Assembly: GCF_900103285.1 (NCBI RefSeq)
Contig: NZ_FNGS01000004.1
Location: 601,960-665,959, forward strand
Direction: 5' to 3'
DNA from: Siphonobacter aquaeclarae
GTDB taxonomy: Bacteria; Bacteroidota; Bacteroidia; Cytophagales; Spirosomataceae
DNA length: 64,000 nt
The notes beneath the pieces were generated by a model. That model saw nothing but the letters and a program-made list of their open reading frames with translations, was not told the DNA's origin and searched no databases. How positions within the stretch are numbered: position 1 is the stretch's first letter; each line of letters starts with the position of its first letter. Below are positions 1-64,000 of this stretch, piece by piece. A program made the position numbers and the translations under genes.

Positions 1-285
1 GCCGTCTTCGCACTCAAAAACGACTTCGAGCTCGTCCGGTTTGGTGGAGGCATACAGCGGGATCCGCTCCAGGACGTCTTCCACGGGTACAGCCTCAAAC
101 CGCTTGCGCATGTGGAAAACGGGGTCTTTGCGGACGGTTACCTTCTCCGTCTTCGGCAAGCCGGCCGCTTTCCAGGCCTCCAGGTCTACGGATACCGAGT
201 CACCGACGACGCGGTTCTCGCCCGTACCGGCAGAGTGGCAGGCAACGACGACGAGGGACAACAACAGAAGCAGAACCCGGAACAT
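1..285 (-). CDS. Partial lipoprotein, function unknown (3' end outside window)
   Basis: Reading the minus strand from the ATG at 285 gives 95 residues that run off the left edge. The first 16 residues are a hydrophobic signal peptide ending in a lipobox (LVVVAC, Cys16), so the product is probably a lipoprotein exported across the inner membrane. The rest (DPVFHMRKRFEAVPVEDVLERI, then VFECEDG) is a soluble domain. It faintly recalls the accessory fold of periplasmic molybdopterin oxidoreductases, but I do not recognise it firmly. It is divergent from the sigma factor gene at 532, with about 245 bases between them in which I see no clear promoter or repeat. Confidence 0.6.
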   Translation of the reverse strand, partial: MFRVLLLLLSLVVVACHSAGTGENRVVGDSVSVDLEAWKAAGLPKTEKVTVRKDPVFHMRKRFEAVPVEDVLERIPLYASTKPDELEVVFECEDG

Positions 286-531
286 GGGAAACGTTTTCGG
301 TTTTGGGTTTTCGGTTGGAGGGAGGAAGCCGCCGCTCGTTCAATCGCTATCCTGCTGGAAATTCTGACCTTTTCGGTAGCGGCAGTTCCCGGGATTCCTT
401 CGTAAATTACTGACAGTTAGGACATTTAAGATCAACTACCCTGTCTGATACTCAAAAATGCAGGTTTATTTTGACAGAGAGGCAACCTTTTCCCGGGATT
501 TCCCGAGTATGCAATTGAAAACACCCTGAAT

Positions 532-1119
532 GTGATTAAGACAACTTCCGCCGAGCTACTGCCCTTGTTGGAGGGCTGCGCCCGCAGCGACCGGAAGAGC
601 CAGGAGAATTTATACCGGCTTTTCTATTCGTTTGCGATGGGAGTTTGTCTGCGATACTGCCGGAACCGGGAGGAGGCACTTGAGGCGCTGAACGACGGCT
701 TTCTGAAGGTGTTTAACAACATTTCTCACTTTCAACCTGAAAAACATGAACCGGTACCCTCGTTTGTCGGGTACCTCAAGAAGATACTGATACACACGGC
801 AATAGACCAGTACCGGAGTACGATCCGTACCAGTCAGACCGTGGAACTGGAAGAACACCTTGTGCCTGCACAAGACCACACCGAAAGTCCGCTCGACGGA
901 CTGGCTTATGAAGACCTGATCGGACTGATCCGGCAGCTGAGTCCCGCTTACCGGGCGGTATTCAACCTGTATGCGATCGACGGGTATTCCCACGAGGAAA
1001 TTGCCCGGCAACTGGATATTTCCGTCGGAACGTCCAAGTCCAATCTGGCAAAAGCCCGTCTGAATCTGCGGGAACTGTTAAAACGTAGTCATGAAGAAAG
1101 ATACTCCAAATACGCCTGA
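532..1119 (+). CDS. RNA polymerase sigma-70 factor, ECF subfamily
   Basis: This 195-residue protein has the two-domain plan of extracytoplasmic-function sigma factors. Sigma region 2, around residues 25-95, includes NREEALEALNDGFLKVFNNI, which should bind the -10 element and core polymerase. Region 4, around residues 135-185, includes YSHEEIARQLDISVGTSKS, a helix-turn-helix for the -35 element. The only start in frame near the domain is the GTG at 532; an ATG two bases upstream is in another frame and stops at once. The next gene begins inside its last codons (29-base overlap), so the two are translationally coupled. That gene encodes a membrane-anchored barrel protein, which may take the place of a classical anti-sigma factor. 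Confidence 0.92.
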   Translation: MIKTTSAELLPLLEGCARSDRKSQENLYRLFYSFAMGVCLRYCRNREEALEALNDGFLKVFNNISHFQPEKHEPVPSFVGYLKKILIHTAIDQYRSTIRTSQTVELEEHLVPAQDHTESPLDGLAYEDLIGLIRQLSPAYRAVFNLYAIDGYSHEEIARQLDISVGTSKSNLAKARLNLRELLKRSHEERYSKYA

Positions 1120-2530
1120 CGAACAGCTCGACAGCCTGTTCCGACAAGCTGCTGCGGGGTACGAGCCGGCCTTCGACCCCGAAGCCTGGAAAGCTATGGA
1201 GCGCAAGCTCGACGGCCCCTCGGACCAACCCGGAAGTATTTGGAAAAACCGGTTGCTGGAAGGCCTTGTGGTAGTAGGGTTGTTGGGCGGTCTGGCCTGG
1301 CTGGGTGCGGGTTCGTTGTCTGATGCCGGGAAGAAGCAAGGCGATCTTGCCGCAACCCGAGCGGCTGTTGAAGCAGGAGTAAGTATACCGGCTGGCCGCA
1401 AGGGCGTGCCTGAAAGCAGGCAGACCCGACATACTGACACCGACAAAGCATCCCGGGCGGATGTATCCGGAAAAGAAATAGCCGGCAGGGAAGTATCTGC
1501 GCCCGGAAAAGAGACGGCCCGCAGGGAGCCTGAAGCATCCGGAAAAGAGAAAACCATCCGGGAAACCGCTGTACCGGAAACGGCCGGTATACCGGCGAAA
1601 CCAATCCATGCAGCCGGGGAGCGTACCCAGGCGAAAAAGCAGACAATCCGGGCGCTCCGGCAGAAAAAAGAACCGGCCGTCTCCAATGATACTCAACTGG
1701 TTTCACGTTCCTATTCCACAAAAGAAGAAAAACCGGGCAGCACATCCGGGGCGCGGAGGCCGGCAGAAAAGGCAGCGGTACCTACTGTTGTACCGGTTAT
1801 TTCGGCAGACACAAACCAACGGATTCAACAGGCCGTATATCTGCTGAAAACGAAACCCTGGCAGCCTCTTCCGGTTACACTTCGGTTGTCCGACCCCAGT
1901 GTGGAATCTGCTCCTGAAATCAGCAAACCAATACCACCGTCACCCGAACGCTGGGCGTTGCAGCTCATGCTTTCGCCGGACTTTACCCATGTTCAGGGCC
2001 GGGCCGCCTCTACGGGGCTGAATACCGGCCTGCAGGTTGATTACCGATTTGCTCCGCGCTGGCGTGCCTCTGCCGGAGTCATCTATTCACTGAAAAACTA
2101 TGGAGCCAGCAGCTACGATTACCGACCGTATGACGGCTACTGGCAACTGTATCACCGCCCGGACAACATCGATGCGACGTGCAAAATGCTGGATATACCC
2201 ATAGCCGTCACCTTCGATGCCTGGAAGGTCAGAAAGAATACCTTCTTCGTAAGCGTAGGAAGTACGTCCTATGTCCTGCTGAAAGAAGATTACCGGTACG
2301 AGTACAAAACCTACGATTACACGATCGAGAAGTACAACGGAGGCAACAGCTGGCTGTCAACGGCCAACCTGTCCCTCGGCCTGGAGCGGCCTATTGGCCC
2401 CCGGCTGACCTTGCGGGCGGAACCCTTTGTCAAGCTGCCGCTGGGTACCCTCGGATTCGGTAACGTGAAACTGCGGACGGAAGGCGTCTTTTTCTCCCTC
2501 CGCTACCGCTTGAAAAGTGCAGGACGATAA
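1091..2530 (+). CDS. Membrane-anchored protein with C-terminal outer-membrane-barrel-like domain
   Basis: This 479-residue protein has three parts. Residues 1-50 are a polar, presumably cytoplasmic segment. Residues 55-75 form one transmembrane helix. A long charged low-complexity linker (about 80-280, rich in Lys, Glu, Arg and Thr) leads to a C-terminal domain (about 285-479) with alternating aromatic and polar residues typical of PorT/OmpA-like beta-barrels of Bacteroidota, ending LRYRLKSAGR. It overlaps the ECF sigma gene by 29 bases. Genes of this architecture are commonly co-encoded with ECF sigma factors in Cytophagales. A role as sigma-factor partner or envelope sensor is inferred; no known anti-sigma motif is seen. 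An inner-membrane helix combined with a barrel-like domain is hard to place topologically. Confidence 0.8.
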   Translation: MKKDTPNTPDEQLDSLFRQAAAGYEPAFDPEAWKAMERKLDGPSDQPGSIWKNRLLEGLVVVGLLGGLAWLGAGSLSDAGKKQGDLAATRAAVEAGVSIPAGRKGVPESRQTRHTDTDKASRADVSGKEIAGREVSAPGKETARREPEASGKEKTIRETAVPETAGIPAKPIHAAGERTQAKKQTIRALRQKKEPAVSNDTQLVSRSYSTKEEKPGSTSGARRPAEKAAVPTVVPVISADTNQRIQQAVYLLKTKPWQPLPVTLRLSDPSVESAPEISKPIPPSPERWALQLMLSPDFTHVQGRAASTGLNTGLQVDYRFAPRWRASAGVIYSLKNYGASSYDYRPYDGYWQLYHRPDNIDATCKMLDIPIAVTFDAWKVRKNTFFVSVGSTSYVLLKEDYRYEYKTYDYTIEKYNGGNSWLSTANLSLGLERPIGPRLTLRAEPFVKLPLGTLGFGNVKLRTEGVFFSLRYRLKSAGR

Positions 2531-2705
2531 CCCGTAAACCGAACTTTTAAACAGGCACCTGCAACGTCCTTCCGCTTTCGGAAGTATAGGTGCGTAACCA
2601 GGCAATTCTTTCTTTTCTGGTCTTTCTTCCCGACAAACGCCGTCGCCGGAGCAGGATTCCCTTTGCCCAAACTTTTCACAACTGACAACTAAACCCAAAA
2701 CGAGT

Positions 2706-3140
2706 ATGAACACGATGGATCGCAAGCAGTTCATGGCCCTGGTCGGTACCAGCATCGGAGCAATCGTCCTGCAGCAATGTCTCTCCGGCTGCAAGAACGA
2801 AAAAGACTCCGTTACGCCGACTACGCCGGGATCGGGCACCAAGGTCGACTTTTCTCTCAACCTGACCACGACGACACAGCTGGCGACAAACGGCGGCTAC
2901 CTCTACAGCAACGGCATCATCGTTGCCCGTACCAAAAGCGGCAGCTACATCGCGGTTTCCCAGACGTGTACCCATGAGGGAACGAGCGTGCAGTACCGCC
3001 TCGCAACCGACGACATCTATTGCCCCAACCACGGGTCGACATTCACTACCAGCGGGACGGTTACGAACGGACCGGCCGTCACCGCCCTGAAACAGTATAA
3101 AACGGAACTCAGCGGTAACACGCTTCGGGTGTTTGAATAG
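2706..3140 (+). CDS. Rieske [2Fe-2S] domain lipoprotein
   Basis: This is a 144-residue exported Rieske protein. Both cluster-binding boxes are visible: CTH (Cys88, His90) and CPNHG (Cys106, His109). The N-terminus (MDRKQF, then a hydrophobic stretch to LSGC, Cys29) looks like a lipoprotein signal, so the cluster should lie outside the cytoplasm. It is about the size of stand-alone Rieske ferredoxin-like proteins, with no oxygenase catalytic domain. It lies 71 bases upstream of a DUF5777 barrel gene and a YceI gene on the same strand, and may carry electrons for that envelope module. The partner enzyme is not identified. Confidence 0.9.
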   Translation: MNTMDRKQFMALVGTSIGAIVLQQCLSGCKNEKDSVTPTTPGSGTKVDFSLNLTTTTQLATNGGYLYSNGIIVARTKSGSYIAVSQTCTHEGTSVQYRLATDDIYCPNHGSTFTTSGTVTNGPAVTALKQYKTELSGNTLRVFE

Positions 3141-3211
3141 TACGGGCGTTGGAGTGGGTTCTGCCTGCTCCAACCCTTTTTCCGATCTCCCTTTCTCAGC
3201 ACCCAGCTCCC

Positions 3212-4126
3212 ATGAAACAGACCCTCATTTTCCTCCTGGCCGGAGGCTTTTTCGCTACTCCGGCCCTGGCGCAGGACGACCTGCTTAATAACCTCGATCC
3301 GGCCAAACCGAAGACCACCACAACGGCGACATTCAAAGGCACGCGCCTGATCAACGGGCATACCGTCGAGACGGTACGCGGCAAGACGCTCGACTTCCTG
3401 ATTTCCCACCGGTTCGGACGGCTCAATTCGGGTGTGGATAACTTTTACGGAATGGATGAGGCGACGATCCGGCTGGGCCTCGAATACGGGATCAACGACC
3501 GGCTGACGGTCGGGATCGGCCGGAGTTCGGTACAGAAGACGGTCGACCTCTACCTCAAATACCGGTTGCTGCGGCAGGCCGGCCAGGGATCTCCGGTGAG
3601 TATCACCCTCTTCGGTTCGGACGCCATCGTCACAGAGCCGACCCGTCAAAACGCTGCCGCTGTGCTGTACTACAACAACGGCGAACGCCAGAACTGGACT
3701 GGCCAGGTACTCATCGCCCGGAAGTTCAGCGAGAAATTCTCCCTTCAGGTGACGCCCGGAATCGTGGTACTCGGCAAGCCGGAAGCGGCGCCCAAGACGG
3801 TTGCTTCTGTGGGTATCGGGGGAAGGTATAAAGTGAGCAAGCGGGTATCGGTCAACGCCGAATACTTTGCGCGGTTCCTGAGCGAGGCCGACCGGTTTAC
3901 CGCTCCCGGCGGCGCCAAAACCTACAATGTATTTGCAGTAGGAGTGGATATCGAAACCGGCGGACACGTTTTCCAGCTTCACTTCACCAACTCCCAGGGC
4001 ATGATCGAGAAGCAGTTCCTCACGCAGGCTACGGGAGACTTTTTCAAGGGTGATATCAACTACGGATTCAACATTTCCCGGACTTTCAGTTTCGACCGGA
4101 AAACCAAAAAAGCTGCCGCCTGGTAG
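3212..4126 (+). CDS. DUF5777-type outer membrane beta-barrel protein
   Basis: The 304-residue product starts with a clear Sec signal peptide (MKQTLIFLLAGGFFATPALA) that fixes the ATG at 3212 rather than the longer open frame from 3149. The mature protein begins with the family hallmarks LLNNLD and FKGTRLINGHTVE, then strands such as GLEYGINDRLTVGIG and YLKYRLL, and ends in Trp, as expected of an outer-membrane barrel. DUF5777 proteins are typical of Bacteroidota and have no assigned activity. It is followed after one base by the YceI gene, so the two are surely co-transcribed, probably with the Rieske gene upstream. Confidence 0.85.
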   Translation: MKQTLIFLLAGGFFATPALAQDDLLNNLDPAKPKTTTTATFKGTRLINGHTVETVRGKTLDFLISHRFGRLNSGVDNFYGMDEATIRLGLEYGINDRLTVGIGRSSVQKTVDLYLKYRLLRQAGQGSPVSITLFGSDAIVTEPTRQNAAAVLYYNNGERQNWTGQVLIARKFSEKFSLQVTPGIVVLGKPEAAPKTVASVGIGGRYKVSKRVSVNAEYFARFLSEADRFTAPGGAKTYNVFAVGVDIETGGHVFQLHFTNSQGMIEKQFLTQATGDFFKGDINYGFNISRTFSFDRKTKKAAAW

Positions 4127-4127
4127 C

Positions 4128-4670
4128 ATGCATATGAAAACGGTACTGCTTATGCTGGGCCTGGCACTGACGTTCCAGGCGCGGGCTCAGCTATTCCTTA
4201 CGCAAACGGGCGAGACCCGTTTCTTCTCCAAAGCTCCGCTGGAAGATATCTCCGCCATCAACAAGAAAACCGGCGCGGTACTCAATACCCAGAACGGCGA
4301 TGTCGTGGTACGTGTCCCTATCACCGAGTTTCAGTTTCCCAACAAACTGATGCAGGAGCACTTCAACGAAAACTACCTGGAATCAGACAAGTTTCCGTAT
4401 GCAATGTTCCGGGGAAAGCTTCAGGACGTGCCGGATCTGAGCAAACCGGGGTCGTATGACGTCTCGGCCAAAGGCAGTTTCGACCTTCACGGCGTAAAAC
4501 TCGACCGGGTACTGAAAGGAAAGCTGGTGGTAGATGGAGAGAAGATTACCCTGACTTCAGAGTTTCAGGTAGCCCTGGTTGATCATAAAATTGATATTCC
4601 GAAGATTGTCTTCCAGAAGATAGCGGAGACGGTGGATGTGCGGAATACGTTTGTTCTGGTGAAAAAATAA
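4128..4670 (+). CDS. YceI family periplasmic protein
   Basis: This 180-residue protein has a signal peptide (MHMKTVLLMLGLALTFQARA) and the YceI lipocalin-like barrel, for example FFSKAPLEDISAINKKTGAV, then FPNKLMQEHFNENYLESDKFPYAMFRG, and FDLHGVKLDRVLKGKL. YceI-like proteins bind isoprenoid or quinone-like lipids. A second ATG at 4134 could also serve as start. It follows the DUF5777 gene with one base between and ends inside the left arm of a perfect 35-bp inverted repeat shared with the convergent cytochrome gene. The pairing with Rieske and cytochrome genes suggests lipid or quinone handling in an envelope redox chain; this is inference. Confidence 0.9.
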   Translation: MHMKTVLLMLGLALTFQARAQLFLTQTGETRFFSKAPLEDISAINKKTGAVLNTQNGDVVVRVPITEFQFPNKLMQEHFNENYLESDKFPYAMFRGKLQDVPDLSKPGSYDVSAKGSFDLHGVKLDRVLKGKLVVDGEKITLTSEFQVALVDHKIDIPKIVFQKIAETVDVRNTFVLVKK

Positions 4671-4748
4671 TTTCTGTGTAGTCTGTGTTTTCTGTGAGAA
4701 ATAAAAAATGTTGCTCACAGAAAACACAGACTACACAGAAATTATTTT
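4664..4748. terminator. 35-bp perfect inverted repeat holding the ends of two convergent genes
   Basis: The left arm is 4664-4698 and the right arm 4714-4748; they are exact reverse complements (35 bases each) around a 15-base A-rich loop. The left arm includes the TAA of the YceI gene (4668-4670). The right arm includes the TAA of the minus-strand cytochrome gene (4742-4744). Each gene is therefore followed by the same sequence, AAAATAATTTCTGTGTAG and onward. It can fold on either transcript and should act as a bidirectional terminator, though there is no long U tract. The arm is far longer than usual intrinsic terminator stems. Confidence 0.85.
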
Positions 4749-5140
4749 CGGGTTAGTTTATACCATTCTACCTTTTCCAATGGCCGGCGGCGCCCGTCAA
4801 ACGGCTGCTTCACCGGGCCATAGTATTTCACGAGGTAATCCAGGACGGTCGGTTCAGAAGGTCCCAGATCCCACAGTTTGTGGTTTTTCTGCATCCACCG
4901 GATTTTCCCGAGCCAGCCTTCCCGCGTGAACTTGTTCTGCAGGATCAGCTTGCTCGAATGGCAGGCCGTACAATGTGCCTTGATCAGCGGAAGGTTGGCA
5001 TCTACGGCCAACCCCGTCTCCGGATCCGTCTTCACCGAATCGGCGATTATCACCGGTCTCCCCTCTGCTCCATGCCCTCTGCCCCCTGCGGCGAGGGATA
5101 GCCCCCCTACCGCCAGCAACGCTGCCATGACATACTTCAT
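4742..5140 (-). CDS. Monoheme cytochrome c, probable partner of the sulfite-oxidase-like enzyme
   Basis: This is a 132-residue exported protein with a signal peptide (MKYVMAALLAVGGLSLA) and one heme c motif, CTACH (Cys57, Cys60, His61). The ATG at 5140 overlaps the stop of the molybdoenzyme gene (ATGA), so translation is coupled and the start is secure. The arrangement matches bacterial sulfite dehydrogenases, in which a Mo subunit passes electrons to a small cytochrome c; the role is inferred from that. The stretch encoding residues 20-27 (GRGHGAEG, bases 5061-5083) is a copy of a repeat word that elsewhere in the window forms an intergenic hairpin. It lies just after the likely signal-peptide cleavage site. 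Confidence 0.88.
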   Translation of the reverse strand: MKYVMAALLAVGGLSLAAGGRGHGAEGRPVIIADSVKTDPETGLAVDANLPLIKAHCTACHSSKLILQNKFTREGWLGKIRWMQKNHKLWDLGPSEPTVLDYLVKYYGPVKQPFDGRRRPLEKVEWYKLTRK

Positions 5141-6360
5141 ACAATTTTCACAGCGATACGGTGGCACGAATTGTTGATGTATCCTTCCGGATTCCATTGC
5201 GGCATGACCATCGGCTGGCTGACGCCGCCGGTGTCCGTCGCACGGGCCCATACTTCATAATAGCCTTTTTGCGGGAAGCGGATTTCAGCCGTCCAGTGCT
5301 GCCAGGCGAGCCGGTTTTTCGGCGCCTGTAAGGTTGCTTTTTGCCAGGTAGCGCCGAAGTCGATCGACACGTGTAACTCCTTCACTTCCAGGTCTCCCGC
5401 CCAGGCATGCCCGCGCAGGGCGAGGGTACGCCCGTTGTCGATCATGGCGCCGGACTTCGGATACGTAATCACCGACTTCACCGGCATGGATTCGATAATC
5501 CGGAACTGATCTTCCGGGGGATCTACGCCCGGCTCCACCGGTTCTTTCGGTACTTTATAGCTCTTTCCGGTCATTTTGGGACCGTCGTGTACCTTGTTCC
5601 GGATGGCGATGGTATGCAGCCATTTTCCGGAAACGGAGGCAGGCCATCCGCCGACGACCAGGCGCAGCGGATACCCGTGTACGACGGGAATATCCTGCCC
5701 GTTCATCGCCCAGGCAACGAGCGTTTCGTCTTCAAGCGCTTTCTTAATGGGTACTCCGCGGGAGATGACCACCTTCCCCGGCTCCCGGCTGGGGTGAATA
5801 TCCTGGCCATAGTAACCGATGTAGACCGCATCGTCTTTGATACCGGCGTCTTCGAGCAGGTCGCGGAGGCGTACCCCTGTCCATTCGGCGCAGCTGATTC
5901 CGCCCTGCGTCCACTGGTTACCGGAAGTAGCGGGATAGTAGCCGGCGCGGCCATTCCCGCCGCATTCGAGGGTCAGCTGGTAGGTATGGACCTTGAATTT
6001 GGTTTTGAGATCGGCCAGGGTATAGGTCTTAACCGTTTTGGCGGATTCGCCTTTGATTGTCAGGGTCCATTTTTTGACATCGATGCTTTCGGGGACGATG
6101 CCGTTGTTACGGATGAACATTTTGTCAGCCGGAGTAATGGCATCGTCGAGGAGGTGCGCCGGCGTTTCGACGTTCCAGGGGCGGTCGTTCAATACGACCA
6201 TATCCGGATGCTTGCCTTTCAGCGCATCGCGGTCGTTATCAAGCAGGCCCACCGGTATGTAGCCGTCGGGCATGTGGCGGGCAAAAACGATTTCAGTCCC
6301 CAGCGACGCCGCGAGTGCGCTGAGCATAGACTTTCTGATAAACTGTCTGCGGTTCTCCAT
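5137..6360 (-). CDS. Sulfite-oxidase-family molybdopterin oxidoreductase, Tat-exported
   Basis: This 407-residue protein has a twin-arginine signal (NRRQFIRKS, then a hydrophobic stretch to about residue 28), as expected for a folded Mo-cofactor enzyme. The molybdopterin domain contains TLECGGNGRAGYYP, where Cys133 is the expected Mo ligand, then the family blocks ISCAEWTGVRLRDLLEDAG and VHGYPLRLVVGGW. The C-terminal half (about 280-400, including FGATWQKA) is the Ig-like dimerisation domain (Mo-co oxidoreductase dimerisation). Sulfite is the best guess for substrate. Related enzymes act on other oxyanions or sulfoxides, so the assignment is by family and by the adjoining cytochrome c gene. 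Confidence 0.9.
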   Translation of the reverse strand: MENRRQFIRKSMLSALAASLGTEIVFARHMPDGYIPVGLLDNDRDALKGKHPDMVVLNDRPWNVETPAHLLDDAITPADKMFIRNNGIVPESIDVKKWTLTIKGESAKTVKTYTLADLKTKFKVHTYQLTLECGGNGRAGYYPATSGNQWTQGGISCAEWTGVRLRDLLEDAGIKDDAVYIGYYGQDIHPSREPGKVVISRGVPIKKALEDETLVAWAMNGQDIPVVHGYPLRLVVGGWPASVSGKWLHTIAIRNKVHDGPKMTGKSYKVPKEPVEPGVDPPEDQFRIIESMPVKSVITYPKSGAMIDNGRTLALRGHAWAGDLEVKELHVSIDFGATWQKATLQAPKNRLAWQHWTAEIRFPQKGYYEVWARATDTGGVSQPMVMPQWNPEGYINNSCHRIAVKIV

Positions 6361-6513
6361 TCCTGTTTCCTGAGGTGACGCCGGGCGGGCCGGTCTTCCG
6401 TTGGGCGGTTCAAAACAGGGTAAAAGTTATGACAGATTCAAGTTTCCCTTTCACCGAACGCATAAAAATCGCCAACTTTCGGACAGTTTACCCTTATCAC
6501 AAACGAAGCAGCC

Positions 6514-6984
6514 ATGAGAGTAGAAGTTGATCGGATCTCGACCCTGTTGACAGCCGAGTACGGCGGCGAAGCCTGGCACGGCCCGAGTACGCACGAAATC
6601 CTGGAAGAAATCACGCCGGAAGCGGCGGTTTTCCGTCCGTCTCCCCGCGTTCATAACATTGCCGAGCTGGTCGTTCACCTGACCAACTGGCGCATTTTCG
6701 TGCTTGAAAAACTGACGGGCTCCGAGTCATTTGATATTATCCTGAACTCGGAAGCCGACTGGTCGGTCATCGACGAACTCACCCCCGAACGCTGGGCCGA
6801 AATCCAGGAAAACCTGAAGGATACGCAGGATGAACTCCTCGAAACCCTGACGCGGGTGCATACAGCCCGCCTGAGCGAGCCGGTTCCCGGTCGCCGCTAT
6901 AACTATTACACCCTGCTGCACGGCCTGATGCACCACGACATCTACCACAGCGGACAGATTGCGCTTCTGAAGAAAATGCAGTAG
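6514..6984 (+). CDS. DinB family protein (putative metal-dependent hydrolase/transferase)
   Basis: This 156-residue protein is a DinB/YfiT-like four-helix bundle. The likely metal-binding histidines are visible: His47 and His55 in RVHNIAELVVHLTNWR, and the C-terminal block HHDIYHSGQIALLKK (His140-141, His145). Members are thiol-dependent transferases or hydrolases (bacillithiol transferase-like) of unknown substrate. The gene is a single unit, divergent from the sulfite-oxidase-like gene and convergent with the DUF6194 gene; its TAG stop falls in the left arm of a hairpin shared with that gene. Confidence 0.88.
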   Translation: MRVEVDRISTLLTAEYGGEAWHGPSTHEILEEITPEAAVFRPSPRVHNIAELVVHLTNWRIFVLEKLTGSESFDIILNSEADWSVIDELTPERWAEIQENLKDTQDELLETLTRVHTARLSEPVPGRRYNYYTLLHGLMHHDIYHSGQIALLKKMQ

Positions 6985-7041
6985 GGCATTGGGCAAAGGG
7001 CATGGGGTTAGAAGCCCTATACCCTCTGCCCCCCGCCCTAC
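6981..7041. terminator. Convergent-gene hairpin made of gggcatgggg words
   Basis: GTAGGGC (6981-6987) pairs with GCCCTAC (7035-7041). Inside it, the stretch 6988-7007 pairs imperfectly with 7015-7034; 21 of 27 positions match over the arm. The left arm holds the TAG of the DinB gene and the right arm the TAG of the minus-strand DUF6194 gene. The inner words (AAAGGGCATGGGG and ACCCTCTGCCCCC) belong to the same word family as the hairpin at 32482-32524. Confidence 0.65.
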
Positions 7042-7433
7042 CACCCCGGTTTCCGTACCGACTTCTCCCACGCCGAGGTCAGAAACTGCCGGAGCGGCTC
7101 ATACGCTGCGGGGTTAATGATACTGATCCAGAATAACTTGTGATACATCGGGTGCGGGAAAAGGGTATGCTGGGCCGTGAAATCGTAGGTTGCTTCTTCT
7201 TCCGGAAATAACTCCCGGAAAACTTCCCTTCCGACGCCCATATTGAGGCGGAAAAACCCTTCCCGGTTCAGGTTCGACAGGTTGTCGTAGTCGTTATCTC
7301 CGGTCACAATCGTAGCAAACGGAAATTTGTCTTCCCCCTTGATGAAAAAGAAACGGTCGCCATTGGCGATGATCTGCACATGGCTTCCGGAAAAATCGGC
7401 CAGGATGTGTTGAGTAAGAGCGTCTATTGTCAT
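7038..7433 (-). CDS. DUF6194 family protein
   Basis: This is a 131-residue cytoplasmic protein starting at the ATG at 7433 (MTIDALTQHILADF). The open frame continues upstream, but that part (MLPGDVFVPSCKSKSGRR) looks non-coding. It shows features I associate with DUF6194: a GDRFFFIKG strand, NREGFFRLNMGVG, and a C-terminal HPMYHKLFWISIINP. No activity is known for the family. It is divergent from an HxlR-type regulator gene 115 bases away, a frequent arrangement for regulator and target. Confidence 0.75.
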   Translation of the reverse strand: MTIDALTQHILADFSGSHVQIIANGDRFFFIKGEDKFPFATIVTGDNDYDNLSNLNREGFFRLNMGVGREVFRELFPEEEATYDFTAQHTLFPHPMYHKLFWISIINPAAYEPLRQFLTSAWEKSVRKPGW

Positions 7434-7548
7434 AACCGGCTGTGTTTGCTGGGATTGCGAAGCTCTTCGTCCGGATTTACTTTTACAAGAGGGCACAAAA
7501 ACGTCACCAGGTAACACGCAGTAAAGTCTTGCAGATAATCAGCGGGTC

Positions 7549-7857
7549 ATGGAAGTAAAAAAAATAGAAAATAAATGTCCGTTTACGGAGGCGATGGAGT
7601 TGCTCTCGGGAAAATGGACATTGTCCATCGTCAATACCCTCATGACGGGCACAATGCGCTTTAATGAGCTTGAGCGGGCTGTCACCGGTATCAATACCCG
7701 TATGCTGGCGCGGGAACTGAAGGCGCTGGAAGCCAACGGAGTCGTTTACAGAACAGCCTATGCCACCGTTCCTCCGACAGTCGAATATGCACTGACAGAA
7801 AAAGGCAGGTCTTTGGGGCCGGTTATTCAGGTGATACAGGGTTGGGCTGTGACCTGA
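7549..7857 (+). CDS. HxlR family winged helix-turn-helix transcriptional regulator
   Basis: This 102-residue protein is nearly all one HxlR winged-helix domain. It has the characteristic CPFTEAMELLSGKWTLSIVN opening with the conserved N-terminal Cys, then RFNELERAVTGINTRMLARE as recognition region, and VEYALTEKGRSLGPV as wing and C-terminal helix. HxlR proteins often sense electrophiles or oxidants through that cysteine and control a divergent gene. The natural target here is the DUF6194 gene, divergently transcribed; this is inference from position. Confidence 0.92.
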   Translation: MEVKKIENKCPFTEAMELLSGKWTLSIVNTLMTGTMRFNELERAVTGINTRMLARELKALEANGVVYRTAYATVPPTVEYALTEKGRSLGPVIQVIQGWAVT

Positions 7858-7890
7858 TTATTTTCTTCTTCATCGTCTGACGCGGCGGGG

Positions 7891-7938
7891 GGTAGGCACA
7901 GCCTACCAATTAAAAAGTGCGTAGCGGATGCTACGCAC
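7891..7938. terminator. Two tandem short hairpins after the HxlR gene
   Basis: The first stem is GGTAGGC (7891-7897) with GCCTACC (7901-7907) around ACA. The second is GTGCGTAGC (7917-7925) with GCTACGCAC (7930-7938) around GGAT. Both are perfect. They lie between the convergent HxlR and histidine kinase genes, so they may end transcription from either side. Neither has a strong U tract on the plus strand. Confidence 0.55.
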
Positions 7939-8002
7939 GGCGGGCAGGCGGGTGTGCTATTGCAACGAAGCGGCGAGCCAGGATACGCACCCGCCCAACC
8001 GT

Positions 8003-8040
8003 AAACTGAAAACTAGAAACCGCAAACTGAATACTCAACT
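8003..8040. repeat. gaaaactg-word repeat at the 3' end of the histidine kinase gene
   Basis: This stretch is composed of the words TAAACTGAAAACTAGAAACCG and CAAACTGAATACTCAACT and runs into the kinase stop codon (8035-8037). The same words (aaactgaaaac, aaccgcaaactg) make the hairpins at 20088-20180 and 53379-53475. Here only one arm is present, so no long stem is formed. Confidence 0.55.
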
Positions 8041-9411
8041 CCCCTCTCCCGCCAGCGGCAGCCGCATAATTACCGTCGTCCCCTGACCTACTTCCGACTG
8101 AAACTCAATACTGCCGCCATGAAGCGTCAGGATTTTCTGTACCACGGCCAGCCCGATGCCGAAGCCCGTTACATGCGATACTTCGTTGCTGCGGAAGAAC
8201 GGTTCCAGCAAATGCGGGAGATCCTGCTGGGCAATACCCTGCCCCTGATCTCGGATGGTGAGCGAAAGGCTGTGTTCCGTTTCCTGGCTGAGGACAATCT
8301 CCACCGGTCCGTCGGAGTACTTGCAGGCGTTGTCGACCACGTTCAGGATACACGTCGTCAGCAGGGTACTATTCCCCTGAATCTCAAAGAAATGATCGGA
8401 GTTTTCGGGTAGTATGCCGAATTCGTACCGGATCTGCCGGCCCGGGTACTTGTTGTACAGATGTGAGAGCGCATTGGTGATGCAGTCATCCACCGAAATC
8501 AACTCCAGCCCGACAAGCCCCTCGCCCGTTCTGGCCAGAGATAACAAGCTGTTGGTGAGTGATATAAGCTGACGGATCTCGTCCATCGCCGAACGGATGG
8601 ATTGCTTCAGTTCGCCGGTATCCTGATCGTAGTCGTGGGAAATCTGAAGGGTACCCAGCAGGTTGGTCAGCGGCGTACGCAATTCGTGTGACGCATGGGA
8701 GACGAAGCTGCGCTGGGCTTCGAACGACTTTTCCAGGCGGTTGAGCATCTGGTTGAACGTCATCGCCAGACGGGCTATTTCGTCCCGGCGGTTTCCTTCG
8801 TCCAGGCGTCGGTCCAGGTGCTGCGCCGAAATGGTATCCACCTCGTCCATCGCCTTCGAGATAGGCTTCAGCACCCTGCTGGCGAAGAAATAGCCCACGA
8901 CTACCAGCAATATCATACTTCCGAGATTTCCCCAGAGCAGCAATTGCTTGAGCATAATCAGACGGGTAAACCCGACCTGGTCATAGCCCATCGCGACGAC
9001 ATGGAAGACTTTGCTGGAATCAGCGTGGAGGATACCTACCGCCTCGTTTTCCCCGACCTGAAAATACAGGGGATGTTTTCCGGTCAGCTTGGGCAAATGC
9101 GCCTTGACAGCGGGAGAAGCATCGCCGCGCCGGTTGGTATACACGAGTACGCCCTTTTCGTCAAAGATCATGATGTGCTCGTCGACGATCGTGAGCATAT
9201 CGCTCCGCATCAGCTGATTGAAGAAGTCGTCAAACTGGTGGCGGCGGTTGATGAGCAGGCCCGCGGCGGTTTCGGCCTTTTCGGTAAGGCGCGTCCGGAA
9301 AATAACCTGACGGTAGAGGGAAAACGTCGAGTACAGGAAAGTCGACAGCAATCCCAGTACTCCCATCGTCAGAAGGGTAAAGAGAAGAATCAGTTTGTTC
9401 CGGATGAGCAT
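8035..9411 (-). CDS. Sensor histidine kinase (HAMP, HisKA, HATPase)
   Basis: The 458-residue product begins at the ATG at 9411; a TTG 30 bases upstream is less likely. Two membrane helices (about 8-30 and 158-178) enclose a periplasmic sensor of about 125 residues. A HAMP linker follows (about 178-230), then the HisKA box SHASHELRTPL with the phosphorylated His242. The ATPase core has NVVDNACKYS (N box), DQGQGI (G1) and GFGIGLAVV (G2). It lies 56 bases downstream of an OmpR-type regulator on the same strand and is its obvious partner. The stimulus is unknown; the architecture resembles metal- or envelope-stress-sensing kinases such as CusS. Confidence 0.95.
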   Translation of the reverse strand: MLIRNKLILLFTLLTMGVLGLLSTFLYSTFSLYRQVIFRTRLTEKAETAAGLLINRRHQFDDFFNQLMRSDMLTIVDEHIMIFDEKGVLVYTNRRGDASPAVKAHLPKLTGKHPLYFQVGENEAVGILHADSSKVFHVVAMGYDQVGFTRLIMLKQLLLWGNLGSMILLVVVGYFFASRVLKPISKAMDEVDTISAQHLDRRLDEGNRRDEIARLAMTFNQMLNRLEKSFEAQRSFVSHASHELRTPLTNLLGTLQISHDYDQDTGELKQSIRSAMDEIRQLISLTNSLLSLARTGEGLVGLELISVDDCITNALSHLYNKYPGRQIRYEFGILPENSDHFFEIQGNSTLLTTCILNVVDNACKYSDGPVEIVLSQETEHSLSLTIRDQGQGIAQQDLPHLLEPFFRSNEVSHVTGFGIGLAVVQKILTLHGGSIEFQSEVGQGTTVIMRLPLAGEGS

Positions 9412-9467
9412 GGGCAGAAAAATTGCAGCACAAAGACTCAAATATACGCCCCGTTCGGATGCCGGCG

Positions 9468-10148
9468 CTATCCTTCGTCACGCAGTACGTATCCCATGCC
9501 GATAACCGTATGGATCAGCTTTTTGGGAAAGTCCTTGTCGACCTTCTTCCGGAGAAAATTGATATATACTTCGATGGTGTTGGTACCGGTGTCAAAGTGA
9601 AGGTCCCACACCTTTTCGGCGATGTCCACGCGGGATACGACGCGGCCTCTGTTGCGCATCAGGTATTCCAGCAGGCTGAATTCCTTGGCGGTGAGGTCTA
9701 TCCGGCGACCGCCCCGGCGGGCTACCTTTTCCTCGAGATCGAGCTCCAGGTCGGCTACCTGCAATACCTGCTGGCTCATGGGAGCCGCCTGACTCCGGCG
9801 GTACAGCGACCGCAGCCGGGCCAGTAATTCCCTGAATTCAAAGGGCTTGACGAGGTAGTCATCCGCGCCGGAGTCCAGGCCCGTCACCTTGTCTTCGAGC
9901 TCGCCCAGGGCAGTCAGCATGAGGACAGGCGTGTTGACGCCCTCCGCCCGGAGCCGTTTCACCAGGTCGAATCCGTTGATATGCGGCAGGTTGACGTCGA
10001 GTACAATCACATCGAACGCTTCACTCAATGCCATCTTCTGACCCATCAGGCCATCAAAAGCGACGACAGCTTCAAAAGCCTCGGCCTCCAGCCCCCGCTT
10101 GACAAAGGCAGCCAGTTTGGGTTCGTCTTCGACAATTAAAACCTTCAT
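9468..10148 (-). CDS. OmpR/PhoB family response regulator
   Basis: This 226-residue regulator has an N-terminal receiver (MKVLIVEDEPKLAAFVKRG) with phosphoacceptor Asp51 in VLDVNLPHINGF and the conserved Lys101 in DDYLVKPFEF. The C-terminal winged-helix domain (about 125-225) includes LTAKEFSLLEYLMRNRGRVV and TNTIEVYINFLRKK. The ATG at 10148 is chosen because the receiver starts there; the frame stays open upstream without homology. It precedes the histidine kinase gene and should be phosphorylated by it. The targets are unknown. Confidence 0.95.
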   Translation of the reverse strand: MKVLIVEDEPKLAAFVKRGLEAEAFEAVVAFDGLMGQKMALSEAFDVIVLDVNLPHINGFDLVKRLRAEGVNTPVLMLTALGELEDKVTGLDSGADDYLVKPFEFRELLARLRSLYRRSQAAPMSQQVLQVADLELDLEEKVARRGGRRIDLTAKEFSLLEYLMRNRGRVVSRVDIAEKVWDLHFDTGTNTIEVYINFLRKKVDKDFPKKLIHTVIGMGYVLRDEG

Positions 10149-10244
10149 GGGGGTAGTCGGAACGTTTTCTTCCCGGAAAGTAGCAATATTTTGATAGAGC
10201 AACATCTCTTCACTGGGTAATTGTGTTGACGGAATCCCGGACAG

Positions 10245-10272
10245 GCAAAGCCCGGAAGACTCCGGGCTATGC
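10245..10272. terminator. Hairpin after the DUF4136 gene
   Basis: GCAAAGCCCGGA (10245-10256) pairs with TCCGGGCTATGC (10261-10272), with one mismatch and a 4-base loop. It lies 31 bases past the minus-strand stop of the DUF4136 gene. There is no U tract after it, so termination is only likely. Confidence 0.45.
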
Positions 10273-10302
10273 ACTCTCCTATCGGCCATGAAAAACCGGT
10301 TG

Positions 10303-10884
10303 CTATGCTTCTGCCACCGGATATCGTTTCATCATTTTGTGTACTCCTCTGGCGATCAGCCGGTCAAGGCCTCTTGCACCGCTCAGCGGGCTCTGGGCCA
10401 CGCCGCGCCAGACAAGGTGTCCGGTATGGGTATCGACAAAGTCTATGACCATCGTCCCCTCCGTCATCGTCTGGTTGTAGTAAGACGGCCCGCCGTAATA
10501 CATAAACGGCGCATACCGCATCCCCCATCCCCAGCCGTAGTACGGATAGCCTCCATAGGGGCCGTTGTATACCCGCTGGTTTTTCCGTTCGGTATAGGTA
10601 TGGACTACGACCTGCAGATCCGGGTTGTCGGACTGGGTCAGCCCCCGGCGGGACAGCTCATACCCGACGTTATCGCGGATACTCCGCGTAATGAGGTCAC
10701 TTTGATAGACCGGATTCGGCCCGGTCTTCACATCGGTATCGCCCCAGTTAAAGGTATGATACTGATTGAAATCCGCACTTTTATCACGGTCGGTCGTGAC
10801 TTGTGCGAAGCTGGTCAGGACTGTCGCTCCCAGCAGTCCGAAGGCCATTCCCAATATTTTGACGACAGTTTTCATCGCTTTCAC
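10303..10884 (-). CDS. DUF4136 domain-containing exported protein
   Basis: This is a 193-residue protein with a signal peptide (MKAMKTVVKILGMAFGLL to TSFA) and the DUF4136 pattern: DFNQYHTFNWGDTDV, then IRDNVGYELSRRGLTQSDNPDLQVVVH, a Tyr/Gly-rich segment (GPYGGYPYYGWGWG), and a C-terminal GTMVIDFVDTHTGHLVWRG. A second ATG at 10875 (MKTVVK) could be the true start. DUF4136 proteins are envelope proteins of unknown role. It lies 72 bases downstream of an ECF sigma factor gene on the same strand and may be co-transcribed with it. Confidence 0.85.
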   Translation of the reverse strand: MKAMKTVVKILGMAFGLLGATVLTSFAQVTTDRDKSADFNQYHTFNWGDTDVKTGPNPVYQSDLITRSIRDNVGYELSRRGLTQSDNPDLQVVVHTYTERKNQRVYNGPYGGYPYYGWGWGMRYAPFMYYGGPSYYNQTMTEGTMVIDFVDTHTGHLVWRGVAQSPLSGARGLDRLIARGVHKMMKRYPVAEA

Positions 10885-10956
10885 CTCCTGTTTGATCTGC
10901 TACGAAAAGGTAGCTCCCTCGGATAAAAACCGCTTAAAACCCGGATTAGCGTTCGC

Positions 10957-11496
10957 TTAAAAATCGTTCCGGCGGCTCAGAATGAACTTTTCCACTTTCT
11001 GAACGGCCAGGTGGTAGTTGGCTTTCAGGGCGCCGACGGAAGTACCGGTCCGGTTCGCGATTTCCTCGTAGGGAAGCTCGCTGAAATACCGCAGCCGGAA
11101 TACCATCCGCTGTTTTTCGGGCAGGGTATCGATGGCCTGACCGAGCCACAGACTGACGTCCTCCCCGTTCCATGTCGTATCCACGTCGGCAAAAGCCCCG
11201 CGGGTTTCCATCATCTCCCCGTCGGCCGGCACCAGCAGGTGGTGCTTCTGGCGGCGAAGGAAATTCAGCGCTTCGTGCGTGGCAATGCGGTACATCCAGC
11301 TGAAAAGCTGGGAATCGCCGCGAAACTGGGGCAGCCCCTGCCAGATCTTCAGCAGGGTATCCTGGGTCACATCCCGGGCATCTTCCGGATCACGGACATA
11401 CCGCCGGATGTGGTAATGAAGCTTGCGTTCATACACCTTCACGAGCGAGTTGAAGGTGCCGAACCGGTTTTCAGGCTGGAAGACGACCGCTTTCAT
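10957..11496 (-). CDS. RNA polymerase sigma-70 factor, ECF subfamily (second)
   Basis: This is a 179-residue ECF sigma factor. Region 2 spans about residues 12-80 (YVRDPEDARDVTQDTLLKIW, then FSWMYRIATHEALNFLRRQ). Region 4 spans about 115-175 (LPEKQRMVFRLRYFSELPYE, then IANRTGTSVGALKANYHLA). No anti-sigma gene is next to it: downstream is DUF4136 and upstream, across about 140 bases, is the convergent-facing end of an amidohydrolase gene. It has little similarity to the other ECF factor at 532 beyond the family core. Confidence 0.93.
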   Translation of the reverse strand: MKAVVFQPENRFGTFNSLVKVYERKLHYHIRRYVRDPEDARDVTQDTLLKIWQGLPQFRGDSQLFSWMYRIATHEALNFLRRQKHHLLVPADGEMMETRGAFADVDTTWNGEDVSLWLGQAIDTLPEKQRMVFRLRYFSELPYEEIANRTGTSVGALKANYHLAVQKVEKFILSRRNDF

Positions 11497-11573
11497 AAGG
11501 ATTGACGTTTTCGTTGATCCAAAAGTGAAAGCAATGGGTTAACCCGGTTTTAAAGCCAAATTAAATGGGTATT

Positions 11574-11613
11574 AAAAGCCGGAGGCCGGCTCCCTGACGG
11601 GGCCGGCCTCCGG
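11574..11613 (-). terminator. Intrinsic terminator of the amidohydrolase operon
   Basis: CCGGAGGCCGGC (11579-11590) pairs perfectly with GCCGGCCTCCGG (11602-11613) over 12 bp with an 11-base loop. On the minus strand it follows the stop at 11635 by about 20 bases and is followed by CTTTTAATACC, a short U-rich tail, so it ends the 12946-11635 transcript. Confidence 0.8.
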
Positions 11614-11634
11614 TGTAATCTTTTCAGGCGCTTT

Positions 11635-12921
11635 TTACCTGCCGTATTTCTCGGAGAATGTCCGGTAAAGCTTCTTCTGCTTGTCGTCCAGGTTCACGGA
11701 TTTTCCCTGGATATAGGCCTTCTCAACCTTCGCAGTACGCATGTCGAGCAGATCCCCGGCTGACACCACAATCGTGGCATGCTTGCCTTTTTCAAGCGTT
11801 CCGACGTAGGAATCGATCCCCAGAATGCGGGCATTGTTCAGCGTCACGAGCTGGAGCGCCTGTTCCGGCGTCAGGCCATGCCCGCCGACGGTTCCGGCCA
11901 GGAACGGCAGGTTCCGCGTGCGCCAGTGCAGGCCGATGTAGCCCAGGCCAACGAGTACGCCCTTCTTCTGAAGCAGATAAGGCAACTTGTACGGAAGATC
12001 CGTATCGTCATCGGTGCGGTTCGGCAGGCGGTGCGTGGTATTGACAATCACCGGTACCTGGTTTTCCTTGAGAAAATCCGCCGCCAGCAGGGATTCTTCG
12101 CCGCCGATGATGACTATTTTCTTCACACCCTTGCCTTTGGCAAACTTCACGGCTTCGATGATTTCCTTGCCGTAGTCAGCCGAAACGTAGAGATTTTTCG
12201 AACCGTCAAACAGCCCTTTCATCGCTTCCAGCTTCATGTTGACCGTCGCGGGCGTCGACTGCGCATAGGCGATCGCATCGTTGAAAAGCTGGTCCAGTTC
12301 GTGGAGTTGTTCGTCTTTCTTGTCGTTTTTAACAGTGGAAACGCCGGTGCCGTCAAACGAGCGGCGGAAATAGCCGATCCAGTTGAGGTGTACCCCGTCG
12401 TCTTTTTTCAGGACGGCGTCTTCCCAGTTCCAGCCGTCCAGCTGCATCACCGACGACATACCCGATACCACGCCGCCCACCGGCGTCGCCTGGGTAATCA
12501 GGACGCCGTTGCCGCGGACGGTCGGAATAACTTCCGAATCCGTGTTATACGCGATCAGCGCACGGACGTTGGGCGTGTAGTCGCCCACTTCCTGCTGGTC
12601 GTTTGTCGCCCGTACCGAAGCGATTTCCACCAGGCCCAGCTGGTTTGCCGGTGAAATAAGCCCGGGATATACGTGTTTGCCAACTACCGAAACAGTCTCG
12701 GTTCCCGCCGGAAACGACGTGGTAGCCGCGCCGACATAGGTAATTTTTCCCTTGTCGAAAATAAGGGTCCCGTTCTCGATCACCTGACCGGTCCCGGTGT
12801 GAATAGTCCCTCCTGTCAGCGCGATCGGCGCTTTCTGGGGCGCGGCGGCGGCGTCATTCTGCGCCTTCGCTGCCGGCGCCAGGACGGACAGGGAGATGAT
12901 TGCTGCAAATAAGCGTTTCAT
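11635..12921 (-). CDS. Amidohydrolase-family exported protein lacking the usual metal motif
   Basis: This 428-residue protein has a signal peptide (MKRLFAAIISLSVLAPAAKA) and an imidazolonepropionase-like amidohydrolase fold: APIALTGGTIHTGTGQVIENG at the start and the C-terminal composite strand LVTLNNARILGIDSYVGTLEKGKHATIVV. The expected HxH after the PG loop is absent; the sequence is VYPGLISPANQLGL, so the canonical binuclear metal site is incomplete. It lies 24 bases downstream of a two-domain amidohydrolase that keeps an HSH motif. A structural or regulatory partnership between the two is plausible; this is inference. Confidence 0.85.
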   Translation of the reverse strand: MKRLFAAIISLSVLAPAAKAQNDAAAAPQKAPIALTGGTIHTGTGQVIENGTLIFDKGKITYVGAATTSFPAGTETVSVVGKHVYPGLISPANQLGLVEIASVRATNDQQEVGDYTPNVRALIAYNTDSEVIPTVRGNGVLITQATPVGGVVSGMSSVMQLDGWNWEDAVLKKDDGVHLNWIGYFRRSFDGTGVSTVKNDKKDEQLHELDQLFNDAIAYAQSTPATVNMKLEAMKGLFDGSKNLYVSADYGKEIIEAVKFAKGKGVKKIVIIGGEESLLAADFLKENQVPVIVNTTHRLPNRTDDDTDLPYKLPYLLQKKGVLVGLGYIGLHWRTRNLPFLAGTVGGHGLTPEQALQLVTLNNARILGIDSYVGTLEKGKHATIVVSAGDLLDMRTAKVEKAYIQGKSVNLDDKQKKLYRTFSEKYGR

Positions 12922-12945
12922 ATCGCTGAATTTCGTTGATGATGA

Positions 12946-15900
12946 CTAATAACCGCAGGAGCCGTCGCACGTGAACTGACCGCCGAAATACCGGACCTGT
13001 CCTTCTTCTTCCGACAGACCACCCAGGGTATTGCAGTGGAAGTGGCGCGGGCGCTGGAATTGCGGGCGCTGGGTCGGCGTGCCGCCTGCCTTCGCCGTGA
13101 GCAGTTTCTGAATCAGCCGGTTACGCTCGGAAGCGATGGACTGGCGCAGTTCCTTGTCTTTTTCGAGGTCGAAATACACCGTTCCTTCGATGATGGTTTT
13201 CTCCGGTTTGGCGTAGACCGACAGCGGATTGGCGTTCCACAGCACTACGTCGGCATCCTTGCCGGCTTTGATGCTGCCGAGACGGCCGTCGAGGTGCATC
13301 ATCTTCGCCGGGTTCAGCGTCACCATTTTCCAGGCGTCTTCTTCCGATACGCCGCCGTAGAGGACGGTTTTCGCAGCTTCCTGGTTCAGGCGACGGGCCA
13401 TTTCGGCGTCATCTGAGTTAATGGAGGTATTCACCCCTACCTTCGACATCATTGCCGCATTGTACGGAATAGCGTCTTTTACTTCCATCTTGTAGGCCCA
13501 CCAGTCCGAAAACGTCGAACCGTTCGCGCCATGCGCCTTCATCTTATCGGCCACTTTGTACCCTTCCAGAATGTGCGTGAAGGTATTGATGGTGAAACCG
13601 AGCGAATCAGCCACCTTCATCAGCATGTTGATTTCAGACTGTACGTAGGAGTGGCAGGTGATAAACCGCTTTTTGTTGAGGATTTCCACCAGCGCTTCCA
13701 GCTCGAGGTCCTTCCGCGGAGCCGCCAGTCCGGCTTTGTTTGAAGCCGCGTTGTATTCCTTCCAGGTCTTTTCATAGGCCTTCGCACGCAGGAATGCATC
13801 CATCATGACCTGCTCCACACCCATCCGGGTCTGCGGGAACCGCACGCGGGCCGCGTCGCCCCAGTTCGCCTGCTTCACGTTTTCACCAAGGGCGAATTTG
13901 ATGAACTGGGCTTCCGGAATCAGCATGTTATCCGGCGTTTCTCCCCATTTGAACTTCACCACGGCCGATTGCCCGCCGATACAGTTGGCAGAGCCGTGCA
14001 ACAGCTGCGAGGTTGTGACGCCACCGGCCAGTTGCCGGTAGATATTGACGTCCTCCGAGTTCACGACGTCGCCCATGCGTACTTCCGAGGTGACAGACTG
14101 TGTGCCTTCGTTGACGGAATACAACGCGATATGCGAGTGCTCGTCGAAAATACCGTTGGTCAGGTGCTTGCCTGTTCCGTCGATGCTCTTCGCGCCGGAG
14201 GGAGCAGAAAGTCCTTTCCCGACTTTCGCGATTTTCCCATTCTGAAGAAGTACGTCGGTATTGGTCAGGATACCTTCTTTTTCGTTTGTCCAGACCGTCG
14301 CGTTTTTAATCAGGATTGTCTCCTGCTTCGGCTTCTCTTCCGTACCATAGCCGGTGAAGGGGAAGATGATCTTGCCGATAGCCAGGGGAGCCTTGCGGGC
14401 CGAGTCGGGACGGGCGGCGCGGGCGCCTTCCTTGTAAGACGCGAGGAAGGTCAGTTCCTTTCCGGCAGCGTCGTATCCGTCACCTTTGATGTTTTTGCCG
14501 TCGATGTACGCAGCAATGCGGTTTTCGCCTTTCGTTTTCTTCGGATCGAGGTTGAACGAGAGGGTCAGCAGGTCTCCCTGGCGGCTTACTTTCGGCGTCA
14601 CTTTCACCGAATCACTGACAACAATCTGGTACTCAGGCTTATCGGATTTACCGGTGATATTCAGCTTGAGTCCCTGGCGACCCCCTACAGCGAGGTCATA
14701 GCTGCCCCGGAGATCCGTCTGGTTCATGTCTGTCAGGACGTAGCGAACGCCCTTCACCCAGTTTTCATACCAGGTCCCCGATTCCGAGAACAGGTTGTCA
14801 GACGTAATAAGGAAGTTCGCGAGCAGGCCAGGCTTCAGGGTACCCACCAGGTCTTCGATTTTCATCTGCCGGGCCGGTACGCTGGTCAGAGCGGCGAGGG
14901 CGGCGGATTCTTCCAGGCCCGCTGCGATAGCTTTGCGGACGTTGGCGAGAAACTCCGATTTATTCCGGAGCGTCGCCGTCGTCAGGCTGAAAGGAATACC
15001 TTCTTTCGCAAGCAGCGCGGCGTTTGACGGCGCCATTTCCCAGTGTTTCATTTCCGTCAGGGAAACGATACCGGCGTCGAACGGATCTTCTACGTCGGGC
15101 GCTACCGGGAAGTTAACCGGCAGGATGAAGGACAGGCCCGTCGCCTTGATTTCCGGCAGGCGCTGGTACTCGTCCCCGCTACCGCGCAGGATGTACGTAA
15201 CGCCGAATTCCTTGCCCATTTTGGCGGTACGCAGCGCGCCGAGCTTGTCGGTTACCTCTACTACCTGCGGGAGGGACTGGTTCTGGTTAAAAGCCTCAAG
15301 CGAGAGGTTGGTTTCGGTTTTGCCCTTCACCGATTTGTACCACTGGGCATCGTAGTAGGTCTGGCGCAGCAGCGCGACGGAGCCCATCAGCGAATTGGGA
15401 TAATCCTGCGTTGACGAGCCCTTCGAGTAGGAATAATGCGCAGAAACGGGGCCTTTGATCAGGGCTTCCTGGTCTTTCGCATCGAGCAGGGCCACCAGTG
15501 CCGACGTTCCGCGGACAATACCATCCTGCGAGTGGGTAACAGCGGATCCGAATCCCAGCTTGCGCAGTTCGGCGGCTTCCTGGGGGTTACCCGTGAATAC
15601 CTCTGCCGCGCGTACTTCCGGCAATACGGCCTGATTCCAGCCGAAGGCTCCTTTTTTCTTGGAATCCATTTGCGGAGTTCCGCGGAAGCCGCGCGCTTCC
15701 CGCTTTACTTCCGGCATGCCATAGGCAGCATACGATTCGACGAAGGACGGATAAATCCGCTTGCCTTTGAGGTCGATCACCCGCGTACCGGCCGGAATTT
15801 TGACGGTTTTGCCGACCGCTTCGATGACGCCGCCGCGGATCAGAAGCGTGGCTCCTTCCAGCGAGGTAGTCGCATCGGTAAAGATGGTGGCGTTGGTGAA

Positions 15901-16017
15901 AGCGACCCGGTCGGGCCGCTCGTCCTGAACCCCGTTAACGGGGAAAGTAGGAGTCTGCGCTATTCCCCTGCCAATGATGAGCGAGAAAAATAGCCAAAGT
16001 AGAACGCTTTTCTTCAT
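12946..16017 (-). CDS. Double-domain exported amidohydrolase
   Basis: The 1023-residue product has a signal peptide (to about residue 20) and two amidohydrolase modules in tandem. The first (about 35-440) reads KRIYPSFVESYAAYG where the metal-binding HxH would be, so it looks non-catalytic. After a beta-rich linker (about 445-560), the second module (567 to about 975) keeps FDEHSHIALY (His627, His629) and later TCHSYVQSE and NTFTHILEGY, which supply further ligands. The C-terminal tail is unusual, with three cysteines (HCNTLGG, TCDGSCGY). Similar double proteins occur in Bacteroidota with no proven substrate. It is co-transcribed with the 428-residue amidohydrolase downstream. Confidence 0.88.
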   Translation of the reverse strand: MKKSVLLWLFFSLIIGRGIAQTPTFPVNGVQDERPDRVAFTNATIFTDATTSLEGATLLIRGGVIEAVGKTVKIPAGTRVIDLKGKRIYPSFVESYAAYGMPEVKREARGFRGTPQMDSKKKGAFGWNQAVLPEVRAAEVFTGNPQEAAELRKLGFGSAVTHSQDGIVRGTSALVALLDAKDQEALIKGPVSAHYSYSKGSSTQDYPNSLMGSVALLRQTYYDAQWYKSVKGKTETNLSLEAFNQNQSLPQVVEVTDKLGALRTAKMGKEFGVTYILRGSGDEYQRLPEIKATGLSFILPVNFPVAPDVEDPFDAGIVSLTEMKHWEMAPSNAALLAKEGIPFSLTTATLRNKSEFLANVRKAIAAGLEESAALAALTSVPARQMKIEDLVGTLKPGLLANFLITSDNLFSESGTWYENWVKGVRYVLTDMNQTDLRGSYDLAVGGRQGLKLNITGKSDKPEYQIVVSDSVKVTPKVSRQGDLLTLSFNLDPKKTKGENRIAAYIDGKNIKGDGYDAAGKELTFLASYKEGARAARPDSARKAPLAIGKIIFPFTGYGTEEKPKQETILIKNATVWTNEKEGILTNTDVLLQNGKIAKVGKGLSAPSGAKSIDGTGKHLTNGIFDEHSHIALYSVNEGTQSVTSEVRMGDVVNSEDVNIYRQLAGGVTTSQLLHGSANCIGGQSAVVKFKWGETPDNMLIPEAQFIKFALGENVKQANWGDAARVRFPQTRMGVEQVMMDAFLRAKAYEKTWKEYNAASNKAGLAAPRKDLELEALVEILNKKRFITCHSYVQSEINMLMKVADSLGFTINTFTHILEGYKVADKMKAHGANGSTFSDWWAYKMEVKDAIPYNAAMMSKVGVNTSINSDDAEMARRLNQEAAKTVLYGGVSEEDAWKMVTLNPAKMMHLDGRLGSIKAGKDADVVLWNANPLSVYAKPEKTIIEGTVYFDLEKDKELRQSIASERNRLIQKLLTAKAGGTPTQRPQFQRPRHFHCNTLGGLSEEEGQVRYFGGQFTCDGSCGY

Positions 16018-16213
16018 AGACGAAGATGAAGTGAGGATGAAACGAGGAAATCAACAACTTCAAAGATAGAAAGGCCGGTGCATCCGGACACACGATGCAT
16101 GCCCGGGCAACGACCATCTTCCCGAAAGTAGCGACGACCGCGGCTCTCCCAAAAAGAATCCGCGGACTTTCCCTCAAAAAACAAAAGAAAATACCGGTAA
16201 AGTAGCAATCGCC

Positions 16214-17014
16214 TTAACGGGACAGGTCCGCGATCTGCGGCATTTCCCGGCGGCAATAGTCCCGGCTGGTGGTGAAGGTAACGCCCCGCTTCTGCAGGTA
16301 GCGGATGAGGAAATCGAGACGGGCCAGGAGGCGCTCGCCGTCTACCCGTTTGACGTAAGACGGAAGCTGGTAAGCAGCCAGGGACGCAAACTCCCAGGGG
16401 TGAAAATAGAGAATGAGAAAGTCCCGCTTCCGGAGCGTCCGGTAGCAAAGCCAGGCAAAAAGCCGGACGGGCAGGTTTTTGAACGACAGCCAGAACAAGG
16501 GAAAACGCAACAACGGCGTCGTCGAACTCGGCAGCTCAATCAGCCCTTCCCGAATGTGCGGCTGCGGGTTTTCATGGAGCAGGTTATACCGCCCGGGCAG
16601 CCAGGTCGGATTGAGGGAGGCATCGTATTCAAAACCCCAGGCGGCCAGCTTGCTCAGGTCGAACGGCTTGAGCCGGGGCATGCGAAAACCGACTACCTCC
16701 TGGCCTGTCAGCGCTTCGAGGATTTCTTTGGATTCCCGGACGTCTTCTATCTGAAAATCATGAAAAGGAGAATGATACAGCGCATGAGACGCAATCTCAT
16801 GGCGGGCGGCTACCCGGGCCATCAGCGGGCGGTTTTCACGCGCGTAGTGCCCGGTCGTAAAGAACGTAGCCGGAATGCCGTACCGGTCGAGCAGGTTCAG
16901 CAGCGCGTCGGTTCCGCGCGCACTGACCTCCATCTGATCCTGTACGGAAACTTTCTGTCCGTATTCTTCCGGAATATCAAATTCTTCCAGATCAAACGAG
17001 AGTACGGCTTTCAT
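16214..17014 (-). CDS. Polysaccharide deacetylase family protein
   Basis: This 266-residue protein has the NodB-type fold: SFDLEEFDIPEEYG at the start gives the first Asp, then GIPATFFTTGHYAR, the metal-site stretch HEIASHALYHSPFHD, and LILYFHPWEF near the C-terminus with the late His. No signal peptide is present, so it probably works in the cytoplasm, on a lipid-linked or nucleotide sugar. It is the last gene of a three-gene minus-strand operon: its ATG overlaps the glycosyltransferase stop by four bases. The set suggests synthesis of a glycolipid or surface polysaccharide. About 195 bases on its far side hold no gene. Confidence 0.88.
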   Translation of the reverse strand: MKAVLSFDLEEFDIPEEYGQKVSVQDQMEVSARGTDALLNLLDRYGIPATFFTTGHYARENRPLMARVAARHEIASHALYHSPFHDFQIEDVRESKEILEALTGQEVVGFRMPRLKPFDLSKLAAWGFEYDASLNPTWLPGRYNLLHENPQPHIREGLIELPSSTTPLLRFPLFWLSFKNLPVRLFAWLCYRTLRKRDFLILYFHPWEFASLAAYQLPSYVKRVDGERLLARLDFLIRYLQKRGVTFTTSRDYCRREMPQIADLSR

Positions 17015-17832
17015 ATAACAGTAGCCGCCGGCAGAGACGACAGTTCTTCTTCCAACACGGTATCTTCGAGGATGTCTTCACCGGCAAAATACGGCTCCTC
17101 CTGGCGGGAACCAAGCAAGATCCGGGTCAGGCTGACTACTTCCCGCCAGAGTACCTTACTGCTGAAATCGCTGAAGGTAATCGACGGCTGGGCAGCTACT
17201 TCTACGGAGTGGATTTCGGCCTTGCGGCGAACCAGCTTCCGGATGAGTTCGATTTCGAAGACGAAACTATTGGTCCGCGTTTCCATGATATCTGTCAGGG
17301 AATCGCGGCGCAGTCCTTTGATACCGGCCTGTGTGTCGCGGATACGTGGCGACAGGATCAGCAGGTTGAGCATTTTCAGGCAGAACGAGATGATCCGCCG
17401 TTTGACGGGCAGTTGCCGGAAGTACTGTTTGTTGCGGGCGCCGTACACAAACTGGCACCGGGGATTGCTTTCAAACACCTGCACCATCTGGACAACAGGC
17501 TCGATTCCGAACGGAAAATCGATGTCGGTGTAGACGATGAAATCCCCGTGCGACCGGGCCGCGCCTTTCCGGATGGATGCGCCCTTGCCCTGGTTGAGCC
17601 GGTGATCCAGAAAGGTTACCTGCGGGTGAGACAACAGGCGTTCTATTTCCAGCCGGCTGATGCGGGTGGAACCGTCATTCGAAATAATAAACTCCAGCTC
17701 GTACGCCGGTAGAGCATCGTTCAGCTCTTCAATCCGTTTCAGTATGATACCGCTCCATCCTTCCGCCGGATTATAGCACGGGACCACTATACTGACTCTT
17801 GATCGCTCTGACTTTGTGTTGTTGCAAGCCAC
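17011..17832 (-). CDS. Glycosyltransferase family 2
   Basis: This 273-residue GT-A protein has the dolichyl-phosphate-mannose-synthase-like plan: VSIVVPCYNPAEGW at the start, ISNDGSTRIS, RLNQGKGASIRKG, and the metal-binding YTDIDFPF (DID). There is no membrane helix. It overlaps the preceding integral-membrane gene by 62 bases and the following deacetylase by four. It may load a polyprenyl carrier with a sugar used by the GT87-like membrane protein; this is inferred from operon structure. Confidence 0.9.
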   Translation of the reverse strand: MACNNTKSERSRVSIVVPCYNPAEGWSGIILKRIEELNDALPAYELEFIISNDGSTRISRLEIERLLSHPQVTFLDHRLNQGKGASIRKGAARSHGDFIVYTDIDFPFGIEPVVQMVQVFESNPRCQFVYGARNKQYFRQLPVKRRIISFCLKMLNLLILSPRIRDTQAGIKGLRRDSLTDIMETRTNSFVFEIELIRKLVRRKAEIHSVEVAAQPSITFSDFSSKVLWREVVSLTRILLGSRQEEPYFAGEDILEDTVLEEELSSLPAATVI

Positions 17833-18955
17833 GGATAATCAATTGAAATTGTAGGACAAACCAAATGAGGGATACAGGAATAACCTTGATCAGATAGGGT
17901 CGGAAAAAGTGCTGTCTCCAGCTTACAGGGTATACATCGGTGGGCGCGAGAATGGAAAAGAAAAATACACAAATAATCAGAATAGTCGACCAGGGACTCA
18001 GGATCTCCTTTGTCAGCAGATACCAGATGGCGGCTCCCTGAACGGCAATTATATACGTTGGCGATTCAGATGCATGGTTAAATAAAATGACCCACAGAAA
18101 CAGATAACCCAGAAGGAGGAAACGGCCTTCGACCGTCGTCTGACCGTTTTTCCAGTACAACAGCCACGTAAACAGCAGGAAGACCACGCCCGCCGCCTGA
18201 ACCGGCAGCACCGACGTGTACGACGGGAAAGCTACCTTGAGCAGACCCATCACGGAGAATCCGAAATTGACTTTGTGGTCGTCGACCAGGCAATTGCCCC
18301 AGTCCTGGTATACTTCCATCAGGCGACTCCAGCCCACAAAGGGGACCGGCAGCAGCGACAGAATCACCATCCAGAAAACAGAACTCAGGATATACCGCCA
18401 CAGCTGTGGATAAAACAGCGCCATTCCCGCAAAAACAATCCCATATCCCTTGATACAGAAAGCCAGAACGGGAAAAAGAGCCGCCCATCCCGGCCTATTG
18501 CGCTCCAGAAACACGAACGTCAGCAGGCCCAGCGCCGCGATCAGCGGGTTGGTCTGCTGATTATGCAGAGACGTATTGAGTTCGATAAACACAAACCACC
18601 AGAAAAAGACCTTCTGGTTTGCCTGAATCGGCAATTCGCGAATGGCGTAAAACACCGCCAGCGAACAAACCGTCAGCCACAGGATAATACCCATCCACAC
18701 CGGCATAACCGCAAACGGGCTGAAGAGCACGCTGAACGTCGGGTGGTACAGAAAAAGATCGTAATACTCGCTCGGGTAAGGAACATACAGGTTCGTTCCT
18801 TCCAGCAAATGGTGGAACGACTCCCGGAAGATGATGAAGTTGTTGTACTCCCTCGGGCCCTGCACGTAGTGCTGGATCCCGATAATGAGACTGAGCAGGA
18901 CATACATGCCCAGCACGACACATTCTTTCGAAAAGAATGCCTTACTTTTTTTCAT
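17771..18955 (-). CDS. Polytopic membrane glycosyltransferase-like protein (GT87/DUF2029 type)
   Basis: This 394-residue protein is almost wholly hydrophobic, with about ten membrane helices. The stretch after the first helix (GIQHYVQGPREYNNFIIFR, then GTNLYVPYPSEYYDLFLYHP) is the periplasmic loop typical of GT-C enzymes of the GT87/DUF2029 group, with the motif LYHPTFSVLFSPF. Such enzymes use polyprenyl-phosphate sugars to glycosylate lipids or polysaccharides on the outer side. It is the first gene of the operon with GT2 and the deacetylase. The AT-rich 170-base gap upstream probably holds divergent promoters. Confidence 0.82.
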   Translation of the reverse strand: MKKSKAFFSKECVVLGMYVLLSLIIGIQHYVQGPREYNNFIIFRESFHHLLEGTNLYVPYPSEYYDLFLYHPTFSVLFSPFAVMPVWMGIILWLTVCSLAVFYAIRELPIQANQKVFFWWFVFIELNTSLHNQQTNPLIAALGLLTFVFLERNRPGWAALFPVLAFCIKGYGIVFAGMALFYPQLWRYILSSVFWMVILSLLPVPFVGWSRLMEVYQDWGNCLVDDHKVNFGFSVMGLLKVAFPSYTSVLPVQAAGVVFLLFTWLLYWKNGQTTVEGRFLLLGYLFLWVILFNHASESPTYIIAVQGAAIWYLLTKEILSPWSTILIICVFFFSILAPTDVYPVSWRQHFFRPYLIKVIPVSLIWFVLQFQLIIRGLQQHKVRAIKSQYSGPVL

Positions 18956-19123
18956 GTTTGGGGTGAGACTCTACCGGTATGCCACAACGACATACTCAAC
19001 GATCGCAATGCAAATATTAGCGGATTTATAGCATATAATGTTAATTCTGATTAAAATATTCTAATATGTGACACAGAAACGGTCCATTCCTTTTGTTTCG
19101 CGCACGCTCCCGCACTCATTGAC

Positions 19124-20041
19124 TTGACTATCAACCGGAAAAATAGCACCCGACTTCTCTGGATCTTCGTCGTAGCGGCCGTTCTGACCGGCTGTTCCCC
19201 CCGATTGCGCGCGCCGGGCTACGGGTATTGCGAACCGCCGGTCCCGCTGAGCGACCGGTACCAGCCGGTACGGAATACGGACTCGCTGCTGGCCGCCTAC
19301 CCTGCCTTGCAGAAGCAGTTTTCCCGGCATGACCTGCTGGTGGCGAATGCCACCGGCACGCTCGCCCTCCTGGACGATCTCACCCGCACGGGCGATCCCC
19401 GGCAATTCAGGCAGGTACGCGCCGAGCTTATGTCCCGTCTGATACTCGCCGTCAACGAAATCGGCTCGGTATCGGCTGAGCTGGATTGTGAAGGAGAACG
19501 GGCGGATCAGCTCGCCTCCTACCTCGATCGGATCAACGACCGGCGGACCAAGCGCCTGACAGTCGCCTCGATCGTCGCCGGTGCGGTGACTACCCTCCTG
19601 ACCGTTGCCGTTTCCTCTGATCAGGGGCAGAAAATCATCGGGTTTTCGGGAGGGATTGCCAGCGCCGGGCTTGGCGCGCTGACACTGATTCCCGGAAGAA
19701 AAATCCGCCTCGATCACCCGCGTAACCCGCTACGCGATCTCTGGGAAATCCCCGAACGCTCCGCTATCTATTCCCCCTTTATCTGGTATATGCTGACGGA
19801 AGAGAGCTTTTCCAACGATCATACCGGGCTCGCCCGCTCCATCCGGAAACGCTGGGCGGCCTATGAATTTGACGGCACGGGGCAGGCAGGCAGTCTCTTT
19901 TTCGGAAACGGAGGCTGGTACGAAGCCGACGACCTGCATACCCGCGCCAATCTCCTCAACCAGTTACAATCGTCCATTCGCGCCCTGCACCAGGATTTGC
20001 AGAGCCTGATGCTCTCCGTAGCTTCTCTTGGGGAAAAATGA
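19124..20041 (+). CDS. Lipoprotein of unknown function
   Basis: This 305-residue protein has a lipoprotein signal (LLWIFVVAAVLTGC, Cys24) and so is probably an envelope lipoprotein. I do not recognise the family. A helical N-terminal half (about 50-145) is followed by a hydrophobic, glycine-rich hairpin (about 148-190) and an aromatic-rich C-terminal part. The start appears to be TTG at 19124, since no ATG or GTG lies in frame before the signal peptide. Its last six codons and stop (GCT TCT CTT GGG GAA AAA TGA) form the beginning of a perfect 32-bp inverted repeat that continues downstream. Confidence 0.72.
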   Translation: MTINRKNSTRLLWIFVVAAVLTGCSPRLRAPGYGYCEPPVPLSDRYQPVRNTDSLLAAYPALQKQFSRHDLLVANATGTLALLDDLTRTGDPRQFRQVRAELMSRLILAVNEIGSVSAELDCEGERADQLASYLDRINDRRTKRLTVASIVAGAVTTLLTVAVSSDQGQKIIGFSGGIASAGLGALTLIPGRKIRLDHPRNPLRDLWEIPERSAIYSPFIWYMLTEESFSNDHTGLARSIRKRWAAYEFDGTGQAGSLFFGNGGWYEADDLHTRANLLNQLQSSIRALHQDLQSLMLSVASLGEK

Positions 20042-20087
20042 ATGGGCGGCCCTGCGGGCCGCCCATTCATTTTTCCCCAAGAGAAGC
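20021..20087. terminator. 32-bp perfect inverted repeat including the last codons of the lipoprotein gene
   Basis: The left arm 20021-20052 and right arm 20056-20087 are exact reverse complements of 32 bases around a 3-base loop (TGC). The first 21 bases of the left arm are codons 300-305 and the stop of the lipoprotein gene, so the right arm is an inverted copy of the coding 3' end. It can act as a terminator for the plus-strand gene, but it is far longer than needed. Confidence 0.85.
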
Positions 20088-20180
20088 GTTTTCGGTTTAG
20101 TGTTTTCAGTTTCGCACTCATACCGTTTTGCCAATCCCCTTTCTCACTCAACTGAAAACTGTAAACACTAAACCGAAAAC
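20088..20180. terminator. gaaaactg-word hairpin at the 3' end of the S9 peptidase gene
   Basis: GTTTTCGGTTTAGTGTTT (20088-20105) pairs perfectly with 20163-20180 (18 bp). Inside the loop are more of the same words (TTTTCAGTTT, AACTGAAAACTG). It abuts the previous 32-bp palindrome and ends five bases before the minus-strand stop of the peptidase. It is a likely terminator for the peptidase transcript and belongs to the same word family as 8003-8040 and 53379-53475. Confidence 0.75.
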
Positions 20181-20184
20181 CGAA

Positions 20185-22653
20185 TCAATTTCTTCCTCCA
20201 ACGGCGCCTGTTTTCCCTGAGGTACCCGCAGTACCGGCGTTTTTCACATACTTATCCAGCCAGGAATTCATTTCGCTGAGCATGTGAAGGAGTGATTCCT
20301 TCGCGGTATAGCCGTGGCTTTCGTAAGGCAGAAATACCAGGCGGGCTGTTGCGCCCATTCCCTTCAGGGCGTTGTAGTACCGTTCCGACTGAATCGGGAA
20401 GGTGCCGGTGTTGTTATCCGCCTCGCCGTGAATCAGCAGCAGCGGTGTCTTCATTTTGTCGGCATTCATAAACGGAGACATGCGGTTGTATACCTCCGGC
20501 GCCTGCCAGTAGGTACGCTGCTCGTTCTGAAATCCAAAGGGCGTCAGGGTACGGTTATAAGCTCCGCTCCGGGCAATACCTCCCTTGAATAATTTACTAT
20601 GGGTCAATAAGTTAGCAGTCATAAATGCCCCATAGGAATGCCCGCCGACACCTACCCGGGAGGAGTCTACCACCCCGAGGCGTACGCCCTCGTCAATCGC
20701 TGCTTTTGCCGATGCGACCAGTTGCTCTACATAGGTATCGTTCGGCTCTTTGTCTCCCTCGCCAATAATGGGGATCGACGCATTATCCAGAATGGCATAG
20801 CCCATCGTCACAAAAGCAGCTGCACCCCAGTAGCTGATGGCGTTAAACTTATAGGGAGATCCTGATACCTGTCCGGCGGCGTCTTTGCTTTTAAACTCGG
20901 CCGGGTAGGCCCAGAGAAATGTCGGGAGGGGGCCATCTTCTTTTTTATAGCCGGCAGGCAGGTACAGCGTCGCGGTCAGATCTACGCCGTCGTTCCGCTT
21001 ATACCGGAGTACCTGTTTCTGAATACCCTTCAGCTGCGGATAGGGATCGGGGAAGAAACTCACCTGCACGGGTGCGACGGTCGCTTTTTTCTTTTTCGGG
21101 ACGATCAGACTCCGGAGAAAATAGTTCGGATTCTGATCAACGGCCTCGCGCCGTGTCAGCAGCTCGCCACCCGGCAGAGTCGTCACCGGCACCTCGAAAC
21201 ACGGCGCTTCGGAGCGCCAGACAGGTTTGAACTGTTTGGTATTCAGGTTGAGTATACTGACAAACGGCCGGTCCCCTTCCGGCGACGCACCAGTGGTATT
21301 CAGGTAGTATACCTCATTATTCGCGCTGATGTCGAGGACGGAACGGCCAAACGCATTCTTCCGCATTTCGGGCTGACCGGGATCAGAGTACTTGTCTTCA
21401 AACGACCGCTCGAACAGTACGGCAGGGTTCGCCGGATCGTTCGGGTTCAGGATTTTCGCCGTCAGCTTCCGGGTTTGCCACCAGCGCTCGTAAACGATGG
21501 CGGTCTTTTCATTGCCCCAGGCTATTCCGCCAAAGCGTAATGCCGTGGCATACAGGTCTTTCGCTTCGGTGGCAAAAGGCGCATCAAGCGTTTTGACCAC
21601 ATCCCGGATCGCTATTTTCCGCTTCGGATCGCCGCCGTCTTTCGGTTCTACCCAGTAAACTGTAGCCGGAACATCGGCCCGCCAGTTAAACCCGCGGGGA
21701 TAGGGAATCGTCGCATCGGAACCCCAGGGCGCATTTTCGACGAGCGGATTGTCGGTGAGCGTTTTCACCGGGCTGCCATCCTTTCCATACACTTCCACCC
21801 TTGTGGGGAAGTACGACAGGGGTACGATATAGGAAAACGGCCGGTGAATGCTTTCTACCAATACATAATTCCCGTCCGGTGAAGGAGATACATCGGTTAC
21901 CAGCATCGGCTGCCCGATAGCCTGTGCGGTACCGTCAAGGCCCAGGCGAATGACCTGCGTCGTGGCATAGTATTCAAACTGCTTTTCGTCGGAAGGATTT
22001 TTGAGGAGATCCTGGTAGGTCGGCGCCTGGCCTTTTTTCCCGAGGTTTTCCTGGATAGTCGGTCCGGCAGGTACCCGATTGATAGCGGGAGCGCCGCCGC
22101 GGGAAGCAGGAATCGTCGCCACGATCAATGCCTTTGAGTCAGATACCCAGGCCAATGGGCCCGTAATCGCGGCATTGACGGCCAGATCGGTCAGCTTTCG
22201 GGCGGTAGCCGTCGCCACATCGAGCACGTATACCTCGATTTTTGTATCGGTTGAATGGGTAAAGGCAATTTGCTTTTCATCGGGCGACCAGCTCACGTTG
22301 GCCAGGTGGGCGTTTGCCGGCAACCCCTTCACCTGAATCTCGTCCTTCCCGCGCAGTTTTCTCAGTTTCAAATTGATAAAAAAGCTTCCGCGGCTGGGAC
22401 CGTTATTGGCCGGATTGATCCGCAGACCGGCGAGCCGCAGCTCGGGCTGGGCCAGATCGGCAATCGACGGATGCTCTGATCGTTCCGTAATCAATACCCA
22501 ATCCCCTTTGGAATCGACGCTGAAACCGGGCGTAGCGGGTGTATTGACGAGGTCGGCAAGGGGTTTCGGAGGCGTGAGGTAGGTCGCATCCTGTGCATAA
22601 CCGCACTGGACGAGCCCTCCCAGCCACAACACGGCAAGGAAACGTCTGATCAT
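20185..22653 (-). CDS. S9 family prolyl oligopeptidase-like serine peptidase
   Basis: The 822-residue product starts at the ATG at 22653, giving a signal peptide (MIRRFLAVLWLGGLVQCGYA); the longer frame from 22692 adds no plausible signal. The N-terminal two thirds is a beta-propeller-like region (LANVSWSPDEKQIAFTHS, LAWVSDSKALIVAT). The C-terminal alpha/beta hydrolase domain holds the catalytic Ser in GVGGHSYGAFMTANLL, the Asp in LLIHGEADNNTG and the His in YESHGYTAKES. It resembles glutamyl endopeptidase / acylaminoacyl peptidases of family S9 found in the periplasm of Bacteroidota. It appears to be a single transcription unit. Confidence 0.93.
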   Translation of the reverse strand: MIRRFLAVLWLGGLVQCGYAQDATYLTPPKPLADLVNTPATPGFSVDSKGDWVLITERSEHPSIADLAQPELRLAGLRINPANNGPSRGSFFINLKLRKLRGKDEIQVKGLPANAHLANVSWSPDEKQIAFTHSTDTKIEVYVLDVATATARKLTDLAVNAAITGPLAWVSDSKALIVATIPASRGGAPAINRVPAGPTIQENLGKKGQAPTYQDLLKNPSDEKQFEYYATTQVIRLGLDGTAQAIGQPMLVTDVSPSPDGNYVLVESIHRPFSYIVPLSYFPTRVEVYGKDGSPVKTLTDNPLVENAPWGSDATIPYPRGFNWRADVPATVYWVEPKDGGDPKRKIAIRDVVKTLDAPFATEAKDLYATALRFGGIAWGNEKTAIVYERWWQTRKLTAKILNPNDPANPAVLFERSFEDKYSDPGQPEMRKNAFGRSVLDISANNEVYYLNTTGASPEGDRPFVSILNLNTKQFKPVWRSEAPCFEVPVTTLPGGELLTRREAVDQNPNYFLRSLIVPKKKKATVAPVQVSFFPDPYPQLKGIQKQVLRYKRNDGVDLTATLYLPAGYKKEDGPLPTFLWAYPAEFKSKDAAGQVSGSPYKFNAISYWGAAAFVTMGYAILDNASIPIIGEGDKEPNDTYVEQLVASAKAAIDEGVRLGVVDSSRVGVGGHSYGAFMTANLLTHSKLFKGGIARSGAYNRTLTPFGFQNEQRTYWQAPEVYNRMSPFMNADKMKTPLLLIHGEADNNTGTFPIQSERYYNALKGMGATARLVFLPYESHGYTAKESLLHMLSEMNSWLDKYVKNAGTAGTSGKTGAVGGRN

Positions 22654-22708
22654 TTCGAAATACAGTTTGAAGTGAAGAGGAAACAGCGGCAAACCGCTTG
22701 CTTCAATA

Positions 22709-23641
22709 TTAGGAAAGACTGGCCGTTTTCTCTTCCTGTTTCGACCAACGATTCAAAATCGGATACAACACCACCGCGCCGAAGATCAGCGAGGCCCCTG
22801 CGTAAAATCCGCCGGTCATTTTTTCTGCATCCCCGAAAATCACAAACGCCAGCAGAATACCGTAAATCGGCTCCATGTTGAGGCTCAGGTTGAGAACAAA
22901 AGCCGTAAAGGTCCGGAACAGCCGAACAAAGGCCGCGTATGCGTAAACCGTGCATACCAGCGCCAGGATACCTACCCAGAGCCAGTCGTCGCCGTGCGGC
23001 ACCAGATCCGGGGTTTCACCCGGAGCCAGAAACAGGTAGTATACCGGCAGAAACAAGGCTGTACTGACCCACGCGCCGGTCATTTCGTATGTCGTGATGG
23101 TCGTCGGCTCCACCCGCTTGCTGAAATGGGAGTTAAAAACAGAGAAGAGCGCCGACAGCATCGCCGATGCTACAGACATCGCCAGGCCAAGAGCGTGATT
23201 GAATTCGAAGAGAAATATCAGGTATAGTCCCAGAATCACGAGCAGGCCGAGGCATACCTCCAATGGACTTACCCGCTTCCGGCTGAACAACGGCTCCAGA
23301 AAGGCTGTCCACAACGAAGCCGTCGACAAACCCGCCAGGCATACCGATACGTTTGATACACGCGCTGAGCCGAAAAACAAGATCCAGTGCGCGGCAATAA
23401 TAGCGCCCGTACCCAGCATACGTACCTGAAGGTTTCGTTTTTCGGGAGATGACAAGTCTGAGGAAAATAAAGGTGTCTTTTTCCAGGCATACAGTCCCCA
23501 CATGCAGGCCGCCGCCAATCCGGTTCGCCACAGCACGAGCGTCAGCGCCGGAATGCTCACCAACCGGCCCAGAATCGCCGTAAAACCAAAAATCAGCACC
23601 AGAAAATGCAACTGGACGTAATCGCGCAGGGTGGGTTTCAT
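22709..23641 (-). CDS. EamA/DMT family transporter
   Basis: This is a 310-residue integral membrane protein with about ten helices arranged as two EamA repeats. Typical segments are FGFTAILGRLVSIPAL in the first helix, SVCLAGLSTASLWTAFLEPLF, and LNMEPIYGILLAFVIFGD in the last repeat. The substrate cannot be told from sequence; many relatives move amino acids or metabolites. It lies 30 bases downstream of the LptF/LptG-type gene on the same strand, so the two may be co-transcribed, and about 55 bases upstream of the S9 peptidase start. Confidence 0.9.
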   Translation of the reverse strand: MKPTLRDYVQLHFLVLIFGFTAILGRLVSIPALTLVLWRTGLAAACMWGLYAWKKTPLFSSDLSSPEKRNLQVRMLGTGAIIAAHWILFFGSARVSNVSVCLAGLSTASLWTAFLEPLFSRKRVSPLEVCLGLLVILGLYLIFLFEFNHALGLAMSVASAMLSALFSVFNSHFSKRVEPTTITTYEMTGAWVSTALFLPVYYLFLAPGETPDLVPHGDDWLWVGILALVCTVYAYAAFVRLFRTFTAFVLNLSLNMEPIYGILLAFVIFGDAEKMTGGFYAGASLIFGAVVLYPILNRWSKQEEKTASLS

Positions 23642-23671
23642 AGGGACTTCAGAAGCCGGACTCCGCGTCCG

Positions 23672-24751
23672 CTACTTCGGAACAGTACGATACAGCACGA
23701 CGCCAATAACCGAGAAAACGATGTTCGGAAGCCACACGGCCCAGAACGGATCGAAGGCTCCCTTCTTGGCGATCCCGCTGCTCATCATGAAAAACAATAT
23801 GTACAAAAACGCAAGCGCAAAGCCGAGGGCAATCTGAAACCCGACTCCTCCCCGGGACTTCCGCGCCGAGACGATCACCCCGATAGCGGTCAGGATGATG
23901 ATTGCGAAGGGATTGGCCATGCGGGAGTACCGTTCAATCTGGTACAGCTCCACCCCTTCCGCGCCGCGTAACTGCAACTTCTGAATGTGCTTGTTGAGTT
24001 CCGTCAGCGTGAAGGTTTTCTCCATATCCTGGGTACTTTCGAAGTCTTTGGGCTCCAGGGCAAGCGTGGTATCGAGGCTTTTCCCGTAGGTCATCGTCTC
24101 CCCGGTTTCGGTGATGGTGCGGATGGAATAATCCACAGCCGACCATTTCTTCAGTTCGGGTTTCCAGACGATATAGGATGCCGTCAGCTTCTGAACCAGG
24201 CGATTATTCTCGATTTTTTCGAGCGTAAACTTGTCTCCCTGCTGGGTGGAGTTATTGTAGCTCGACAGGTAGGCATACACGTTCGGGCTGACCTGAATAT
24301 GGACGTCCCGCTTGTCGTAATAGTACGTACCGCCGTGGACATATTTCTGTTCGAAAGCCAGGCGCTTGGTATCTGCAATGGGAATAACGTACGATACCAG
24401 GTAGAAAATCAGCCCTGCAATCAGCAGCGAAGCCAGTGCATAGGGCCTCGTAAACCTCAAAAAACTGACTCCGGTACTCAGAATGGCAATAATTTCCGTC
24501 TTCGCCGCCATGTTGGCCGTAAAGAATACGACCGTGATGAAGACCATCAGGGGACTGACATAGTTTGCCCAGAAGATCGCCAGGTTGAGGTAGTAGGTGA
24601 CGAACAATTCGTAGGTAGGCGGCTTGTTCCGGATGAAATCCTCGACTTTCTCGGTGTAGTCGACCACGAGAATGATCAGCGTCACCATGGAAACCACAAA
24701 GAGGTAGGTCCGGAGAAATCGCTTGAATATATACCAGTCTAATATTTTCAC
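23672..24751 (-). CDS. LptF/LptG family permease (lipopolysaccharide export)
   Basis: This 359-residue protein has the LptF/LptG layout: three N-terminal membrane helices (ILDWYIFKRFLRTYLFVVSM, then NYVSPLMVFITVVFFTANMA), a periplasmic beta-jellyroll of about 150 residues (140-270), and three C-terminal helices (IIILTAIGVIVSARKSRGG, then LAFLYILFFMMSSGIAKKG). In the Lpt machine two such subunits and the LptB ATPase drive LPS to the LptC-LptA bridge. No partner subunit is nearby. The gene is followed closely by the EamA transporter gene. Confidence 0.9.
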   Translation of the reverse strand: MKILDWYIFKRFLRTYLFVVSMVTLIILVVDYTEKVEDFIRNKPPTYELFVTYYLNLAIFWANYVSPLMVFITVVFFTANMAAKTEIIAILSTGVSFLRFTRPYALASLLIAGLIFYLVSYVIPIADTKRLAFEQKYVHGGTYYYDKRDVHIQVSPNVYAYLSSYNNSTQQGDKFTLEKIENNRLVQKLTASYIVWKPELKKWSAVDYSIRTITETGETMTYGKSLDTTLALEPKDFESTQDMEKTFTLTELNKHIQKLQLRGAEGVELYQIERYSRMANPFAIIILTAIGVIVSARKSRGGVGFQIALGFALAFLYILFFMMSSGIAKKGAFDPFWAVWLPNIVFSVIGVVLYRTVPK

Positions 24752-24832
24752 GGATGCAGGGATTCGGTCGGCAAAGCTAGGACGGATTCCGGACGCCAGC
24801 CGTTAAAAATTGCAAAGATATGCCGGCGAAAG

Positions 24833-25495
24833 TCACGATTCAGGGCTGACGAGGATGTTCCGGGCGACCTCATGGCTGATAAAAGACGGTTCCAGGCCGT
24901 TGATCCGGATCTGCATGGAGCGGTCGAATGCGTTGATTTCAACCACCTGCACCGTACTTCCCGGCACCAGCCCTGCCTTGCTCAGAAATTGCAGAAACGA
25001 CGAGGCATGCTCAGATACGCCCATGACAGTAACCTGATCGTTCAGGGACGTATCGCAAAGTTTGTGGTAATCGGCTTCCGGCATACTCCCAGAAGCAGTT
25101 GGAATCGGATCGCCGTGCGGATCTGATACGGGAAAATTCAAAAAAGCATCGAGCCGGTTGATCAATTCATCCGAAGCAATATGCTCCAGCTCCTCGGCAA
25201 TCGGATGCACTTCGTCCCAGCGGAAACCCAGTTTTTCCACCATGAATACCTCCCACAACCGGTGCCGGCGGATGACTTTCAGCGCCATGTACTCCCCCTC
25301 CTCTGTCAGCCGGACGCCCTGATACCGCTTGTAGTGAATCAGGTTTTTCTCAGCCAGCTTCTTCAGCATGTCTGTGACAGAAGCAGCTTTGGTCTGCGTC
25401 TGCTCGGCCAGGGCACTGGTACTCACCTCCTCCCGCAGCGCGCCAGACAGGTGGTAGATCAGCTTTAGATAATTCTCTTCTGTTAATGAAGCCAT
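24833..25495 (-). CDS. mntR: Manganese/iron-dependent transcriptional regulator (DtxR/MntR family)
   Basis: This 220-residue regulator starts at the ATG at 25495 (MASLTEENYLKLIYHL); the upstream extension from 25531 lacks family sequence. The N-terminal helix-turn-helix is VSTSALAEQTQTKAASVTDM. The metal-binding and dimerisation domain follows (HRLWEVFMVEKLGFRWDEVH, then EELEHIASDELINRLDAFL) and a C-terminal FeoA/SH3-like domain (about 150-220) is present. It is divergent from the mntH-like Nramp gene, and a palindrome between them (25549-25566) fits an MntR/DtxR operator. In the family, Mn-loaded regulator represses the transporter; the same logic is inferred here. Confidence 0.92.
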   Translation of the reverse strand: MASLTEENYLKLIYHLSGALREEVSTSALAEQTQTKAASVTDMLKKLAEKNLIHYKRYQGVRLTEEGEYMALKVIRRHRLWEVFMVEKLGFRWDEVHPIAEELEHIASDELINRLDAFLNFPVSDPHGDPIPTASGSMPEADYHKLCDTSLNDQVTVMGVSEHASSFLQFLSKAGLVPGSTVQVVEINAFDRSMQIRINGLEPSFISHEVARNILVSPES

Positions 25496-25546
25496 TCGGG
25501 AAATCGATGCGACCCCGCAAAGGTACTTCACTATCCCCGAAAATAA

Positions 25547-25568
25547 AATTTTAGACTACCCTAAAAAA
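25547..25568. promoter_or_regulatory. Candidate MntR/DtxR operator
   Basis: The core TTTTAGACTACCCTAAAA (25549-25566) is an 18-bp palindrome with perfect TTTTAG/CTAAAA outer arms and two mismatched inner pairs. It matches the general TTTTAGG-CCTAAAA form of DtxR/MntR-type sites. It ends seven bases before the TTTG -33 element of the mntH promoter and lies 54 bases above the mntR start, so one operator could serve both genes. Confidence 0.7.
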
Positions 25569-25572
25569 CTAT

Positions 25573-25602
25573 TTTGATTTTACAAAACTACTGGTACCTT
25601 TG
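25573..25602 (+). promoter_or_regulatory. Bacteroidota-type promoter of the mntH gene
   Basis: TTTG (25573-25576, -33 element) and TACCTTTG (25595-25602, -7 element, consensus TAnnTTTG) are separated by 18 bases. This fits the sigma-A promoter of Bacteroidota. The start of transcription would be about 25608, some 35 bases before the mntH ATG. Confidence 0.6.
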
Positions 25603-25643
25603 TTTCGTCTTTCTTCCCGTTTGACACATGACCCTGTAAGCTG

Positions 25644-26981
25644 ATGGAAGTACCGACCCTTACACCCCGCAACCGATTTTCTTCGTTGATGGACCAATCC
25701 CTGCCGGAGTCGCACGCAACGGTGCCGGTACCGGAAGGGGCGGGCGCCTGGCGGAAATTTCTGGCCTTCGCCGGACCCGGCCTCATGGTAGCCGTAGGCT
25801 ACATGGACCCGGGCAACTGGGCGACAGACATCGCCGGCGGCGCGCGCTTCGGCTATACCCTTCTGTCTGTTATCCTGATTTCCAATCTGTTTGCCATGAT
25901 TTTGCAGCACCTGGCCGTGAAGCTGGGGATTGCTACCGGCCGCGACCTGGCGCAGGCCTGCCGGGACCAGTTTTCCCGCCCCGTCGGCCTTACGCTGTGG
26001 GTTCTGGCGGAAATTGCGATTGCTGCAACAGACGTTGCCGAAGTACTCGGTTCAGCGCTGGCCCTGAACCTGCTCTTCGGCCTGCCGCTGACGCTCGGCG
26101 TGCTCGTTACGATTCTCGATGTATTTGTAATTCTGTGGTTTCAGAACCGGGGCTTCCGGGTGCTGGAGAGCATCGTCGGCGGGCTGATCGCCGTCATTCT
26201 GGTGTGTTTTGTTTACCAGATGATCGTTTCCCATCCCAGCCTGCCGGCCGTCGCGCAAAACCTCCTGCCCAAGCCGGAAATCGTCACCAATCCCTCCATG
26301 CTGTATGTAGCGATCGGGATTCTGGGGGCGACGGTCATGCCGCATAACCTGTACCTGCACAGCAGCATCGTTCAGACGCGCAGCTATTCCCGGACGTCTG
26401 CCGGCAAAAAGGAAGCCATCAAGTTCGCGACCCTGGATTCGACGCTGTCGCTCTTTCTTGCCTTTTTCATCAATTCAGCTATTCTGATCGTGGCGGCCGC
26501 CGCGTTCCATACTTCCGGCAATCACGACGTCGCGGATATTACCGATGCGCACCGTCTCCTCGACCCCATTCTCGGCGTCAAACTGGCGAGCGTTTCCTTT
26601 GCCGTGGCGCTGCTGGCGGCAGGCCAAAACTCCACGCTCACCGGTACGCTGGCCGGCCAGATCGTGATGGAAGGTTTTCTGAACCTGCGGCTCAAACCCT
26701 GGGTGCGGCGCCTCCTGACGCGGTCCATCGCCGTCATTCCCGCTTTTTTTGCTACCCTCTGGTACGGCGAAAAAGGGACATCGGAACTGCTGGTATTCAG
26801 CCAGGTGGTCTTGTCCGTGCAGTTGAGTTTCGCGGTTATTCCATTGGTGTGGTTTACCTCCCGGTCGGATATCATGGGACGGTTTGTCAATGCCGCCTGG
26901 CTCCGGTTAGCGAGCTGGGCAATCGCAGCGGTGATTCTGGTACTGAACGTTTACCTGATTTATTCGTCGGTCGACCTGTAA
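25644..26981 (+). CDS. mntH: Nramp family Mn2+/Fe2+ transporter
   Basis: This 445-residue transporter has about eleven membrane helices. The metal-binding motif of helix 1 is intact (GYMDPGNWATDIAGGARFGY, with the DPGN motif), and helix 6 carries the ATVMPHNLYLHSSIVQTR block with MPHN. Nramp proteins import Mn2+ or Fe2+ with protons. A polar N-terminal extension of about 30 residues precedes the first helix. Its divergence from an MntR-type gene and the operator between them point to manganese. The ATG at 25644 follows the promoter directly. The gene ends before a strong bidirectional terminator. Confidence 0.95.
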   Translation: MEVPTLTPRNRFSSLMDQSLPESHATVPVPEGAGAWRKFLAFAGPGLMVAVGYMDPGNWATDIAGGARFGYTLLSVILISNLFAMILQHLAVKLGIATGRDLAQACRDQFSRPVGLTLWVLAEIAIAATDVAEVLGSALALNLLFGLPLTLGVLVTILDVFVILWFQNRGFRVLESIVGGLIAVILVCFVYQMIVSHPSLPAVAQNLLPKPEIVTNPSMLYVAIGILGATVMPHNLYLHSSIVQTRSYSRTSAGKKEAIKFATLDSTLSLFLAFFINSAILIVAAAAFHTSGNHDVADITDAHRLLDPILGVKLASVSFAVALLAAGQNSTLTGTLAGQIVMEGFLNLRLKPWVRRLLTRSIAVIPAFFATLWYGEKGTSELLVFSQVVLSVQLSFAVIPLVWFTSRSDIMGRFVNAAWLRLASWAIAAVILVLNVYLIYSSVDL

Positions 26982-26997
26982 AAGCCTGAAATACAAG

Positions 26998-27029
26998 AAG
27001 GCCGGCCCGGAAATCTCCGGGCCGGCCTT
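26998..27029. terminator. Bidirectional terminator between mntH and the GH88 gene
   Basis: AAGGCCGGCCCGG (26998-27010) pairs perfectly with CCGGGCCGGCCTT (27017-27029), 13 bp with a 6-base loop, followed by TCTCTTTG on the plus strand. It lies between the convergent mntH and GH88 genes. Confidence 0.85.
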
Positions 27030-27046
27030 TCTCTTTGTATCAAACC

Positions 27047-28231
27047 TTACTTCTTCAGCTTGTCATAGCGCATCAGGCCTTCTATGTAGTAGTAATCGGC
27101 GTATACCAGGGGTACGTCGATTTCCGAGTTACCCGGCTTGTGGCCCACGCTGTGCTTGAGGACAAAGTTGCCGTTTTCCCCCAGATTGGCTTTGTATGCC
27201 GGGGTGGAGAGGCTTTGCAGCATCTTTTCGGCAGCGGCAAAGTACTCCTTGCCCTTCGCGCCTTTGGTGTATCCGCTCAGTTCGAGCAGCGCGGATGCCG
27301 TAATCGCTCCGGCGGAAGCGTCACGCTCTTCGTTCGGAATATTGGGCGCATTGAAATCCCAGTACGGAATCTTGTCGGCCGGCAGGTTCGGGTGCGACAG
27401 GTAGAAATCGGCAATTTTCTGTGCCTGGGCGAGGTATTTTTTGTCCTTCGTTTCCCGGTACATCACCGTGTATCCATACAAGCCCCAGGCCTGGCCGCGT
27501 GCCCAGGCCGACTCCTGTGCGTAGCCCTGGTGGGTTGTCCGCAGCAGTACTTCGCCGTTCGGACCGTAGCATACCACGTGGTAGCTGGATCCGTCCGGGC
27601 GGAAATGGTTTTTCAGGGTATTGTCGGCATGGGTAATGCAGATATTGTACAGGCTCTTGTCTCCCGATTCCTTCGCTGCCCAAAAGAGAAATTCCAGATT
27701 CATCATGTTATCGATGATGACAGGGTATTCGTAGCGCTTTCCGTCGCGGCTCTTGAAACCGTCCCACGACTTGATCAGGCCTACTTTGGGATCGAAGCGG
27801 GTAGCGAGCGACTTCGCACCGGTCAGCAATACCTGCTTGTATTCCGGGTTTTTCGTCAGCCGGTACCCGTTTCCGAACGAGCAGTACAGCATGAAACCCA
27901 GGTCATGGGTATGCGTATTGTACTGTTCTTTCGTGATGGGAGCCGTCCATTTCTCGGCCAGCGCCTTCATCGCGGGGTTTTTCGAGTATTCGTACAGGTA
28001 CCAGAGGTTTCCGCCGAAAAATCCGCTGCACCACCAGTCGGATTTCATGTCGCGCAGACTTCCGTCGGCGTTCAGGGAATGGGGAATTTTTTCGGTAGAC
28101 GTCCGGGCTTTATCCGCCAGCGTCAATTGATTTTCAGCGAATAGAAGTTCCGCTTTCGGAACGAGAGAGGGCGCCTTGGCAGCGATGACCAGTCCGGCCG
28201 CGACGGCCAGGGCAGCTAATGATTTGTTCAT
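27047..28231 (-). CDS. Glycoside hydrolase family 88 (unsaturated uronyl hydrolase)
   Basis: This 394-residue protein has a signal peptide (MNKSLAALAVAAGLVIAAKA), chosen by the ATG at 28231. The (alpha/alpha)6 GH88 core shows THTHDLGFMLYCSFGNGYRL, where the Asp is a catalytic candidate, and YPVIIDNMMNLEFLFWAA with the second Asp; AQESAWARGQAWGLYGYTVM is also typical. GH88 enzymes release unsaturated (4,5-unsaturated) uronic acids from the ends of oligosaccharides made by polysaccharide lyases. The next gene downstream in the pathway, kduI, lies 60 bases upstream on the same strand and is presumably co-transcribed. Pectin-, glycosaminoglycan- or ulvan-derived oligomers are possible substrates. 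Confidence 0.92.
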   Translation of the reverse strand: MNKSLAALAVAAGLVIAAKAPSLVPKAELLFAENQLTLADKARTSTEKIPHSLNADGSLRDMKSDWWCSGFFGGNLWYLYEYSKNPAMKALAEKWTAPITKEQYNTHTHDLGFMLYCSFGNGYRLTKNPEYKQVLLTGAKSLATRFDPKVGLIKSWDGFKSRDGKRYEYPVIIDNMMNLEFLFWAAKESGDKSLYNICITHADNTLKNHFRPDGSSYHVVCYGPNGEVLLRTTHQGYAQESAWARGQAWGLYGYTVMYRETKDKKYLAQAQKIADFYLSHPNLPADKIPYWDFNAPNIPNEERDASAGAITASALLELSGYTKGAKGKEYFAAAEKMLQSLSTPAYKANLGENGNFVLKHSVGHKPGNSEIDVPLVYADYYYIEGLMRYDKLKK

Positions 28232-28291
28232 CCAGGGATCGTTATAGTCGGGTAATCGGAACGGGCGGGCCGGAAATACGGTCCGCGGCAA

Positions 28292-29122
28292 TCAACGGAG
28301 GTCTTCCAGCGGAGCCGGGTCCATATCGGTATACGTGTAGTTTTCACCGGCCATCGCCCAGATAAACGAATACGCCGAAGTACCGGCGCCGGAGTGAATC
28401 GACCACGGCGGCGACAAAATCGCCTGGTAATTATCCACCAGCAGGTGGCGGGTTTGCTGCGGCTGCCCCATGAAGTGGAATACCCGCTGACCCTGAGGTA
28501 CGTCGAAGTAGAAGTAGGCTTCCATCCGGCGGTCGTGTACGTGCGACGGCATGGTATTCCACACACTACCGGTATTCAGAATCGTGAGGCCCATGACGAG
28601 CTGGCAGGATTCCAGCCCTTCCGCGTGGATATACTTGTAAATGGTGCGTTCGTTGGACGTTTCCAGCGTGCCTGCCTTGACGGGAGAGGCCCCGTCTCGG
28701 GTCAGTTTTGCCGTCGGGCATACCCGGTGCGCCGGCGTAGACGCCAGGTAAAACACGGCCGGATTCGCAGCATCCGTACTGGCAAACCGGACATCGGCTG
28801 TTCCTTTGCCTATGTAGAGGGCTTCGAGCTTCTCCAGTTCATACCGCTCTCCGCCGGCCGTCACCACGCCGGGGCCGCCAACATTGATAATGCCCAGCTC
28901 GCGGCGTTCCAGAAAATAATCGGCACGCAGCTGCTCGTAAGTCGGCAGGGATAACTCCCCGCTGACGGGTTTTACTCCGCCGACAATAAAGCGGTCGTAA
29001 TGCGAGTAAGTAAAGTGAAACTGATCGGCGGCGATGACATTCTCGATCAGAAATTGGTCCCGGAGGCGTTCGGTATCGTAGTGCCGGACGTCGTCGGGAT
29101 GATGCGCATAACGGGTCTGCAT
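28292..29122 (-). CDS. kduI: 5-dehydro-4-deoxy-D-glucuronate isomerase
   Basis: This 276-residue cupin protein starts at the ATG at 29122 (MQTRYAHHPDDVRHYDT). It has the zinc site of KduI: WNTMPSHVHDRRMEAYFYF supplies two His and a Glu, and PPWSIHSGAGTSAYSFIWAM the fourth ligand. KduI converts 5-keto-4-deoxyuronate, which arises from unsaturated uronates, to 3-deoxy-D-glycero-2,5-hexodiulosonate. It is paired with the GH88 gene downstream, and KDG kinase and KDPG aldolase lie 3.4-5 kb away. The next pathway enzyme, KduD, is not found in the window. Confidence 0.95.
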   Translation of the reverse strand: MQTRYAHHPDDVRHYDTERLRDQFLIENVIAADQFHFTYSHYDRFIVGGVKPVSGELSLPTYEQLRADYFLERRELGIINVGGPGVVTAGGERYELEKLEALYIGKGTADVRFASTDAANPAVFYLASTPAHRVCPTAKLTRDGASPVKAGTLETSNERTIYKYIHAEGLESCQLVMGLTILNTGSVWNTMPSHVHDRRMEAYFYFDVPQGQRVFHFMGQPQQTRHLLVDNYQAILSPPWSIHSGAGTSAYSFIWAMAGENYTYTDMDPAPLEDLR

Positions 29123-29203
29123 GATAAAAAATAATTGCTTTTGACAGGAAAGAGACGACGGGAGGCGGGAGTTACCCTTCAATTGAGGCGTTTATTCCAA
29201 TGT

Positions 29204-29285
29204 GCAATAGGCTTTAGGCTGTAAGCTATAAGCCATGCTTACCGGCTGTTGCCTATAGCCTAACGCCTATTGCTTAAAGCCTATC
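29204..29285. repeat. gctttaagcctatagc-word hairpin upstream of kduI
   Basis: GCAATAGGCTTTAGGCT (29204-29220) pairs with AGCCTAACGCCTATTGC (29257-29273), 16 of 17 positions, with further words (GTAAGCTATAAGCC, TTGCTTAAAGCCTAT) in the loop and tail. It lies between divergent genes, the kduI start and the ABC exporter start, so it is not an obvious terminator here. It belongs to the same word family as 35374-35456 and 48324-48437. Confidence 0.7.
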
Positions 29286-29315
29286 CTCCATAGCCACCAA
29301 CGAACCTTTCCGCAT

Positions 29316-29323
29316 TATCTTTG
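29316..29323 (+). promoter_or_regulatory. Candidate -7 promoter element of the ABC exporter gene
   Basis: TATCTTTG fits the Bacteroidota -7 consensus TAnnTTTG and lies 39 bases upstream of the exporter start codon. I see no TTTG element at the right distance upstream, so the promoter is only partly matched. Confidence 0.4.
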
Positions 29324-29362
29324 TTTGTCTGAACTACGGGCGGACTATCGACGACAACTACC

Positions 29363-31174
29363 TTGAAATCACTTGCATACCTCAACAAATACCTGTGGAA
29401 GTACAAAGGCATGCTTTTATTAGGCACCCTTTTCACAGTTATTTCGAACTTATTCGGCATTATTCCGGCGCAAATCGTCCGGCATGCCCTCGACCTCGTC
29501 AAAGAAACACTCGATCTGTATTCGCTTTTTGACGGGACGAAGGTGCAGGCTTCGATGTACGAGAGTTTCGCTTTCAATATCCTGGTATACGGGCTGCTGA
29601 TTATCGCGATGGCGCTCCTGAAGGGCGTATTTCTCTTCCTCGTCCGCCAGACGCTCATTGTGATGTCGCGGATGATCGAGTACGACCTCAAAAGCGAAAT
29701 CTACGCGCATTACCAGACTCTTCCGCTGAGCTTTTACCGCCGGCACAACACGGGCGACCTCATGGCCCGTATCTCCGAAGACGTTTCCAAAGTCCGGATG
29801 TATGTGGGTCCCAGTATCATGTACGGCCTCAACCTGATTACCCTTTTCATCATGGTGATCAGCTACATGGTTTCTGTCAGCCCGAAATTGACGATGTATG
29901 TACTGCTGCCGCTACCGGTTTTGTCGGTGAGTATCTTCTTCGTGTCAAGTATTATCAACAAGCGTTCGGAAGAAATCCAGCGGAACCTCTCCCAGCTTTC
30001 TACCAATGCGCAGGAGGCCTTTTCCGGTATCCGGGTGCTGAAAGCCTATGTCCAGGAAACGTTTTCGACGAAGCAGTTTGCGGAACAATCCGACAGCTAC
30101 CGGCATAAATCCCTGAACCTGACGAAAGTAGACGCATTATTTACCCCGCTGATTTTCCTGCTGGTCGGGCTTTCAAACGTGCTTTGCGTGTACGTCGGCG
30201 GGCAGGAAGTCATCGCCGGCCGACTGACACCCGGAAATATCGCCGAGTTTCTCATTTACGTCAACATGCTGACCTGGCCGGTGACGGCCCTCGGCTGGAC
30301 TACCTCCCAAACCCAGCGGGCAGCAGCTTCCCAGGAGCGTATCAATGAATTTCTCCGGGAAAAAACGGAAATCGTTTCGACCGAAAACCTGCAGAAAGAC
30401 ATCGCCGGTGACCTTCGTTTTGAACACGTGACCTTTATTTATCCCGACTCGGGTATCATCGCGTTGAAGAATTTCAGCCTGCATGTCAAAGCCGGGCAGA
30501 CGGTCGCCATTCTCGGCGGTACCGGTTCCGGAAAGAGTACCCTGGCCAACCTGCTGCTGCGGATGTACGACGTATCGTCCGGAACGATCCGCATCGACAA
30601 CGAGCCTATCCAGGCCTACGACCTGCACGATCTGAGACGGCAGATGGGTTATGTACCGCAGGATGTTTTTCTGTTCTCCGAAACGATTTCAAATAACGTC
30701 CGTTTCGGCCTGCCGCAGCTTTCGGAAGAAAAAGTGGTACAGGCGACCAAAGACGCCGATCTCTACGGCAATATCCAGGACTTTCCGGAAGGTTTCGGGA
30801 CGAAAATCGGCGAACGGGGTATTACCCTCTCCGGCGGACAGAAACAGCGCCTCAGCATCGCCCGGGCCATCGCGCGGGAACCGAAGGTACTCATCCTCGA
30901 CGACTGCCTTTCGGCGGTTGATACCCAGACCGAAGCGACCATCCTCGACAACCTGAAAGGCATCATGGACAACCGTACGTCGGTCATCATCAGCCACCGG
31001 GTTTCGTCGGCGCGGCTCGCCGATCAGATTGTACTGCTCGACGACGGGCAGATTGTCGAACAGGGTACGCACGAGGATCTTATGACCCGCAACGGCCTCT
31101 ACAAAGAACTGTACGACAAGCAGTTACAAAGCGAAGAAATTACTTCTGAAGAAGACGATCAGGCAAACGCCTGA
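29363..31174 (+). CDS. ABC exporter, fused membrane and ATP-binding domains
   Basis: This is a 603-residue half-transporter of the MsbA/LmrA type. Six membrane helices occupy about residues 15-310. The nucleotide-binding domain (about 345-590) has Walker A GGTGSGKST, Q-loop YVPQDVFLFS, signature LSGGQKQR, Walker B VLILDDCLSAVD and the H-loop ISHR. It should work as a homodimer exporting a lipid or drug. The start appears to be TTG at 29363, which gives the natural N-terminus; the nearest ATG would remove 16 residues. It overlaps the convergent LysE gene by 16 bases. Confidence 0.93.
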   Translation: MKSLAYLNKYLWKYKGMLLLGTLFTVISNLFGIIPAQIVRHALDLVKETLDLYSLFDGTKVQASMYESFAFNILVYGLLIIAMALLKGVFLFLVRQTLIVMSRMIEYDLKSEIYAHYQTLPLSFYRRHNTGDLMARISEDVSKVRMYVGPSIMYGLNLITLFIMVISYMVSVSPKLTMYVLLPLPVLSVSIFFVSSIINKRSEEIQRNLSQLSTNAQEAFSGIRVLKAYVQETFSTKQFAEQSDSYRHKSLNLTKVDALFTPLIFLLVGLSNVLCVYVGGQEVIAGRLTPGNIAEFLIYVNMLTWPVTALGWTTSQTQRAAASQERINEFLREKTEIVSTENLQKDIAGDLRFEHVTFIYPDSGIIALKNFSLHVKAGQTVAILGGTGSGKSTLANLLLRMYDVSSGTIRIDNEPIQAYDLHDLRRQMGYVPQDVFLFSETISNNVRFGLPQLSEEKVVQATKDADLYGNIQDFPEGFGTKIGERGITLSGGQKQRLSIARAIAREPKVLILDDCLSAVDTQTEATILDNLKGIMDNRTSVIISHRVSSARLADQIVLLDDGQIVEQGTHEDLMTRNGLYKELYDKQLQSEEITSEEDDQANA

Positions 31175-31791
31175 ACCGCCTGCCACACGCCCAGCGCGAT
31201 GAACCCCCAGCCCATGAGTAATTGAATGGTATGCGGGTTGACGCGGTCCAGGATGCGGTCGCGGTGGCGATCTGTCATCATCGCGTAGACGCCGTTCATG
31301 CAAAAGGAACCGGCCGTCGCGCCGACCACAAATGCCAGCTCATCTGAAAAGGTATTCAGGGCCAGTCCCGGTTTGCTGTTGAACCAGACGGCCGTCACGA
31401 GCCAGAACGGTATCAGCTGCGGATTGAACAGGTTGAGAAAGAGTGCGCGGGCAAAGGCCGAACCGTCGGCGGGAAGGGAGTCTTCTTCCGTTTGCTCCTG
31501 CTCCGCGGTTTTTTTCCGGAGAATCAGCCAGCCGATCAGCAGCAGCAACGGTATCGCTGACCATTGAAACCAGATCAGTATATCCGGTACATCCTGCAGC
31601 CAGCGTACGCCGTGGATCGCCAGGACACTACCGGCAATCTCCGGCAGTGATGCCCCGACCGACGCCCATACGCCCACGCGCAGGTTGCGCTGGATGACCG
31701 ACTGGACCACGCTTAACTTCACCGGTCCCGGATACATCGATCCGAAAAAACCGACGGCAAACGCCGCGGCAAACAGAAACAGCACCTTCAT
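31159..31791 (-). CDS. LysE family exporter (first of a tandem pair)
   Basis: This 210-residue protein has six membrane helices. The N-terminal block GSMYPGPVKLSVVQSVIQRN and the following VGASLPEIAGS match LysE/RhtB exporters, which move amino acids or similar small molecules out of the cell. It ends inside the ABC exporter gene on the other strand (16-base overlap). A paralog of the same length starts 43 bases upstream, and both share the PGPV-LSV-Q-V pattern, indicating tandem duplication followed by divergence. Confidence 0.88.
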   Translation of the reverse strand: MKVLFLFAAAFAVGFFGSMYPGPVKLSVVQSVIQRNLRVGVWASVGASLPEIAGSVLAIHGVRWLQDVPDILIWFQWSAIPLLLLIGWLILRKKTAEQEQTEEDSLPADGSAFARALFLNLFNPQLIPFWLVTAVWFNSKPGLALNTFSDELAFVVGATAGSFCMNGVYAMMTDRHRDRILDRVNPHTIQLLMGWGFIALGVWQAVQAFA

Positions 31792-31834
31792 TTTTCCTCC
31801 GGAATACCCTGTTCCTCAAACAGAAACGGGGTCA

Positions 31835-32467
31835 TTATTGGTTTCTGAGAAGGTACAAAATTCCCTGCCAAAGCCCTACCCCGATAAAAAGTATTCCGAT
31901 GAGACGTTCCATCCACTCCACGCGCAGGTGGCGGAGGATGCGGTGCTGATAACGCGCCGTAAGCCTGGCATACGTGTATTGCAATAGAAAAGCCCCGAGG
32001 AAAGCGCCGGCAAGAAACGCGATCTGATCATAGCGATCTCCTACCCGGAGCAGGGGATAGCCACTGTATGTCAGTAAAATCGCAAACCAATAGGCGGGTA
32101 GCTGCCCGTTAAGGGCCGAAAGGGCGACGCCCTTGAAGAAGGAAACCGATTTCTGCTCCGGTTCCGGGACATCGGTTTTCGCCTGCCGCAAAAGCGTGAC
32201 GACGCCCATGCCGATCATCACCGGAATCATGAGCAACTGGAGCCGATTGAACCAGTAGGGATAGCGTTCGATCAACCGTACTCCCTGGAGCGCCACAAAA
32301 CCATACGGTATTTCTACCAACGCCCCACCGAGACCTATCCACAGCGCAGCGTGGAAATTTTTCCTCAATACTGCCTGAATCACAGACAGATTGACCGGCC
32401 CCGGGTGAATGGACCCCAGGAAGCTGATGAGAAACGTGGTACTGAAGAGAACGACTACTTTCAACAT
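31835..32467 (-). CDS. LysE family exporter (second of a tandem pair)
   Basis: This 210-residue paralog of the preceding gene has GSIHPGPVNLSVIQAVLRKN at the N-terminus and six predicted helices. The central cytoplasmic loop is short (LLRQAKTDVPEPEQKS). The substrate is unknown. It lies downstream of the KDPG aldolase gene, separated by a 72-base spacer with a repeat-word hairpin, so it may have its own promoter. Confidence 0.88.
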   Translation of the reverse strand: MLKVVVLFSTTFLISFLGSIHPGPVNLSVIQAVLRKNFHAALWIGLGGALVEIPYGFVALQGVRLIERYPYWFNRLQLLMIPVMIGMGVVTLLRQAKTDVPEPEQKSVSFFKGVALSALNGQLPAYWFAILLTYSGYPLLRVGDRYDQIAFLAGAFLGAFLLQYTYARLTARYQHRILRHLRVEWMERLIGILFIGVGLWQGILYLLRNQ

Positions 32468-32481
32468 TTAAAAAGCTTGGG

Positions 32482-32524
32482 GCATGGAGCAGAGGGCATG
32501 GGGCGAAAGCCCTCTGCTCCATGC
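32482..32524. terminator. gggcatggagcagaggg-word hairpin after the KDPG aldolase gene
   Basis: GCATGGAGCAGAGGGC (32482-32497) pairs perfectly with GCCCTCTGCTCCATGC (32509-32524), 16 bp with an 11-base loop. More of the word (TCCATGCCCTCTGC) continues to 32538, just short of the minus-strand aldolase stop at 32540. It is a likely terminator for that gene. The same word occurs at 6981-7041 and inside the cytochrome c gene at 5061-5083. Confidence 0.75.
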
Positions 32525-32539
32525 TCCATGCCCTCTGCA

Positions 32540-33205
32540 CTATTGCACTGACTTCGCCACCCGGACCGCTTCGGCTATCCGTTCGGCTACCGCCGTCCAT
32601 TCGTTGGCTTCGACGAGTTTTTTCGGGAAAAGCTGTGAACCCATCCCTACGCCGCGTACGCCGGCATCGAACCAGCTTTTCAGACTGGCTTCGGTAGGTT
32701 CAACGCCACCCGTCACGACAATATCGGTCCACGGCATCGGGCCCTTGATTGCCTTGACAAACTCGGGGGAGGTCGCCTGACCCGGGAAAAGCTTCACGAT
32801 TTCAGCGCCCCATTCTTCTGCCTGGGAAATCTCGGAAAGCGTAAAACAGCCCGGCATCCAACCGATTTTCCGGCGGTTGCAGGTAATCGCGACTTCCTGC
32901 TGGAGGACCGGCGCGACGACAAAGTCGGCGCCCAGCTGAATAAACAGTGTCGCAGAAGCGGCGTCCATGATGGTACCCGCACCGATCACCATATCCGGGA
33001 AATTCTTCTTCCCGAATTTCCGGAGTTCGGAGTAGGTCTCATGTGCGAAATCCCCGCGGTTGGTGAATTCGCAGATCCGGATGCCGCCTTCGTAGCAGGC
33101 GGTCAGAATTTTTTTACAGACTTCAAGGTCAGCGTGGTGGAAAATCGGCATAATCGGATTTTCCAGCAGCGTCTGGTATACCTGAAGCCGGGTGAAACTT
33201 GCCAT
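32540..33205 (-). CDS. eda: 2-dehydro-3-deoxyphosphogluconate (KDPG) aldolase
   Basis: This is a 221-residue class I aldolase with a TIM barrel. The Schiff-base lysine is in VKLFPGQATSPEFV, and the conserved acid is in RICEFTNRGDFAHE; VIGAGTIMDAASATLFIQLG and GCFTLSEI are also family blocks. It splits KDPG into pyruvate and glyceraldehyde 3-phosphate, the last step of uronate and Entner-Doudoroff catabolism. It lies 25 bases downstream of the KDG kinase gene, so the two form an operon and encode consecutive reactions. Confidence 0.94.
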   Translation of the reverse strand: MASFTRLQVYQTLLENPIMPIFHHADLEVCKKILTACYEGGIRICEFTNRGDFAHETYSELRKFGKKNFPDMVIGAGTIMDAASATLFIQLGADFVVAPVLQQEVAITCNRRKIGWMPGCFTLSEISQAEEWGAEIVKLFPGQATSPEFVKAIKGPMPWTDIVVTGGVEPTEASLKSWFDAGVRGVGMGSQLFPKKLVEANEWTAVAERIAEAVRVAKSVQ

Positions 33206-33230
33206 ATTGATTAATTCTGTTGTCGAAAAA

Positions 33231-34238
33231 TTATCGGCTGAGGCGGCCGCTGCCGTCTCCGCTCATGACGGTTTCGATTTCGGCGACCGTCACCAGGTTG
33301 AAATCGCCCTCGACGCTGTGCTTGAGCGCACCCGCGGCGGTAGCGAAGTCTATGGATTTCTGGTCGGTGAAACCGTTGACCTGTCCGTAGATAAAGCCCG
33401 CCATGAAGGCGTCTCCGCCACCGATGCGGTCGACCATCGGAAACATTTCATGAACAGGTGTCTGGAACAGGCGTTCACCGTTCCAAATCCGGCCGGAAAG
33501 GGTATTGTTCGTAGCAGAAACCGATCCGCGCTTCGTATTGATGACCTTCTTCACCCGTGGAAACCGCTTCTGAATCTGTTTGCAGACCGACACAAACCCT
33601 GGTTCATTGTTAACCGGAACGATACCGAAAAGTTCTTCGGCATCGCCTTTTCCGCAAACAATGATATCACAACCTTCCGTGAGTTCGGTCATGACATCCG
33701 CGGCTTCGCGCCCCCATTTCCAGAGGTTCTTGCGGGAATTGACGTCGGCCGAAACTGTGATACCCAGCCGGTTGGCCGTCGCGACAGCCTGCTTGCATGC
33801 CAGGTATGCCCCTTCGGAAATCGCCGGGGAAATCCCGGTAAAGTGGAACCACCGGGCATCGGCGAGGATTTCTTCCCAGTTAAACGCCGCCGGGTCCAGC
33901 TGGGCAAAAGCCGAGTTGGTCCGGTCGTAGATAATCCGGCTTGCGCGCATCATAGCGCCTGTTTCGAGAAAGTAGGTACCGATGCGATCGCCCTGAAAGA
34001 GAATATCCCGGGTATCCACGCCGTAGCGCCGGTAGGCCGCTGCCGCTGCGTAGCCCCAGTCGTTATCCGGAAACTGCGTGACGTGGCTGGCCGGAACACC
34101 AAGGTAAGCCAGTGCTGCCGACACGTTGGCTTCCCCTCCGCCAAAATTAACATTCAGGCTGGTGGACTGTACAAAACGGGCGAAGCCGGGCGTGCTGAGC
34201 CGGAGCATGACCTCGCCGAAGGTGACAACTTTTTTCAT
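33231..34238 (-). CDS. kdgK: 2-dehydro-3-deoxygluconokinase (PfkB family)
   Basis: This is a 335-residue ribokinase-fold sugar kinase. The substrate loop NFGGGEANVSAALAYLG near the N-terminus and the signature DRIGGGDAFMAGFIYG, with the catalytic Asp, are clear. KDG kinase is the best call because of position: the aldolase that uses its product follows immediately, and KduI is 5 kb away. It phosphorylates 2-keto-3-deoxygluconate with ATP. Other PfkB substrates cannot be excluded by sequence alone. Confidence 0.9.
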   Translation of the reverse strand: MKKVVTFGEVMLRLSTPGFARFVQSTSLNVNFGGGEANVSAALAYLGVPASHVTQFPDNDWGYAAAAAYRRYGVDTRDILFQGDRIGTYFLETGAMMRASRIIYDRTNSAFAQLDPAAFNWEEILADARWFHFTGISPAISEGAYLACKQAVATANRLGITVSADVNSRKNLWKWGREAADVMTELTEGCDIIVCGKGDAEELFGIVPVNNEPGFVSVCKQIQKRFPRVKKVINTKRGSVSATNNTLSGRIWNGERLFQTPVHEMFPMVDRIGGGDAFMAGFIYGQVNGFTDQKSIDFATAAGALKHSVEGDFNLVTVAEIETVMSGDGSGRLSR

Positions 34239-34312
34239 GAAAGGTAGCGGCCGGTGCGGCCGCGTTTAACTATGAGACGCTGTTCTGCCTCGCCTACCCC
34301 GACACGGGCAGG

Positions 34313-35284
34313 CTACTGGCTCCATTTGGTCGGTTTGCGGTCCCAGCGGTGCTGACGGAGCTGTTCGAGCAGTCCGGCAGACAGGCCCTGACCATCCGAC
34401 GCGGCCATGTTGGCGTCGACATTCCGGAGCCGGCGCATACCCGGGATAATGGTTCCCACATCCGGGTTGCTGAGGATGAACCGGAGAGCCATTTCCGGCA
34501 TGGTCATACCTGCCGGAATCAGCGGCCGCAAGGCTTCGGCCTTGTCGACGCTCGCGTTGAGGTTTTCGGGGACGAAATAGGTGGAGCGCCAGTCGTCCGC
34601 CGGAAACGTCGTTTCCTTTGTCAAAGTACCGGTCAGTGTTCCTTCATCGAACGGAACTCGGGCGATAACCGCCACGTCGAGTTCCTTGCAAAGCGGGAAC
34701 AGGTTGTCTACCGGAGCCTGATCAAAGATGTTGTAGATAACCTGCACAGACGAGATAAGCCCCGTCCGGAGGGTGTTGAGGACATTGTCCGGCTCCCAGC
34801 GGTTGACGGAGATGCCCCAGTGGGCAACTTTTCCTTCTTTGGTGAGCTGCTGAATGGCTTCCTTCCATTCATCCTGATCGGCCCAGCTGTCTTCCCAGAC
34901 GTGAAACTGCTGGAGATCTATCTGCTCTACGTTGAGATTTTTGAGGCTTTTTTCGGTGTATTCAACGATGTGGGAGGCAGGAAAGCAGTCTGCCAGGCTG
35001 TACTCCGGCCGGGAAGGCCACTTGAAGTTTTTCGGGGGAATCTTGGTGGCTGCGTACAGGCGTTTTTCAGGGTGGCGCTTGATAAGCCCGCCGAGAATTT
35101 CCTCGCTCTTGCCGGCGCCGTAGCCCCAGGCGGTGTCGAAGAAATTACAACCGTGTGACACGGCCCGGTCGAGCGACTCGTTTACTTCTTCAATATCAGA
35201 ACCGGTCCAGCCGGCAAGGCCCCACATGCCATAACCCATCTCGGAAACGGGCCAGTCGGTACGGCCAAATCTGCGGTAAATCAT
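34313..35284 (-). CDS. Aldo/keto reductase
   Basis: This is a 323-residue NAD(P)H-dependent reductase with a TIM barrel. The catalytic tetrad is in place: Asp and Tyr in NFFDTAWGYGAGKSEEILG, Lys in YAATKIPPKN, His in LQQFHVWED. The NADP-binding C-terminus has MALRFILSNPDVGTIIPGMR. It is 74 bases upstream of kdgK on the same strand, in a uronate region that lacks KduD, so it may reduce the diketo-uronate or a related aldehyde. That role is inference from neighbours. Confidence 0.9.
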   Translation of the reverse strand: MIYRRFGRTDWPVSEMGYGMWGLAGWTGSDIEEVNESLDRAVSHGCNFFDTAWGYGAGKSEEILGGLIKRHPEKRLYAATKIPPKNFKWPSRPEYSLADCFPASHIVEYTEKSLKNLNVEQIDLQQFHVWEDSWADQDEWKEAIQQLTKEGKVAHWGISVNRWEPDNVLNTLRTGLISSVQVIYNIFDQAPVDNLFPLCKELDVAVIARVPFDEGTLTGTLTKETTFPADDWRSTYFVPENLNASVDKAEALRPLIPAGMTMPEMALRFILSNPDVGTIIPGMRRLRNVDANMAASDGQGLSAGLLEQLRQHRWDRKPTKWSQ

Positions 35285-35373
35285 ACGAGTAAGAAGGGGA
35301 CGTTTCCCCCCGGTTTAACGGTGATAATATCCGTAGTTATTAAACGAATTGCAAGGGAAAAAGCGTAGAAAAG

Positions 35374-35456
35374 GCTGTAAGCTTTAAGCCATAGGCTTTA
35401 AGCAGCGGCCCGTATTCATGCTTTTTGCTTAAAGCCTATGGCTTAAAGCTTACAGC
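35374..35456. repeat. 31-bp perfect inverted repeat of gctttaagcctatagc words
   Basis: The left arm 35374-35404 and right arm 35426-35456 are exact reverse complements (31 bases) around a 21-base loop. The arms are made of GCTGTAAGCTTTAAGCC and ATAGGCTTTAAGCA. It lies downstream of the TIM-barrel gene and upstream of the aldo/keto reductase start, next to another perfect palindrome, and belongs to the family seen at 29204 and 48324. Confidence 0.85.
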
Positions 35457-35459
35457 TCT

Positions 35460-35531
35460 CCGTCTGATGATTGGAAAAGCAAAAAGAAGTACCGGAGGGT
35501 ACTTCTTTTTGCTTTTCCAATCATCAGACGG
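35460..35531. terminator. 34-bp perfect inverted repeat including the end of the TIM-barrel gene
   Basis: The left arm 35460-35493 and right arm 35498-35531 are exact reverse complements of 34 bases around a GGAG loop. The right arm contains the stop (35524-35526) and last codons of the minus-strand TIM-barrel gene, and the left arm is its inverted copy. It probably terminates that gene. Confidence 0.85.
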
Positions 35532-36447
35532 TAAAATTATCTGCCCATTTATACGCTTCAATGAGCTTTTTCTCGCCTTCGGCGCCGCTGCCGGAAATAC
35601 CGTGCTCCATGCCGAAGATGAAGTCTTTCTTGGTTTCCTGCATCTTTTTGTAGCAGTGCTTGAAGACGTTCTGGTAGTTGATCTCTCCGGATCCGGGTTC
35701 GCGGCGGCCAGGGTTATCTCCCTGCTGGAAGTAGCCGATTTCACTCCACACCCAATCGATGTGCGGAATGATATGGCCTTCGTTCTTCTGCATGTGGTAG
35801 ATGTCGAACAGGATCTTGCAGGAAGGGCTGTTGACCGCCCGGCAGATTTCGTACGTCTGATCGGACGTGCGGAGGAACAGATTCGGCGAATCGCTCAGCG
35901 GTTCGAGCACCATTACCAGACCCTGAGGCTCGAAAAGCTCGGCGCCGCGGCGGAGCGCGTCGATGACGTGGCCGGTCTGTACGCCGATGGGCAGGTTTCG
36001 CTCGAAATCCCCGGGTACGACCGTGATGAACTTGGCATTGCAGCGTTTGGCGACTTCAATCGCATTCTTCACGCCTTTCAGGAAAATATCGACGTGTTCC
36101 TGCTTGCCCGCAGCAAGGGTATTGGCAGAGTTGCCGCCTTTGTCGAGGACAAACACGCCCATCTGCATACCCAGTTTGGCCATGGTATCGCCGATTTTCT
36201 TCTGTTCTTCGACCGGGCGCCCCGTCATCCCGTTGTCTTCCAGCGCTACAAACCCCTGATCGTGCATGAATTTAAGCTGGTCGACCAGGTCTTTACCCCC
36301 CAGGTTCTGGAACATACCGAAGTGCGGGGCATACTTGAGTTTGAAGGTTTGTTTCGGAGCGGCGGCAGACGAGACTTCTGACAGTCCGCCTATCGTAGAG
36401 GCACCGGCGGTAGCCGCCAGGTTTTTCACAAAGGTTCGACGTTGCAT
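35524..36447 (-). CDS. Exported sugar isomerase/epimerase-like TIM-barrel protein
   Basis: This 307-residue protein has a twin-arginine-like signal (MQRRTFVKNLAATAGAS, then to about residue 29), indicating a folded exported protein. The mature part is a xylose-isomerase-like TIM barrel of the hydroxypyruvate isomerase type: LKYAPHFGMF, GLVMVLEPLSDSPNLFLR (metal-ligand Glu), CKILFDIYHMQKNEGH (Asp and His), and FGMEHGISGSG (late Glu). Such enzymes use a divalent metal. The substrate is unknown; its location next to the uronate genes suggests a keto- or uronic sugar. Confidence 0.88.
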   Translation of the reverse strand: MQRRTFVKNLAATAGASTIGGLSEVSSAAAPKQTFKLKYAPHFGMFQNLGGKDLVDQLKFMHDQGFVALEDNGMTGRPVEEQKKIGDTMAKLGMQMGVFVLDKGGNSANTLAAGKQEHVDIFLKGVKNAIEVAKRCNAKFITVVPGDFERNLPIGVQTGHVIDALRRGAELFEPQGLVMVLEPLSDSPNLFLRTSDQTYEICRAVNSPSCKILFDIYHMQKNEGHIIPHIDWVWSEIGYFQQGDNPGRREPGSGEINYQNVFKHCYKKMQETKKDFIFGMEHGISGSGAEGEKKLIEAYKWADNFTV

Positions 36448-36480
36448 GAGCTTAGTTTAGAGGATTTTCTCCTACCCGCA

Positions 36481-36528
36481 AAAAAACAAAAGCCCTGCCG
36501 TATCGTGAAATAGCGGCAGGACTTTTTG
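36481..36528 (-). terminator. Terminator after the lipocalin-like lipoprotein gene
   Basis: CCTGCCG (36494-36500) pairs with CGGCAGG (36514-36520), and flanking ACAAAAG/CTTTTTGT extends the stem. On the minus strand it follows the stop at 36544 and ends in CTTTTGTTTTTTT, a good U tract. Confidence 0.8.
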
Positions 36529-36543
36529 TACGAAACAAAGACT

Positions 36544-36924
36544 TTATTTCTGACGAAGGTAGCGTTGCCCGGCGGCGAACCCCTGCGCCAGAAACGTCAG
36601 GGTATCGCCGGAAAACGCGTAGCTGACCGACAACAGGTTCGACATACCTTCGTTCGCCGGACGGAAAACCACCCGCGAAGCATCCGCCATGTTGTAGCGC
36701 TGATACGCCGTACCGATGCCGAGGCTATCCCGGGCGCCGGTATTCGCAGCGGTACCTTCCGTTGTCAGCGTCAGGATATGATTAGCTGCGTAGGGTTTCC
36801 AGGCCGAAGCGACCTGCACCTGAACGAGTTTCCACGAACCGGCTACAGCCGGCGGGTCTTCTTTTTTTCCTTTACAGGCGGCCAGTCCGGCTGCGGCGAG
36901 CAATACGAGGGAAAAGTATTTCAT
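36544..36924 (-). CDS. Small lipocalin-like lipoprotein (copy 1)
   Basis: This 126-residue protein has a lipoprotein signal (MKYFSLVLLAAAGLAAC, Cys17). The mature part starts with VAGSWKLVQVQV, the GxW opening typical of lipocalin-like and copper-resistance-like small barrels of Bacteroidota, and then ILTLTTEGTAA, VVFRPANEGM and SGDTLTFLAQG. It is clearly paralogous to the next gene, sharing the GxWKLVQ, W-pattern, RDSL-IG and DTLTF blocks. Ligand and role are unknown. Confidence 0.75.
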   Translation of the reverse strand: MKYFSLVLLAAAGLAACKGKKEDPPAVAGSWKLVQVQVASAWKPYAANHILTLTTEGTAANTGARDSLGIGTAYQRYNMADASRVVFRPANEGMSNLLSVSYAFSGDTLTFLAQGFAAGQRYLRQK

Positions 36925-36947
36925 GATTGTGAGGTTTAGCAGGCAGA

Positions 36948-37334
36948 TTATCGCTGGCGAACGTAACGCTGTGCCCGGTCTTTGGCACCGTTCAGCTGAA
37001 ACGTAAGCGTATCCCGTGAGAGGGTATATTGAACGGAAAGAGCGGTGGACATGAATTCGTTTGACGGACGAAACCAGATACTCCGGTTCTCCTGCATCGT
37101 ATACCGGTCATACAGCGAACCGATCCGGAGGCTGTCACGTACGCCGGCGTAGCTGGCAACACCGGTCGACGAAAGCGTCAGCACGTGGCTCGAACCGAAG
37201 GTTTTCCACGCCGAATCCGCCTGTATCTGAACGAGTTTCCAATTCCCGATCAGGGGATTATCGATTTTGTCATCGCTCTTTTTACACGCCAGCAGCGCGA
37301 AAAAGAGCAGAAAAAAGGAGCAGAGGTATTTCAT
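36948..37334 (-). CDS. Small lipocalin-like lipoprotein (copy 2)
   Basis: This is a 128-residue paralog of the preceding gene. The ATG at 37334 gives the lipoprotein signal MKYLCSFFLLFFALLAC; the upstream 26 codons in frame are not plausible coding sequence. The mature part reads LIGNWKLVQIQADSAWK, then VRDSLRIGSLYDRY, WFRPSNEFM and SRDTLTFQLNG. Copy 1 starts 23 bases downstream, so the two form an operon and arose by tandem duplication. No function is known. Confidence 0.75.
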   Translation of the reverse strand: MKYLCSFFLLFFALLACKKSDDKIDNPLIGNWKLVQIQADSAWKTFGSSHVLTLSSTGVASYAGVRDSLRIGSLYDRYTMQENRSIWFRPSNEFMSTALSVQYTLSRDTLTFQLNGAKDRAQRYVRQR

Positions 37335-37524
37335 CGTGAGGAGGTTTGTGAAAAGACCCCTGAACCCTTCCCCACGTTGGAAACCATACCGGTTTCCATG
37401 AAAATCACCCATTTCAGGGGAAGACCGCTGTCTGCCCGGAAACTTTTTCCGTCCGTAAGCAATTACCCTTGATAACGAACCGTTTATCTAACCGATTTAC
37501 TTTCACTACCGGTATCCGCCGCCT

Positions 37525-38187
37525 ATGTTAAAGTCCATCGTTTTGTCTCTTCTGCTGTTCTTCACGGCAGAAGTCCCGAAAGAAACGGCCCGCACCTGGG
37601 AGGCCGAGTATGATTCCTTCGGGCTTTCCGGCTCCGGGCTCTCCAAAGAAGCCTTTTTTTATGCCTGGCAGGGTTTCGGGAAGATTTCGCTGAAGCATTC
37701 GGTCGTCGCCATCGCGGACTTCAGCCAGTCTTCTACCCGCAAACGTTTTTACATCCTGGATATGGTCCGGCATAAGCTGCTCTATCAGACCTATGTTGCG
37801 CATGGGATCAATTCCGGGTCGGAATTTGCCACGCGTTTTTCCAACCGGGAATCTTCCAACCAGTCCAGCCTGGGTTTTTACCGGACGCTCGGCACGTATC
37901 AGGGCAAGCATGGCCTGTCGCTCAAGTTGGAGGGACTGGAAAAAGGTGTAAACGACCTGGCTTACCAACGCGCAATCGTCTTGCACGGCGCCGATTATGT
38001 CAGCGAGTCGTTTATCCGGCAGACCGGCCGCCTGGGCCGCAGCTTCGGTTGTCCGGCGGTATCCATGGCTGAACACAAAAAGCTGATCGGGCTGCTGAAG
38101 GGCGGCGCGGGGCTGTTTTTATACGCACCGTCAGCCGATTACCTGTCTCACTCGCCCTTTTTGTCCCACCCGTATACATCGGGATAA
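37525..38187 (+). CDS. Murein L,D-transpeptidase catalytic domain family protein
   Basis: This is a 220-residue exported protein with a short signal peptide (MLKSIVLSLLLFFTAEVP). The catalytic block is visible: AIVLHGADYVSES followed by LGRSFGCPAVSM, where the Cys is the expected nucleophile and the His lies in HGADY. Earlier blocks (VVAIADFSQSSTRKRFYILD, AHGINSGSEFATRFSN) match the YkuD-like catalytic-domain family of Bacteroidota. It should act on peptidoglycan peptides in the periplasm. Its 3' end overlaps the convergent gene, another L,D-transpeptidase, by 40 bases. Confidence 0.87.
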   Translation: MLKSIVLSLLLFFTAEVPKETARTWEAEYDSFGLSGSGLSKEAFFYAWQGFGKISLKHSVVAIADFSQSSTRKRFYILDMVRHKLLYQTYVAHGINSGSEFATRFSNRESSNQSSLGFYRTLGTYQGKHGLSLKLEGLEKGVNDLAYQRAIVLHGADYVSESFIRQTGRLGRSFGCPAVSMAEHKKLIGLLKGGAGLFLYAPSADYLSHSPFLSHPYTSG

Positions 38188-39308
38188 AAGACGAGCTTTC
38201 CGTTTTCGTCGATATCCGCGCCGAGGTACAGCAGGAATACCGGAATCCGCTCGGGAAGCCGGTGGGCCTTCGGCGGCTCTTTATCGCTTGGTTCTGTAAA
38301 CATTTCGGAATCGAGCAATGGCTTGCCAGCCAGAAAATTCGCCAGATCGGCCGGGTGCTGTACCCGTACGCAGCCGTGGCTTCGCCAGCGCTTCTGGCGG
38401 GCAAACAGGTAGCGGGCGTTGGTGTCGTGGAGGTAAATAGCCAGCGGATTTTTCAGCTCTACCTTGAGCAGACCGAGTGAATTATCTCCGCCCGTATCCT
38501 GCCTCAGGCGGTAGGGGAATTTCGCAACGGACAGTTTTCCCCACCGAACCGACTCCGGGTCGACCAGGTTTCCCTTTGCGTCAATAACTTCTATATTATT
38601 CCGTTCGAGAAAACGGGCATCCCGCTGTATTTTGGGTAACATCTCTTCCACCGCGATACTCCGCGGGACGTTCCAGTACGGGTGCGTGATCAGCTGTGTG
38701 GCATAGGTATCCATGGCCGGCGTCGGCTTGTCGGGCTTGCCGACAACCACCCGCATCCGAAGCACATTATTTCCGGCAGAATCCCGGCCCACCAGGTATG
38801 CACCGCGGGTATTGACGTATACCGATCGGGGAGCCTTTTGCGTCTGGCGGTGCATCCAGCGCCGGGCGTTCAGGGTTTGCGCGACAACAGCGGCGCTATC
38901 TTTCTCCCCGGTCGTATTCAGGCGTTTCCAGGCTTCTTTCAGCAGAAGATAGGTACTGTCGGAAGGTTCCAGGCCGGCCATCCAGTCCTTCTTCTCCTCC
39001 GAATAGGCCTGCAACGCCTTTGCCACTACTGCCGAATCGGGCGATAGTTTCCGGGCAGTATACTTCAACGGAACCGGCGCATGGCCATAACCGAGCTCGA
39101 CGAGCGTTTTTTGCGGATCGGTGGAATCGGCTCTAAGTCCTGCTTCCCTGGCATAGGAAAACAGCGCATCATAGGATACTTTTTTTTCAGGTTCGGGGGA
39201 AGGCGCTTCCGCAGCGGGAGCCGTCTTTTCCGACGTATCTGTTTTTGTGCCTCCGCAGGAAAGCAGCGTACCGGCGGCGAGCAGCAACAGGATCAGGCGT
39301 CGTATCAT
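38148..39308 (-). CDS. L,D-transpeptidase (YcbB/LdtD-like) lipoprotein
   Basis: This 386-residue protein starts at the ATG at 39308 and has a lipobox (LLLLLAAGTLLSC, Cys18). An N-terminal scaffold region (about 45-165) precedes the YkuD catalytic domain (about 160-330), which ends in RWRSHGCVRVQHPADLANF with the conserved His-Gly-Cys-x-Arg catalytic motif. The layout resembles LdtD/YcbB, without a recognisable PG-binding domain. It can form 3-3 cross-links in peptidoglycan. The convergent neighbour at 37525 has a related activity, and their 3' ends overlap by 40 bases. Confidence 0.9.
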   Translation of the reverse strand: MIRRLILLLLAAGTLLSCGGTKTDTSEKTAPAAEAPSPEPEKKVSYDALFSYAREAGLRADSTDPQKTLVELGYGHAPVPLKYTARKLSPDSAVVAKALQAYSEEKKDWMAGLEPSDSTYLLLKEAWKRLNTTGEKDSAAVVAQTLNARRWMHRQTQKAPRSVYVNTRGAYLVGRDSAGNNVLRMRVVVGKPDKPTPAMDTYATQLITHPYWNVPRSIAVEEMLPKIQRDARFLERNNIEVIDAKGNLVDPESVRWGKLSVAKFPYRLRQDTGGDNSLGLLKVELKNPLAIYLHDTNARYLFARQKRWRSHGCVRVQHPADLANFLAGKPLLDSEMFTEPSDKEPPKAHRLPERIPVFLLYLGADIDENGKLVFYPDVYGWDKKGE

Positions 39309-39413
39309 AGTATTCAGTTTGTTCTGCCGATGAAACCGCAAATAGTTGTGCTATTCTTCTTTGCCTTTATTTACGTAGAAAAATATCCACACATTCTCTT
39401 TGCAGGAAGTATG

Positions 39414-39421
39414 TACATTTG
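39414..39421 (+). promoter_or_regulatory. Candidate -7 promoter element of the esterase gene
   Basis: TACATTTG matches the Bacteroidota -7 consensus and lies 23 bases before the esterase ATG. The nearest TTTG upstream is only 11 bases away, too close for a standard -33 element, so the assignment is weak. Confidence 0.35.
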
Positions 39422-39444
39422 GCTGACCTCTGATTTCCTCTTTC

Positions 39445-40317
39445 ATGAAAAAACTTCTCGCTTCTGCACTTTTCATCCTTTCAATGCAGGTATCTGCTCA
39501 GGAAAAAGTCATCCGCCTGTACGACGGCCCGGCTCCGGGTTCTGAACACTGGAAACAGAAAGAAAAAGAAAACAATAAGAATTTATGGAATACCCGGATC
39601 GTCTATAACGTCGCCGATCCTACCCTGACCGTCTTCCGGCCGACTGACCCCAACGGCACGGCAGTGGTGATCTGCCCCGGCGGCGGGTTTCAGGCGCTGT
39701 CGATCGACAGCGAAGGTTTCGACGTAGCCAAATGGCTGAATCAGAAGGGAGTAACCTGTTTTGTCCTGAAATACCGTCTCGTCGAAAGCAAAACCGACGA
39801 CCCCACCCGCGAGCTCGCCAGTCGACGCGAAAATCCGAAACAGCGGGAAGCGGAAACCCTGCCGGTAATCCGCCTGGCGATGGCCGATGGCCTGAAGGCG
39901 CTGGAATATGTCCGGAAGCATGCCTCTGAATACAGTATCCGGCCCGATCGCATCGGAATCATTGGCTTTTCAGCCGGGGGAACCGTCACGGCGTCCGTTG
40001 CCTACAACTACACGCCCGAAACCCGGCCCGATTTTGCGGCGCCGGTGTACCTGCAATACGACTGGGTAATCCGCAACGGCGTACCGGCCGACGCGCCGCC
40101 GATGTTTCTCCTTGCGGCGTCCGACGATCAGCTCGGGCTCGGGCCGCATTCCGTGCGGTTGTACAACGACTGGATCGCCGCGAAAAAACCGGCGGAACTG
40201 CACCTGTACTCCAAAGGCGGGCATGGCTTCGGCATGCGGGTTCAGCACCTGCCGTCCGACCGCTGGATTGAGCGTTTCGCCGACTGGCTGGATGTGCAGG
40301 GGCTTCTCAAAAAATAA
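39445..40317 (+). CDS. Exported alpha/beta hydrolase (acetyl-esterase-like)
   Basis: This 290-residue protein has a signal peptide (MKKLLASALFILSMQVSA) and the alpha/beta hydrolase fold of BD-FAE / acetyl xylan esterase-like proteins. The oxyanion region is TAVVICPGGGFQALSIDSEG, the nucleophile elbow GIIGFSAGGTVTASVAY, the Asp lies in FLLAASDDQLGLG, and the His in SKGGHGFGMRV. It may deacetylate plant or algal polysaccharides, consistent with the nearby uronate genes, but this is inference. Confidence 0.9.
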   Translation: MKKLLASALFILSMQVSAQEKVIRLYDGPAPGSEHWKQKEKENNKNLWNTRIVYNVADPTLTVFRPTDPNGTAVVICPGGGFQALSIDSEGFDVAKWLNQKGVTCFVLKYRLVESKTDDPTRELASRRENPKQREAETLPVIRLAMADGLKALEYVRKHASEYSIRPDRIGIIGFSAGGTVTASVAYNYTPETRPDFAAPVYLQYDWVIRNGVPADAPPMFLLAASDDQLGLGPHSVRLYNDWIAAKKPAELHLYSKGGHGFGMRVQHLPSDRWIERFADWLDVQGLLKK

Positions 40318-40318
40318 A

Positions 40319-40344
40319 AAAACGCGGGTTTCGGCCCGCGTTTT
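40319..40344. terminator. Bidirectional terminator after the esterase gene
   Basis: AAAACGCGGG (40319-40328) pairs perfectly with CCCGCGTTTT (40335-40344), with a 6-base loop, followed by CGTTTTG. It lies between the convergent esterase and GyrI/SRPBCC genes and has U-rich tails on both strands. Confidence 0.8.
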
Positions 40345-40368
40345 CGTTTTGATGGCTTTCAGGGAAGA

Positions 40369-41394
40369 CTATTTTTCAAGAAAAGATTTCAGGCCGTTCA
40401 GTACCTGCTCCCAGTGACCGGCGGATTCTTCCGCCGCAGCCCGGTCTTTCTTTCCGTCCTGGGCGACGGAGAGGCGGGTACCGTTGTTCTCTTTCGTGAG
40501 TGAATATTCGATGTTGACGTAGTTTTCGGGCCGGTCTTCCGTTCCGAAATACACCGTCCAGTAGGTGTAGGCAAGGTATTTTTCGGGATCGACCTGCTTG
40601 ACGACGCCCTTGTCTTCATAGGCCTGCCCGTCCCACTCCCCGGTGAAGCGCAGGGGGCTGCCCGGCTCCCAGGTTGCTTCAAGCGTCGTGCCAAAGAAGT
40701 ACTCTTTTACCTTGGCAGGGTTAACGAGGGCGTCCCAGACCACTTCCGGCGAAGCATCCAGCCAGATCGAAGCCCGGCTGACCCGGCGCACCGGATGCCG
40801 GATAATGGTGCGCAGCCGCCGCTCTTCGGTTTTGGCCGGATCGGACAGGTAGATTTCATGGTGCTCGCCGGCTGATTCGAGCCATTCGTCTTTCATAAAC
40901 CGGATGATTTTTTCCAGCGCCGGTTCTTCGGCGGTATACGGGCCGATGTGCAGTACCTGAACGACTTCTCCTTCGTCGACCGCCACCCATTTAACCTCAC
41001 CGGCCGAAGGCGTTTTCTGAAGCACGGTAGCCCGCGCTTTTTCAATATTTTCTTCCGTGATGTACTCGGGCACCTGCAGGAGGATCTGCCAGTGCCAGTC
41101 GCTCCGGGGTACTTTGTCCATCGTCTCACCCGGCGGAAGTACGCCGTATTTGTCTGTATCATACCACCAGAGACCTTCCATCTTCGGCACTACAAAATCG
41201 GCACCCGCTGCTTTTGCCGCGAATTTTACCTTGTAGATCAGCGCGTACAGTCCGCCTACTTTTTCACGAAATGCGGCAGACGACGGGTCGCCGATACCGG
41301 TGACAGACAGGTACCGCCGCGGGCCGAAACGGTGCAGCGAAGGAGCCGCAGAGGCCTTATAGTAAGGTGTTTTGGTGAGATCCAGTTTTTCCAT
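40369..41394 (-). CDS. GyrI-like domain fused to an AHSA1/SRPBCC domain
   Basis: This 341-residue protein joins two ligand-binding folds. Residues 1-205 are a GyrI-like (SOUL/BmrR-type effector-binding) domain, with LYALIYKVKFAAKAAGADF, KMEGLWWYD and RRLRTIIRHPVRRV. Residues 210-341 are an AHSA1-type SRPBCC domain, with ASIWLDASPEVVWDALVNPAK, GTRLSVAQDG and WEQVLNGLKSFLEK. Both are normally separate proteins. It is divergent from a TetR regulator with a palindromic operator in the gap, so it may be part of that regulon. The natural ligand is unknown; a stress- or drug-sequestering role is inferred. Confidence 0.85.
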   Translation of the reverse strand: MEKLDLTKTPYYKASAAPSLHRFGPRRYLSVTGIGDPSSAAFREKVGGLYALIYKVKFAAKAAGADFVVPKMEGLWWYDTDKYGVLPPGETMDKVPRSDWHWQILLQVPEYITEENIEKARATVLQKTPSAGEVKWVAVDEGEVVQVLHIGPYTAEEPALEKIIRFMKDEWLESAGEHHEIYLSDPAKTEERRLRTIIRHPVRRVSRASIWLDASPEVVWDALVNPAKVKEYFFGTTLEATWEPGSPLRFTGEWDGQAYEDKGVVKQVDPEKYLAYTYWTVYFGTEDRPENYVNIEYSLTKENNGTRLSVAQDGKKDRAAAEESAGHWEQVLNGLKSFLEK

Positions 41395-41480
41395 AGCCGT
41401 GTTTTTTGTTCAAAAGAACTCCCGGGTACTGACAGCCCTGTGTCAGCAGGTTCTGAAATATTCCGGATATTTTTTTAGAA

Positions 41481-41494
41481 ACCGTCCAGACGGT
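41481..41494. promoter_or_regulatory. Candidate TetR operator
   Basis: ACCGTCCAGACGGT is a palindrome with 6-base perfect arms (ACCGTC/GACGGT) and a 2-base centre, 11 bases before the TetR ATG. It overlaps a -7-like TATCTTTA element at 41494-41501. It lies between the divergent TetR-SMR operon and the GyrI/SRPBCC gene, as expected for an autoregulated TetR site. Confidence 0.65.
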
Positions 41495-41505
41495 ATCTTT
41501 ACTGA

Positions 41506-42051
41506 ATGAAGAATCGCTATCAGCGGAAGAAGGAGCCGGCGGAGAACCGGCGGCTCTTGCTGGAAGTCGCTTTCGGGATGGTCAGCGAGCTGGGAATCGA
41601 CGCGCTGACGCTGGAGGCGGTAGCAGCCCGCGCCGGCCTGAGCAAAGGCGGGTTACTCCACCATTTTCCGAGCAAAAGTGCCTTGCAGGAAGCCTTATTC
41701 CGGGAAAGCCTCGATCAGTTTTCGGCTTCAATCCGGCAGGAGCGGGAGCAATCGCCGGAAATCTCGCCGGCGATGGCCTATTTCCGGGCAGCGCTGACCG
41801 ACCTGGCATCCGAAAACCGGCGGCGTGCGCTGTTGTTTCTGTTTCAGGCCGCCATGAAAGAAGAATATTACCGTACCCACCTGACCGAATGGTACCGGGA
41901 GCATCTCCCGGAAGGAAATGGTATCGCCTCCCTGCTGACAGTACTGGTAGCCGACGGGCTCTGGAATGCCGGCGTATTCGGCTTTTATACGGTTACGGAG
42001 GAACAGCAATCGCAGATCATCACCCTACTTGAACAACTGAATACCCCATGA
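41506..42051 (+). CDS. TetR/AcrR family transcriptional regulator
   Basis: This 181-residue regulator has an N-terminal TetR helix-turn-helix (RRLLLEVAFGMVSELGIDAL, then TLEAVAARAGLSKGGLLHHF) and a divergent C-terminal effector domain (about 65-181). It overlaps the next gene, an SMR efflux pump, by four bases (ATGA), so the two are translated together. It probably represses the pump until a toxic compound binds. A matching palindrome lies just upstream of its start. Confidence 0.92.
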   Translation: MKNRYQRKKEPAENRRLLLEVAFGMVSELGIDALTLEAVAARAGLSKGGLLHHFPSKSALQEALFRESLDQFSASIRQEREQSPEISPAMAYFRAALTDLASENRRRALLFLFQAAMKEEYYRTHLTEWYREHLPEGNGIASLLTVLVADGLWNAGVFGFYTVTEEQQSQIITLLEQLNTP

Positions 42052-42377
42052 AATACGTTTTTATGGCCGCCGCCATTCTTTCCGAAGTAATGGCCACTAC
42101 TGCGCTGAGCGCGTCCAACCAGTTTACCCGGCTATGGCCGAGCGTGCTGACGCTGGTGGGGTATGCGCTGGCTTTCTACTTTCTGAGTCATGCGCTGCGG
42201 TACCTGCCGGTCAGTGTGGCCTATGCGATCTGGTCGGGCGTAGGCGTGGTACTGGTGGCGGTCATCGGGGCGGTGGTACTCAAGCAGGTACCGGATCTGG
42301 CCGCCTGCGTCGGGATGGCGCTGATCGTGGCCGGCGTACTGGTGATGAACCTGCTCTCGAAAACGACCGGGCACTGA
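42048..42377 (+). CDS. Small multidrug resistance (SMR) family efflux protein
   Basis: This 109-residue protein has four membrane helices. The key acidic residue of helix 1 is present (FMAAAILSEVMATTALSAS, Glu13), as is the helix 2-3 region YALAFYFLSHALRYLPVSVA, then YAIWSGVGVVLVAVIGAV. SMR pumps act as dual-topology dimers exchanging protons for quaternary cations or guanidinium-like compounds. The sequence is nearer the EmrE type than Gdx, but this cannot be settled by eye. It is coupled to the TetR gene. Confidence 0.93.
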   Translation: MKYVFMAAAILSEVMATTALSASNQFTRLWPSVLTLVGYALAFYFLSHALRYLPVSVAYAIWSGVGVVLVAVIGAVVLKQVPDLAACVGMALIVAGVLVMNLLSKTTGH

Positions 42378-42446
42378 GCCAATATCTTTCGGTAATACGG
42401 GCAAATCCGCGCCGAAGGTGTATCTTCCGGTAATCCTTCACCCCGT

Positions 42447-43832
42447 ATGAACTTTCGGCCGATCGGCATCCTTCCGTTTTTGATCCCGGTGCTATGGCTG
42501 GGATACAAATGGATACTTTTCAGGGACGGAGTATATGCCGTTGACGTGCATGCTCATACCCAGCTTTGTATCTCCTGGCTCGACGGGCGACCGTTTCTGA
42601 CTGACACTGTTTACGGGAATCATTTTCTGCTTCATAATTATTTCCTGAATCCGCTGCTGGCGCCGTTTGTATATGGCGCGGGTTCGCTCGGTCTGTTCGG
42701 ATTGCATACGGTCCTGTGTCTGGTTGCGCTGTTTCTCTGGCGGCAGGATCTGGCCGGAAGAGGGGGCAGGACCTGGCTGGCGGTCTCTGCGCTGCTGGTG
42801 GGTCCGCTCGGCTACTGGGTTTTCTGCGATCTGACGCAGGGCTGGCATGTCGAACTCCTCTATCTCCCGCTGGCGGCGTGTTGGGCCAGTGCCTGGCACA
42901 GGCGCTCGTCGGCAGGCCTGTTTGCGGCCACGCTGGCTATTGCACTGGTGAAGGAAAATGCGCCGGTTCTGCTTTGCGCGCTGTTTCTTTTCGCTTCTTT
43001 TCCGGACAAAGACCGGTCGTCGCTGATCCGAAATCTCGCTACCCGATCCAATGGGTGGATCCTTCTGGCTTTCACGCTGTTGTTTGCCGCCGGTCTGATC
43101 TGGCTTTCCGCCCTGAATGGCTGGGGGCACAGCCGGCTGGGTCTTGCGATACAGGCCGTGAGACGGCACCCGGAGGCGCTCGGGTCTTACCTGATCCGGA
43201 GCCTGACCGGTAATCTGGCCATTCTGGCGGGCGGGCTGGTTCCTTTTCTGTTGCTGGCGATTTCAACGACCCGAAAAAAGCAGTACCTGCTGCTGGTCAC
43301 GCTGCTGGCGTTGCCGCTGATCCTCTCCAATATCGTTGAAGGTCTCGCTTACTACCCCTACAGCCGGAATGCGTTCGGTTTTCCGCCGAGAACGGCCTTT
43401 TTGTGGGGTTTTCTGGCTCCGGCGCATTTTCTGGCGGCGGCGAGGTATGGTTATGACCTGAAATTCCGGTTTCCGTTTCCTGCGACAACCGTGGTCCAGC
43501 TGGCCGCGCTCGCTGTCATTGCCGAGCCGCGTATCTGGCCGGTTCTGACGGGTTTGTATCCCCGGTATGCCTTATCAAAGGAGCAGGAATCGGCATTGGA
43601 AGCGGCCAGCCGGTCGTTGCCCTCCCATTCGGAAGTGATCTGTGACCTGCGTGTTCTGCCTTTTTTTCACCAACACTATGTCAGCGCGCTGACGGATACG
43701 CTCCAAACCGACCGGCAGCCGGATTTATGGGTCTATTCAGAAAAATCCACCGGAAACCCCTGCAAGAACCAGCAAAAATACCAGCAGATTCAGGCGAATG
43801 GTCTGGTATTTCTCTGGAAAAAGCGGAAATGA
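42447..43832 (+). CDS. Polytopic membrane protein, DUF2079-like
   Basis: This 461-residue integral membrane protein has about nine to ten helices. A periplasmic loop after helix 1 (DVHAHTQLCISWLDGRPFLT, then YGNHFLLHNYFLNPLLAPF) and the motif TQGWHVELLYLPLAACWA resemble DUF2079 and other GT-C-fold membrane proteins. There is an Arg/Asp-poor loop region near the C-terminus. It has no adjacent partner, starts 69 bases after the SMR gene and is followed by a NamZ-like gene 40 bases later. The upstream gap holds a short direct repeat, TATCTTTCGGTAATAC and TATCTTCCGGTAATCC. Substrate unknown. Confidence 0.72.
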   Translation: MNFRPIGILPFLIPVLWLGYKWILFRDGVYAVDVHAHTQLCISWLDGRPFLTDTVYGNHFLLHNYFLNPLLAPFVYGAGSLGLFGLHTVLCLVALFLWRQDLAGRGGRTWLAVSALLVGPLGYWVFCDLTQGWHVELLYLPLAACWASAWHRRSSAGLFAATLAIALVKENAPVLLCALFLFASFPDKDRSSLIRNLATRSNGWILLAFTLLFAAGLIWLSALNGWGHSRLGLAIQAVRRHPEALGSYLIRSLTGNLAILAGGLVPFLLLAISTTRKKQYLLLVTLLALPLILSNIVEGLAYYPYSRNAFGFPPRTAFLWGFLAPAHFLAAARYGYDLKFRFPFPATTVVQLAALAVIAEPRIWPVLTGLYPRYALSKEQESALEAASRSLPSHSEVICDLRVLPFFHQHYVSALTDTLQTDRQPDLWVYSEKSTGNPCKNQQKYQQIQANGLVFLWKKRK

Positions 43833-43872
43833 CTGCCTATTTTTGTCGCTTCATGCACGCAATCTATTTTCT

Positions 43873-45060
43873 ATGAAATTCCTCGTTCTATCCCTCCTGA
43901 TTTCGCTGCAGGCGATTGCCGGCCCTCCCGCGCGGAAGGTCGTCACCGGTGCAGACCAGACCAACCTGTATCTCCCCTACCTGAAAGGCAAGCGCGTCGG
44001 GATGGTTGTCAACCAGACGTCCATCATTGGAAAAAAGTCAAGCGTCGACAGCCTCTTCAGTCTCGGCGTCAATATCGTGCGGGTTTTCGGCCCCGAGCAT
44101 GGTTTTCGGGGAAACGCCAGCAACGGAGCCCATGTAAGCGATGAGGTCGACGCCAAAACCGGCATTCCTGTCACCTCTTTGTATGGCAAACTGAGAAAGC
44201 CGACCAAGGAAATGATGGCTGGTATCGACCTGATGATCTTCGATATTCAGGACGTCGGCGTTCGTTTTTACACCTATATCAATACCCTGGACCACATCAT
44301 GGAAGCCTGCGCCGAAAACGGTAAAGAGCTTCTCATTCTGGACCGTCCGAACCCTAACGGGTACCTCGTCGACGGACCTATTCTCGAAGATCACCTGCAT
44401 TCCGGCATTGGAATGCATAAAATCCCCATCGCACATGGCATGACCATCGGGGAGTTTGCGCAGATGCTCAACGGCGAAAAATGGCTGCCGGGTAAGCTTC
44501 AGTGTAAGATCAAAGTCATTCCGGTGAAAAACTACACCCATGACACGCCGTATGAACTTCCCGTATGGCCTTCGCCCAACCTGAATACCCAGCAGGCTAT
44601 CCTGCTGTATCCGAGTACCTGCCCGTTTGAGGGTACCTTCCTCAGCCACGGCCGGGGTACGTACATGCCGTTTACCGTGCTGGGCGCGCCGCTGCTGAAA
44701 GGTAAGTATGCCTTCTCTTTCAAGCCCGTCAGTATTCCGGGCATGAGCGAAACGCCTCAGTATCAGGATCAGGAGTGCTACGGCCTGGATCTCCGCAAGT
44801 ACGACACGGAGAAGCTCCGTCGCAGCAAACAGTTGAACCTGTCCTGGCTGATCGAGCTGTACAATGCCTATCCGGACAAGGATCACTTTTTCAACCTGAC
44901 GCAGACGCGGGTGGTCGGCGTCTTCGACCGGCTGTCCGGAACCGAGAAACTCAGGGAGCAGATCCGGGCCGGAATACCCGAAGCCGAGATCCGGAAAAGC
45001 TGGGATCCGGGTCTGTCCGATTATAAAAAGATGCGAAAGAAGTATCTGATCTATAAGTAA
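43873..45060 (+). CDS. namZ: DUF1343 protein (exo-beta-N-acetylmuramidase NamZ-like)
   Basis: This 395-residue protein starts at the ATG at 43873, where a signal peptide begins (MKFLVLSLLISLQAIAGPP); the longer frame from 43798 overlaps the previous gene. Family blocks are KGKRVGMVVNQTSIIGKKSS, RVFGPEHGFRGNASNGAH, LMIFDIQDVGVRFYTYI and ILDRPNPNGYLVDGP. In the NamZ family the enzyme removes N-acetylmuramic acid from the ends of muropeptides, and the EHGFRG and DRPNP blocks surround the active site. It probably recycles murein sugars in the periplasm. Two L,D-transpeptidases lie 5-6 kb upstream. Confidence 0.92.
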   Translation: MKFLVLSLLISLQAIAGPPARKVVTGADQTNLYLPYLKGKRVGMVVNQTSIIGKKSSVDSLFSLGVNIVRVFGPEHGFRGNASNGAHVSDEVDAKTGIPVTSLYGKLRKPTKEMMAGIDLMIFDIQDVGVRFYTYINTLDHIMEACAENGKELLILDRPNPNGYLVDGPILEDHLHSGIGMHKIPIAHGMTIGEFAQMLNGEKWLPGKLQCKIKVIPVKNYTHDTPYELPVWPSPNLNTQQAILLYPSTCPFEGTFLSHGRGTYMPFTVLGAPLLKGKYAFSFKPVSIPGMSETPQYQDQECYGLDLRKYDTEKLRRSKQLNLSWLIELYNAYPDKDHFFNLTQTRVVGVFDRLSGTEKLREQIRAGIPEAEIRKSWDPGLSDYKKMRKKYLIYK

Positions 45061-45069
45061 GTTATTTTG

Positions 45070-45097
45070 GGAAGGCATCCGGAACCGGGTGCCTTCC
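45070..45097 (+). terminator. Terminator after the namZ-like gene
   Basis: GGAAGGCATCCGG (45070-45082) pairs with CCGGGTGCCTTCC (45085-45097) with one G-U pair and a tight loop, followed by TTTCGTT. It lies 10 bases past the stop of the namZ-like gene and just upstream of the MFS gene start. Confidence 0.7.
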
Positions 45098-45111
45098 TTT
45101 CGTTCAGACGC

Positions 45112-46401
45112 ATGGCATCTTCTCGCATCTCCCGCCGCCGGGTCAAAGCAATTTTCGGAGGTTCCGTCGGGAATCTTGTCGAGTGGTACGACTGGTACAC
45201 CTACTCGGCCTTTTCGCTGTATTTCTCGGCGGCTTTTTTTCCGAAGGGAGACGCGACGGCCCAGTTGCTCAATACCGCCGGGATTTTCGCGATCGGATTT
45301 CTGATGCGGCCTATTGGCGGGTGGCTGTTCGGGTCGATCGCCGACCGGGTCGGCCGGAAGCAGTCCATGACCCTGTCGGTACTGCTGATGTCGTTCGGCT
45401 CTTTGCTCATTGCGTTTACGCCCTCCTATGCGAGTATCGGGCTATTCGCGCCGGCTATTCTTTTGGTAGCCAGGCTATTGCAGGGCCTGAGCGTCGGTGG
45501 CGAGTACGGTGTTTCGGCTACGTATCTGAGTGAAATGGCCACGCCTGACCGACGGGGCTTCTACTCCAGCTTTCAGTATGTAACGCTGATCGGCGGGCAG
45601 TTGGTAGCGCTGGGTATCCAGCTTTTATTACAAAAGCTGATTCTGACGGAAGAGCAACTGCATGAATGGGGCTGGCGTATTCCGTTTGTGATCGGGGCGA
45701 TCCTGTCGGTTGTCGCGCTTTATCTCCGCCGCCACCTGGACGAAACCAAAGCTTTCGAAGCTGCCCGGGCGCCGAAGAAAGGTACTGTTGCAGGGTTATT
45801 GAAACACCCGAAAGCGGTCCTCACAGTCGTAGGGTTGACGATGGGCGGTACCCTGGCGTTTTATACCTACACCACCTACATGCAGAAGTTTCTGGTTAAT
45901 ACCGTTCACCTGACGAAAGGCCAGTCAACACTTCTGTCCTTCCTCTCGCTGCTGATTTTTGCGCTGATGCAGCCGCTGTTCGGCTTGTTGTCGGACCGGA
46001 TCGGGCGGCGGCCGCTGTTGCTTGGTTTCGGTGTATTGGGGACGCTTGGTACGGTGCCTTTGCTGACGGCGCTGAGCCGGGCTTCTTCCGAGGGAGAAGC
46101 ATTTATCCTCCTGCTCATTGCCCTGATCATCGTCAGCGGCTATACGAGCATCAATGCAGTCGTCAAAGCCGAGCTGTTTCCGGCGGAAGTACGTGCACTG
46201 GGTGTTGGCCTCCCCTATGCGCTCACGGTGGCGCTTTTCGGGGGCACGGCAGAGTATATTGCACTGCTTTTTAAAGACTTAGGCCATGAACCTTATTTTT
46301 ACTGGTACATCACTGCTGCTGTCTTTTGTTCGTTATTGGTGTATGTTTTCATGGACGAAACACGCGATACCTCCCGGCTGGCGGCGGAGCAGGACGGTTA
46401 A
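45112..46401 (+). CDS. MFS transporter, metabolite:H+ symporter type
   Basis: This 429-residue protein has twelve membrane helices. The motifs of the MHS subfamily are clear: GNLVEWYDWYTYSAFSLYFS in helix 1, the loop 2-3 motif GSIADRVGRKQSM, LLQGLSVGGEYGVSATYLSE in helix 4, and GLLSDRIGRRPLL in loop 8-9. Relatives move dicarboxylates such as alpha-ketoglutarate, proline or shikimate with protons. The ATG at 45112 fits the family start; the frame is open further upstream but over the terminator hairpin. Its 3' end overlaps the next gene by about 59 bases. Confidence 0.92.
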   Translation: MASSRISRRRVKAIFGGSVGNLVEWYDWYTYSAFSLYFSAAFFPKGDATAQLLNTAGIFAIGFLMRPIGGWLFGSIADRVGRKQSMTLSVLLMSFGSLLIAFTPSYASIGLFAPAILLVARLLQGLSVGGEYGVSATYLSEMATPDRRGFYSSFQYVTLIGGQLVALGIQLLLQKLILTEEQLHEWGWRIPFVIGAILSVVALYLRRHLDETKAFEAARAPKKGTVAGLLKHPKAVLTVVGLTMGGTLAFYTYTTYMQKFLVNTVHLTKGQSTLLSFLSLLIFALMQPLFGLLSDRIGRRPLLLGFGVLGTLGTVPLLTALSRASSEGEAFILLLIALIIVSGYTSINAVVKAELFPAEVRALGVGLPYALTVALFGGTAEYIALLFKDLGHEPYFYWYITAAVFCSLLVYVFMDETRDTSRLAAEQDG

Positions 46402-47299
46402 AATACTGGCGCTGCTGGCAGTCCTGCATCCGGCTGCCCGGGCGGAGGACCGCCTTTCGGGCACGGTCGACAGCCTGCTTGCCGACCGGCAGTTTGAGCG
46501 GGCGTTGGCCGTCTATCAGAAAGCGGCGGAAAAAAGTCATCTCTCTTTTTCGCGGGATTACCGGGTAGCGGCGCAACTGGCTGCGTATTTGCGGAAGGAC
46601 GAAACCGCTTTTCTTTTTCTGAAACAGGCCGTTTCCCGTGGCTGGGAATGGAAGAAATTCCGGAAACTCAGCGCTTTTCAGCCGCTGCGGCAACTGCCGC
46701 AGTGGAAATCGCTTCAGCAACAATATCCGGCACTCCGAAAAACATATCTGGAAAGCCTTCAGCCCGAAGTTTCCCGGCTGGTAGGTAACATGTTCCGGAA
46801 AGATCAGCGAAAAGCGTTCCGGGCCATGCTCTGTTTCACATCACGGGGGCAGGATCGCTACGCGGAACGGGCCTTTGCTCCGCACAGCGAGCGACAGATG
46901 GCGCGATTTCAGCAGATACTCAATACCTGGGGCTACCCGGGTGAAGCACTGGTGGCGGACTCCTGGCGATCGTCTGTGATTCTGACTCACCATAATTCCA
47001 TTTCCGCGAAATATGCGCAGAGAGATACTTTGTACCCCTCGATCCGGCCCGGGCTGCTCCGGGCGGTACAGGCAGGACAACTCGCTCCCGTCACTTTTGC
47101 ACAGATTGACGACTGGTATCTGGTCGTCAAAAGTGAATGGAAAGACAAAGGCTACGGCTACCTCTCGGCACCGGAAACGGACGCGGAACGGCAGCGTGCC
47201 AATGCCCTGCGCGCCAGCCTTGGCCTGAGCTCTGTGACAACGCTCCAACGATTGAGAGAAGTCGAAACCGAAACAGGCATCCGTTTTTTCCTCCCCTGA
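46343..47299 (+). CDS. Exported protein with DUF6624-like C-terminal domain
   Basis: This protein of about 318 residues has a long basic N-terminus followed by a hydrophobic core (VKILALLAVLHPAARA), consistent with a signal peptide. The N-terminal half looks like helical repeats (about 45-150). The C-terminal half has WGYPGEALVADSWRSSVILTHH and QIDDWYLVVKSEWKDKGYGYL, resembling DUF6624. The start is uncertain: ATGs at 46286 and 46343 are both in frame, and both overlap the MFS gene (by 116 or 59 bases). No function is known. The product is rich in Arg and Gln. Confidence 0.65.
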   Translation: MFSWTKHAIPPGWRRSRTVKILALLAVLHPAARAEDRLSGTVDSLLADRQFERALAVYQKAAEKSHLSFSRDYRVAAQLAAYLRKDETAFLFLKQAVSRGWEWKKFRKLSAFQPLRQLPQWKSLQQQYPALRKTYLESLQPEVSRLVGNMFRKDQRKAFRAMLCFTSRGQDRYAERAFAPHSERQMARFQQILNTWGYPGEALVADSWRSSVILTHHNSISAKYAQRDTLYPSIRPGLLRAVQAGQLAPVTFAQIDDWYLVVKSEWKDKGYGYLSAPETDAERQRANALRASLGLSSVTTLQRLREVETETGIRFFLP

Positions 47300-47445
47300 C
47301 ATCCTCCCCTTTTAGTAACCCGCCCGGTAGATAAAACCGCACCGCCGGGAGCGACAAGTCGTCCCAACGTCTACACGCCTGCATAAGGCGCAGCTTCTCT
47401 GCGTTCTCCGGTCTCAAACAGATGTTCTAGTCAAACCTCCTTTTT

Positions 47446-48321
47446 ATGAGACCCCTAACCGGATTGCTACTCCTGACCGGCCTTGCCCTTACTTCCTGCT
47501 CCAAGTCCGGCGACGACGTCTCCGCCGTTGTCAAATTCTCCGAACTGGCCAAGTCTGTCAAGGAAAGCGACGGGCAGGTATCCCTCGGCGTATCGCTCGG
47601 ATCGGTGACGACGGAGGACGTTGTCCTGCAGTTTTCCGTCACCGGAACTGCCGTCCTGAACGGCGATTATATCATGCAAACCACGACGGATTCCACCCTG
47701 ACGATTCCCAAAGGCTCCTCTTCTTCGAATATTGTCCTGAAACTGATCAACGACAAGGCCATCGAAAGTACCAAAACCATTGAAATAACCCTGAAAGCCA
47801 TCAGCTCCGGCCATACCCTGAGTACCAACGCGCTGGACCTGACGGGTACTATTTCGGTGGAAGACGACGATACCGCGCCGACCGACGGTATTCAGGTAGA
47901 CCTTACCTGGGACAAAGGTTCAAAGGCAGAAATGGACCTGTACCTCCTCACGGGTGTGGAATTCGACGCCGACGGCAATATCCTCAATGCCGACCAGACC
48001 AATTCACTATCGAGTGTAAACGAGGAAGGCTTCCAGACGGTCAGCCTGCCGTCGTCGGCCCCGGACGGCTCTTACTATGTCGTGGTTGAGTATTACCAGG
48101 GTAACCGGGACATCAACTACGTCGTCAATATCAATGGTGCTTCCTATACCAATGTAAGCGGCGGCGGCAGCTTCACCAGCTCGCAGGTCGGCTACTATAC
48201 CTACCGGAACAGCGCGATTGTGAAGAGCGGATCGGCCTACACGCTCGATGCGGGCGGTACCTCCCGCGTACTCGGCAAACGGGTACGGCAGTTGTTGAAG
48301 GTAACGAGGAAGGAGCTGTAA
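47446..48321 (+). CDS. Lipoprotein with Calx-beta-like domain
   Basis: This 291-residue lipoprotein has the signal MRPLTGLLLLTGLALTSC (Cys18). Residues 25-140 form a Calx-beta-like unit: VKFSELAKSVKESDGQVSLG, LQFSVTGTAVLNGDYIM, and TLTIPKGSSSSNIVLKLIND ending in SVEDDD. These bind calcium in relatives. The rest is a beta-rich domain (IQVDLTWDKGSKAEMDLYLL, SAPDGSYYVVVEYYQGN) like those in surface proteins with GEVED-type repeats. It may be a surface lipoprotein; the ligand is unknown. It ends before a strong terminator and repeat-word hairpin. Confidence 0.8.
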   Translation: MRPLTGLLLLTGLALTSCSKSGDDVSAVVKFSELAKSVKESDGQVSLGVSLGSVTTEDVVLQFSVTGTAVLNGDYIMQTTTDSTLTIPKGSSSSNIVLKLINDKAIESTKTIEITLKAISSGHTLSTNALDLTGTISVEDDDTAPTDGIQVDLTWDKGSKAEMDLYLLTGVEFDADGNILNADQTNSLSSVNEEGFQTVSLPSSAPDGSYYVVVEYYQGNRDINYVVNINGASYTNVSGGGSFTSSQVGYYTYRNSAIVKSGSAYTLDAGGTSRVLGKRVRQLLKVTRKEL

Positions 48322-48323
48322 GG

Positions 48324-48437
48324 GCTTTAAGCAGTAAGCTATAGGCTTTAGGCTTTAGGCTCAGGGCCGCGAGCCATAAGCTTACTGCCTATAGCTTACT
48401 GCCTATAGCTTACTGCTTATAGCTTACTGCTTAAAGC
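48324..48437. repeat. gctttaagcctatagc-word hairpin with 14-base tandem repeats
   Basis: GCTTTAAGCAGTAAGCTATA (48324-48343) is an exact reverse complement of 48418-48437. Between them, 48376-48432 is a tandem array of one 15-base and three 14-base units (ATAGCTTACTGCCT and ATAGCTTACTGCTT). It begins two bases after the stop of the Calx-beta lipoprotein gene. It belongs to the word family seen at 29204 and 35374. Confidence 0.85.
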
Positions 48438-48449
48438 TCCCGTGACTTA

Positions 48450-48500
48450 AAAAAGCCAAAAGCCCGGCAGGCATAGTGCCTGCCGGGCTTTTGGCTTTTT
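48450..48500 (+). terminator. Strong intrinsic terminator before the cbb3 operon
   Basis: The 24-base arm 48450-48473 pairs perfectly with 48477-48500 around a TAG loop. The stem base is AAAAAGCC/GGCTTTTT, giving a U tract of five, and imperfect GTGAC/GTCAC flanks extend it. It separates the lipoprotein transcript from ccoS. Confidence 0.9.
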
Positions 48501-48544
48501 ACGTCACAGGAGAGTGCTTTCCGGTTCAAAATCACCCCCGCGAG

Positions 48545-48556
48545 TGACTTATGTCA
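48545..48556. promoter_or_regulatory. Possible CRP/FNR-type site upstream of ccoS
   Basis: TGACTTATGTCA has perfect TGAC/GTCA arms and a 4-base centre, the spacing of CRP/FNR-family operators. It lies 52 bases before the ccoS ATG, in front of a cbb3 operon that is oxygen-controlled in many bacteria. The match is short and could be chance. Confidence 0.35.
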
Positions 48557-48607
48557 TTTATTCAGGAGACCTCCGGAGCGACCTTTGAGGCTGAAAATCA
48601 ATGAATT

Positions 48608-48751
48608 ATGAACATCATCTTTCTGCTCATCGGAATTAGTCTGCTGCTGGCGTGCGGATTTCTGGCTGCGTTTTTCTGGGCGATGAAATCCGGGCAGAAC
48701 GACGATCTGCACACACCCGGCATGCGGATCCTGTGTGATGACGAACCCTGA
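48608..48751 (+). CDS. ccoS: cbb3-type oxidase assembly protein CcoS
   Basis: This 47-residue protein consists of one membrane helix (MNIIFLLIGISLLLACGFLA) and a short acidic cytoplasmic tail (GQNDDLHTPGMRILCDDEP). The length, the F-W-A-(M/I)-KSGQ(Y/N)DD junction after the helix and the position right before the fused ccoNO gene identify it as CcoS, needed to mature the cbb3 heme-copper oxidase. An ATG at 48601 is in a different frame and stops after 12 codons. CcoI, the copper ATPase that usually precedes ccoS, is not adjacent. Confidence 0.9.
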   Translation: MNIIFLLIGISLLLACGFLAAFFWAMKSGQNDDLHTPGMRILCDDEP

Positions 48752-48777
48752 ATTTCCCAACTATCCTACAAGCGCGA

Positions 48778-50928
48778 ATGAATCCCCTTCCGATTACCGA
48801 GCACGCTCCAACGTCCCTGGAGCATTTTGAGTACGACAACCGGGTGGTCAAAGCCTTCTCCATCGCCACCATTGTCTGGGGGCTGATCGGGATGCTGGTA
48901 GGCGTCATTGCCGCCACGCAGTTGTTTCAGCCGGCCATGAACCTTCACAACCAGTACACGACCTTCGGCCGGATCCGCCCGCTGCACACCAATGCGGTGA
49001 TCTTTGCCTTCGTCGGCAACGCCATTTTCATGGGCGTGTACTATTCGCTCCAGCGCCTGCTCAAGGCCCGGATGTTTTCGGACCGATTGAGCTGGATTCA
49101 CTTCTGGGGCTGGCAGCTCATCATTGTATCCGCGGTGGCGACGCTGCCGCTGGGTTTTACTTCCTCGAAAGAATACGCTGAGCTCGAATGGCCGATTGAT
49201 ATCGCCATTACGCTGATCTGGGTTGTGTTCGGGGTGAATATGTTCGGTACAATTGCCCGCCGGCGGGAGCGCCACCTCTACGTCGGTATCTGGTTTTACA
49301 TCGCGACGTTCGTGACGGTCGCCGTACTCCACATCATCAACTCCCTCTCCCTCCCCGTTAGTTTTCTGAAAAGCTACTCGGCCTATGCAGGGGTACAGGA
49401 TGCGCTGGTACAATGGTGGTACGGGCACAATGCGGTCGCATTCTTCCTGACGACGCCCTTCCTCGGCCTCATGTATTACTACCTGCCGAAGCTGGCCAAC
49501 CGCCCGGTTTACAGCTACAAACTTTCGATCCTGCACTTCTGGTCACTGATCTTTATCTATATCTGGGCCGGTCCTCACCACCTGCTCTATACTTCATTGC
49601 CCGACTGGGCGCAGTCACTCGGGACGGTCTTCTCCATCATGCTGATCGCGCCCTCCTGGGGCGGGATGCTCAACGGCCTGCTTACTCTCCGCGGCGCGTG
49701 GGACAAAGTCCGGGAAGATGACCGGCTGAAGTTCATGGTCGTCGGAATCACCGCCTACGGGATGGCAACGCTCGAAGGCCCGCTGCTTTCACTCCGGAAC
49801 GTAAACGCCATCGCGCACTTTACCGACTGGATTGTGGCGCACGTACACGTCGGCGCGCTGGGCTGGAACGGCTTTCTGACCTTTGCGATGCTGTATTACC
49901 TCATCCCGAAAATGTGGCGGACCGAGCTGTACTCAAAACGCCTCCTTAAAATCCACTTCTGGCTGGGCACGCTCGGTATTCTGTTCTACGCCGTGCCGAT
50001 GTATATCTCCGGCTTTACACAGGGGATGATGTGGAAAGAATTTACGCCGGAAGGCACACTGCAATACCCCGCTTTCCTCGAAACTACGCTGCAACTGCTG
50101 CCAATGCACATGATGCGGGCCATCGGGGGAACCATCTACCTCCTCGGCGCCATCCTGATGAGCTACAACCTCTTCAAGACCATGGCCCAGGGCAGCTTCC
50201 AGGCGAATGAAGCCGCCGAAGCCCCCGCGCTGACGAAGGATTTTGTGCCGACCGGAAGCGATACCTACTGGCACCGGATCTTCGAACGCCGTCCGATGCA
50301 GCTGCTCGCCGGCTCCCTGATCATGATCCTGATCGGAACGGTGCTGGAGCTGGTGCCGACGTTTACCGTCGAATCAAACGTACAGACCATCGCATCCGTC
50401 CAGCCCTATACGCCGCTGGAATTACAGGGCCGCGACCTCTACATCCGCGAAGGCTGCAACAACTGCCACAGCCAGATGGTACGGCCCTTCCGCTCCGAAA
50501 CCGAACGCTACGGCGAATACTCGAAAGCTGGGGAGTTTGTGTACGACCGCCCCTTCCTCTGGGGATCGAAACGTACCGGTCCGGACCTCCACCGCGAAGG
50601 CGGCAAGTATCCGGATTCCTGGCACTACCACCACATGAACGACCCGACCACGATGTCTCCGGGGTCCATCATGCCGGCCTACCCCTGGCTGCTGGAGCAG
50701 ACGCTGGACAACAGCCAGCTCGAAGCCAAGCTGAAGACGATGCAATCCCTTGGTGTACCGTATGAAGACTACGCCATCTCGGAAGCGCAGGAAAACGTCC
50801 GGCAGCAGGCCGGAGAAATCACCGCCCGTCTGAAAAAAGAAGGCATCAAAGTAGCGGCCGACAAAGAAATCATTGCCCTCATTGCCTATCTCCAGCGCCT
50901 GGGGACTGACATCAAGAAGGAAGAATAA
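48778..50928 (+). CDS. ccoN: Fused cbb3 cytochrome oxidase subunits I and II (CcoN-CcoO)
   Basis: The 716-residue protein joins CcoN (about residues 1-480, about twelve helices) to CcoO (about 500-716). The oxidase domain has histidine-rich blocks at the right places: IRPLHTNAVIFAFVGNAIFM, QWWYGHNAVAFFLTTPFLG, YIWAGPHHLLYTSLPDWAQS and IVAHVHVGALGWNGF, for the low-spin heme, CuB and high-spin heme. The CcoO part has a heme c motif GCNNCHSQMVRPFRSETERYG (Cys560, Cys563, His564) and YPWLLEQ. It is the catalytic core, reducing O2 to water and pumping protons. Fused CcoNO is typical of Bacteroidota. Confidence 0.96.
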   Translation: MNPLPITEHAPTSLEHFEYDNRVVKAFSIATIVWGLIGMLVGVIAATQLFQPAMNLHNQYTTFGRIRPLHTNAVIFAFVGNAIFMGVYYSLQRLLKARMFSDRLSWIHFWGWQLIIVSAVATLPLGFTSSKEYAELEWPIDIAITLIWVVFGVNMFGTIARRRERHLYVGIWFYIATFVTVAVLHIINSLSLPVSFLKSYSAYAGVQDALVQWWYGHNAVAFFLTTPFLGLMYYYLPKLANRPVYSYKLSILHFWSLIFIYIWAGPHHLLYTSLPDWAQSLGTVFSIMLIAPSWGGMLNGLLTLRGAWDKVREDDRLKFMVVGITAYGMATLEGPLLSLRNVNAIAHFTDWIVAHVHVGALGWNGFLTFAMLYYLIPKMWRTELYSKRLLKIHFWLGTLGILFYAVPMYISGFTQGMMWKEFTPEGTLQYPAFLETTLQLLPMHMMRAIGGTIYLLGAILMSYNLFKTMAQGSFQANEAAEAPALTKDFVPTGSDTYWHRIFERRPMQLLAGSLIMILIGTVLELVPTFTVESNVQTIASVQPYTPLELQGRDLYIREGCNNCHSQMVRPFRSETERYGEYSKAGEFVYDRPFLWGSKRTGPDLHREGGKYPDSWHYHHMNDPTTMSPGSIMPAYPWLLEQTLDNSQLEAKLKTMQSLGVPYEDYAISEAQENVRQQAGEITARLKKEGIKVAADKEIIALIAYLQRLGTDIKKEE

Positions 50929-50933
50929 CCCGC

Positions 50934-50959
50934 CCGGGGGCGGCTTATCCCGCCCCCGG
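50934..50959 (+). other. GC-rich hairpin between ccoNO and ccoQ
   Basis: CCGGGGGCGG (50934-50943) pairs perfectly with CCGCCCCCGG (50950-50959), 10 bp with a 6-base loop. It starts five bases after the ccoNO stop and has no U tract, so it probably stabilises or processes the message, or reduces read-through, rather than ending it fully. Confidence 0.65.
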
Positions 50960-50976
50960 ACTAAACCCTACGCGCT

Positions 50977-51135
50977 ATGTTCCGCAACCTCATTACTCAG
51001 CTCCAGGGCGCTGATCTATACATGATTTCATCCCTGCTGATTTTCGTTCTGTTTTTCGCGGCAATGGGTCTGTACGTCCTTCTCGCCGACAAAAAACACC
51101 TCAACCGGATGAGCGCGATGCCGCTCGACAACTAA
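50977..51135 (+). CDS. ccoQ: CcoQ-like small membrane subunit
   Basis: This 52-residue protein has a single membrane helix (MISSLLIFVLFFAAMGLYVLL) followed by the short basic tail ADKKHLNRMSAMPLDN. It lies between ccoNO and ccoP, the usual place for CcoQ, and has the family size and one-helix topology with a charged tail. CcoQ stabilises the oxidase complex. Sequence identity to known CcoQ is low, so the call rests on position and topology. Confidence 0.75.
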   Translation: MFRNLITQLQGADLYMISSLLIFVLFFAAMGLYVLLADKKHLNRMSAMPLDN

Positions 51136-51164
51136 TACCCAGGGTCCCCTAACTGTTTCTTACC

Positions 51165-51938
51165 ATGAATTTTCAGATCAATACCGGCGAAGAGCTCTTT
51201 CTGGTGGTCATCCTGGCCTTCCTCGTTTTCGGGGCGCTGGGTATCTGCGTCGCGGTGATCCACCTGTACCTGTCGGTCAAGCAACTCGCCCTGCCGGCCG
51301 AAAAATCCCCGAAAGAAGATCTCTATGCCGGCGGCACCTTCTGGAACCGGCTGTTTCGGGTACCACCTTCCTCGGCCAATGATTCCCTGCTGATGGAGCA
51401 CGCTCCCGACGGTATCCAGGAGCTCGACAACCCGACACCCCCGTGGTTTATGTTTCTTTTCTATGGAACGATCGTTTTCGCCGCGGTTTACCTGGTCATC
51501 TACCACGTAGCCGGTGACGGAGACATCATGAACCGGGAATACACCACCGAGATCGCCGCAGCCGATAAAGCCCGGGAAGCCTATCTCAAGAAATTCGCCA
51601 ACTCCGTCAACGAAAACAACGTCACGGTACTCAAAGACGCCAAGGCCGTCACCGAAGGGAAGAAACTCTTTGACCAGTACTGCGTAGCGTGCCACGGCTC
51701 TGCCGGCGAAGGGAAAGTAGGTCCCAACCTGACCGATGAATACTGGCTCCACGGCGGCACCGTCAAGGCGGTCTTCCATACCATCACCGAAGGCGTACCC
51801 GACAAAGGCATGCTTTCCTGGAAAAAACAGCTGAATCCCATTCAGATTCAGCAAGTTACCAGCTATATCTTTTCCCTGAAAGGCTCAAACCCTGCCGGGG
51901 CGAAAGAGCCGCAGGGAGAAAAACTCGCTGCTGAATAG
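51165..51938 (+). CDS. ccoP: cbb3 oxidase subunit III (CcoP), monoheme form
   Basis: This 257-residue protein has two membrane helices (about 12-38 and 95-116), the second preceded by GIQELDNPTPPWFMFLFYGT, which is typical of CcoP. The cytochrome domain has one heme motif QYCVACHGSAGEGKVGPNL (Cys173, Cys176, His177). Proteobacterial CcoP usually carries two hemes; only one is seen here, as in many Bacteroidota. It passes electrons to CcoO. The gene starts 29 bases after ccoQ in the same operon. Confidence 0.93.
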   Translation: MNFQINTGEELFLVVILAFLVFGALGICVAVIHLYLSVKQLALPAEKSPKEDLYAGGTFWNRLFRVPPSSANDSLLMEHAPDGIQELDNPTPPWFMFLFYGTIVFAAVYLVIYHVAGDGDIMNREYTTEIAAADKAREAYLKKFANSVNENNVTVLKDAKAVTEGKKLFDQYCVACHGSAGEGKVGPNLTDEYWLHGGTVKAVFHTITEGVPDKGMLSWKKQLNPIQIQQVTSYIFSLKGSNPAGAKEPQGEKLAAE

Positions 51939-51980
51939 TCTCACTTACCGGCAGGGACGCACGTCCCTGCCCCTACAGCC

Positions 51981-53378
51981 ATGATACAAGCACAAGAGGA
52001 GTTCCGGGACCACGTCAGTAATCAGGAGACTGACGGCCGGCGAAAATGGATCTACCCGCGCCTGCCGAAAGGCGGCGTGTATTACCGGTGGAGAATCGTC
52101 GTGGCTCTGGGGCTCCTTCTTATCTTATTCGGGTTGCCCTGGCTGGAATTTCAGGGCCACCCGTTGTTTCTTTTCAACGTGCTCGACCGGAAGTTTATCT
52201 TCTTCGGCGTGCCGTTCTGGCCCCAGGATTTTTACCTCGTCGCGCTGGGTTTACTGGCCTTCATGGTCTTTATTATCGCGTTTACGGTCGCCTTCGGGCG
52301 GGTGTGGTGCGGCTGGGCCTGCCCGCAGACCATTTTCATGGAAGTCGTTTTCCGGACGATCGAAAACTGGATAGAAGGCGACTACAAAGCCCAGAAAAAA
52401 CTCGATGCCGGCCCCTGGAATTCGGACAAAATCCGGAAGAAAACACTCAAACACCTCGTTTTCTTCCTGATTTCCTTTGCCATTGCCAATACGTTCCTGG
52501 CCTATCTGATCGGGAAAGACGAACTCCTGGCGATCCAGACGGATAATCCGATGAACCACCTCGGCGGACTCGCTTCTCTCCTGGTATTCACCGTGGTCTT
52601 TTACCTCGTGTTTGCCAAGCTTCGGGAAATTGTCTGCATTGTCATCTGCCCTTACGGACGGTTGCAGGGCGTTTTGCTGGATAAGAAGTCGATCGTCGTG
52701 GCCTACGACTACGTCCGCGGCGAGCCCCGCGGAAAACTCAGCAAGAAAGAAAATGAAACGCCGAAGGGTGATTGCGTGGACTGCTCCCTCTGCGTTCAGG
52801 TATGCCCGACGGGCATTGATATCCGCCACGGCACCCAGCTGGAGTGTATCAACTGCACAGCCTGCATCGACGCCTGTGACCAGGTAATGGACAAAATTCA
52901 CAAACCGAAAGGCCTGATCCGGTATGCCTCTCTCGAAGGCATCGAGCAGAAAAAGAAGCTCCGTTTCGACGGGCGTCTCCGCGCCTATTCGGCCGTATTG
53001 CTCATCCTGACGGCTGTGATCGGCTACCTGCTCGTGGTCCGGAAAGATGTGGATACGACCATTCTCCGCGCTTCGGGCCTGACGTTCCAGAAGCAGCCGG
53101 ACGGCCGGATTTCCAATTTGTACAACCTTGAAATCGTCAACAAAACCTTCCGTCCTGTTCACGTGACGGTCCGGGTGAAGCAGCCCGATTTCGCCCTGCA
53201 ATTCGTCGGGCAGCCCCTGACGACTGTCGAGCCGGGTGAGCTCACCAAAGGCTCCTTCTTCCTGTCGGTACCTGCCCGCCGCATCCGCGAAAACAAGACA
53301 CCCCTCGTTCTCGAAATCCTCGCCGACGGGAAAATGGTGGAAGAAGTGGGGACGAATTTTATGGGGCCGGTGGAGTGA
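51981..53378 (+). CDS. ccoG: Cytochrome oxidase accessory protein CcoG (RdxA/FixG)
   Basis: This 465-residue protein has about five membrane helices. The central region holds two 4Fe-4S motifs, CVDCSLCVQVCPTGIDIRHG and CINCTACIDACDQVMDKIHK, and FGRVWCGWACPQTIFMEVVF is the conserved CGWxCPQ block near helix 2-3. A C-terminal Ig-like domain (about 355-465) follows. CcoG reduces copper for cbb3 assembly. It ends at the edge of a gaaaactg-word repeat and lies 42 bases after ccoP. Confidence 0.94.
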   Translation: MIQAQEEFRDHVSNQETDGRRKWIYPRLPKGGVYYRWRIVVALGLLLILFGLPWLEFQGHPLFLFNVLDRKFIFFGVPFWPQDFYLVALGLLAFMVFIIAFTVAFGRVWCGWACPQTIFMEVVFRTIENWIEGDYKAQKKLDAGPWNSDKIRKKTLKHLVFFLISFAIANTFLAYLIGKDELLAIQTDNPMNHLGGLASLLVFTVVFYLVFAKLREIVCIVICPYGRLQGVLLDKKSIVVAYDYVRGEPRGKLSKKENETPKGDCVDCSLCVQVCPTGIDIRHGTQLECINCTACIDACDQVMDKIHKPKGLIRYASLEGIEQKKKLRFDGRLRAYSAVLLILTAVIGYLLVVRKDVDTTILRASGLTFQKQPDGRISNLYNLEIVNKTFRPVHVTVRVKQPDFALQFVGQPLTTVEPGELTKGSFFLSVPARRIRENKTPLVLEILADGKMVEEVGTNFMGPVE

Positions 53379-53475
53379 GCGGTTTTCGGTTTACTGTTTT
53401 CCGTTTTCAGTTAAAGCGTCCGAAAACTGAAAACCGCAAACTGAAAACTGATTTTCCTAACCTGAAAACTGATTT
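53379..53475. repeat. gaaaactg-word repeat between ccoG and ccoH
   Basis: The spacer is made of GCGGTTTTCGGTTTACTG, then CCGTTTTCAG, and the inverse words CGAAAACTGAAAACCGC, then two copies of CTGAAAACTGATTTTCC separated by TAAC. The two halves are imperfect inverse copies. It begins directly after the ccoG stop and ends three bases before the ccoH start, so it is inside an operon. It belongs to the word family found at 8003 and 20088. Confidence 0.75.
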
Positions 53476-53478
53476 TCC

Positions 53479-53898
53479 ATGAACTGGGGAAAAGCCATCA
53501 TCACCGCGTTTATCGCCTTCGGGTCGTTTATCGGGTTTCTGGTATACCGGATGACGACCGCCAAAGTGGACCTTGTCCGGTCCGACTACTATCAGACTGA
53601 AATCGGCTATCAGAAGCAGATCGAGCGCATCCGGCACAGCCGCAGGGCCAGCGACCCGCTGAAGGTCCGGTTTGAGCCCGCGCAGCAGCAGGTATCCTTT
53701 GCCGTACCGGCTTCGGCGCGGGGCGGAGAAGTGCGTTTCTTCCGTCCGTCTGATGCCCGGCTGGATTTCACTGTGCCCGTCACGCCCGGGATGGCGCCCG
53801 TCCCGACGGCCCGCCTCCGCAAAGGCTACTGGAAGGTACAGGTAACCTGGACCGACGGTCAGCAGGAATACTATTCCGAGGAGCATCTCACCCTTTAA
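53479..53898 (+). CDS. ccoH: FixH family protein (CcoH)
   Basis: This 139-residue protein has one N-terminal membrane helix (WGKAIITAFIAFGSFIGFLVYRM, about residues 2-24) and a periplasmic beta-rich domain. The pattern (KVDLVRSDYYQTEIGYQKQI, then GEVRFFRPSDARLDFTVPV, and LRKGYWKVQVTWTDGQQEYY) matches FixH, a cbb3 oxidase assembly factor. It lies between ccoG and the TauE-like gene. The ATG at 53479 fits the helix. Confidence 0.87.
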   Translation: MNWGKAIITAFIAFGSFIGFLVYRMTTAKVDLVRSDYYQTEIGYQKQIERIRHSRRASDPLKVRFEPAQQQVSFAVPASARGGEVRFFRPSDARLDFTVPVTPGMAPVPTARLRKGYWKVQVTWTDGQQEYYSEEHLTL

Positions 53899-53902
53899 TA
53901 CG

Positions 53903-54601
53903 ATGTCCATGATTCAGCTTGCTTTCCTGACCGGCCTGGTTGCCAGCCTGCACTGTGTGGGGATGTGCGGTCCGATCGCACTCGCCCTGCCTGTTGGCGG
54001 CCTGCCGGAAGGGAAAGCCTGGATCGCCCGGCTGATTTACAATGGGTTCAGGACGCTGAGCTACGGAATACTCGGCCTTGGCGTCGGGCTCTTCGGCGAG
54101 CGGCTTTCCCTCTTCGGCTGGCAGCAGCAGGTATCGGTCGCCGCCGGTTTGCTGATGATTTTTTTGGTGACGGGAAAACGCTTCATCCGCTTTCCGATAA
54201 CCGCCACCCTTTCCTTCCGCAAACTCCTGCAAACCAAAAAGTTCTGGGCTTTTGCCGGCGCCGGGCTACTCAATGGCCTGCTTCCCTGCGGCCTGGTGTA
54301 TGTAGCGCTGGCCGGCGCGCTGACAGCGGGCTCACCCGCCGACGGCTTCCTGTACATGATTGCCTACGGCTTCGGGACTTTACCTGCCATGCTCTCTGTC
54401 AGCTGGTTATGGAAGCGGGTAAGTATGCCGGTGCGGCAGCGGCTGAACCGCTTCATCCCGATGTACACGATCGTGGTGGCGCTGCTGTTTATCTGGCGGG
54501 GTTTGGGCTTCGGGCTTCCGTTCAGCCCGCGGACGCCGGCTCCCGGCGAACCGCCGGTGTGCGTTACGGGGGGTAGTCATCTTACCGGCGCCAATCGCTG
54601 A
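53903..54601 (+). CDS. TauE/SafE-like (UreH domain) membrane protein of the cbb3 operon
   Basis: This 232-residue protein has six membrane helices. FLTGLVASLHCVGMCGPIAL and GLLNGLLPCGLVYVALAGAL are the diagnostic Cys-containing blocks of the UreH/TauE-like family. In Bacteroidota and other phyla, members next to ccoH are linked to cbb3 assembly, probably copper handling; the family name sulfite exporter comes from distant relatives. It starts four bases after ccoH and ends the operon. A composition change toward AT begins about 170 bases after its stop. Confidence 0.88.
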   Translation: MSMIQLAFLTGLVASLHCVGMCGPIALALPVGGLPEGKAWIARLIYNGFRTLSYGILGLGVGLFGERLSLFGWQQQVSVAAGLLMIFLVTGKRFIRFPITATLSFRKLLQTKKFWAFAGAGLLNGLLPCGLVYVALAGALTAGSPADGFLYMIAYGFGTLPAMLSVSWLWKRVSMPVRQRLNRFIPMYTIVVALLFIWRGLGFGLPFSPRTPAPGEPPVCVTGGSHLTGANR

Positions 54602-54931
54602 AACCGGAGGCTTCGTCTTCGTTCGATACAGCTGGCTATAGTCGATCCCGTCACCTTCATTTCTCCCTGCGTACCCCGTCCTTTCCTACAGAAGACCATG
54701 TCAGCAATACCTGACCATGGAACAAGGCCTCCGTTGCTGGCATGCAACAGGTCAATAAATAGGCATTTTATGTCAAAAATACTTATATAAATTAATCAAG
54801 ATATTATATAAAAACAACACCGTCTGCGCGGTATTTTTCAAAGGACGTAGGTTACATTCTGTCGTCCCGATTGATATATGGCATGAAAATCCGCCATGTC
54901 AAGACATACTAACCTAACAATCTATCCTCAA
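54602..54931. other. Intergenic spacer with a base-composition shift
   Basis: The first 165 bases are GC-balanced, with a small hairpin (CCATGTCAG around 54706 and CTGACCATGG around 54721) that may end the cbb3 transcript. From about 54770 it becomes AT-rich (CTTATATAAATTAATC). No coding sequence, insertion sequence or direct repeat is recognised. The plausible promoter of the next gene lies in the AT-rich part. Confidence 0.5.
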
Positions 54932-56170
54932 ATGGATCGTTCCGATTTTGTTAAGAGTATGCTTGCCTTAACCGGCACAGCATTTGACTATGGTTGCAAA
55001 AGTACCGTTGAAGACCTGACCAACCTCTATTCTTCACCCATCTCCAAAGACGCACAAGACTGGTTTTCAAACCAATACGTAAAAGTATATGAAGGAGCCA
55101 GAACAAAAGACGTCTCCATAACCCGAACGCTTGATTGGGCCAGGCAGCAGATTGCGAAATCCAACAAACATGATTTTATTTGGGTACCCATTGAGTATTC
55201 AGGAGACGAAAAGGGAACAGCTATTTTGATGTGGAAAGAAGGGGAAGAATATGTTCAACAACTCGCCCAATACTTAAGTTGGTCAATAGCTGAAGGGTTT
55301 CTTATCTACCGAAAGCCAAATGGAGACTATGATGGTTTTCTTGCTCAGCTTGCCTTCGATCCACAAAAAAGTAAACCCGGATCTGTAGTTGATCCTTCAA
55401 GTTTCACAGGACTTGTTGTTAATGCTGACTGGAACGAGAATATTTTACGGTCATGGCGGTTCTTGGATGGCAAGCTCGTAAACTACTACAATCCGAATGT
55501 AAAAAATAAAGGAGGCAGAACTAAAGAGTGCATTACATATTACACTCAATATTCAACCATGTCAGGTGTGTCATGCGGCCCTAGCTGTATTGACGTCACT
55601 TATACCCTTCATAACGTTGCTCAGACTTACTGCTATGGCGACTACAACAGCAGCGACCAAGGGGGATATACGGGTAGCGGAGGATATTCGCCGAGTAACA
55701 CGGGAGGTGGATATACTCCCCCAACAACGCCAACGATAAGCCCGATTGTTGATTACGATCTTTACAAACTAACCTCCGACCGCTATAGCTGGGAAAGAGC
55801 ACAGTTTGAAAAACGTCTTAATGAAAGTATTAATGCAGTTGGGTTAGGCATTTCAACCTTAGATCTTTCTCTGTCGAAAGCAACAGCAATTGTCAGTACA
55901 CTGGGTTTCAACGCAAATAAGATCCGAGTCGCAAGTGTGACAGGACTAACTGCGGGAGCCAAAGCCGTTAGTTTCATTGGAGTCGGAATAGGCGTTTACC
56001 AAGTGTACGTTGGGTTTTCTGATCATGATTATAGCAAAAATGATTGGCTAACATTAGGCGCTACTGCATTGGGGGTGGCAGCTGCGTTTACTCCAATTGG
56101 TTGGTTTACAGTGCTGGTCGCAGGCGTATCTGTTGGAGTTTCAGTTTATACAACGGCAAATCCCGAATAA
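54932..56170 (+). CDS. Exported toxin-like protein with hydrophobic C-terminus, unknown family
   Basis: This is a 412-residue protein if it starts at the ATG at 54932 (MDRSDFVKSMLALTGTAFDYGC), which gives a signal like that of the Rieske lipoprotein at 2706; an ATG at 54896 adds 12 residues. Mature regions: a soluble domain (about 25-220), a Cys-containing segment (TKECITYY, SCGPSCIDV, TYCYGDYN), a Gly/Ser/Thr/Pro-rich linker (about 245-275) and a C-terminal hydrophobic domain (about 310-412) with GxxxG-like repeats ending GWFTVLVAGVSVGVSVYTTA. Hydrophobic C-termini after a linker are common in Bacteroidota polymorphic toxins. The small membrane protein downstream could be its immunity factor. 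AT-rich codon use is unlike its neighbours. Confidence 0.6.
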   Translation: MDRSDFVKSMLALTGTAFDYGCKSTVEDLTNLYSSPISKDAQDWFSNQYVKVYEGARTKDVSITRTLDWARQQIAKSNKHDFIWVPIEYSGDEKGTAILMWKEGEEYVQQLAQYLSWSIAEGFLIYRKPNGDYDGFLAQLAFDPQKSKPGSVVDPSSFTGLVVNADWNENILRSWRFLDGKLVNYYNPNVKNKGGRTKECITYYTQYSTMSGVSCGPSCIDVTYTLHNVAQTYCYGDYNSSDQGGYTGSGGYSPSNTGGGYTPPTTPTISPIVDYDLYKLTSDRYSWERAQFEKRLNESINAVGLGISTLDLSLSKATAIVSTLGFNANKIRVASVTGLTAGAKAVSFIGVGIGVYQVYVGFSDHDYSKNDWLTLGATALGVAAAFTPIGWFTVLVAGVSVGVSVYTTANPE

Positions 56171-56228
56171 TTCACACTCTTAACAGAGATGGGTAACGCT
56201 CGTCTCTGTTAACTTATAAATCTGTGTT

Positions 56229-56621
56229 ATGATAGATTTTCTAAATGACGTCAGAGAAGGCAATTATATTTTCTTAAGAAAATATAATTCAATATCTATT
56301 TCTAAAATACAAAATAGAGGTGTTTTGTGTATTTTACTATTGGTTTACTATTTATCACTGAATTTATTCATTTTAGGGCTTTGGTATAAATTAACAGGAA
56401 TAGTTTATTATAATAAGCATATAAAAGGAATATTATTTTTCTCATCGTATGCTCTTATATATTATTTAATAAATAGAAAAATATCAACAAACTATAATAT
56501 GAATATATATTCACAAGACGAAAGGAATAGAAAAATGAAGTCATTTATATATTTTTCAACTGGTGCTTTTGTTTTTTTAATTTTTGTTATTTTAATAAAT
56601 ATTTTTGTTTTCGGCTTTTAA
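56229..56621 (+). CDS. Small AT-rich membrane protein (putative immunity protein)
   Basis: This 130-residue protein has three or four hydrophobic helices (GVLCILLLVYYLSLNLFILG, GILFFSSYALIYYLI, and a C-terminal IYFSTGAFVFLIFVILIN). It is the most AT-rich gene in the window. No family is recognised. It lies 58 bases downstream of the toxin-like gene and its stop abuts the next start (TAA ATG), so all three island genes are probably one operon. Being small, membrane-bound and directly downstream, it fits the position of an immunity protein; this is inference. Confidence 0.55.
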   Translation: MIDFLNDVREGNYIFLRKYNSISISKIQNRGVLCILLLVYYLSLNLFILGLWYKLTGIVYYNKHIKGILFFSSYALIYYLINRKISTNYNMNIYSQDERNRKMKSFIYFSTGAFVFLIFVILINIFVFGF

Positions 56622-57416
56622 ATGGTTAATAAGAATAGTTCTGTGATATACTTGAAAGATACGACATTCGTTATCCCCATTCGAATTGATTCATTTGAAC
56701 GATTCGAAAATATCAATATACTGGTTCGTTATTTAACAGACTTTTTCGATACTAATATTTTAATTCTTGAAGCTGACTATACCAATACAGGGTTAGTAGA
56801 AGATGCTGTAAAGGGTATTTTAGAGTATTCCTTCACAAAAGATGACAATCCCGTTTTCCATCGGACAAAATACCTTAACCATCTGTCCCGAATTGTCAAC
56901 ACCGAATACATAGCCGTTTGGGATAGTGATGTAATTGTCCATCCTAATCAAATTGATTTGGCAATCTCCAGGTTAAGGCAAAATACACATGACTTCGTCT
57001 TTCCATACGATGGTCACTTTTTTGATACCGGTGCAGTTAATCGAATCGAGTTTCTAAAATCCGGCAACCTCGATTATCTATTGTCGAATACAGCGACTAT
57101 GTCGCTGCCTTACACGAGTACCGCTTGCGGAGGAGGTTTTTTTGCCAGGCTCTCGGATTACCTCGAATGCGGAGGTGAAAACGAGAACTTTTATGGTTGG
57201 GGGCAAGAAGACGGGGAAAGAGTGAAACGATGGCAGATACTAGGCAAACGACTGATTCGTGTGAAAGGCCCCATGTTTCACCTCTATCATCCCAGAGGAA
57301 AAAATAGCGGTTATCTTTCCGATGCCCACCGAAATGCACAGATCGCTGAATTTCATCGCATTAGCTCTTTAAACAAGGACGCGCTTCTAAGAGAAATACA
57401 AACCTGGAAACGTTGA
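56622..57416 (+). CDS. Galactosyltransferase-like glycosyltransferase
   Basis: This 264-residue protein has a GT-A layout: TTFVIPIRIDSFERFENINI at the start, the DxD motif in AVWDSDVIVHPNQI, and the C-terminal NENFYGWGQEDGERVKR block of the galactosyltransferase-related (GT7 C-terminal) family. It also has FHLYHPRGKNSG near the end. It has no signal or membrane helix. The start abuts the preceding stop. It is AT-rich like the other island genes, and at its stop (57414-57416) the base composition returns to normal. Its sugar acceptor is unknown; it could modify the exported protein of the island. Confidence 0.75.
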   Translation: MVNKNSSVIYLKDTTFVIPIRIDSFERFENINILVRYLTDFFDTNILILEADYTNTGLVEDAVKGILEYSFTKDDNPVFHRTKYLNHLSRIVNTEYIAVWDSDVIVHPNQIDLAISRLRQNTHDFVFPYDGHFFDTGAVNRIEFLKSGNLDYLLSNTATMSLPYTSTACGGGFFARLSDYLECGGENENFYGWGQEDGERVKRWQILGKRLIRVKGPMFHLYHPRGKNSGYLSDAHRNAQIAEFHRISSLNKDALLREIQTWKR

Positions 57417-57417
57417 T

Positions 57418-57507
57418 AACCGTTACCTGCTGCCTGCCGGCCTCTACCTCGTCAAAGTGACGCAGAAAGACGGCGGCGTCAGTACGCACGAGGTGCCCGT
57501 CAACCGG
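57418..57507 (+). pseudogene. Remnant of a T9SS C-terminal sorting domain
   Basis: The plus strand reads DNRYLLPAGLYLVKVTQK, then DGGVSTHEVPVNR, in one frame right after the galactosyltransferase stop. This matches the last strands of type IX secretion sorting domains (LPAGLYLVKV...VPV). No start, no upstream part and no proper stop are present, and the frame runs on over the 3' end of the NFACT gene. It is probably the tail of a secreted protein whose main part was lost when the AT-rich island entered. Confidence 0.6.
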
Positions 57508-57510
57508 CAT

Positions 57511-59076
57511 TCACGGCGCCGGCTCTACCAGCACAACTTCTTCCTTGTCTACAATCACCTGACCTTCCAGCAAATCCCGGGTTTTGCGGACGTATTTTTT
57601 CGGGGTGACGATCACCGGACACAGGCTGTCGTTCCGACGTTTCGAATAGTAGGCAGCGAGCTTGGCTGCTTTTTCAATGACAGGGTTCGGAAATTTCTTA
57701 CCCGGCTGGTGGCGGATGATGACGTGGGAGCCCGTCACGTCGCGGGCATGCAGCCACAGGTCTTCCTTCCGGGTATACCGCTGGGTAAGGAGGTCGTTGT
57801 TTTTCGCATTTTTTCCAACAAAAATTTCAAACCCCTGATACTCATAGCGCTTGAAAAGCGTAGCAGCCGAAACATCCGGCTTCTCCATTTTATCGAGACC
57901 GCTGGTTTTGAGGTACTTGCGTAATTCCTTCAGGGTTTCGAGGGCCTCCACCTTTTCGATCTGCTCGTCGTACCCGGTCAGCTCCTTTTCCCGGGCGGTC
58001 AGGTTTTCCATCAGGTGTTCGACTTCGATCTTCTCGTTTTTCGCCTTTCGGTAGTAGCTCTCCGCATTTCTCTGGGGCGACAGATCGGGTTTCAGCTTGA
58101 TTTTCAGGGGAACATCCCGGTAAAAATCGTATAACTCCACCGACTCCGCCCGCTCCGGTATCTGGTGCAGGTTCGCCATCAGAATATGCCCGATTTCTTC
58201 GTGTTTGACGGCTTTTTCCATTTCGTCCAGCTTCTCATACACCGCGTCGACGTACTGCTGGGTTTTCTGCTTCCGCTTCTGCAACAGCCGGACAATCTGG
58301 CCCTTCTCCCGGTCAAATACATTGATGCGGGAATAGGCATAGTAAAACCCGTTGGCCGCTTCGACAGGGTCCGTGAAAGATTTTTCGGCATCATCGGGTA
58401 TCAGGGTCAGGACCGGCTGATAATCAACCGTCTTGATGTAATACACCGGGTTATCCACAAAACCCAGTACCTGCTGCACGAGTGCCCAGCGCTCATCCAG
58501 AGACGCGGTACGGTACCCTTTGCGATCGAGCCAGGCGGAAATATCCTTGCCAAACGTCGGAAAGAGCTTGCGCCAGTCGCCCGACACCGCCTCAAATGCC
58601 TCCCGGCTTTGATTCAGCGGGCGGTCGAGGGTCCGGATATCCAGCTGTTCATCCGTGACCAGCTTATTGTGGAAAAGGTCCGTCACCTCCGTTCCCTGCA
58701 CCAATACCAGGTTGGAGCGATTTCCAAACAGCTTGAAAACCAGGTGCAGATCTTCGTCAAAATCAATGGAAAAGGCCCGTTCATTGAGAAACTGGCGGAC
58801 GCCGGTGACGGGCTTGTCGACCAGCTCCGAAAACAGATCTACGGTATTCTTTCCAGCCCGGCGGAAGTCATCCGGAAAGCTAAGCGCCACAAAATCAGGT
58901 CGGATCGTCGCCCGGACATACACATCCCGGCGCTTCCGCCACTGCTTTCCGTCTTCGCAAAAACCGATGACCAGCTCGTCTTTCTCCTGGGAAAAACACT
59001 CCGCCAATACCATGCCGGTCAGGCGTTTTCCGAGTTCGGCTGACAGCTGCCGGAGGAAGTAATAATTGCTCTGCAT
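57511..59076 (-). CDS. NFACT RNA-binding protein (RqcH/FbpA/DUF814 family)
   Basis: This 521-residue protein has the NFACT layout: an N-terminal NFACT-N domain (YYFLRQLSAELGKRLTGMVL, later FLNERAFSIDFDEDLHLVFK, LFGNRSNLVLVQG), a long coiled-coil middle (about 270-400, LENLTAREKELTGYDEQIEK region), and a C-terminal NFACT-R/DUF814 domain (FEIFVGKNAKNNDLLTQRYT, then DLWLHARDVTGSHVIIRHQP). In bacteria RqcH-type proteins bind tRNA on stalled large ribosomal subunits and add alanine tails. It is a single unit, divergent from the ABC transporter genes. Confidence 0.93.
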   Translation of the reverse strand: MQSNYYFLRQLSAELGKRLTGMVLAECFSQEKDELVIGFCEDGKQWRKRRDVYVRATIRPDFVALSFPDDFRRAGKNTVDLFSELVDKPVTGVRQFLNERAFSIDFDEDLHLVFKLFGNRSNLVLVQGTEVTDLFHNKLVTDEQLDIRTLDRPLNQSREAFEAVSGDWRKLFPTFGKDISAWLDRKGYRTASLDERWALVQQVLGFVDNPVYYIKTVDYQPVLTLIPDDAEKSFTDPVEAANGFYYAYSRINVFDREKGQIVRLLQKRKQKTQQYVDAVYEKLDEMEKAVKHEEIGHILMANLHQIPERAESVELYDFYRDVPLKIKLKPDLSPQRNAESYYRKAKNEKIEVEHLMENLTAREKELTGYDEQIEKVEALETLKELRKYLKTSGLDKMEKPDVSAATLFKRYEYQGFEIFVGKNAKNNDLLTQRYTRKEDLWLHARDVTGSHVIIRHQPGKKFPNPVIEKAAKLAAYYSKRRNDSLCPVIVTPKKYVRKTRDLLEGQVIVDKEEVVLVEPAP

Positions 59077-59153
59077 GGCGCAAAAGTACGAACGGCGGCC
59101 GCTGAATGCTGGTCGGTTTGGCTTCCGGAAGGAAGAATCCTTTTTTTGCAGCC

Positions 59154-59789
59154 ATGTTAGAAATCCGAAACTTCCGGAAAGCGTACCACGGCCAGCTTGT
59201 ACTGGAGATTCCGCAACTCACTTTCGGCGACGGCGTCCACTGGCTCCGCGGTATCAATGGCTCGGGGAAAAGTACCTTTTTCCGGTCAGTTGCCGGGATG
59301 CTGCCCTTCGAAGGCGAAATCCGCCTGGAGGAGCGGTGGGAAGTCAACCAAAATCCGGTCGACTACCGCCTGCGCGTCAACTACGCCGAAGCAGAGCCGC
59401 TGTACCCCGCATACCTGTCTGCCTTTGACCTGATTTCGTTTGTGGCGAAGGCGAAAAAAGCGCCGAAAGAGCAGGTGGCGGAGCTGGTCGACCGGCTGGA
59501 GATCGGAGATTTCTGGAAGCAGCCCGTCGGCACATATTCTTCCGGTATGCTGAAAAAAACATCCCTGGTCATGGGTTTTCTCGGTCAGCCGCGCCTGATT
59601 ATGCTCGACGAGCCGTTGATTACGATCGATGACCGGGCGGTTTCAAACGTCTGCAAACTCATCGCCGACGAGTACAAAAAGGGAATACACTTTTTGCTCT
59701 CTTCGCATCAGGATTTCAGGCTGACAGACCTCGTCCTCGACGCCGCCTATGTCATTCAGGACAAGACTATCCGCCAAGCCGTAAACTGA
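59154..59789 (+). CDS. ABC transporter ATP-binding protein
   Basis: The 211-residue protein starts at the ATG at 59154 (MLEIRNFRKAYHGQLVLEIP); the frame upstream is not coding. It has Walker A (GINGSGKST), signature (YSSGMLKKTSL), Walker B (LIMLDEPLITID) and the H-loop SSHQ. The substrate cannot be told. The next gene, a hydrophobic protein, starts one base after its stop, so the two are an ATPase-permease pair. The final His-loop reads SSHQ instead of the common SH. Confidence 0.9.
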   Translation: MLEIRNFRKAYHGQLVLEIPQLTFGDGVHWLRGINGSGKSTFFRSVAGMLPFEGEIRLEERWEVNQNPVDYRLRVNYAEAEPLYPAYLSAFDLISFVAKAKKAPKEQVAELVDRLEIGDFWKQPVGTYSSGMLKKTSLVMGFLGQPRLIMLDEPLITIDDRAVSNVCKLIADEYKKGIHFLLSSHQDFRLTDLVLDAAYVIQDKTIRQAVN

Positions 59790-59790
59790 C

Positions 59791-60864
59791 GTGAAAAACG
59801 CTGTCTTCCGCACACTCGTCACCGAATTCTACCGGCAGAACTCCGGCTTTTTCCTGATTCTGCTGCTGCTGGGCTTTGGTATTATCCGCTCCGACGACCA
59901 CATCGCGCTTTTCCGGTATGCGCTGGCGGCGCCGGCGGCGTTGCCTTACTATTTCGCATTGTGGGCGCTGTATGCCCTGAAAACCAGTGCATTTGTCCGG
60001 CAGCAATTCCGCGAACCTTCCTGCCAGTTTCTGTACCACCTGCGCCTGTATCCTTCTATGCAGCGGTATCTCACCTGGTGGACGGTTCAGCTGGGCCTGC
60101 TCGCCCCGCTCTGGGCCTATGGGCTGTGGATGTGCAGCTATGCCGACGGGCAGTGGCTGTCCGTTGCGCTGGTACTTAGCTGCCTGGTCGCGCTGACCGT
60201 ACTTCCGGCCCGCTGGTATGAGTACCTCGTCCGGAATCCGGTACGGGAAGCCCGGAACCGGAAAGTAGCCCGGAACCGCCCGCTGCCGGTGTGGCTTTTC
60301 TTTTTTGCGCACCTGTTCCGGCAGCAGCCGTTGCTGCTGGTTTTGACGAAGCTGTTTTCCGGCGCGGTGCTGATCGGCGTTTGCCTGTTGTATCCGACAG
60401 ATGATTACGACGAGCGACTACTTGCCATCGGCGCGCTCATTGGCGGGCTGGCTCACCTCGGGCTGGCGCAGGAGCAGTATGTCTTCGAACATCGGTATCT
60501 GTTGTTTCTCCGGAACCTGCCACGGCCGTTCGCGGTGCGCTTCGGTACGCTGGCACTGGAGGGCTTGCTGTTATTCCTTCCTGAAACCCTGCTGCTGGCG
60601 CGCTACCTGCCGGAGGGGGTATCTGCTGTTCTTGTTCTGAAAGTAGTGGTGTTTTATACCGGTATCCGGCTGGCGGCGCTGCACCGGTTTTATGTGCGGG
60701 AACGATACCTCGAACAGGTCGGAGCCTACGGTCTCTGGGGTTTTATCTTCGGGTTAGTGGCTATCATGTTCCGGCTGGATATCGCCATCGCCGGGCTGGC
60801 GCTCTGGGGATATGCGGCGTGGGTGAGCCGGTTCCGGTATTTCGCGTCGGAATCGGCGGGATAG
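59791..60864 (+). CDS. ABC transporter membrane subunit (putative)
   Basis: This 357-residue protein has about eight to nine hydrophobic helices (FFLILLLLGFGIIRSDDHIA, LGLLAPLWAYGLWMC, VVFYTGIRLAALHRFYVR, ending IAIAGLALWGYAAWVSRFRY) and no other recognised domain. The start is GTG at 59791, one base after the ATPase stop. The family is not recognised, but the gene order identifies it as the membrane partner. It is rich in Arg and Leu, with several Arg-rich cytoplasmic loops. Confidence 0.72.
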   Translation: MKNAVFRTLVTEFYRQNSGFFLILLLLGFGIIRSDDHIALFRYALAAPAALPYYFALWALYALKTSAFVRQQFREPSCQFLYHLRLYPSMQRYLTWWTVQLGLLAPLWAYGLWMCSYADGQWLSVALVLSCLVALTVLPARWYEYLVRNPVREARNRKVARNRPLPVWLFFFAHLFRQQPLLLVLTKLFSGAVLIGVCLLYPTDDYDERLLAIGALIGGLAHLGLAQEQYVFEHRYLLFLRNLPRPFAVRFGTLALEGLLLFLPETLLLARYLPEGVSAVLVLKVVVFYTGIRLAALHRFYVRERYLEQVGAYGLWGFIFGLVAIMFRLDIAIAGLALWGYAAWVSRFRYFASESAG

Positions 60865-60951
60865 TAAGTCGTCGTTTTTTCGGTTGATTTCGGGGGAAAA
60901 GCTTTTCGGAAGCAGGCTATGGTTGTATTTTCAGGGACGACGATTTCTTCT

Positions 60952-62058
60952 ATGATGAAAAAAATCCTTCTCCTGCTTTTCCTGCCCGCTATGCTTCACG
61001 CCCAGACCCGTTTTCGCGAAGATACCGGCGAAGCCATCGGTATTCTGAAAACCGGCGCCTTCAATGCCATTACCGATGTTCCGCGGGTGAAAGTCGGCCA
61101 GGTGACGCTATTTTCCAGCAGCGATATACGGACGGGCGTCACGGCTATCCTGCCGCACGACGGGAATATCTTCCAGCAAAAAGTACCCGCAGCCGTATTT
61201 GTCGCAAATGGTTTCGGGAAAATGGCGGGCATCAGTCAGGTCAACGAACTGGGTAATCTGGAAACGCCTGTTGTCCTGACCAATACCCTCTCCGTCGCGG
61301 CAGGTATGGAAGGGCTTATCACATATACCCTCGCGCAGCCCGGGAATGAAAAGGTCCGGTCGGTCAACGCCGTCGTCGGAGAAACGAACGACGGTTTTCT
61401 GAACGACATCACCGGGCGGCACGTCCGGCCCGAGCACGTGTTACAGGCGCTGAAAGACGCCAAAACGGGAAAAGTGGACGAAGGTAACGTCGGCGCCGGC
61501 ACCGGCACCATCTGTTTCGGCTGGAAAGGCGGCATTGGCACCAGCTCCCGCGTACTTCCCTCGAAATCAGGCAAATATACCGTAGGCGTATTGGTGCAAA
61601 CCAATTTTGGCGGCGTACTGGAAATCAAAGGTATACCCGTCGGCAAAAACCTCGGCAAGTACTTTCTGAGCGATCAGCTGAACGATCCGGCGGATGGCTC
61701 CTGCCTGATTGTCGTCGCTACCGATGCTCCTTTATCCCACCGGAACCTGGAGCGCCTCGCCAAACGTGCCTGGTCGGCGCTGGCGCGCGTCGGCGGTATC
61801 GCGTCCAACGGTTCCGGCGAATATGTTCTGGCATTTTCCACGAATGAAAAAGTACGCATTCCGCATAACCAGCCCGGCCCGACGCAAACGCTGGAAGAAG
61901 TCCACAACGATGCTATGTCTCCTCTTTTTCTGGGGGCAATTGAAGCGACGGAAGAGGCGATATTGAATTCCCTCTGGGCGGCGCGGACGGTAAGCGGAAA
62001 AAACGGTGTCAGTGAGGAGTTGCCGAGGGAGCAGGTGAAAAAGATGCTGAAGCGGTAG
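60952..62058 (+). CDS. P1 (DmpA-like) family aminopeptidase, exported
   Basis: The 368-residue protein starts at an ATG at 60952 or 60955, giving a signal peptide (MKKILLLLFLPAMLHA). It has the DmpA/P1 fold: ITDVPRVKVGQVTL near the start, NVGAGTGTICFGWKGGIGTS, and IASNGSGEYVLAFST, where the Ser of NGSG is the expected nucleophile created by autocleavage before it. P1 peptidases cleave N-terminal amino acids, including D- and beta-amino acids. It is a single gene, convergent with miaA. Confidence 0.92.
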   Translation: MMKKILLLLFLPAMLHAQTRFREDTGEAIGILKTGAFNAITDVPRVKVGQVTLFSSSDIRTGVTAILPHDGNIFQQKVPAAVFVANGFGKMAGISQVNELGNLETPVVLTNTLSVAAGMEGLITYTLAQPGNEKVRSVNAVVGETNDGFLNDITGRHVRPEHVLQALKDAKTGKVDEGNVGAGTGTICFGWKGGIGTSSRVLPSKSGKYTVGVLVQTNFGGVLEIKGIPVGKNLGKYFLSDQLNDPADGSCLIVVATDAPLSHRNLERLAKRAWSALARVGGIASNGSGEYVLAFSTNEKVRIPHNQPGPTQTLEEVHNDAMSPLFLGAIEATEEAILNSLWAARTVSGKNGVSEELPREQVKKMLKR

Positions 62059-62064
62059 TTCGGC

Positions 62065-62970
62065 CTACGGCTTGAACGACCGGACGTATTCCAATACACC
62101 GTTGAAGTCTGCCGCATCAAACCACACATACCCTCCCTGGTGCCGGAACCACGTCAGCTGCCGCTTGGCATAGCGGCGGGTATTTTGCTGGATGCGGGCG
62201 ATCATTTCGGCTTCGGTCAGCTCTCCGTCGAAATACGCAAAGACCTCCTGATACCCGACCGTCCGGAGGGCATAGTGGTCGCGGTAGGCTGCTACCGACC
62301 GTACTTCGGCTACCAAACTGGCCGCGATCATCTGCTCCACCCGCAGGTTGATGCGGTTGTAGAGTACTTCGCGGTCACGTGTGAGGGCGATTTTCACGAC
62401 ATCAAAAGGCCGCTCGGCCTTCTGCCCGCTCCGGAAGGAAGAATACGGTTTGCCCGACGACAGGCATACCTCCAGCGCACGGATGACCCGCTGGGTATTG
62501 TGGCGGTCTACCTGTTCAAAATACGCAGGATCAAGGCGTTGCAGCTCGGCCGTCAGCGGAAGCATGCCTTCGGCCCGGAAGCGCTCCATGAGGGTTTCGC
62601 GGATTTCGAGGTTGACTTCGGGCATGTCGTCCAGCCCATCCGTAACCACTTTCAGGAATAAACCGGACCCGCCCGTCAGGATAGCTACCGGTTTCCGGGA
62701 GAAAATTTCGGCGAGGGTCGACAGGGCCTCTTTCTCAAAATCCCCGACGCTGAAGTAGTCGGCAATGGAATGCGAATCGACAAAATGGTGGGGAATACCC
62801 TGTTGCTCTTCCGGCGTCGGCTTGGCCGTACCGATGCTCAGCTCCCGGTAAAACTGCCGCGAGTCGGCGGAAACGATTTCCGTATCCAGTTCACGGGCCA
62901 GGCGGACGCACAATTCGGTCTTTCCCACGGCGGTAGGCCCGGCCAGCACGATCAGCAAGGGTTTACTCAT
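62065..62970 (-). CDS. miaA: tRNA dimethylallyltransferase
   Basis: This 301-residue protein starts at the ATG at 62970 (MSKPLLIVLAGPTAVGKTEL), which overlaps the stop of the upstream glycosylase gene (ATGA). It has the P-loop GPTAVGKT, the DSRQFYRELSIGTAKP block that binds dimethylallyl diphosphate and A37, and HNTQRVIRALEVCLSSGKP. The C-terminus has NTRRYAKRQLTWFR. MiaA adds an isopentenyl group to adenosine 37 of tRNAs reading UNN codons. The length is as usual. Confidence 0.96.
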   Translation of the reverse strand: MSKPLLIVLAGPTAVGKTELCVRLARELDTEIVSADSRQFYRELSIGTAKPTPEEQQGIPHHFVDSHSIADYFSVGDFEKEALSTLAEIFSRKPVAILTGGSGLFLKVVTDGLDDMPEVNLEIRETLMERFRAEGMLPLTAELQRLDPAYFEQVDRHNTQRVIRALEVCLSSGKPYSSFRSGQKAERPFDVVKIALTRDREVLYNRINLRVEQMIAASLVAEVRSVAAYRDHYALRTVGYQEVFAYFDGELTEAEMIARIQQNTRRYAKRQLTWFRHQGGYVWFDAADFNGVLEYVRSFKP

Positions 62971-63575
62971 GCGGTTTTCTGCTGACCTTTCCATCGCCAG
63001 ATAACCCGGCTGGCGGTACTCCGGTACGGACGCCAGGCTTCGGCGATTTCGGTCATTTTCTTTTTCAGGTTTTTATCTTTTTCGAGACCGTAGAGCAGCA
63101 TCATGCCCTGTTGCACGCCCAGGTCGTCGGTCGGAAAAATATCCGGTCGCTGGAGGGTAAAAATCAGGATCATCTCCACCGTCCACCGCCCTACTCCCTT
63201 GATCTGGCTGAGGTACTGAACGAGTTCGTCATCCCCGAAATCCTCCCATTTTTTGGTTTCGAGTTCTTCCCTGACCCAGAAATCCGCGACGTTCTGCATG
63301 TACTGGGATTTGCCTTTCGACAGCCCTACCGAGCGCAGCGTATCCAGGTCCATCGCCATCAGCTGATTCGGGTGCGGGTATTCTCCGGGAAACAATTTCA
63401 GAAAACGCCGGAAAATGACGTCCGCGACTTTGGTGGATAACTGCTGGGAAACGATGGATTCCAGCAGGTCATAGTACACATCGCCCGACGATTGCGGCTC
63501 GCTGATCGAAACTTCGGAAATAGCCCGGGCCAGTCTGGCATCACGGTGCACGAGTTCAATTAATATTTTTTCCAT
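62967..63575 (-). CDS. DNA-3-methyladenine glycosylase (AlkA-like HhH-GPD)
   Basis: This 202-residue protein has the helix-hairpin-helix and Gly/Pro/Asp loop LSQIKGVGRWTVEMILIFTL followed by FPTDDLGVQQG, with the catalytic Asp. The N-terminal part (YYDLLESIVSQQLSTKVADV) is the HhH-GPD core helix pair. No Fe-S cluster cysteines are present, as in AlkA. It removes alkylated purines from DNA. The stop overlaps the miaA start by four bases. Confidence 0.92.
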   Translation of the reverse strand: MEKILIELVHRDARLARAISEVSISEPQSSGDVYYDLLESIVSQQLSTKVADVIFRRFLKLFPGEYPHPNQLMAMDLDTLRSVGLSKGKSQYMQNVADFWVREELETKKWEDFGDDELVQYLSQIKGVGRWTVEMILIFTLQRPDIFPTDDLGVQQGMMLLYGLEKDKNLKKKMTEIAEAWRPYRSTASRVIWRWKGQQKTA

Positions 63576-63576
63576 A

Positions 63577-64000
63577 TCAGGCCTGCTTCTTGTCCATGCC
63601 GGTTAAATGCAACAGCCAGCCGATCCCTACCAGCGCCACACAGCCGATGAGGTTGAGCCAGAGAAAAGCCGTCAGGTCCAGCCACCAGCAAACTACCACG
63701 ATCGCTTCGGCCAGTATAGCTGCCCAGAACGTGGCGTTGGCGCCGATTTTCCGGAAGTAAAAAGCGACGATGAAGACGCCGAGAATCGTTCCGTAAAACA
63801 ACGACCCGAGAATATTTACTGCCTCGATCAGGCTGCCTACCCGGCTGGCATACATCGCTACGGAGATACTCAGCAATCCCCAGCCGGCAGTACTGATCCG
63901 GGAGACGTTGACGTAATGGCGTTCGGACGCATCCCGTACCCACATTCTCCGGTAAATATCCACCACAAAACTCGACGTCAGCGAATTGATAGCCGCTGCG
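63577..64000 (-). CDS. Sodium:solute symporter (SSF) family, C-terminal part
   Basis: This open reading frame enters from the right edge, so the N-terminus is outside. The 140 visible residues contain AAINSLTSSFVVDIYRRMWV, the typical SSF block at the end of a helix, then four hydrophobic segments (TAGWGLLSISVAMYAS, GTILGVFIVAFYF, and others) and a short basic tail. SSF proteins bring in sugars, sialic acid, amino acids or vitamins with Na+. It ends just before the glycosylase gene. The substrate is unknown. Confidence 0.88.
   Translation of the reverse strand, partial: AAAINSLTSSFVVDIYRRMWVRDASERHYVNVSRISTAGWGLLSISVAMYASRVGSLIEAVNILGSLFYGTILGVFIVAFYFRKIGANATFWAAILAEAIVVVCWWLDLTAFLWLNLIGCVALVGIGWLLHLTGMDKKQA

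Follow-up and report, generated by a model that had tools for sequence, protein, structure and literature searches.

The inverted repeat at 35374–35456 lies in a 64-kb stretch of DNA, here called the window, which covers bases 601960–665959 of contig C12 of the Siphonobacter aquaeclarae genome (6.19 Mb, 98.7% complete) and has a G+C content of 55%. A repeat search of the window recovered the two arms as a perfect 31-bp inverted repeat with 100% complementarity and a 21-nt spacer, in agreement with the preliminary description. It was found that the arms consist of tandem heptads of the form GCNNTAR (vocabulary A), and that the same words occur in other orders at 29204–29280 and 48324–48437, where such a relationship had been described for 29204–29285 and 48324–48437. 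The spacers and flanks of the three loci had nothing in common except the words; words are common to them, not one palindrome. The two-word heptad pattern GCNNTARGCNNTARGC had 23 matches in the window, all within these three loci (0.01 expected), and GCTTTAAGCNNTAAGC occurred 44 times in the genome (control, 0). No Rfam match above the gathering score was obtained in the 64-kb window, blastn of 35300–35560 against plasmids gave no match, and neither did a scan of the exact 35374 arm against public genome contigs.

The repeat at 35374–35456 belongs to a class of facing heptad arrays that lie between genes throughout the genome; the arrays in the window are collected in Table 1. The lone arm at 5067–5089 reads as ...AAGGRGHGAEGR..., and four congeners differ in sequence there. 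Terminator-like palindromes with perfect or near-perfect arms of 24–38 bp, not built of heptads, were also observed at gene ends (4664–4748, 20021–20087, 35460–35531 and 48450–48500), and the one at 35460–35531 overlaps the stop codon of the gene 35524–36447 (−).

Table 1. Heptad arms and adjoining palindromes, in window coordinates
Feature	Positions	Strand	Remarks
Lone arm, D	5067–5089	−	Inside coding sequence, just 3′ of predicted signal-peptide start
Left arm, D-like	6985–7007	+	Immediately 3′ of stop codon of gene 6514–6984 (+); by eye
Right arm, D-like	7015–7040	−	By eye
Lone arm, B	7997–8013	−	Right-hand ORF border of convergent pair
Left arm, B (GTTTWYN)	20088–20112	+	Below strict pattern
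Right arm, B	20145–20180	−	
Left arm, A	29204–29233	+	Between divergent genes (KduI-like / ABC transporter)
Right arm, A	29251–29280	−	Word order unmirrored
Left arm, D (GCATGGR/GCAGAGG)	32482–32504	+	
Right arm, D	32509–32538	−	
Left arm, A	35374–35404	+	GCTGTAA GCTTTAA GCCATAG GCTTTAA GC
Spacer between arms	35405–35425		21 nt
Right arm, A	35426–35456	−	Four words of left arm mirrored exactly (minority case)
Palindrome	35460–35531		Separate; perfect, 34 bp; A/T-rich outer stem; intrinsic-terminator-like
Left arm, A	48324–48360	+	Immediately 3′ of stop codon of gene 47446–48321 (+)
Right arm, A	48380–48437	−	Partly 14-nt repeat (GCAGTAA GCTATAR)
Palindrome	48450–48500		Separate; 24 bp; intrinsic-terminator-like; past the 48324 array
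Left arm, B	53382–53412	+	
Right arm, B	53425–53451	−	Below strict pattern

Seven-base register and vocabularies

The contig analysis covered 714 kb of C12 (concatenated, with a 1,959-base gap). When stretches with at least 20/28 matches at a given lag were merged into regions, 67 regions were obtained at lag 7 and 43 at lag 14, with 0–6 at each of the other lags from 4 to 13; period 7 and its double are the sole strongly enriched periods on this contig. Two-word pairs were found 80 times at spacing 7 and never at spacing 5, 6, 8 or 9. Four strict patterns were used, A (GCNNTAR), B (GTTTWYN), C (GTTTRRR) and D (GC[AC][ATG]RRR), which gave 114, 106, 25 and 18 matches on the contig and 0, 0, 0 and 1 on the reversed contig, respectively. 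Because the patterns were written after inspection of the sequence, it is the reversed-contig control, and not the count alone, that carries weight. With these patterns 111 arms in 57 loci were obtained. In the whole genome the three-word GCNNTAR pattern had 461 matches, and the pattern read backwards had 0. With this many loci and intergenic enrichment, the word family proposed in the preliminary description is real, rather than being limited to three loci or lacking enrichment between genes. The shared vocabulary in varying order, dispersed between genes, was as described there; the strict 7-nt register, the fixed opposite polarity of the arms and the three further vocabularies with the same layout were absent from that description.

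When the middle word of vocabulary A was left unconstrained, 84, 80, 79 and 83 of the 85 words carried G, C, T and A at positions 1, 2, 5 and 6, respectively, while positions 3 and 4 were mixed and position 7 was mixed but mostly purine. Identical neighbouring words were rarer than expected from a within-arm shuffle (2 vs 8.1, P = 0.0024), and words two apart were alike more often (11 vs 6.1, P = 0.016); neither effect was found for vocabulary B by the same shuffle. The backwards control pattern (CGRATNN words) had dozens of matches in G064, G062, G076 and G080 (e.g. 67 + 34 in G064), which suggests that still other heptad vocabularies exist in a few other genomes.

Arm polarity, gene borders and the stem

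It was observed that a plus arm is followed by a minus arm. Within 250 bp, the 57 contig loci held 44 adjacent (+,−) pairs and 5 (−,+) neighbours, and the latter were all inside four loci built of repeated +,− units. The vocabulary was the same in 43/44 facing pairs, compared with 0.33 by chance. In 85/111 arms the words pointed away from whichever ORF border was nearer, and the same was true of 13/15 arms that had no strict-pattern partner in the spacer (P = 0.007), some of which have a weaker partner below the pattern, e.g. 20088–20112 and 53425–53451 in the window. Because of this direction away from the adjacent ORF, a spacer with arrays at both ends has a plus array and then a minus array, which face each other and can form a hairpin. 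The outer border was a stop codon for 71/111 arms and a start codon for 40/111. Nested layers were found at contig 691841/692346, with outer B and inner C words on both sides.

By our own simple codon-usage gene caller, 0/57 loci had their midpoint inside a called gene; one (5067–5089) falls within coding sequence when relatives are used to place the gene start. Convergent spacers held 19/57 loci vs 7.9 expected by spacer length, divergent spacers 3/57 vs 14.2, and tandem spacers 35/57 vs 34.9 (chi-square P = 5e-6 for the three classes together). In the 35 tandem spacers, the median gap was 7 bp between the upstream stop codon and the locus, and 44 bp between the locus and the following start.

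The RNA of 35370–35460 folded with −58.4 kcal/mol, a z of −10.9 vs 200 dinucleotide shuffles, and the z values of 29200–29289 and 48320–48441 against such shuffles were −5.8 and −6.6, respectively. All five loci that were folded were far more stable than their shuffles (z of −3.5 to −10.9), and with such stability the hairpins may have a structural function. The main rival to the reading developed below is that hairpins are selected at 3′ ends, where an RNA stem-loop would terminate transcription or shield the upstream mRNA from 3′ exonucleases, as REP/BIME elements do. The preference for convergent and avoidance of divergent spacers, the closeness of tandem loci to the upstream stop and the stable folds all favour it. 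Furthermore, D arrays lie at two orthologous 3′ ends where congeners carry terminator-like hairpins: the spacer orthologous to 32482 has a terminator-like hairpin and no D array in five congeners, and that orthologous to ∼6985 has terminator-like hairpins in four (both by eye).

However, the arms showed no covariation. The free-position identity at the best offset was 0.642 for real A partners vs 0.636 for swapped ones (20 pairs), a measure in which partial mirroring, such as that of the three outermost words at 48324, is diluted. A permutation of duplex energies suffers less from this dilution and gave P = 0.07 for A (20 pairs) and 0.11 for B (15 pairs). Exact mirroring was found at 35374 and contig 156096, and an arm's own partner ranked first at 35374 and at contig 88490, 156096, 131484 and 275183. 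Word order is usually unmirrored between arms, and the perfect stem at 35374 is an exception. The arm-swap tests rejected the perfect stem as the conserved unit, mirrored pairs being a minority. The hairpin put forward earlier as the unit of the family was not borne out, as own arms on average matched no better than those of other loci and 13/15 partnerless arms keep their polarity. It also speaks against selected hairpins that a start codon is the outer border of 40/111 arms, that a stem requires neither a 7-nt period nor a vocabulary, and that purging of arrays from promoters would yield the same placement.

Intrinsic terminators were not consistently absent beside arrays, which is a further point against this rival. 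They were found in 8/33 tandem spacers with arrays vs 58/158 without, and in 20/33 convergent spacers with arrays vs 21/49 without. A simple replacement of terminators by arrays was rejected, since it has two orthologous examples but the contig-wide count disagrees. The repeat at 35374–35456 is followed by TCTCCGTC on the plus strand and CTTTTCTAC on the minus strand, with no clear U-tract as an intrinsic terminator has. The label 'terminator-like' therefore held as to the position at gene 3′ ends, but not as to the 35374 repeat itself, which lacks a clear U-tract and is adjoined by the separate terminator-like palindrome at 35460–35531. Overall, selection for 3′-end hairpins is considered rather unlikely as the reason why the arrays are kept.

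Orthologous sites in congeners and candidate origins

Blocks syntenic with the window were found in the congeners. Vocabulary A, with 461 three-word matches here, had 0 in five congeners, while vocabulary B was found in 6/6 genomes of the genus and 22/99 relatives. The A array at 29204 is extra DNA compared with the congeners, two of which (G001 and G004) have GTTTAGG/CCCAAAA arrays at another place in that spacer. At the 35374 site, the two flanking genes are separated in five congeners by a gene resembling Y-family DNA polymerases, at the counterpart of window 35285–35523 (L065, 4591–5883; the G004 copy matches Pfam IMS); the gene is missing there in this genome, and this difference beside the array is one case.

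In a comparison of the congeners G003 and G005, 9 of the 12 lag-7 regions of G003 could be anchored, and 4/9 had another vocabulary in the same place in G005 as judged by eye (42646, 51139, 91859 and 93913 in the reversed block of L111–L116); the remaining anchored regions were alike, weak or lost. At 51139, GTTTTGA/GTTTAGG-like words were present in G001, G002, G003 and G004, CAGTTTTCTG-like words were present on both sides in G005, and no array was found in this genome by orthologous comparison. At 42646, no array was found in G001, G004 or this genome. Arrays of G004 and G001 differ by whole heptads, with a (TGAAAAC) run of ∼14 vs 2 copies, and one word was gained or lost at two other sites. 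Nested layers with outer B and inner C words on both sides were seen in G004 as well. With A absent from the five congeners and orthologous sites empty or of another vocabulary, arrays have been gained or replaced, in line with the mobile or recombining family suggested earlier.

We tentatively favour an origin by copying at the DNA level in a 7-nt register, which may well have made the arrays and renew them, the hairpin being mainly a by-product. It is favoured because it accounts for the polarity, the single vocabulary of each pair, the heptad-sized changes, the layers and the switching. Slippage would make or renew arrays, as would template switches from one existing array to another via the conserved core. 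When a spacer is broken or re-copied, both 3′ ends would gain words of a single vocabulary and then be joined again. Perfectly mirrored pairs such as 35374 could arise by fold-back copying on occasion. Most arrays would persist at the 3′ ends of genes, since they would do no harm at that position, and the RNA hairpin may cap or weakly terminate transcripts. Nevertheless, DNA-level copying alone does not explain why the unit is seven, and it can account for the avoidance of identical neighbours only through later deletion; in vocabulary A this avoidance is the opposite of fresh slippage and requires a later loss of identical neighbours. Three-word strings common to distant A loci were not in excess in this genome (2 vs 1.35 by chance), and copying between arrays is therefore not seen directly here. 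No break, join or donor was observed for the copying of arrays.

Two relatives of the same family, G041 and G056, gave a different picture, which looks like MITE transposition and is against the copying account. A single word string recurs 22 times in G041 and 20 times in G056, and most of the 30 copies retrieved were embedded in a longer conserved element with partly conserved ends, so that in that genus the heptads appear to travel inside a MITE-like repeat. This dispersed, MITE-like element (L122–L151) is ∼170–190 bp long and has heptad arms, a left end like TTAAGTATTAATGC and a right end like TTTTGCCCACTAACTTA. Ten array sites were mapped between G041 and G056, one of which was a chance match in a gene, and an insertion polymorphism of 316 vs 39 nt was found at G041 C4 near 227 kb. 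The longer element, this polymorphism and the extra DNA at 29204 would fit non-autonomous mobile elements (MITE- or REP-like) that are moved by a transposase in trans. Against this, the A loci of the window have only words in common, and the sharing of strings between distant loci is at chance level. A MITE is recognized by fixed terminal inverted repeats and a target duplication; no such duplication was apparent at the three A loci of the window.

The preliminary description had also pointed to a REP-type TnpA. This genome has 1 Y1_Tnp gene, and no array was found within its 3.3-kb RAYT (Y1_Tnp) locus. Over 99 genomes, the copy number of REP transposases was related to arrays at most weakly (A, rho 0.22, P = 0.03; B, rho −0.04), and within the family rho was −0.03 for A + B arrays. 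The proposed link was not supported, and a REP/RAYT origin was found to be weak when tested, with a single Y1_Tnp, no array in its locus and at most a weak relation of copy number to arrays; the accompanying statement that the elements are unlike ordinary REP copies stands, as the three A loci have words in common rather than one palindrome and no clear RAYT link was seen. Transposition appears to be real in G041/G056 and is not visible in this genome, for which we regard mobile elements as an improbable source of the arrays.

Substitutions in G041/G056 arrays were no less frequent at core positions than at the free pair (by eye, few events), which favours words fixed when they were made rather than constantly selected. 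This bears on the idea that a family of DNA- or RNA-binding proteins recognizes the arrays as sites with 7-nt spacing, an idea consistent with the conserved core with its free two-base gap, with the avoidance of identical neighbours and with the S1, Csp or Csr proteins that MacGregor (2015, PMC4679880) proposes for TAACTGA repeats. But no core constraint was visible in those few G041/G056 changes judged by eye, and at least 4 unrelated cores occur under one grammar in one genome and switch at orthologous sites, which makes binding sites a very doubtful explanation.

It might also be imagined that a reverse transcriptase writes the repeats on an RNA template, as DRT10 or telomerase does, because the arms look as if 3′ ends had been extended from either side (the strand whose words contain G enters the spacer in the 5′-to-3′ direction, as in fused telomeres), and DRT10 is reported to make tandem-repeat DNA (PMC12632851). 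However, DRT10 is described there as copying one template precisely (9 nt in Eco3), whereas the words here are degenerate and always 7 nt. No RVT_1 match was found in this genome (98.7% complete assembly), while three control genomes were positive. Without an RVT_1 gene, writing by reverse transcriptase was rejected and is largely refuted for this genome; it would be extremely improbable. Both this and binding sites are less likely than DNA-level copying or selected hairpins.

A Ku gene (PF02735) was found in this genome (G000:C14:133242–133775). Ku was found in 0/5 congeners, in 3/4 tested members of one distant array-bearing genus, and not in G041, G056, G057, G055, G040 or G042. As G041 and G056 are array-rich yet carry no Ku, Ku end joining is not required and was ruled out as a requirement.

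Known heptad repeats and wider distribution

Facing heptad pairs as a kind are already known, from Xanthomonas. Heterogeneous (GGGANTN)n / GGGAATC heptamers of Xanthomonas and GGGGA(C/T)T of Nostoc are described by Rehm et al. (2015, PMC4692102), who also cite the idea of polymerase slippage. By their account, 89–93% of the xanthomonad heptads are intergenic, 70–75 convergent inverted pairs occur per Xanthomonas genome, fewer heptads lie between divergent ORFs, and array length varies between relatives. The arrays studied here are similar in their degenerate 7-base units, facing pairs, orientation to the ORF and avoidance of divergent spacers (PMC4692102). Xanthomonas is depicted in the same source with a single G-quadruplex-forming vocabulary per genome and with 83% of repeats in the same place in a relative (PMC4692102). 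In contrast, several vocabularies occur in one genome here, mostly not of the G-run type (the words of vocabulary A have no run of three G, and those of D can carry one), and orthologous sites change vocabulary.

TAACTGA direct repeats are presented by MacGregor (2015, PMC4679880) as intergenic heptamer arrays, some of them in Bacteroidetes with other heptamers mixed in, that show 7-nt indels between relatives; in marine Beggiatoaceae most are described as direct repeats that share one orientation and immediately precede start codons. The present arrays are likewise intergenic heptamers, and reverse-complemented B words (AACTGAA) resemble TAACTGA; they differ in their facing pairs, their other words and their position mostly at 3′ ends (stop codon border for 71/111 arms). 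Cyanobacterial short tandemly repeated repetitive (STRR) sequences have heptanucleotide units and several vocabularies per genome, and we know of no facing-pair grammar for them. Heptanucleotide units and several vocabularies are shared with STRR by description; Calothrix heptanucleotides are mentioned by Rehm et al. (PMC4692102). REP sequences are given as conserved palindromes of 20–40 nt tagged with GTAG or CGTC (PMC3733652). The present arrays are, like REP/BIME, intergenic, palindromic and dispersed, but unlike them are built of words in strict 7-nt register, are not defined by one conserved palindrome and show no clear RAYT link. Being tandem 7-base units and mostly intergenic, they belong with the bacterial heptameric tandem repeats of Rehm, MacGregor and the STRR. 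In the open-licence literature searched, no account was found of a genome with several vocabularies under one grammar, or of orthologous sites that exchange vocabularies; therefore, the variant is new within a known kind.

Many bacteria have an excess of heptameric repeats, for which there is no accepted cause. Any explanation is constrained by what was found in this genome and its congeners: the strict 7-nt register, a core with free positions, words directed outward from ORFs, the lack of a reverse transcriptase, one vocabulary per facing pair with several per genome, and exchange in place between species. The congeners are thus a ready comparative system for how 7-base words arise and why bacterial spacers turn over. 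We can imagine, as a speculation with a small chance of being right, that facing arrays are scars of a general bacterial rewriting of spacers, in which a break is followed by extension of both 3′ ends inward from the ORF borders, with 7-base words of the one vocabulary then current, and rejoining. If true, entire spacers would be renewed and both arms of a site would switch vocabulary in one step, which would explain the fixed polarity, the single vocabulary per pair, the unmirrored order, the nested layers and the switching, and also the same grammar in distant phyla.

In the same family, three-word matches of vocabulary A numbered 175 in G041, 195 in G056, 49 in G057, 24 in G055 and 21 in G040; at least one match was found in 24/99 relatives and in 34/296 genomes drawn from the phylum. 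A degenerate three-word scan of public genomes was also made. At ∼31 bits over 257 Gb, many of its single matches must be chance, and the rows kept and read by eye were those that had several matches or in which an opposite arm was present. Because they were chosen for several matches, these loci show existence, not frequency. Among the matches listed, GCNNTAR loci with the plus-then-minus layout were found in Flavobacterium tructae (L213) and Cellulophaga sp. BC115SP (L166), further plus-then-minus loci in MAGs of Patescibacteria (L230), Acidimicrobiia (L229) and Halomonas (L208), and the same layout in the IMG/VR contigs L285, L286, L305, L312 and L326. In the Halomonas MAG locus, (AGCGGTA)n passes into (AACGGTA)n within one run, followed by a facing GCTTAAAGC / GCTCGTG array.
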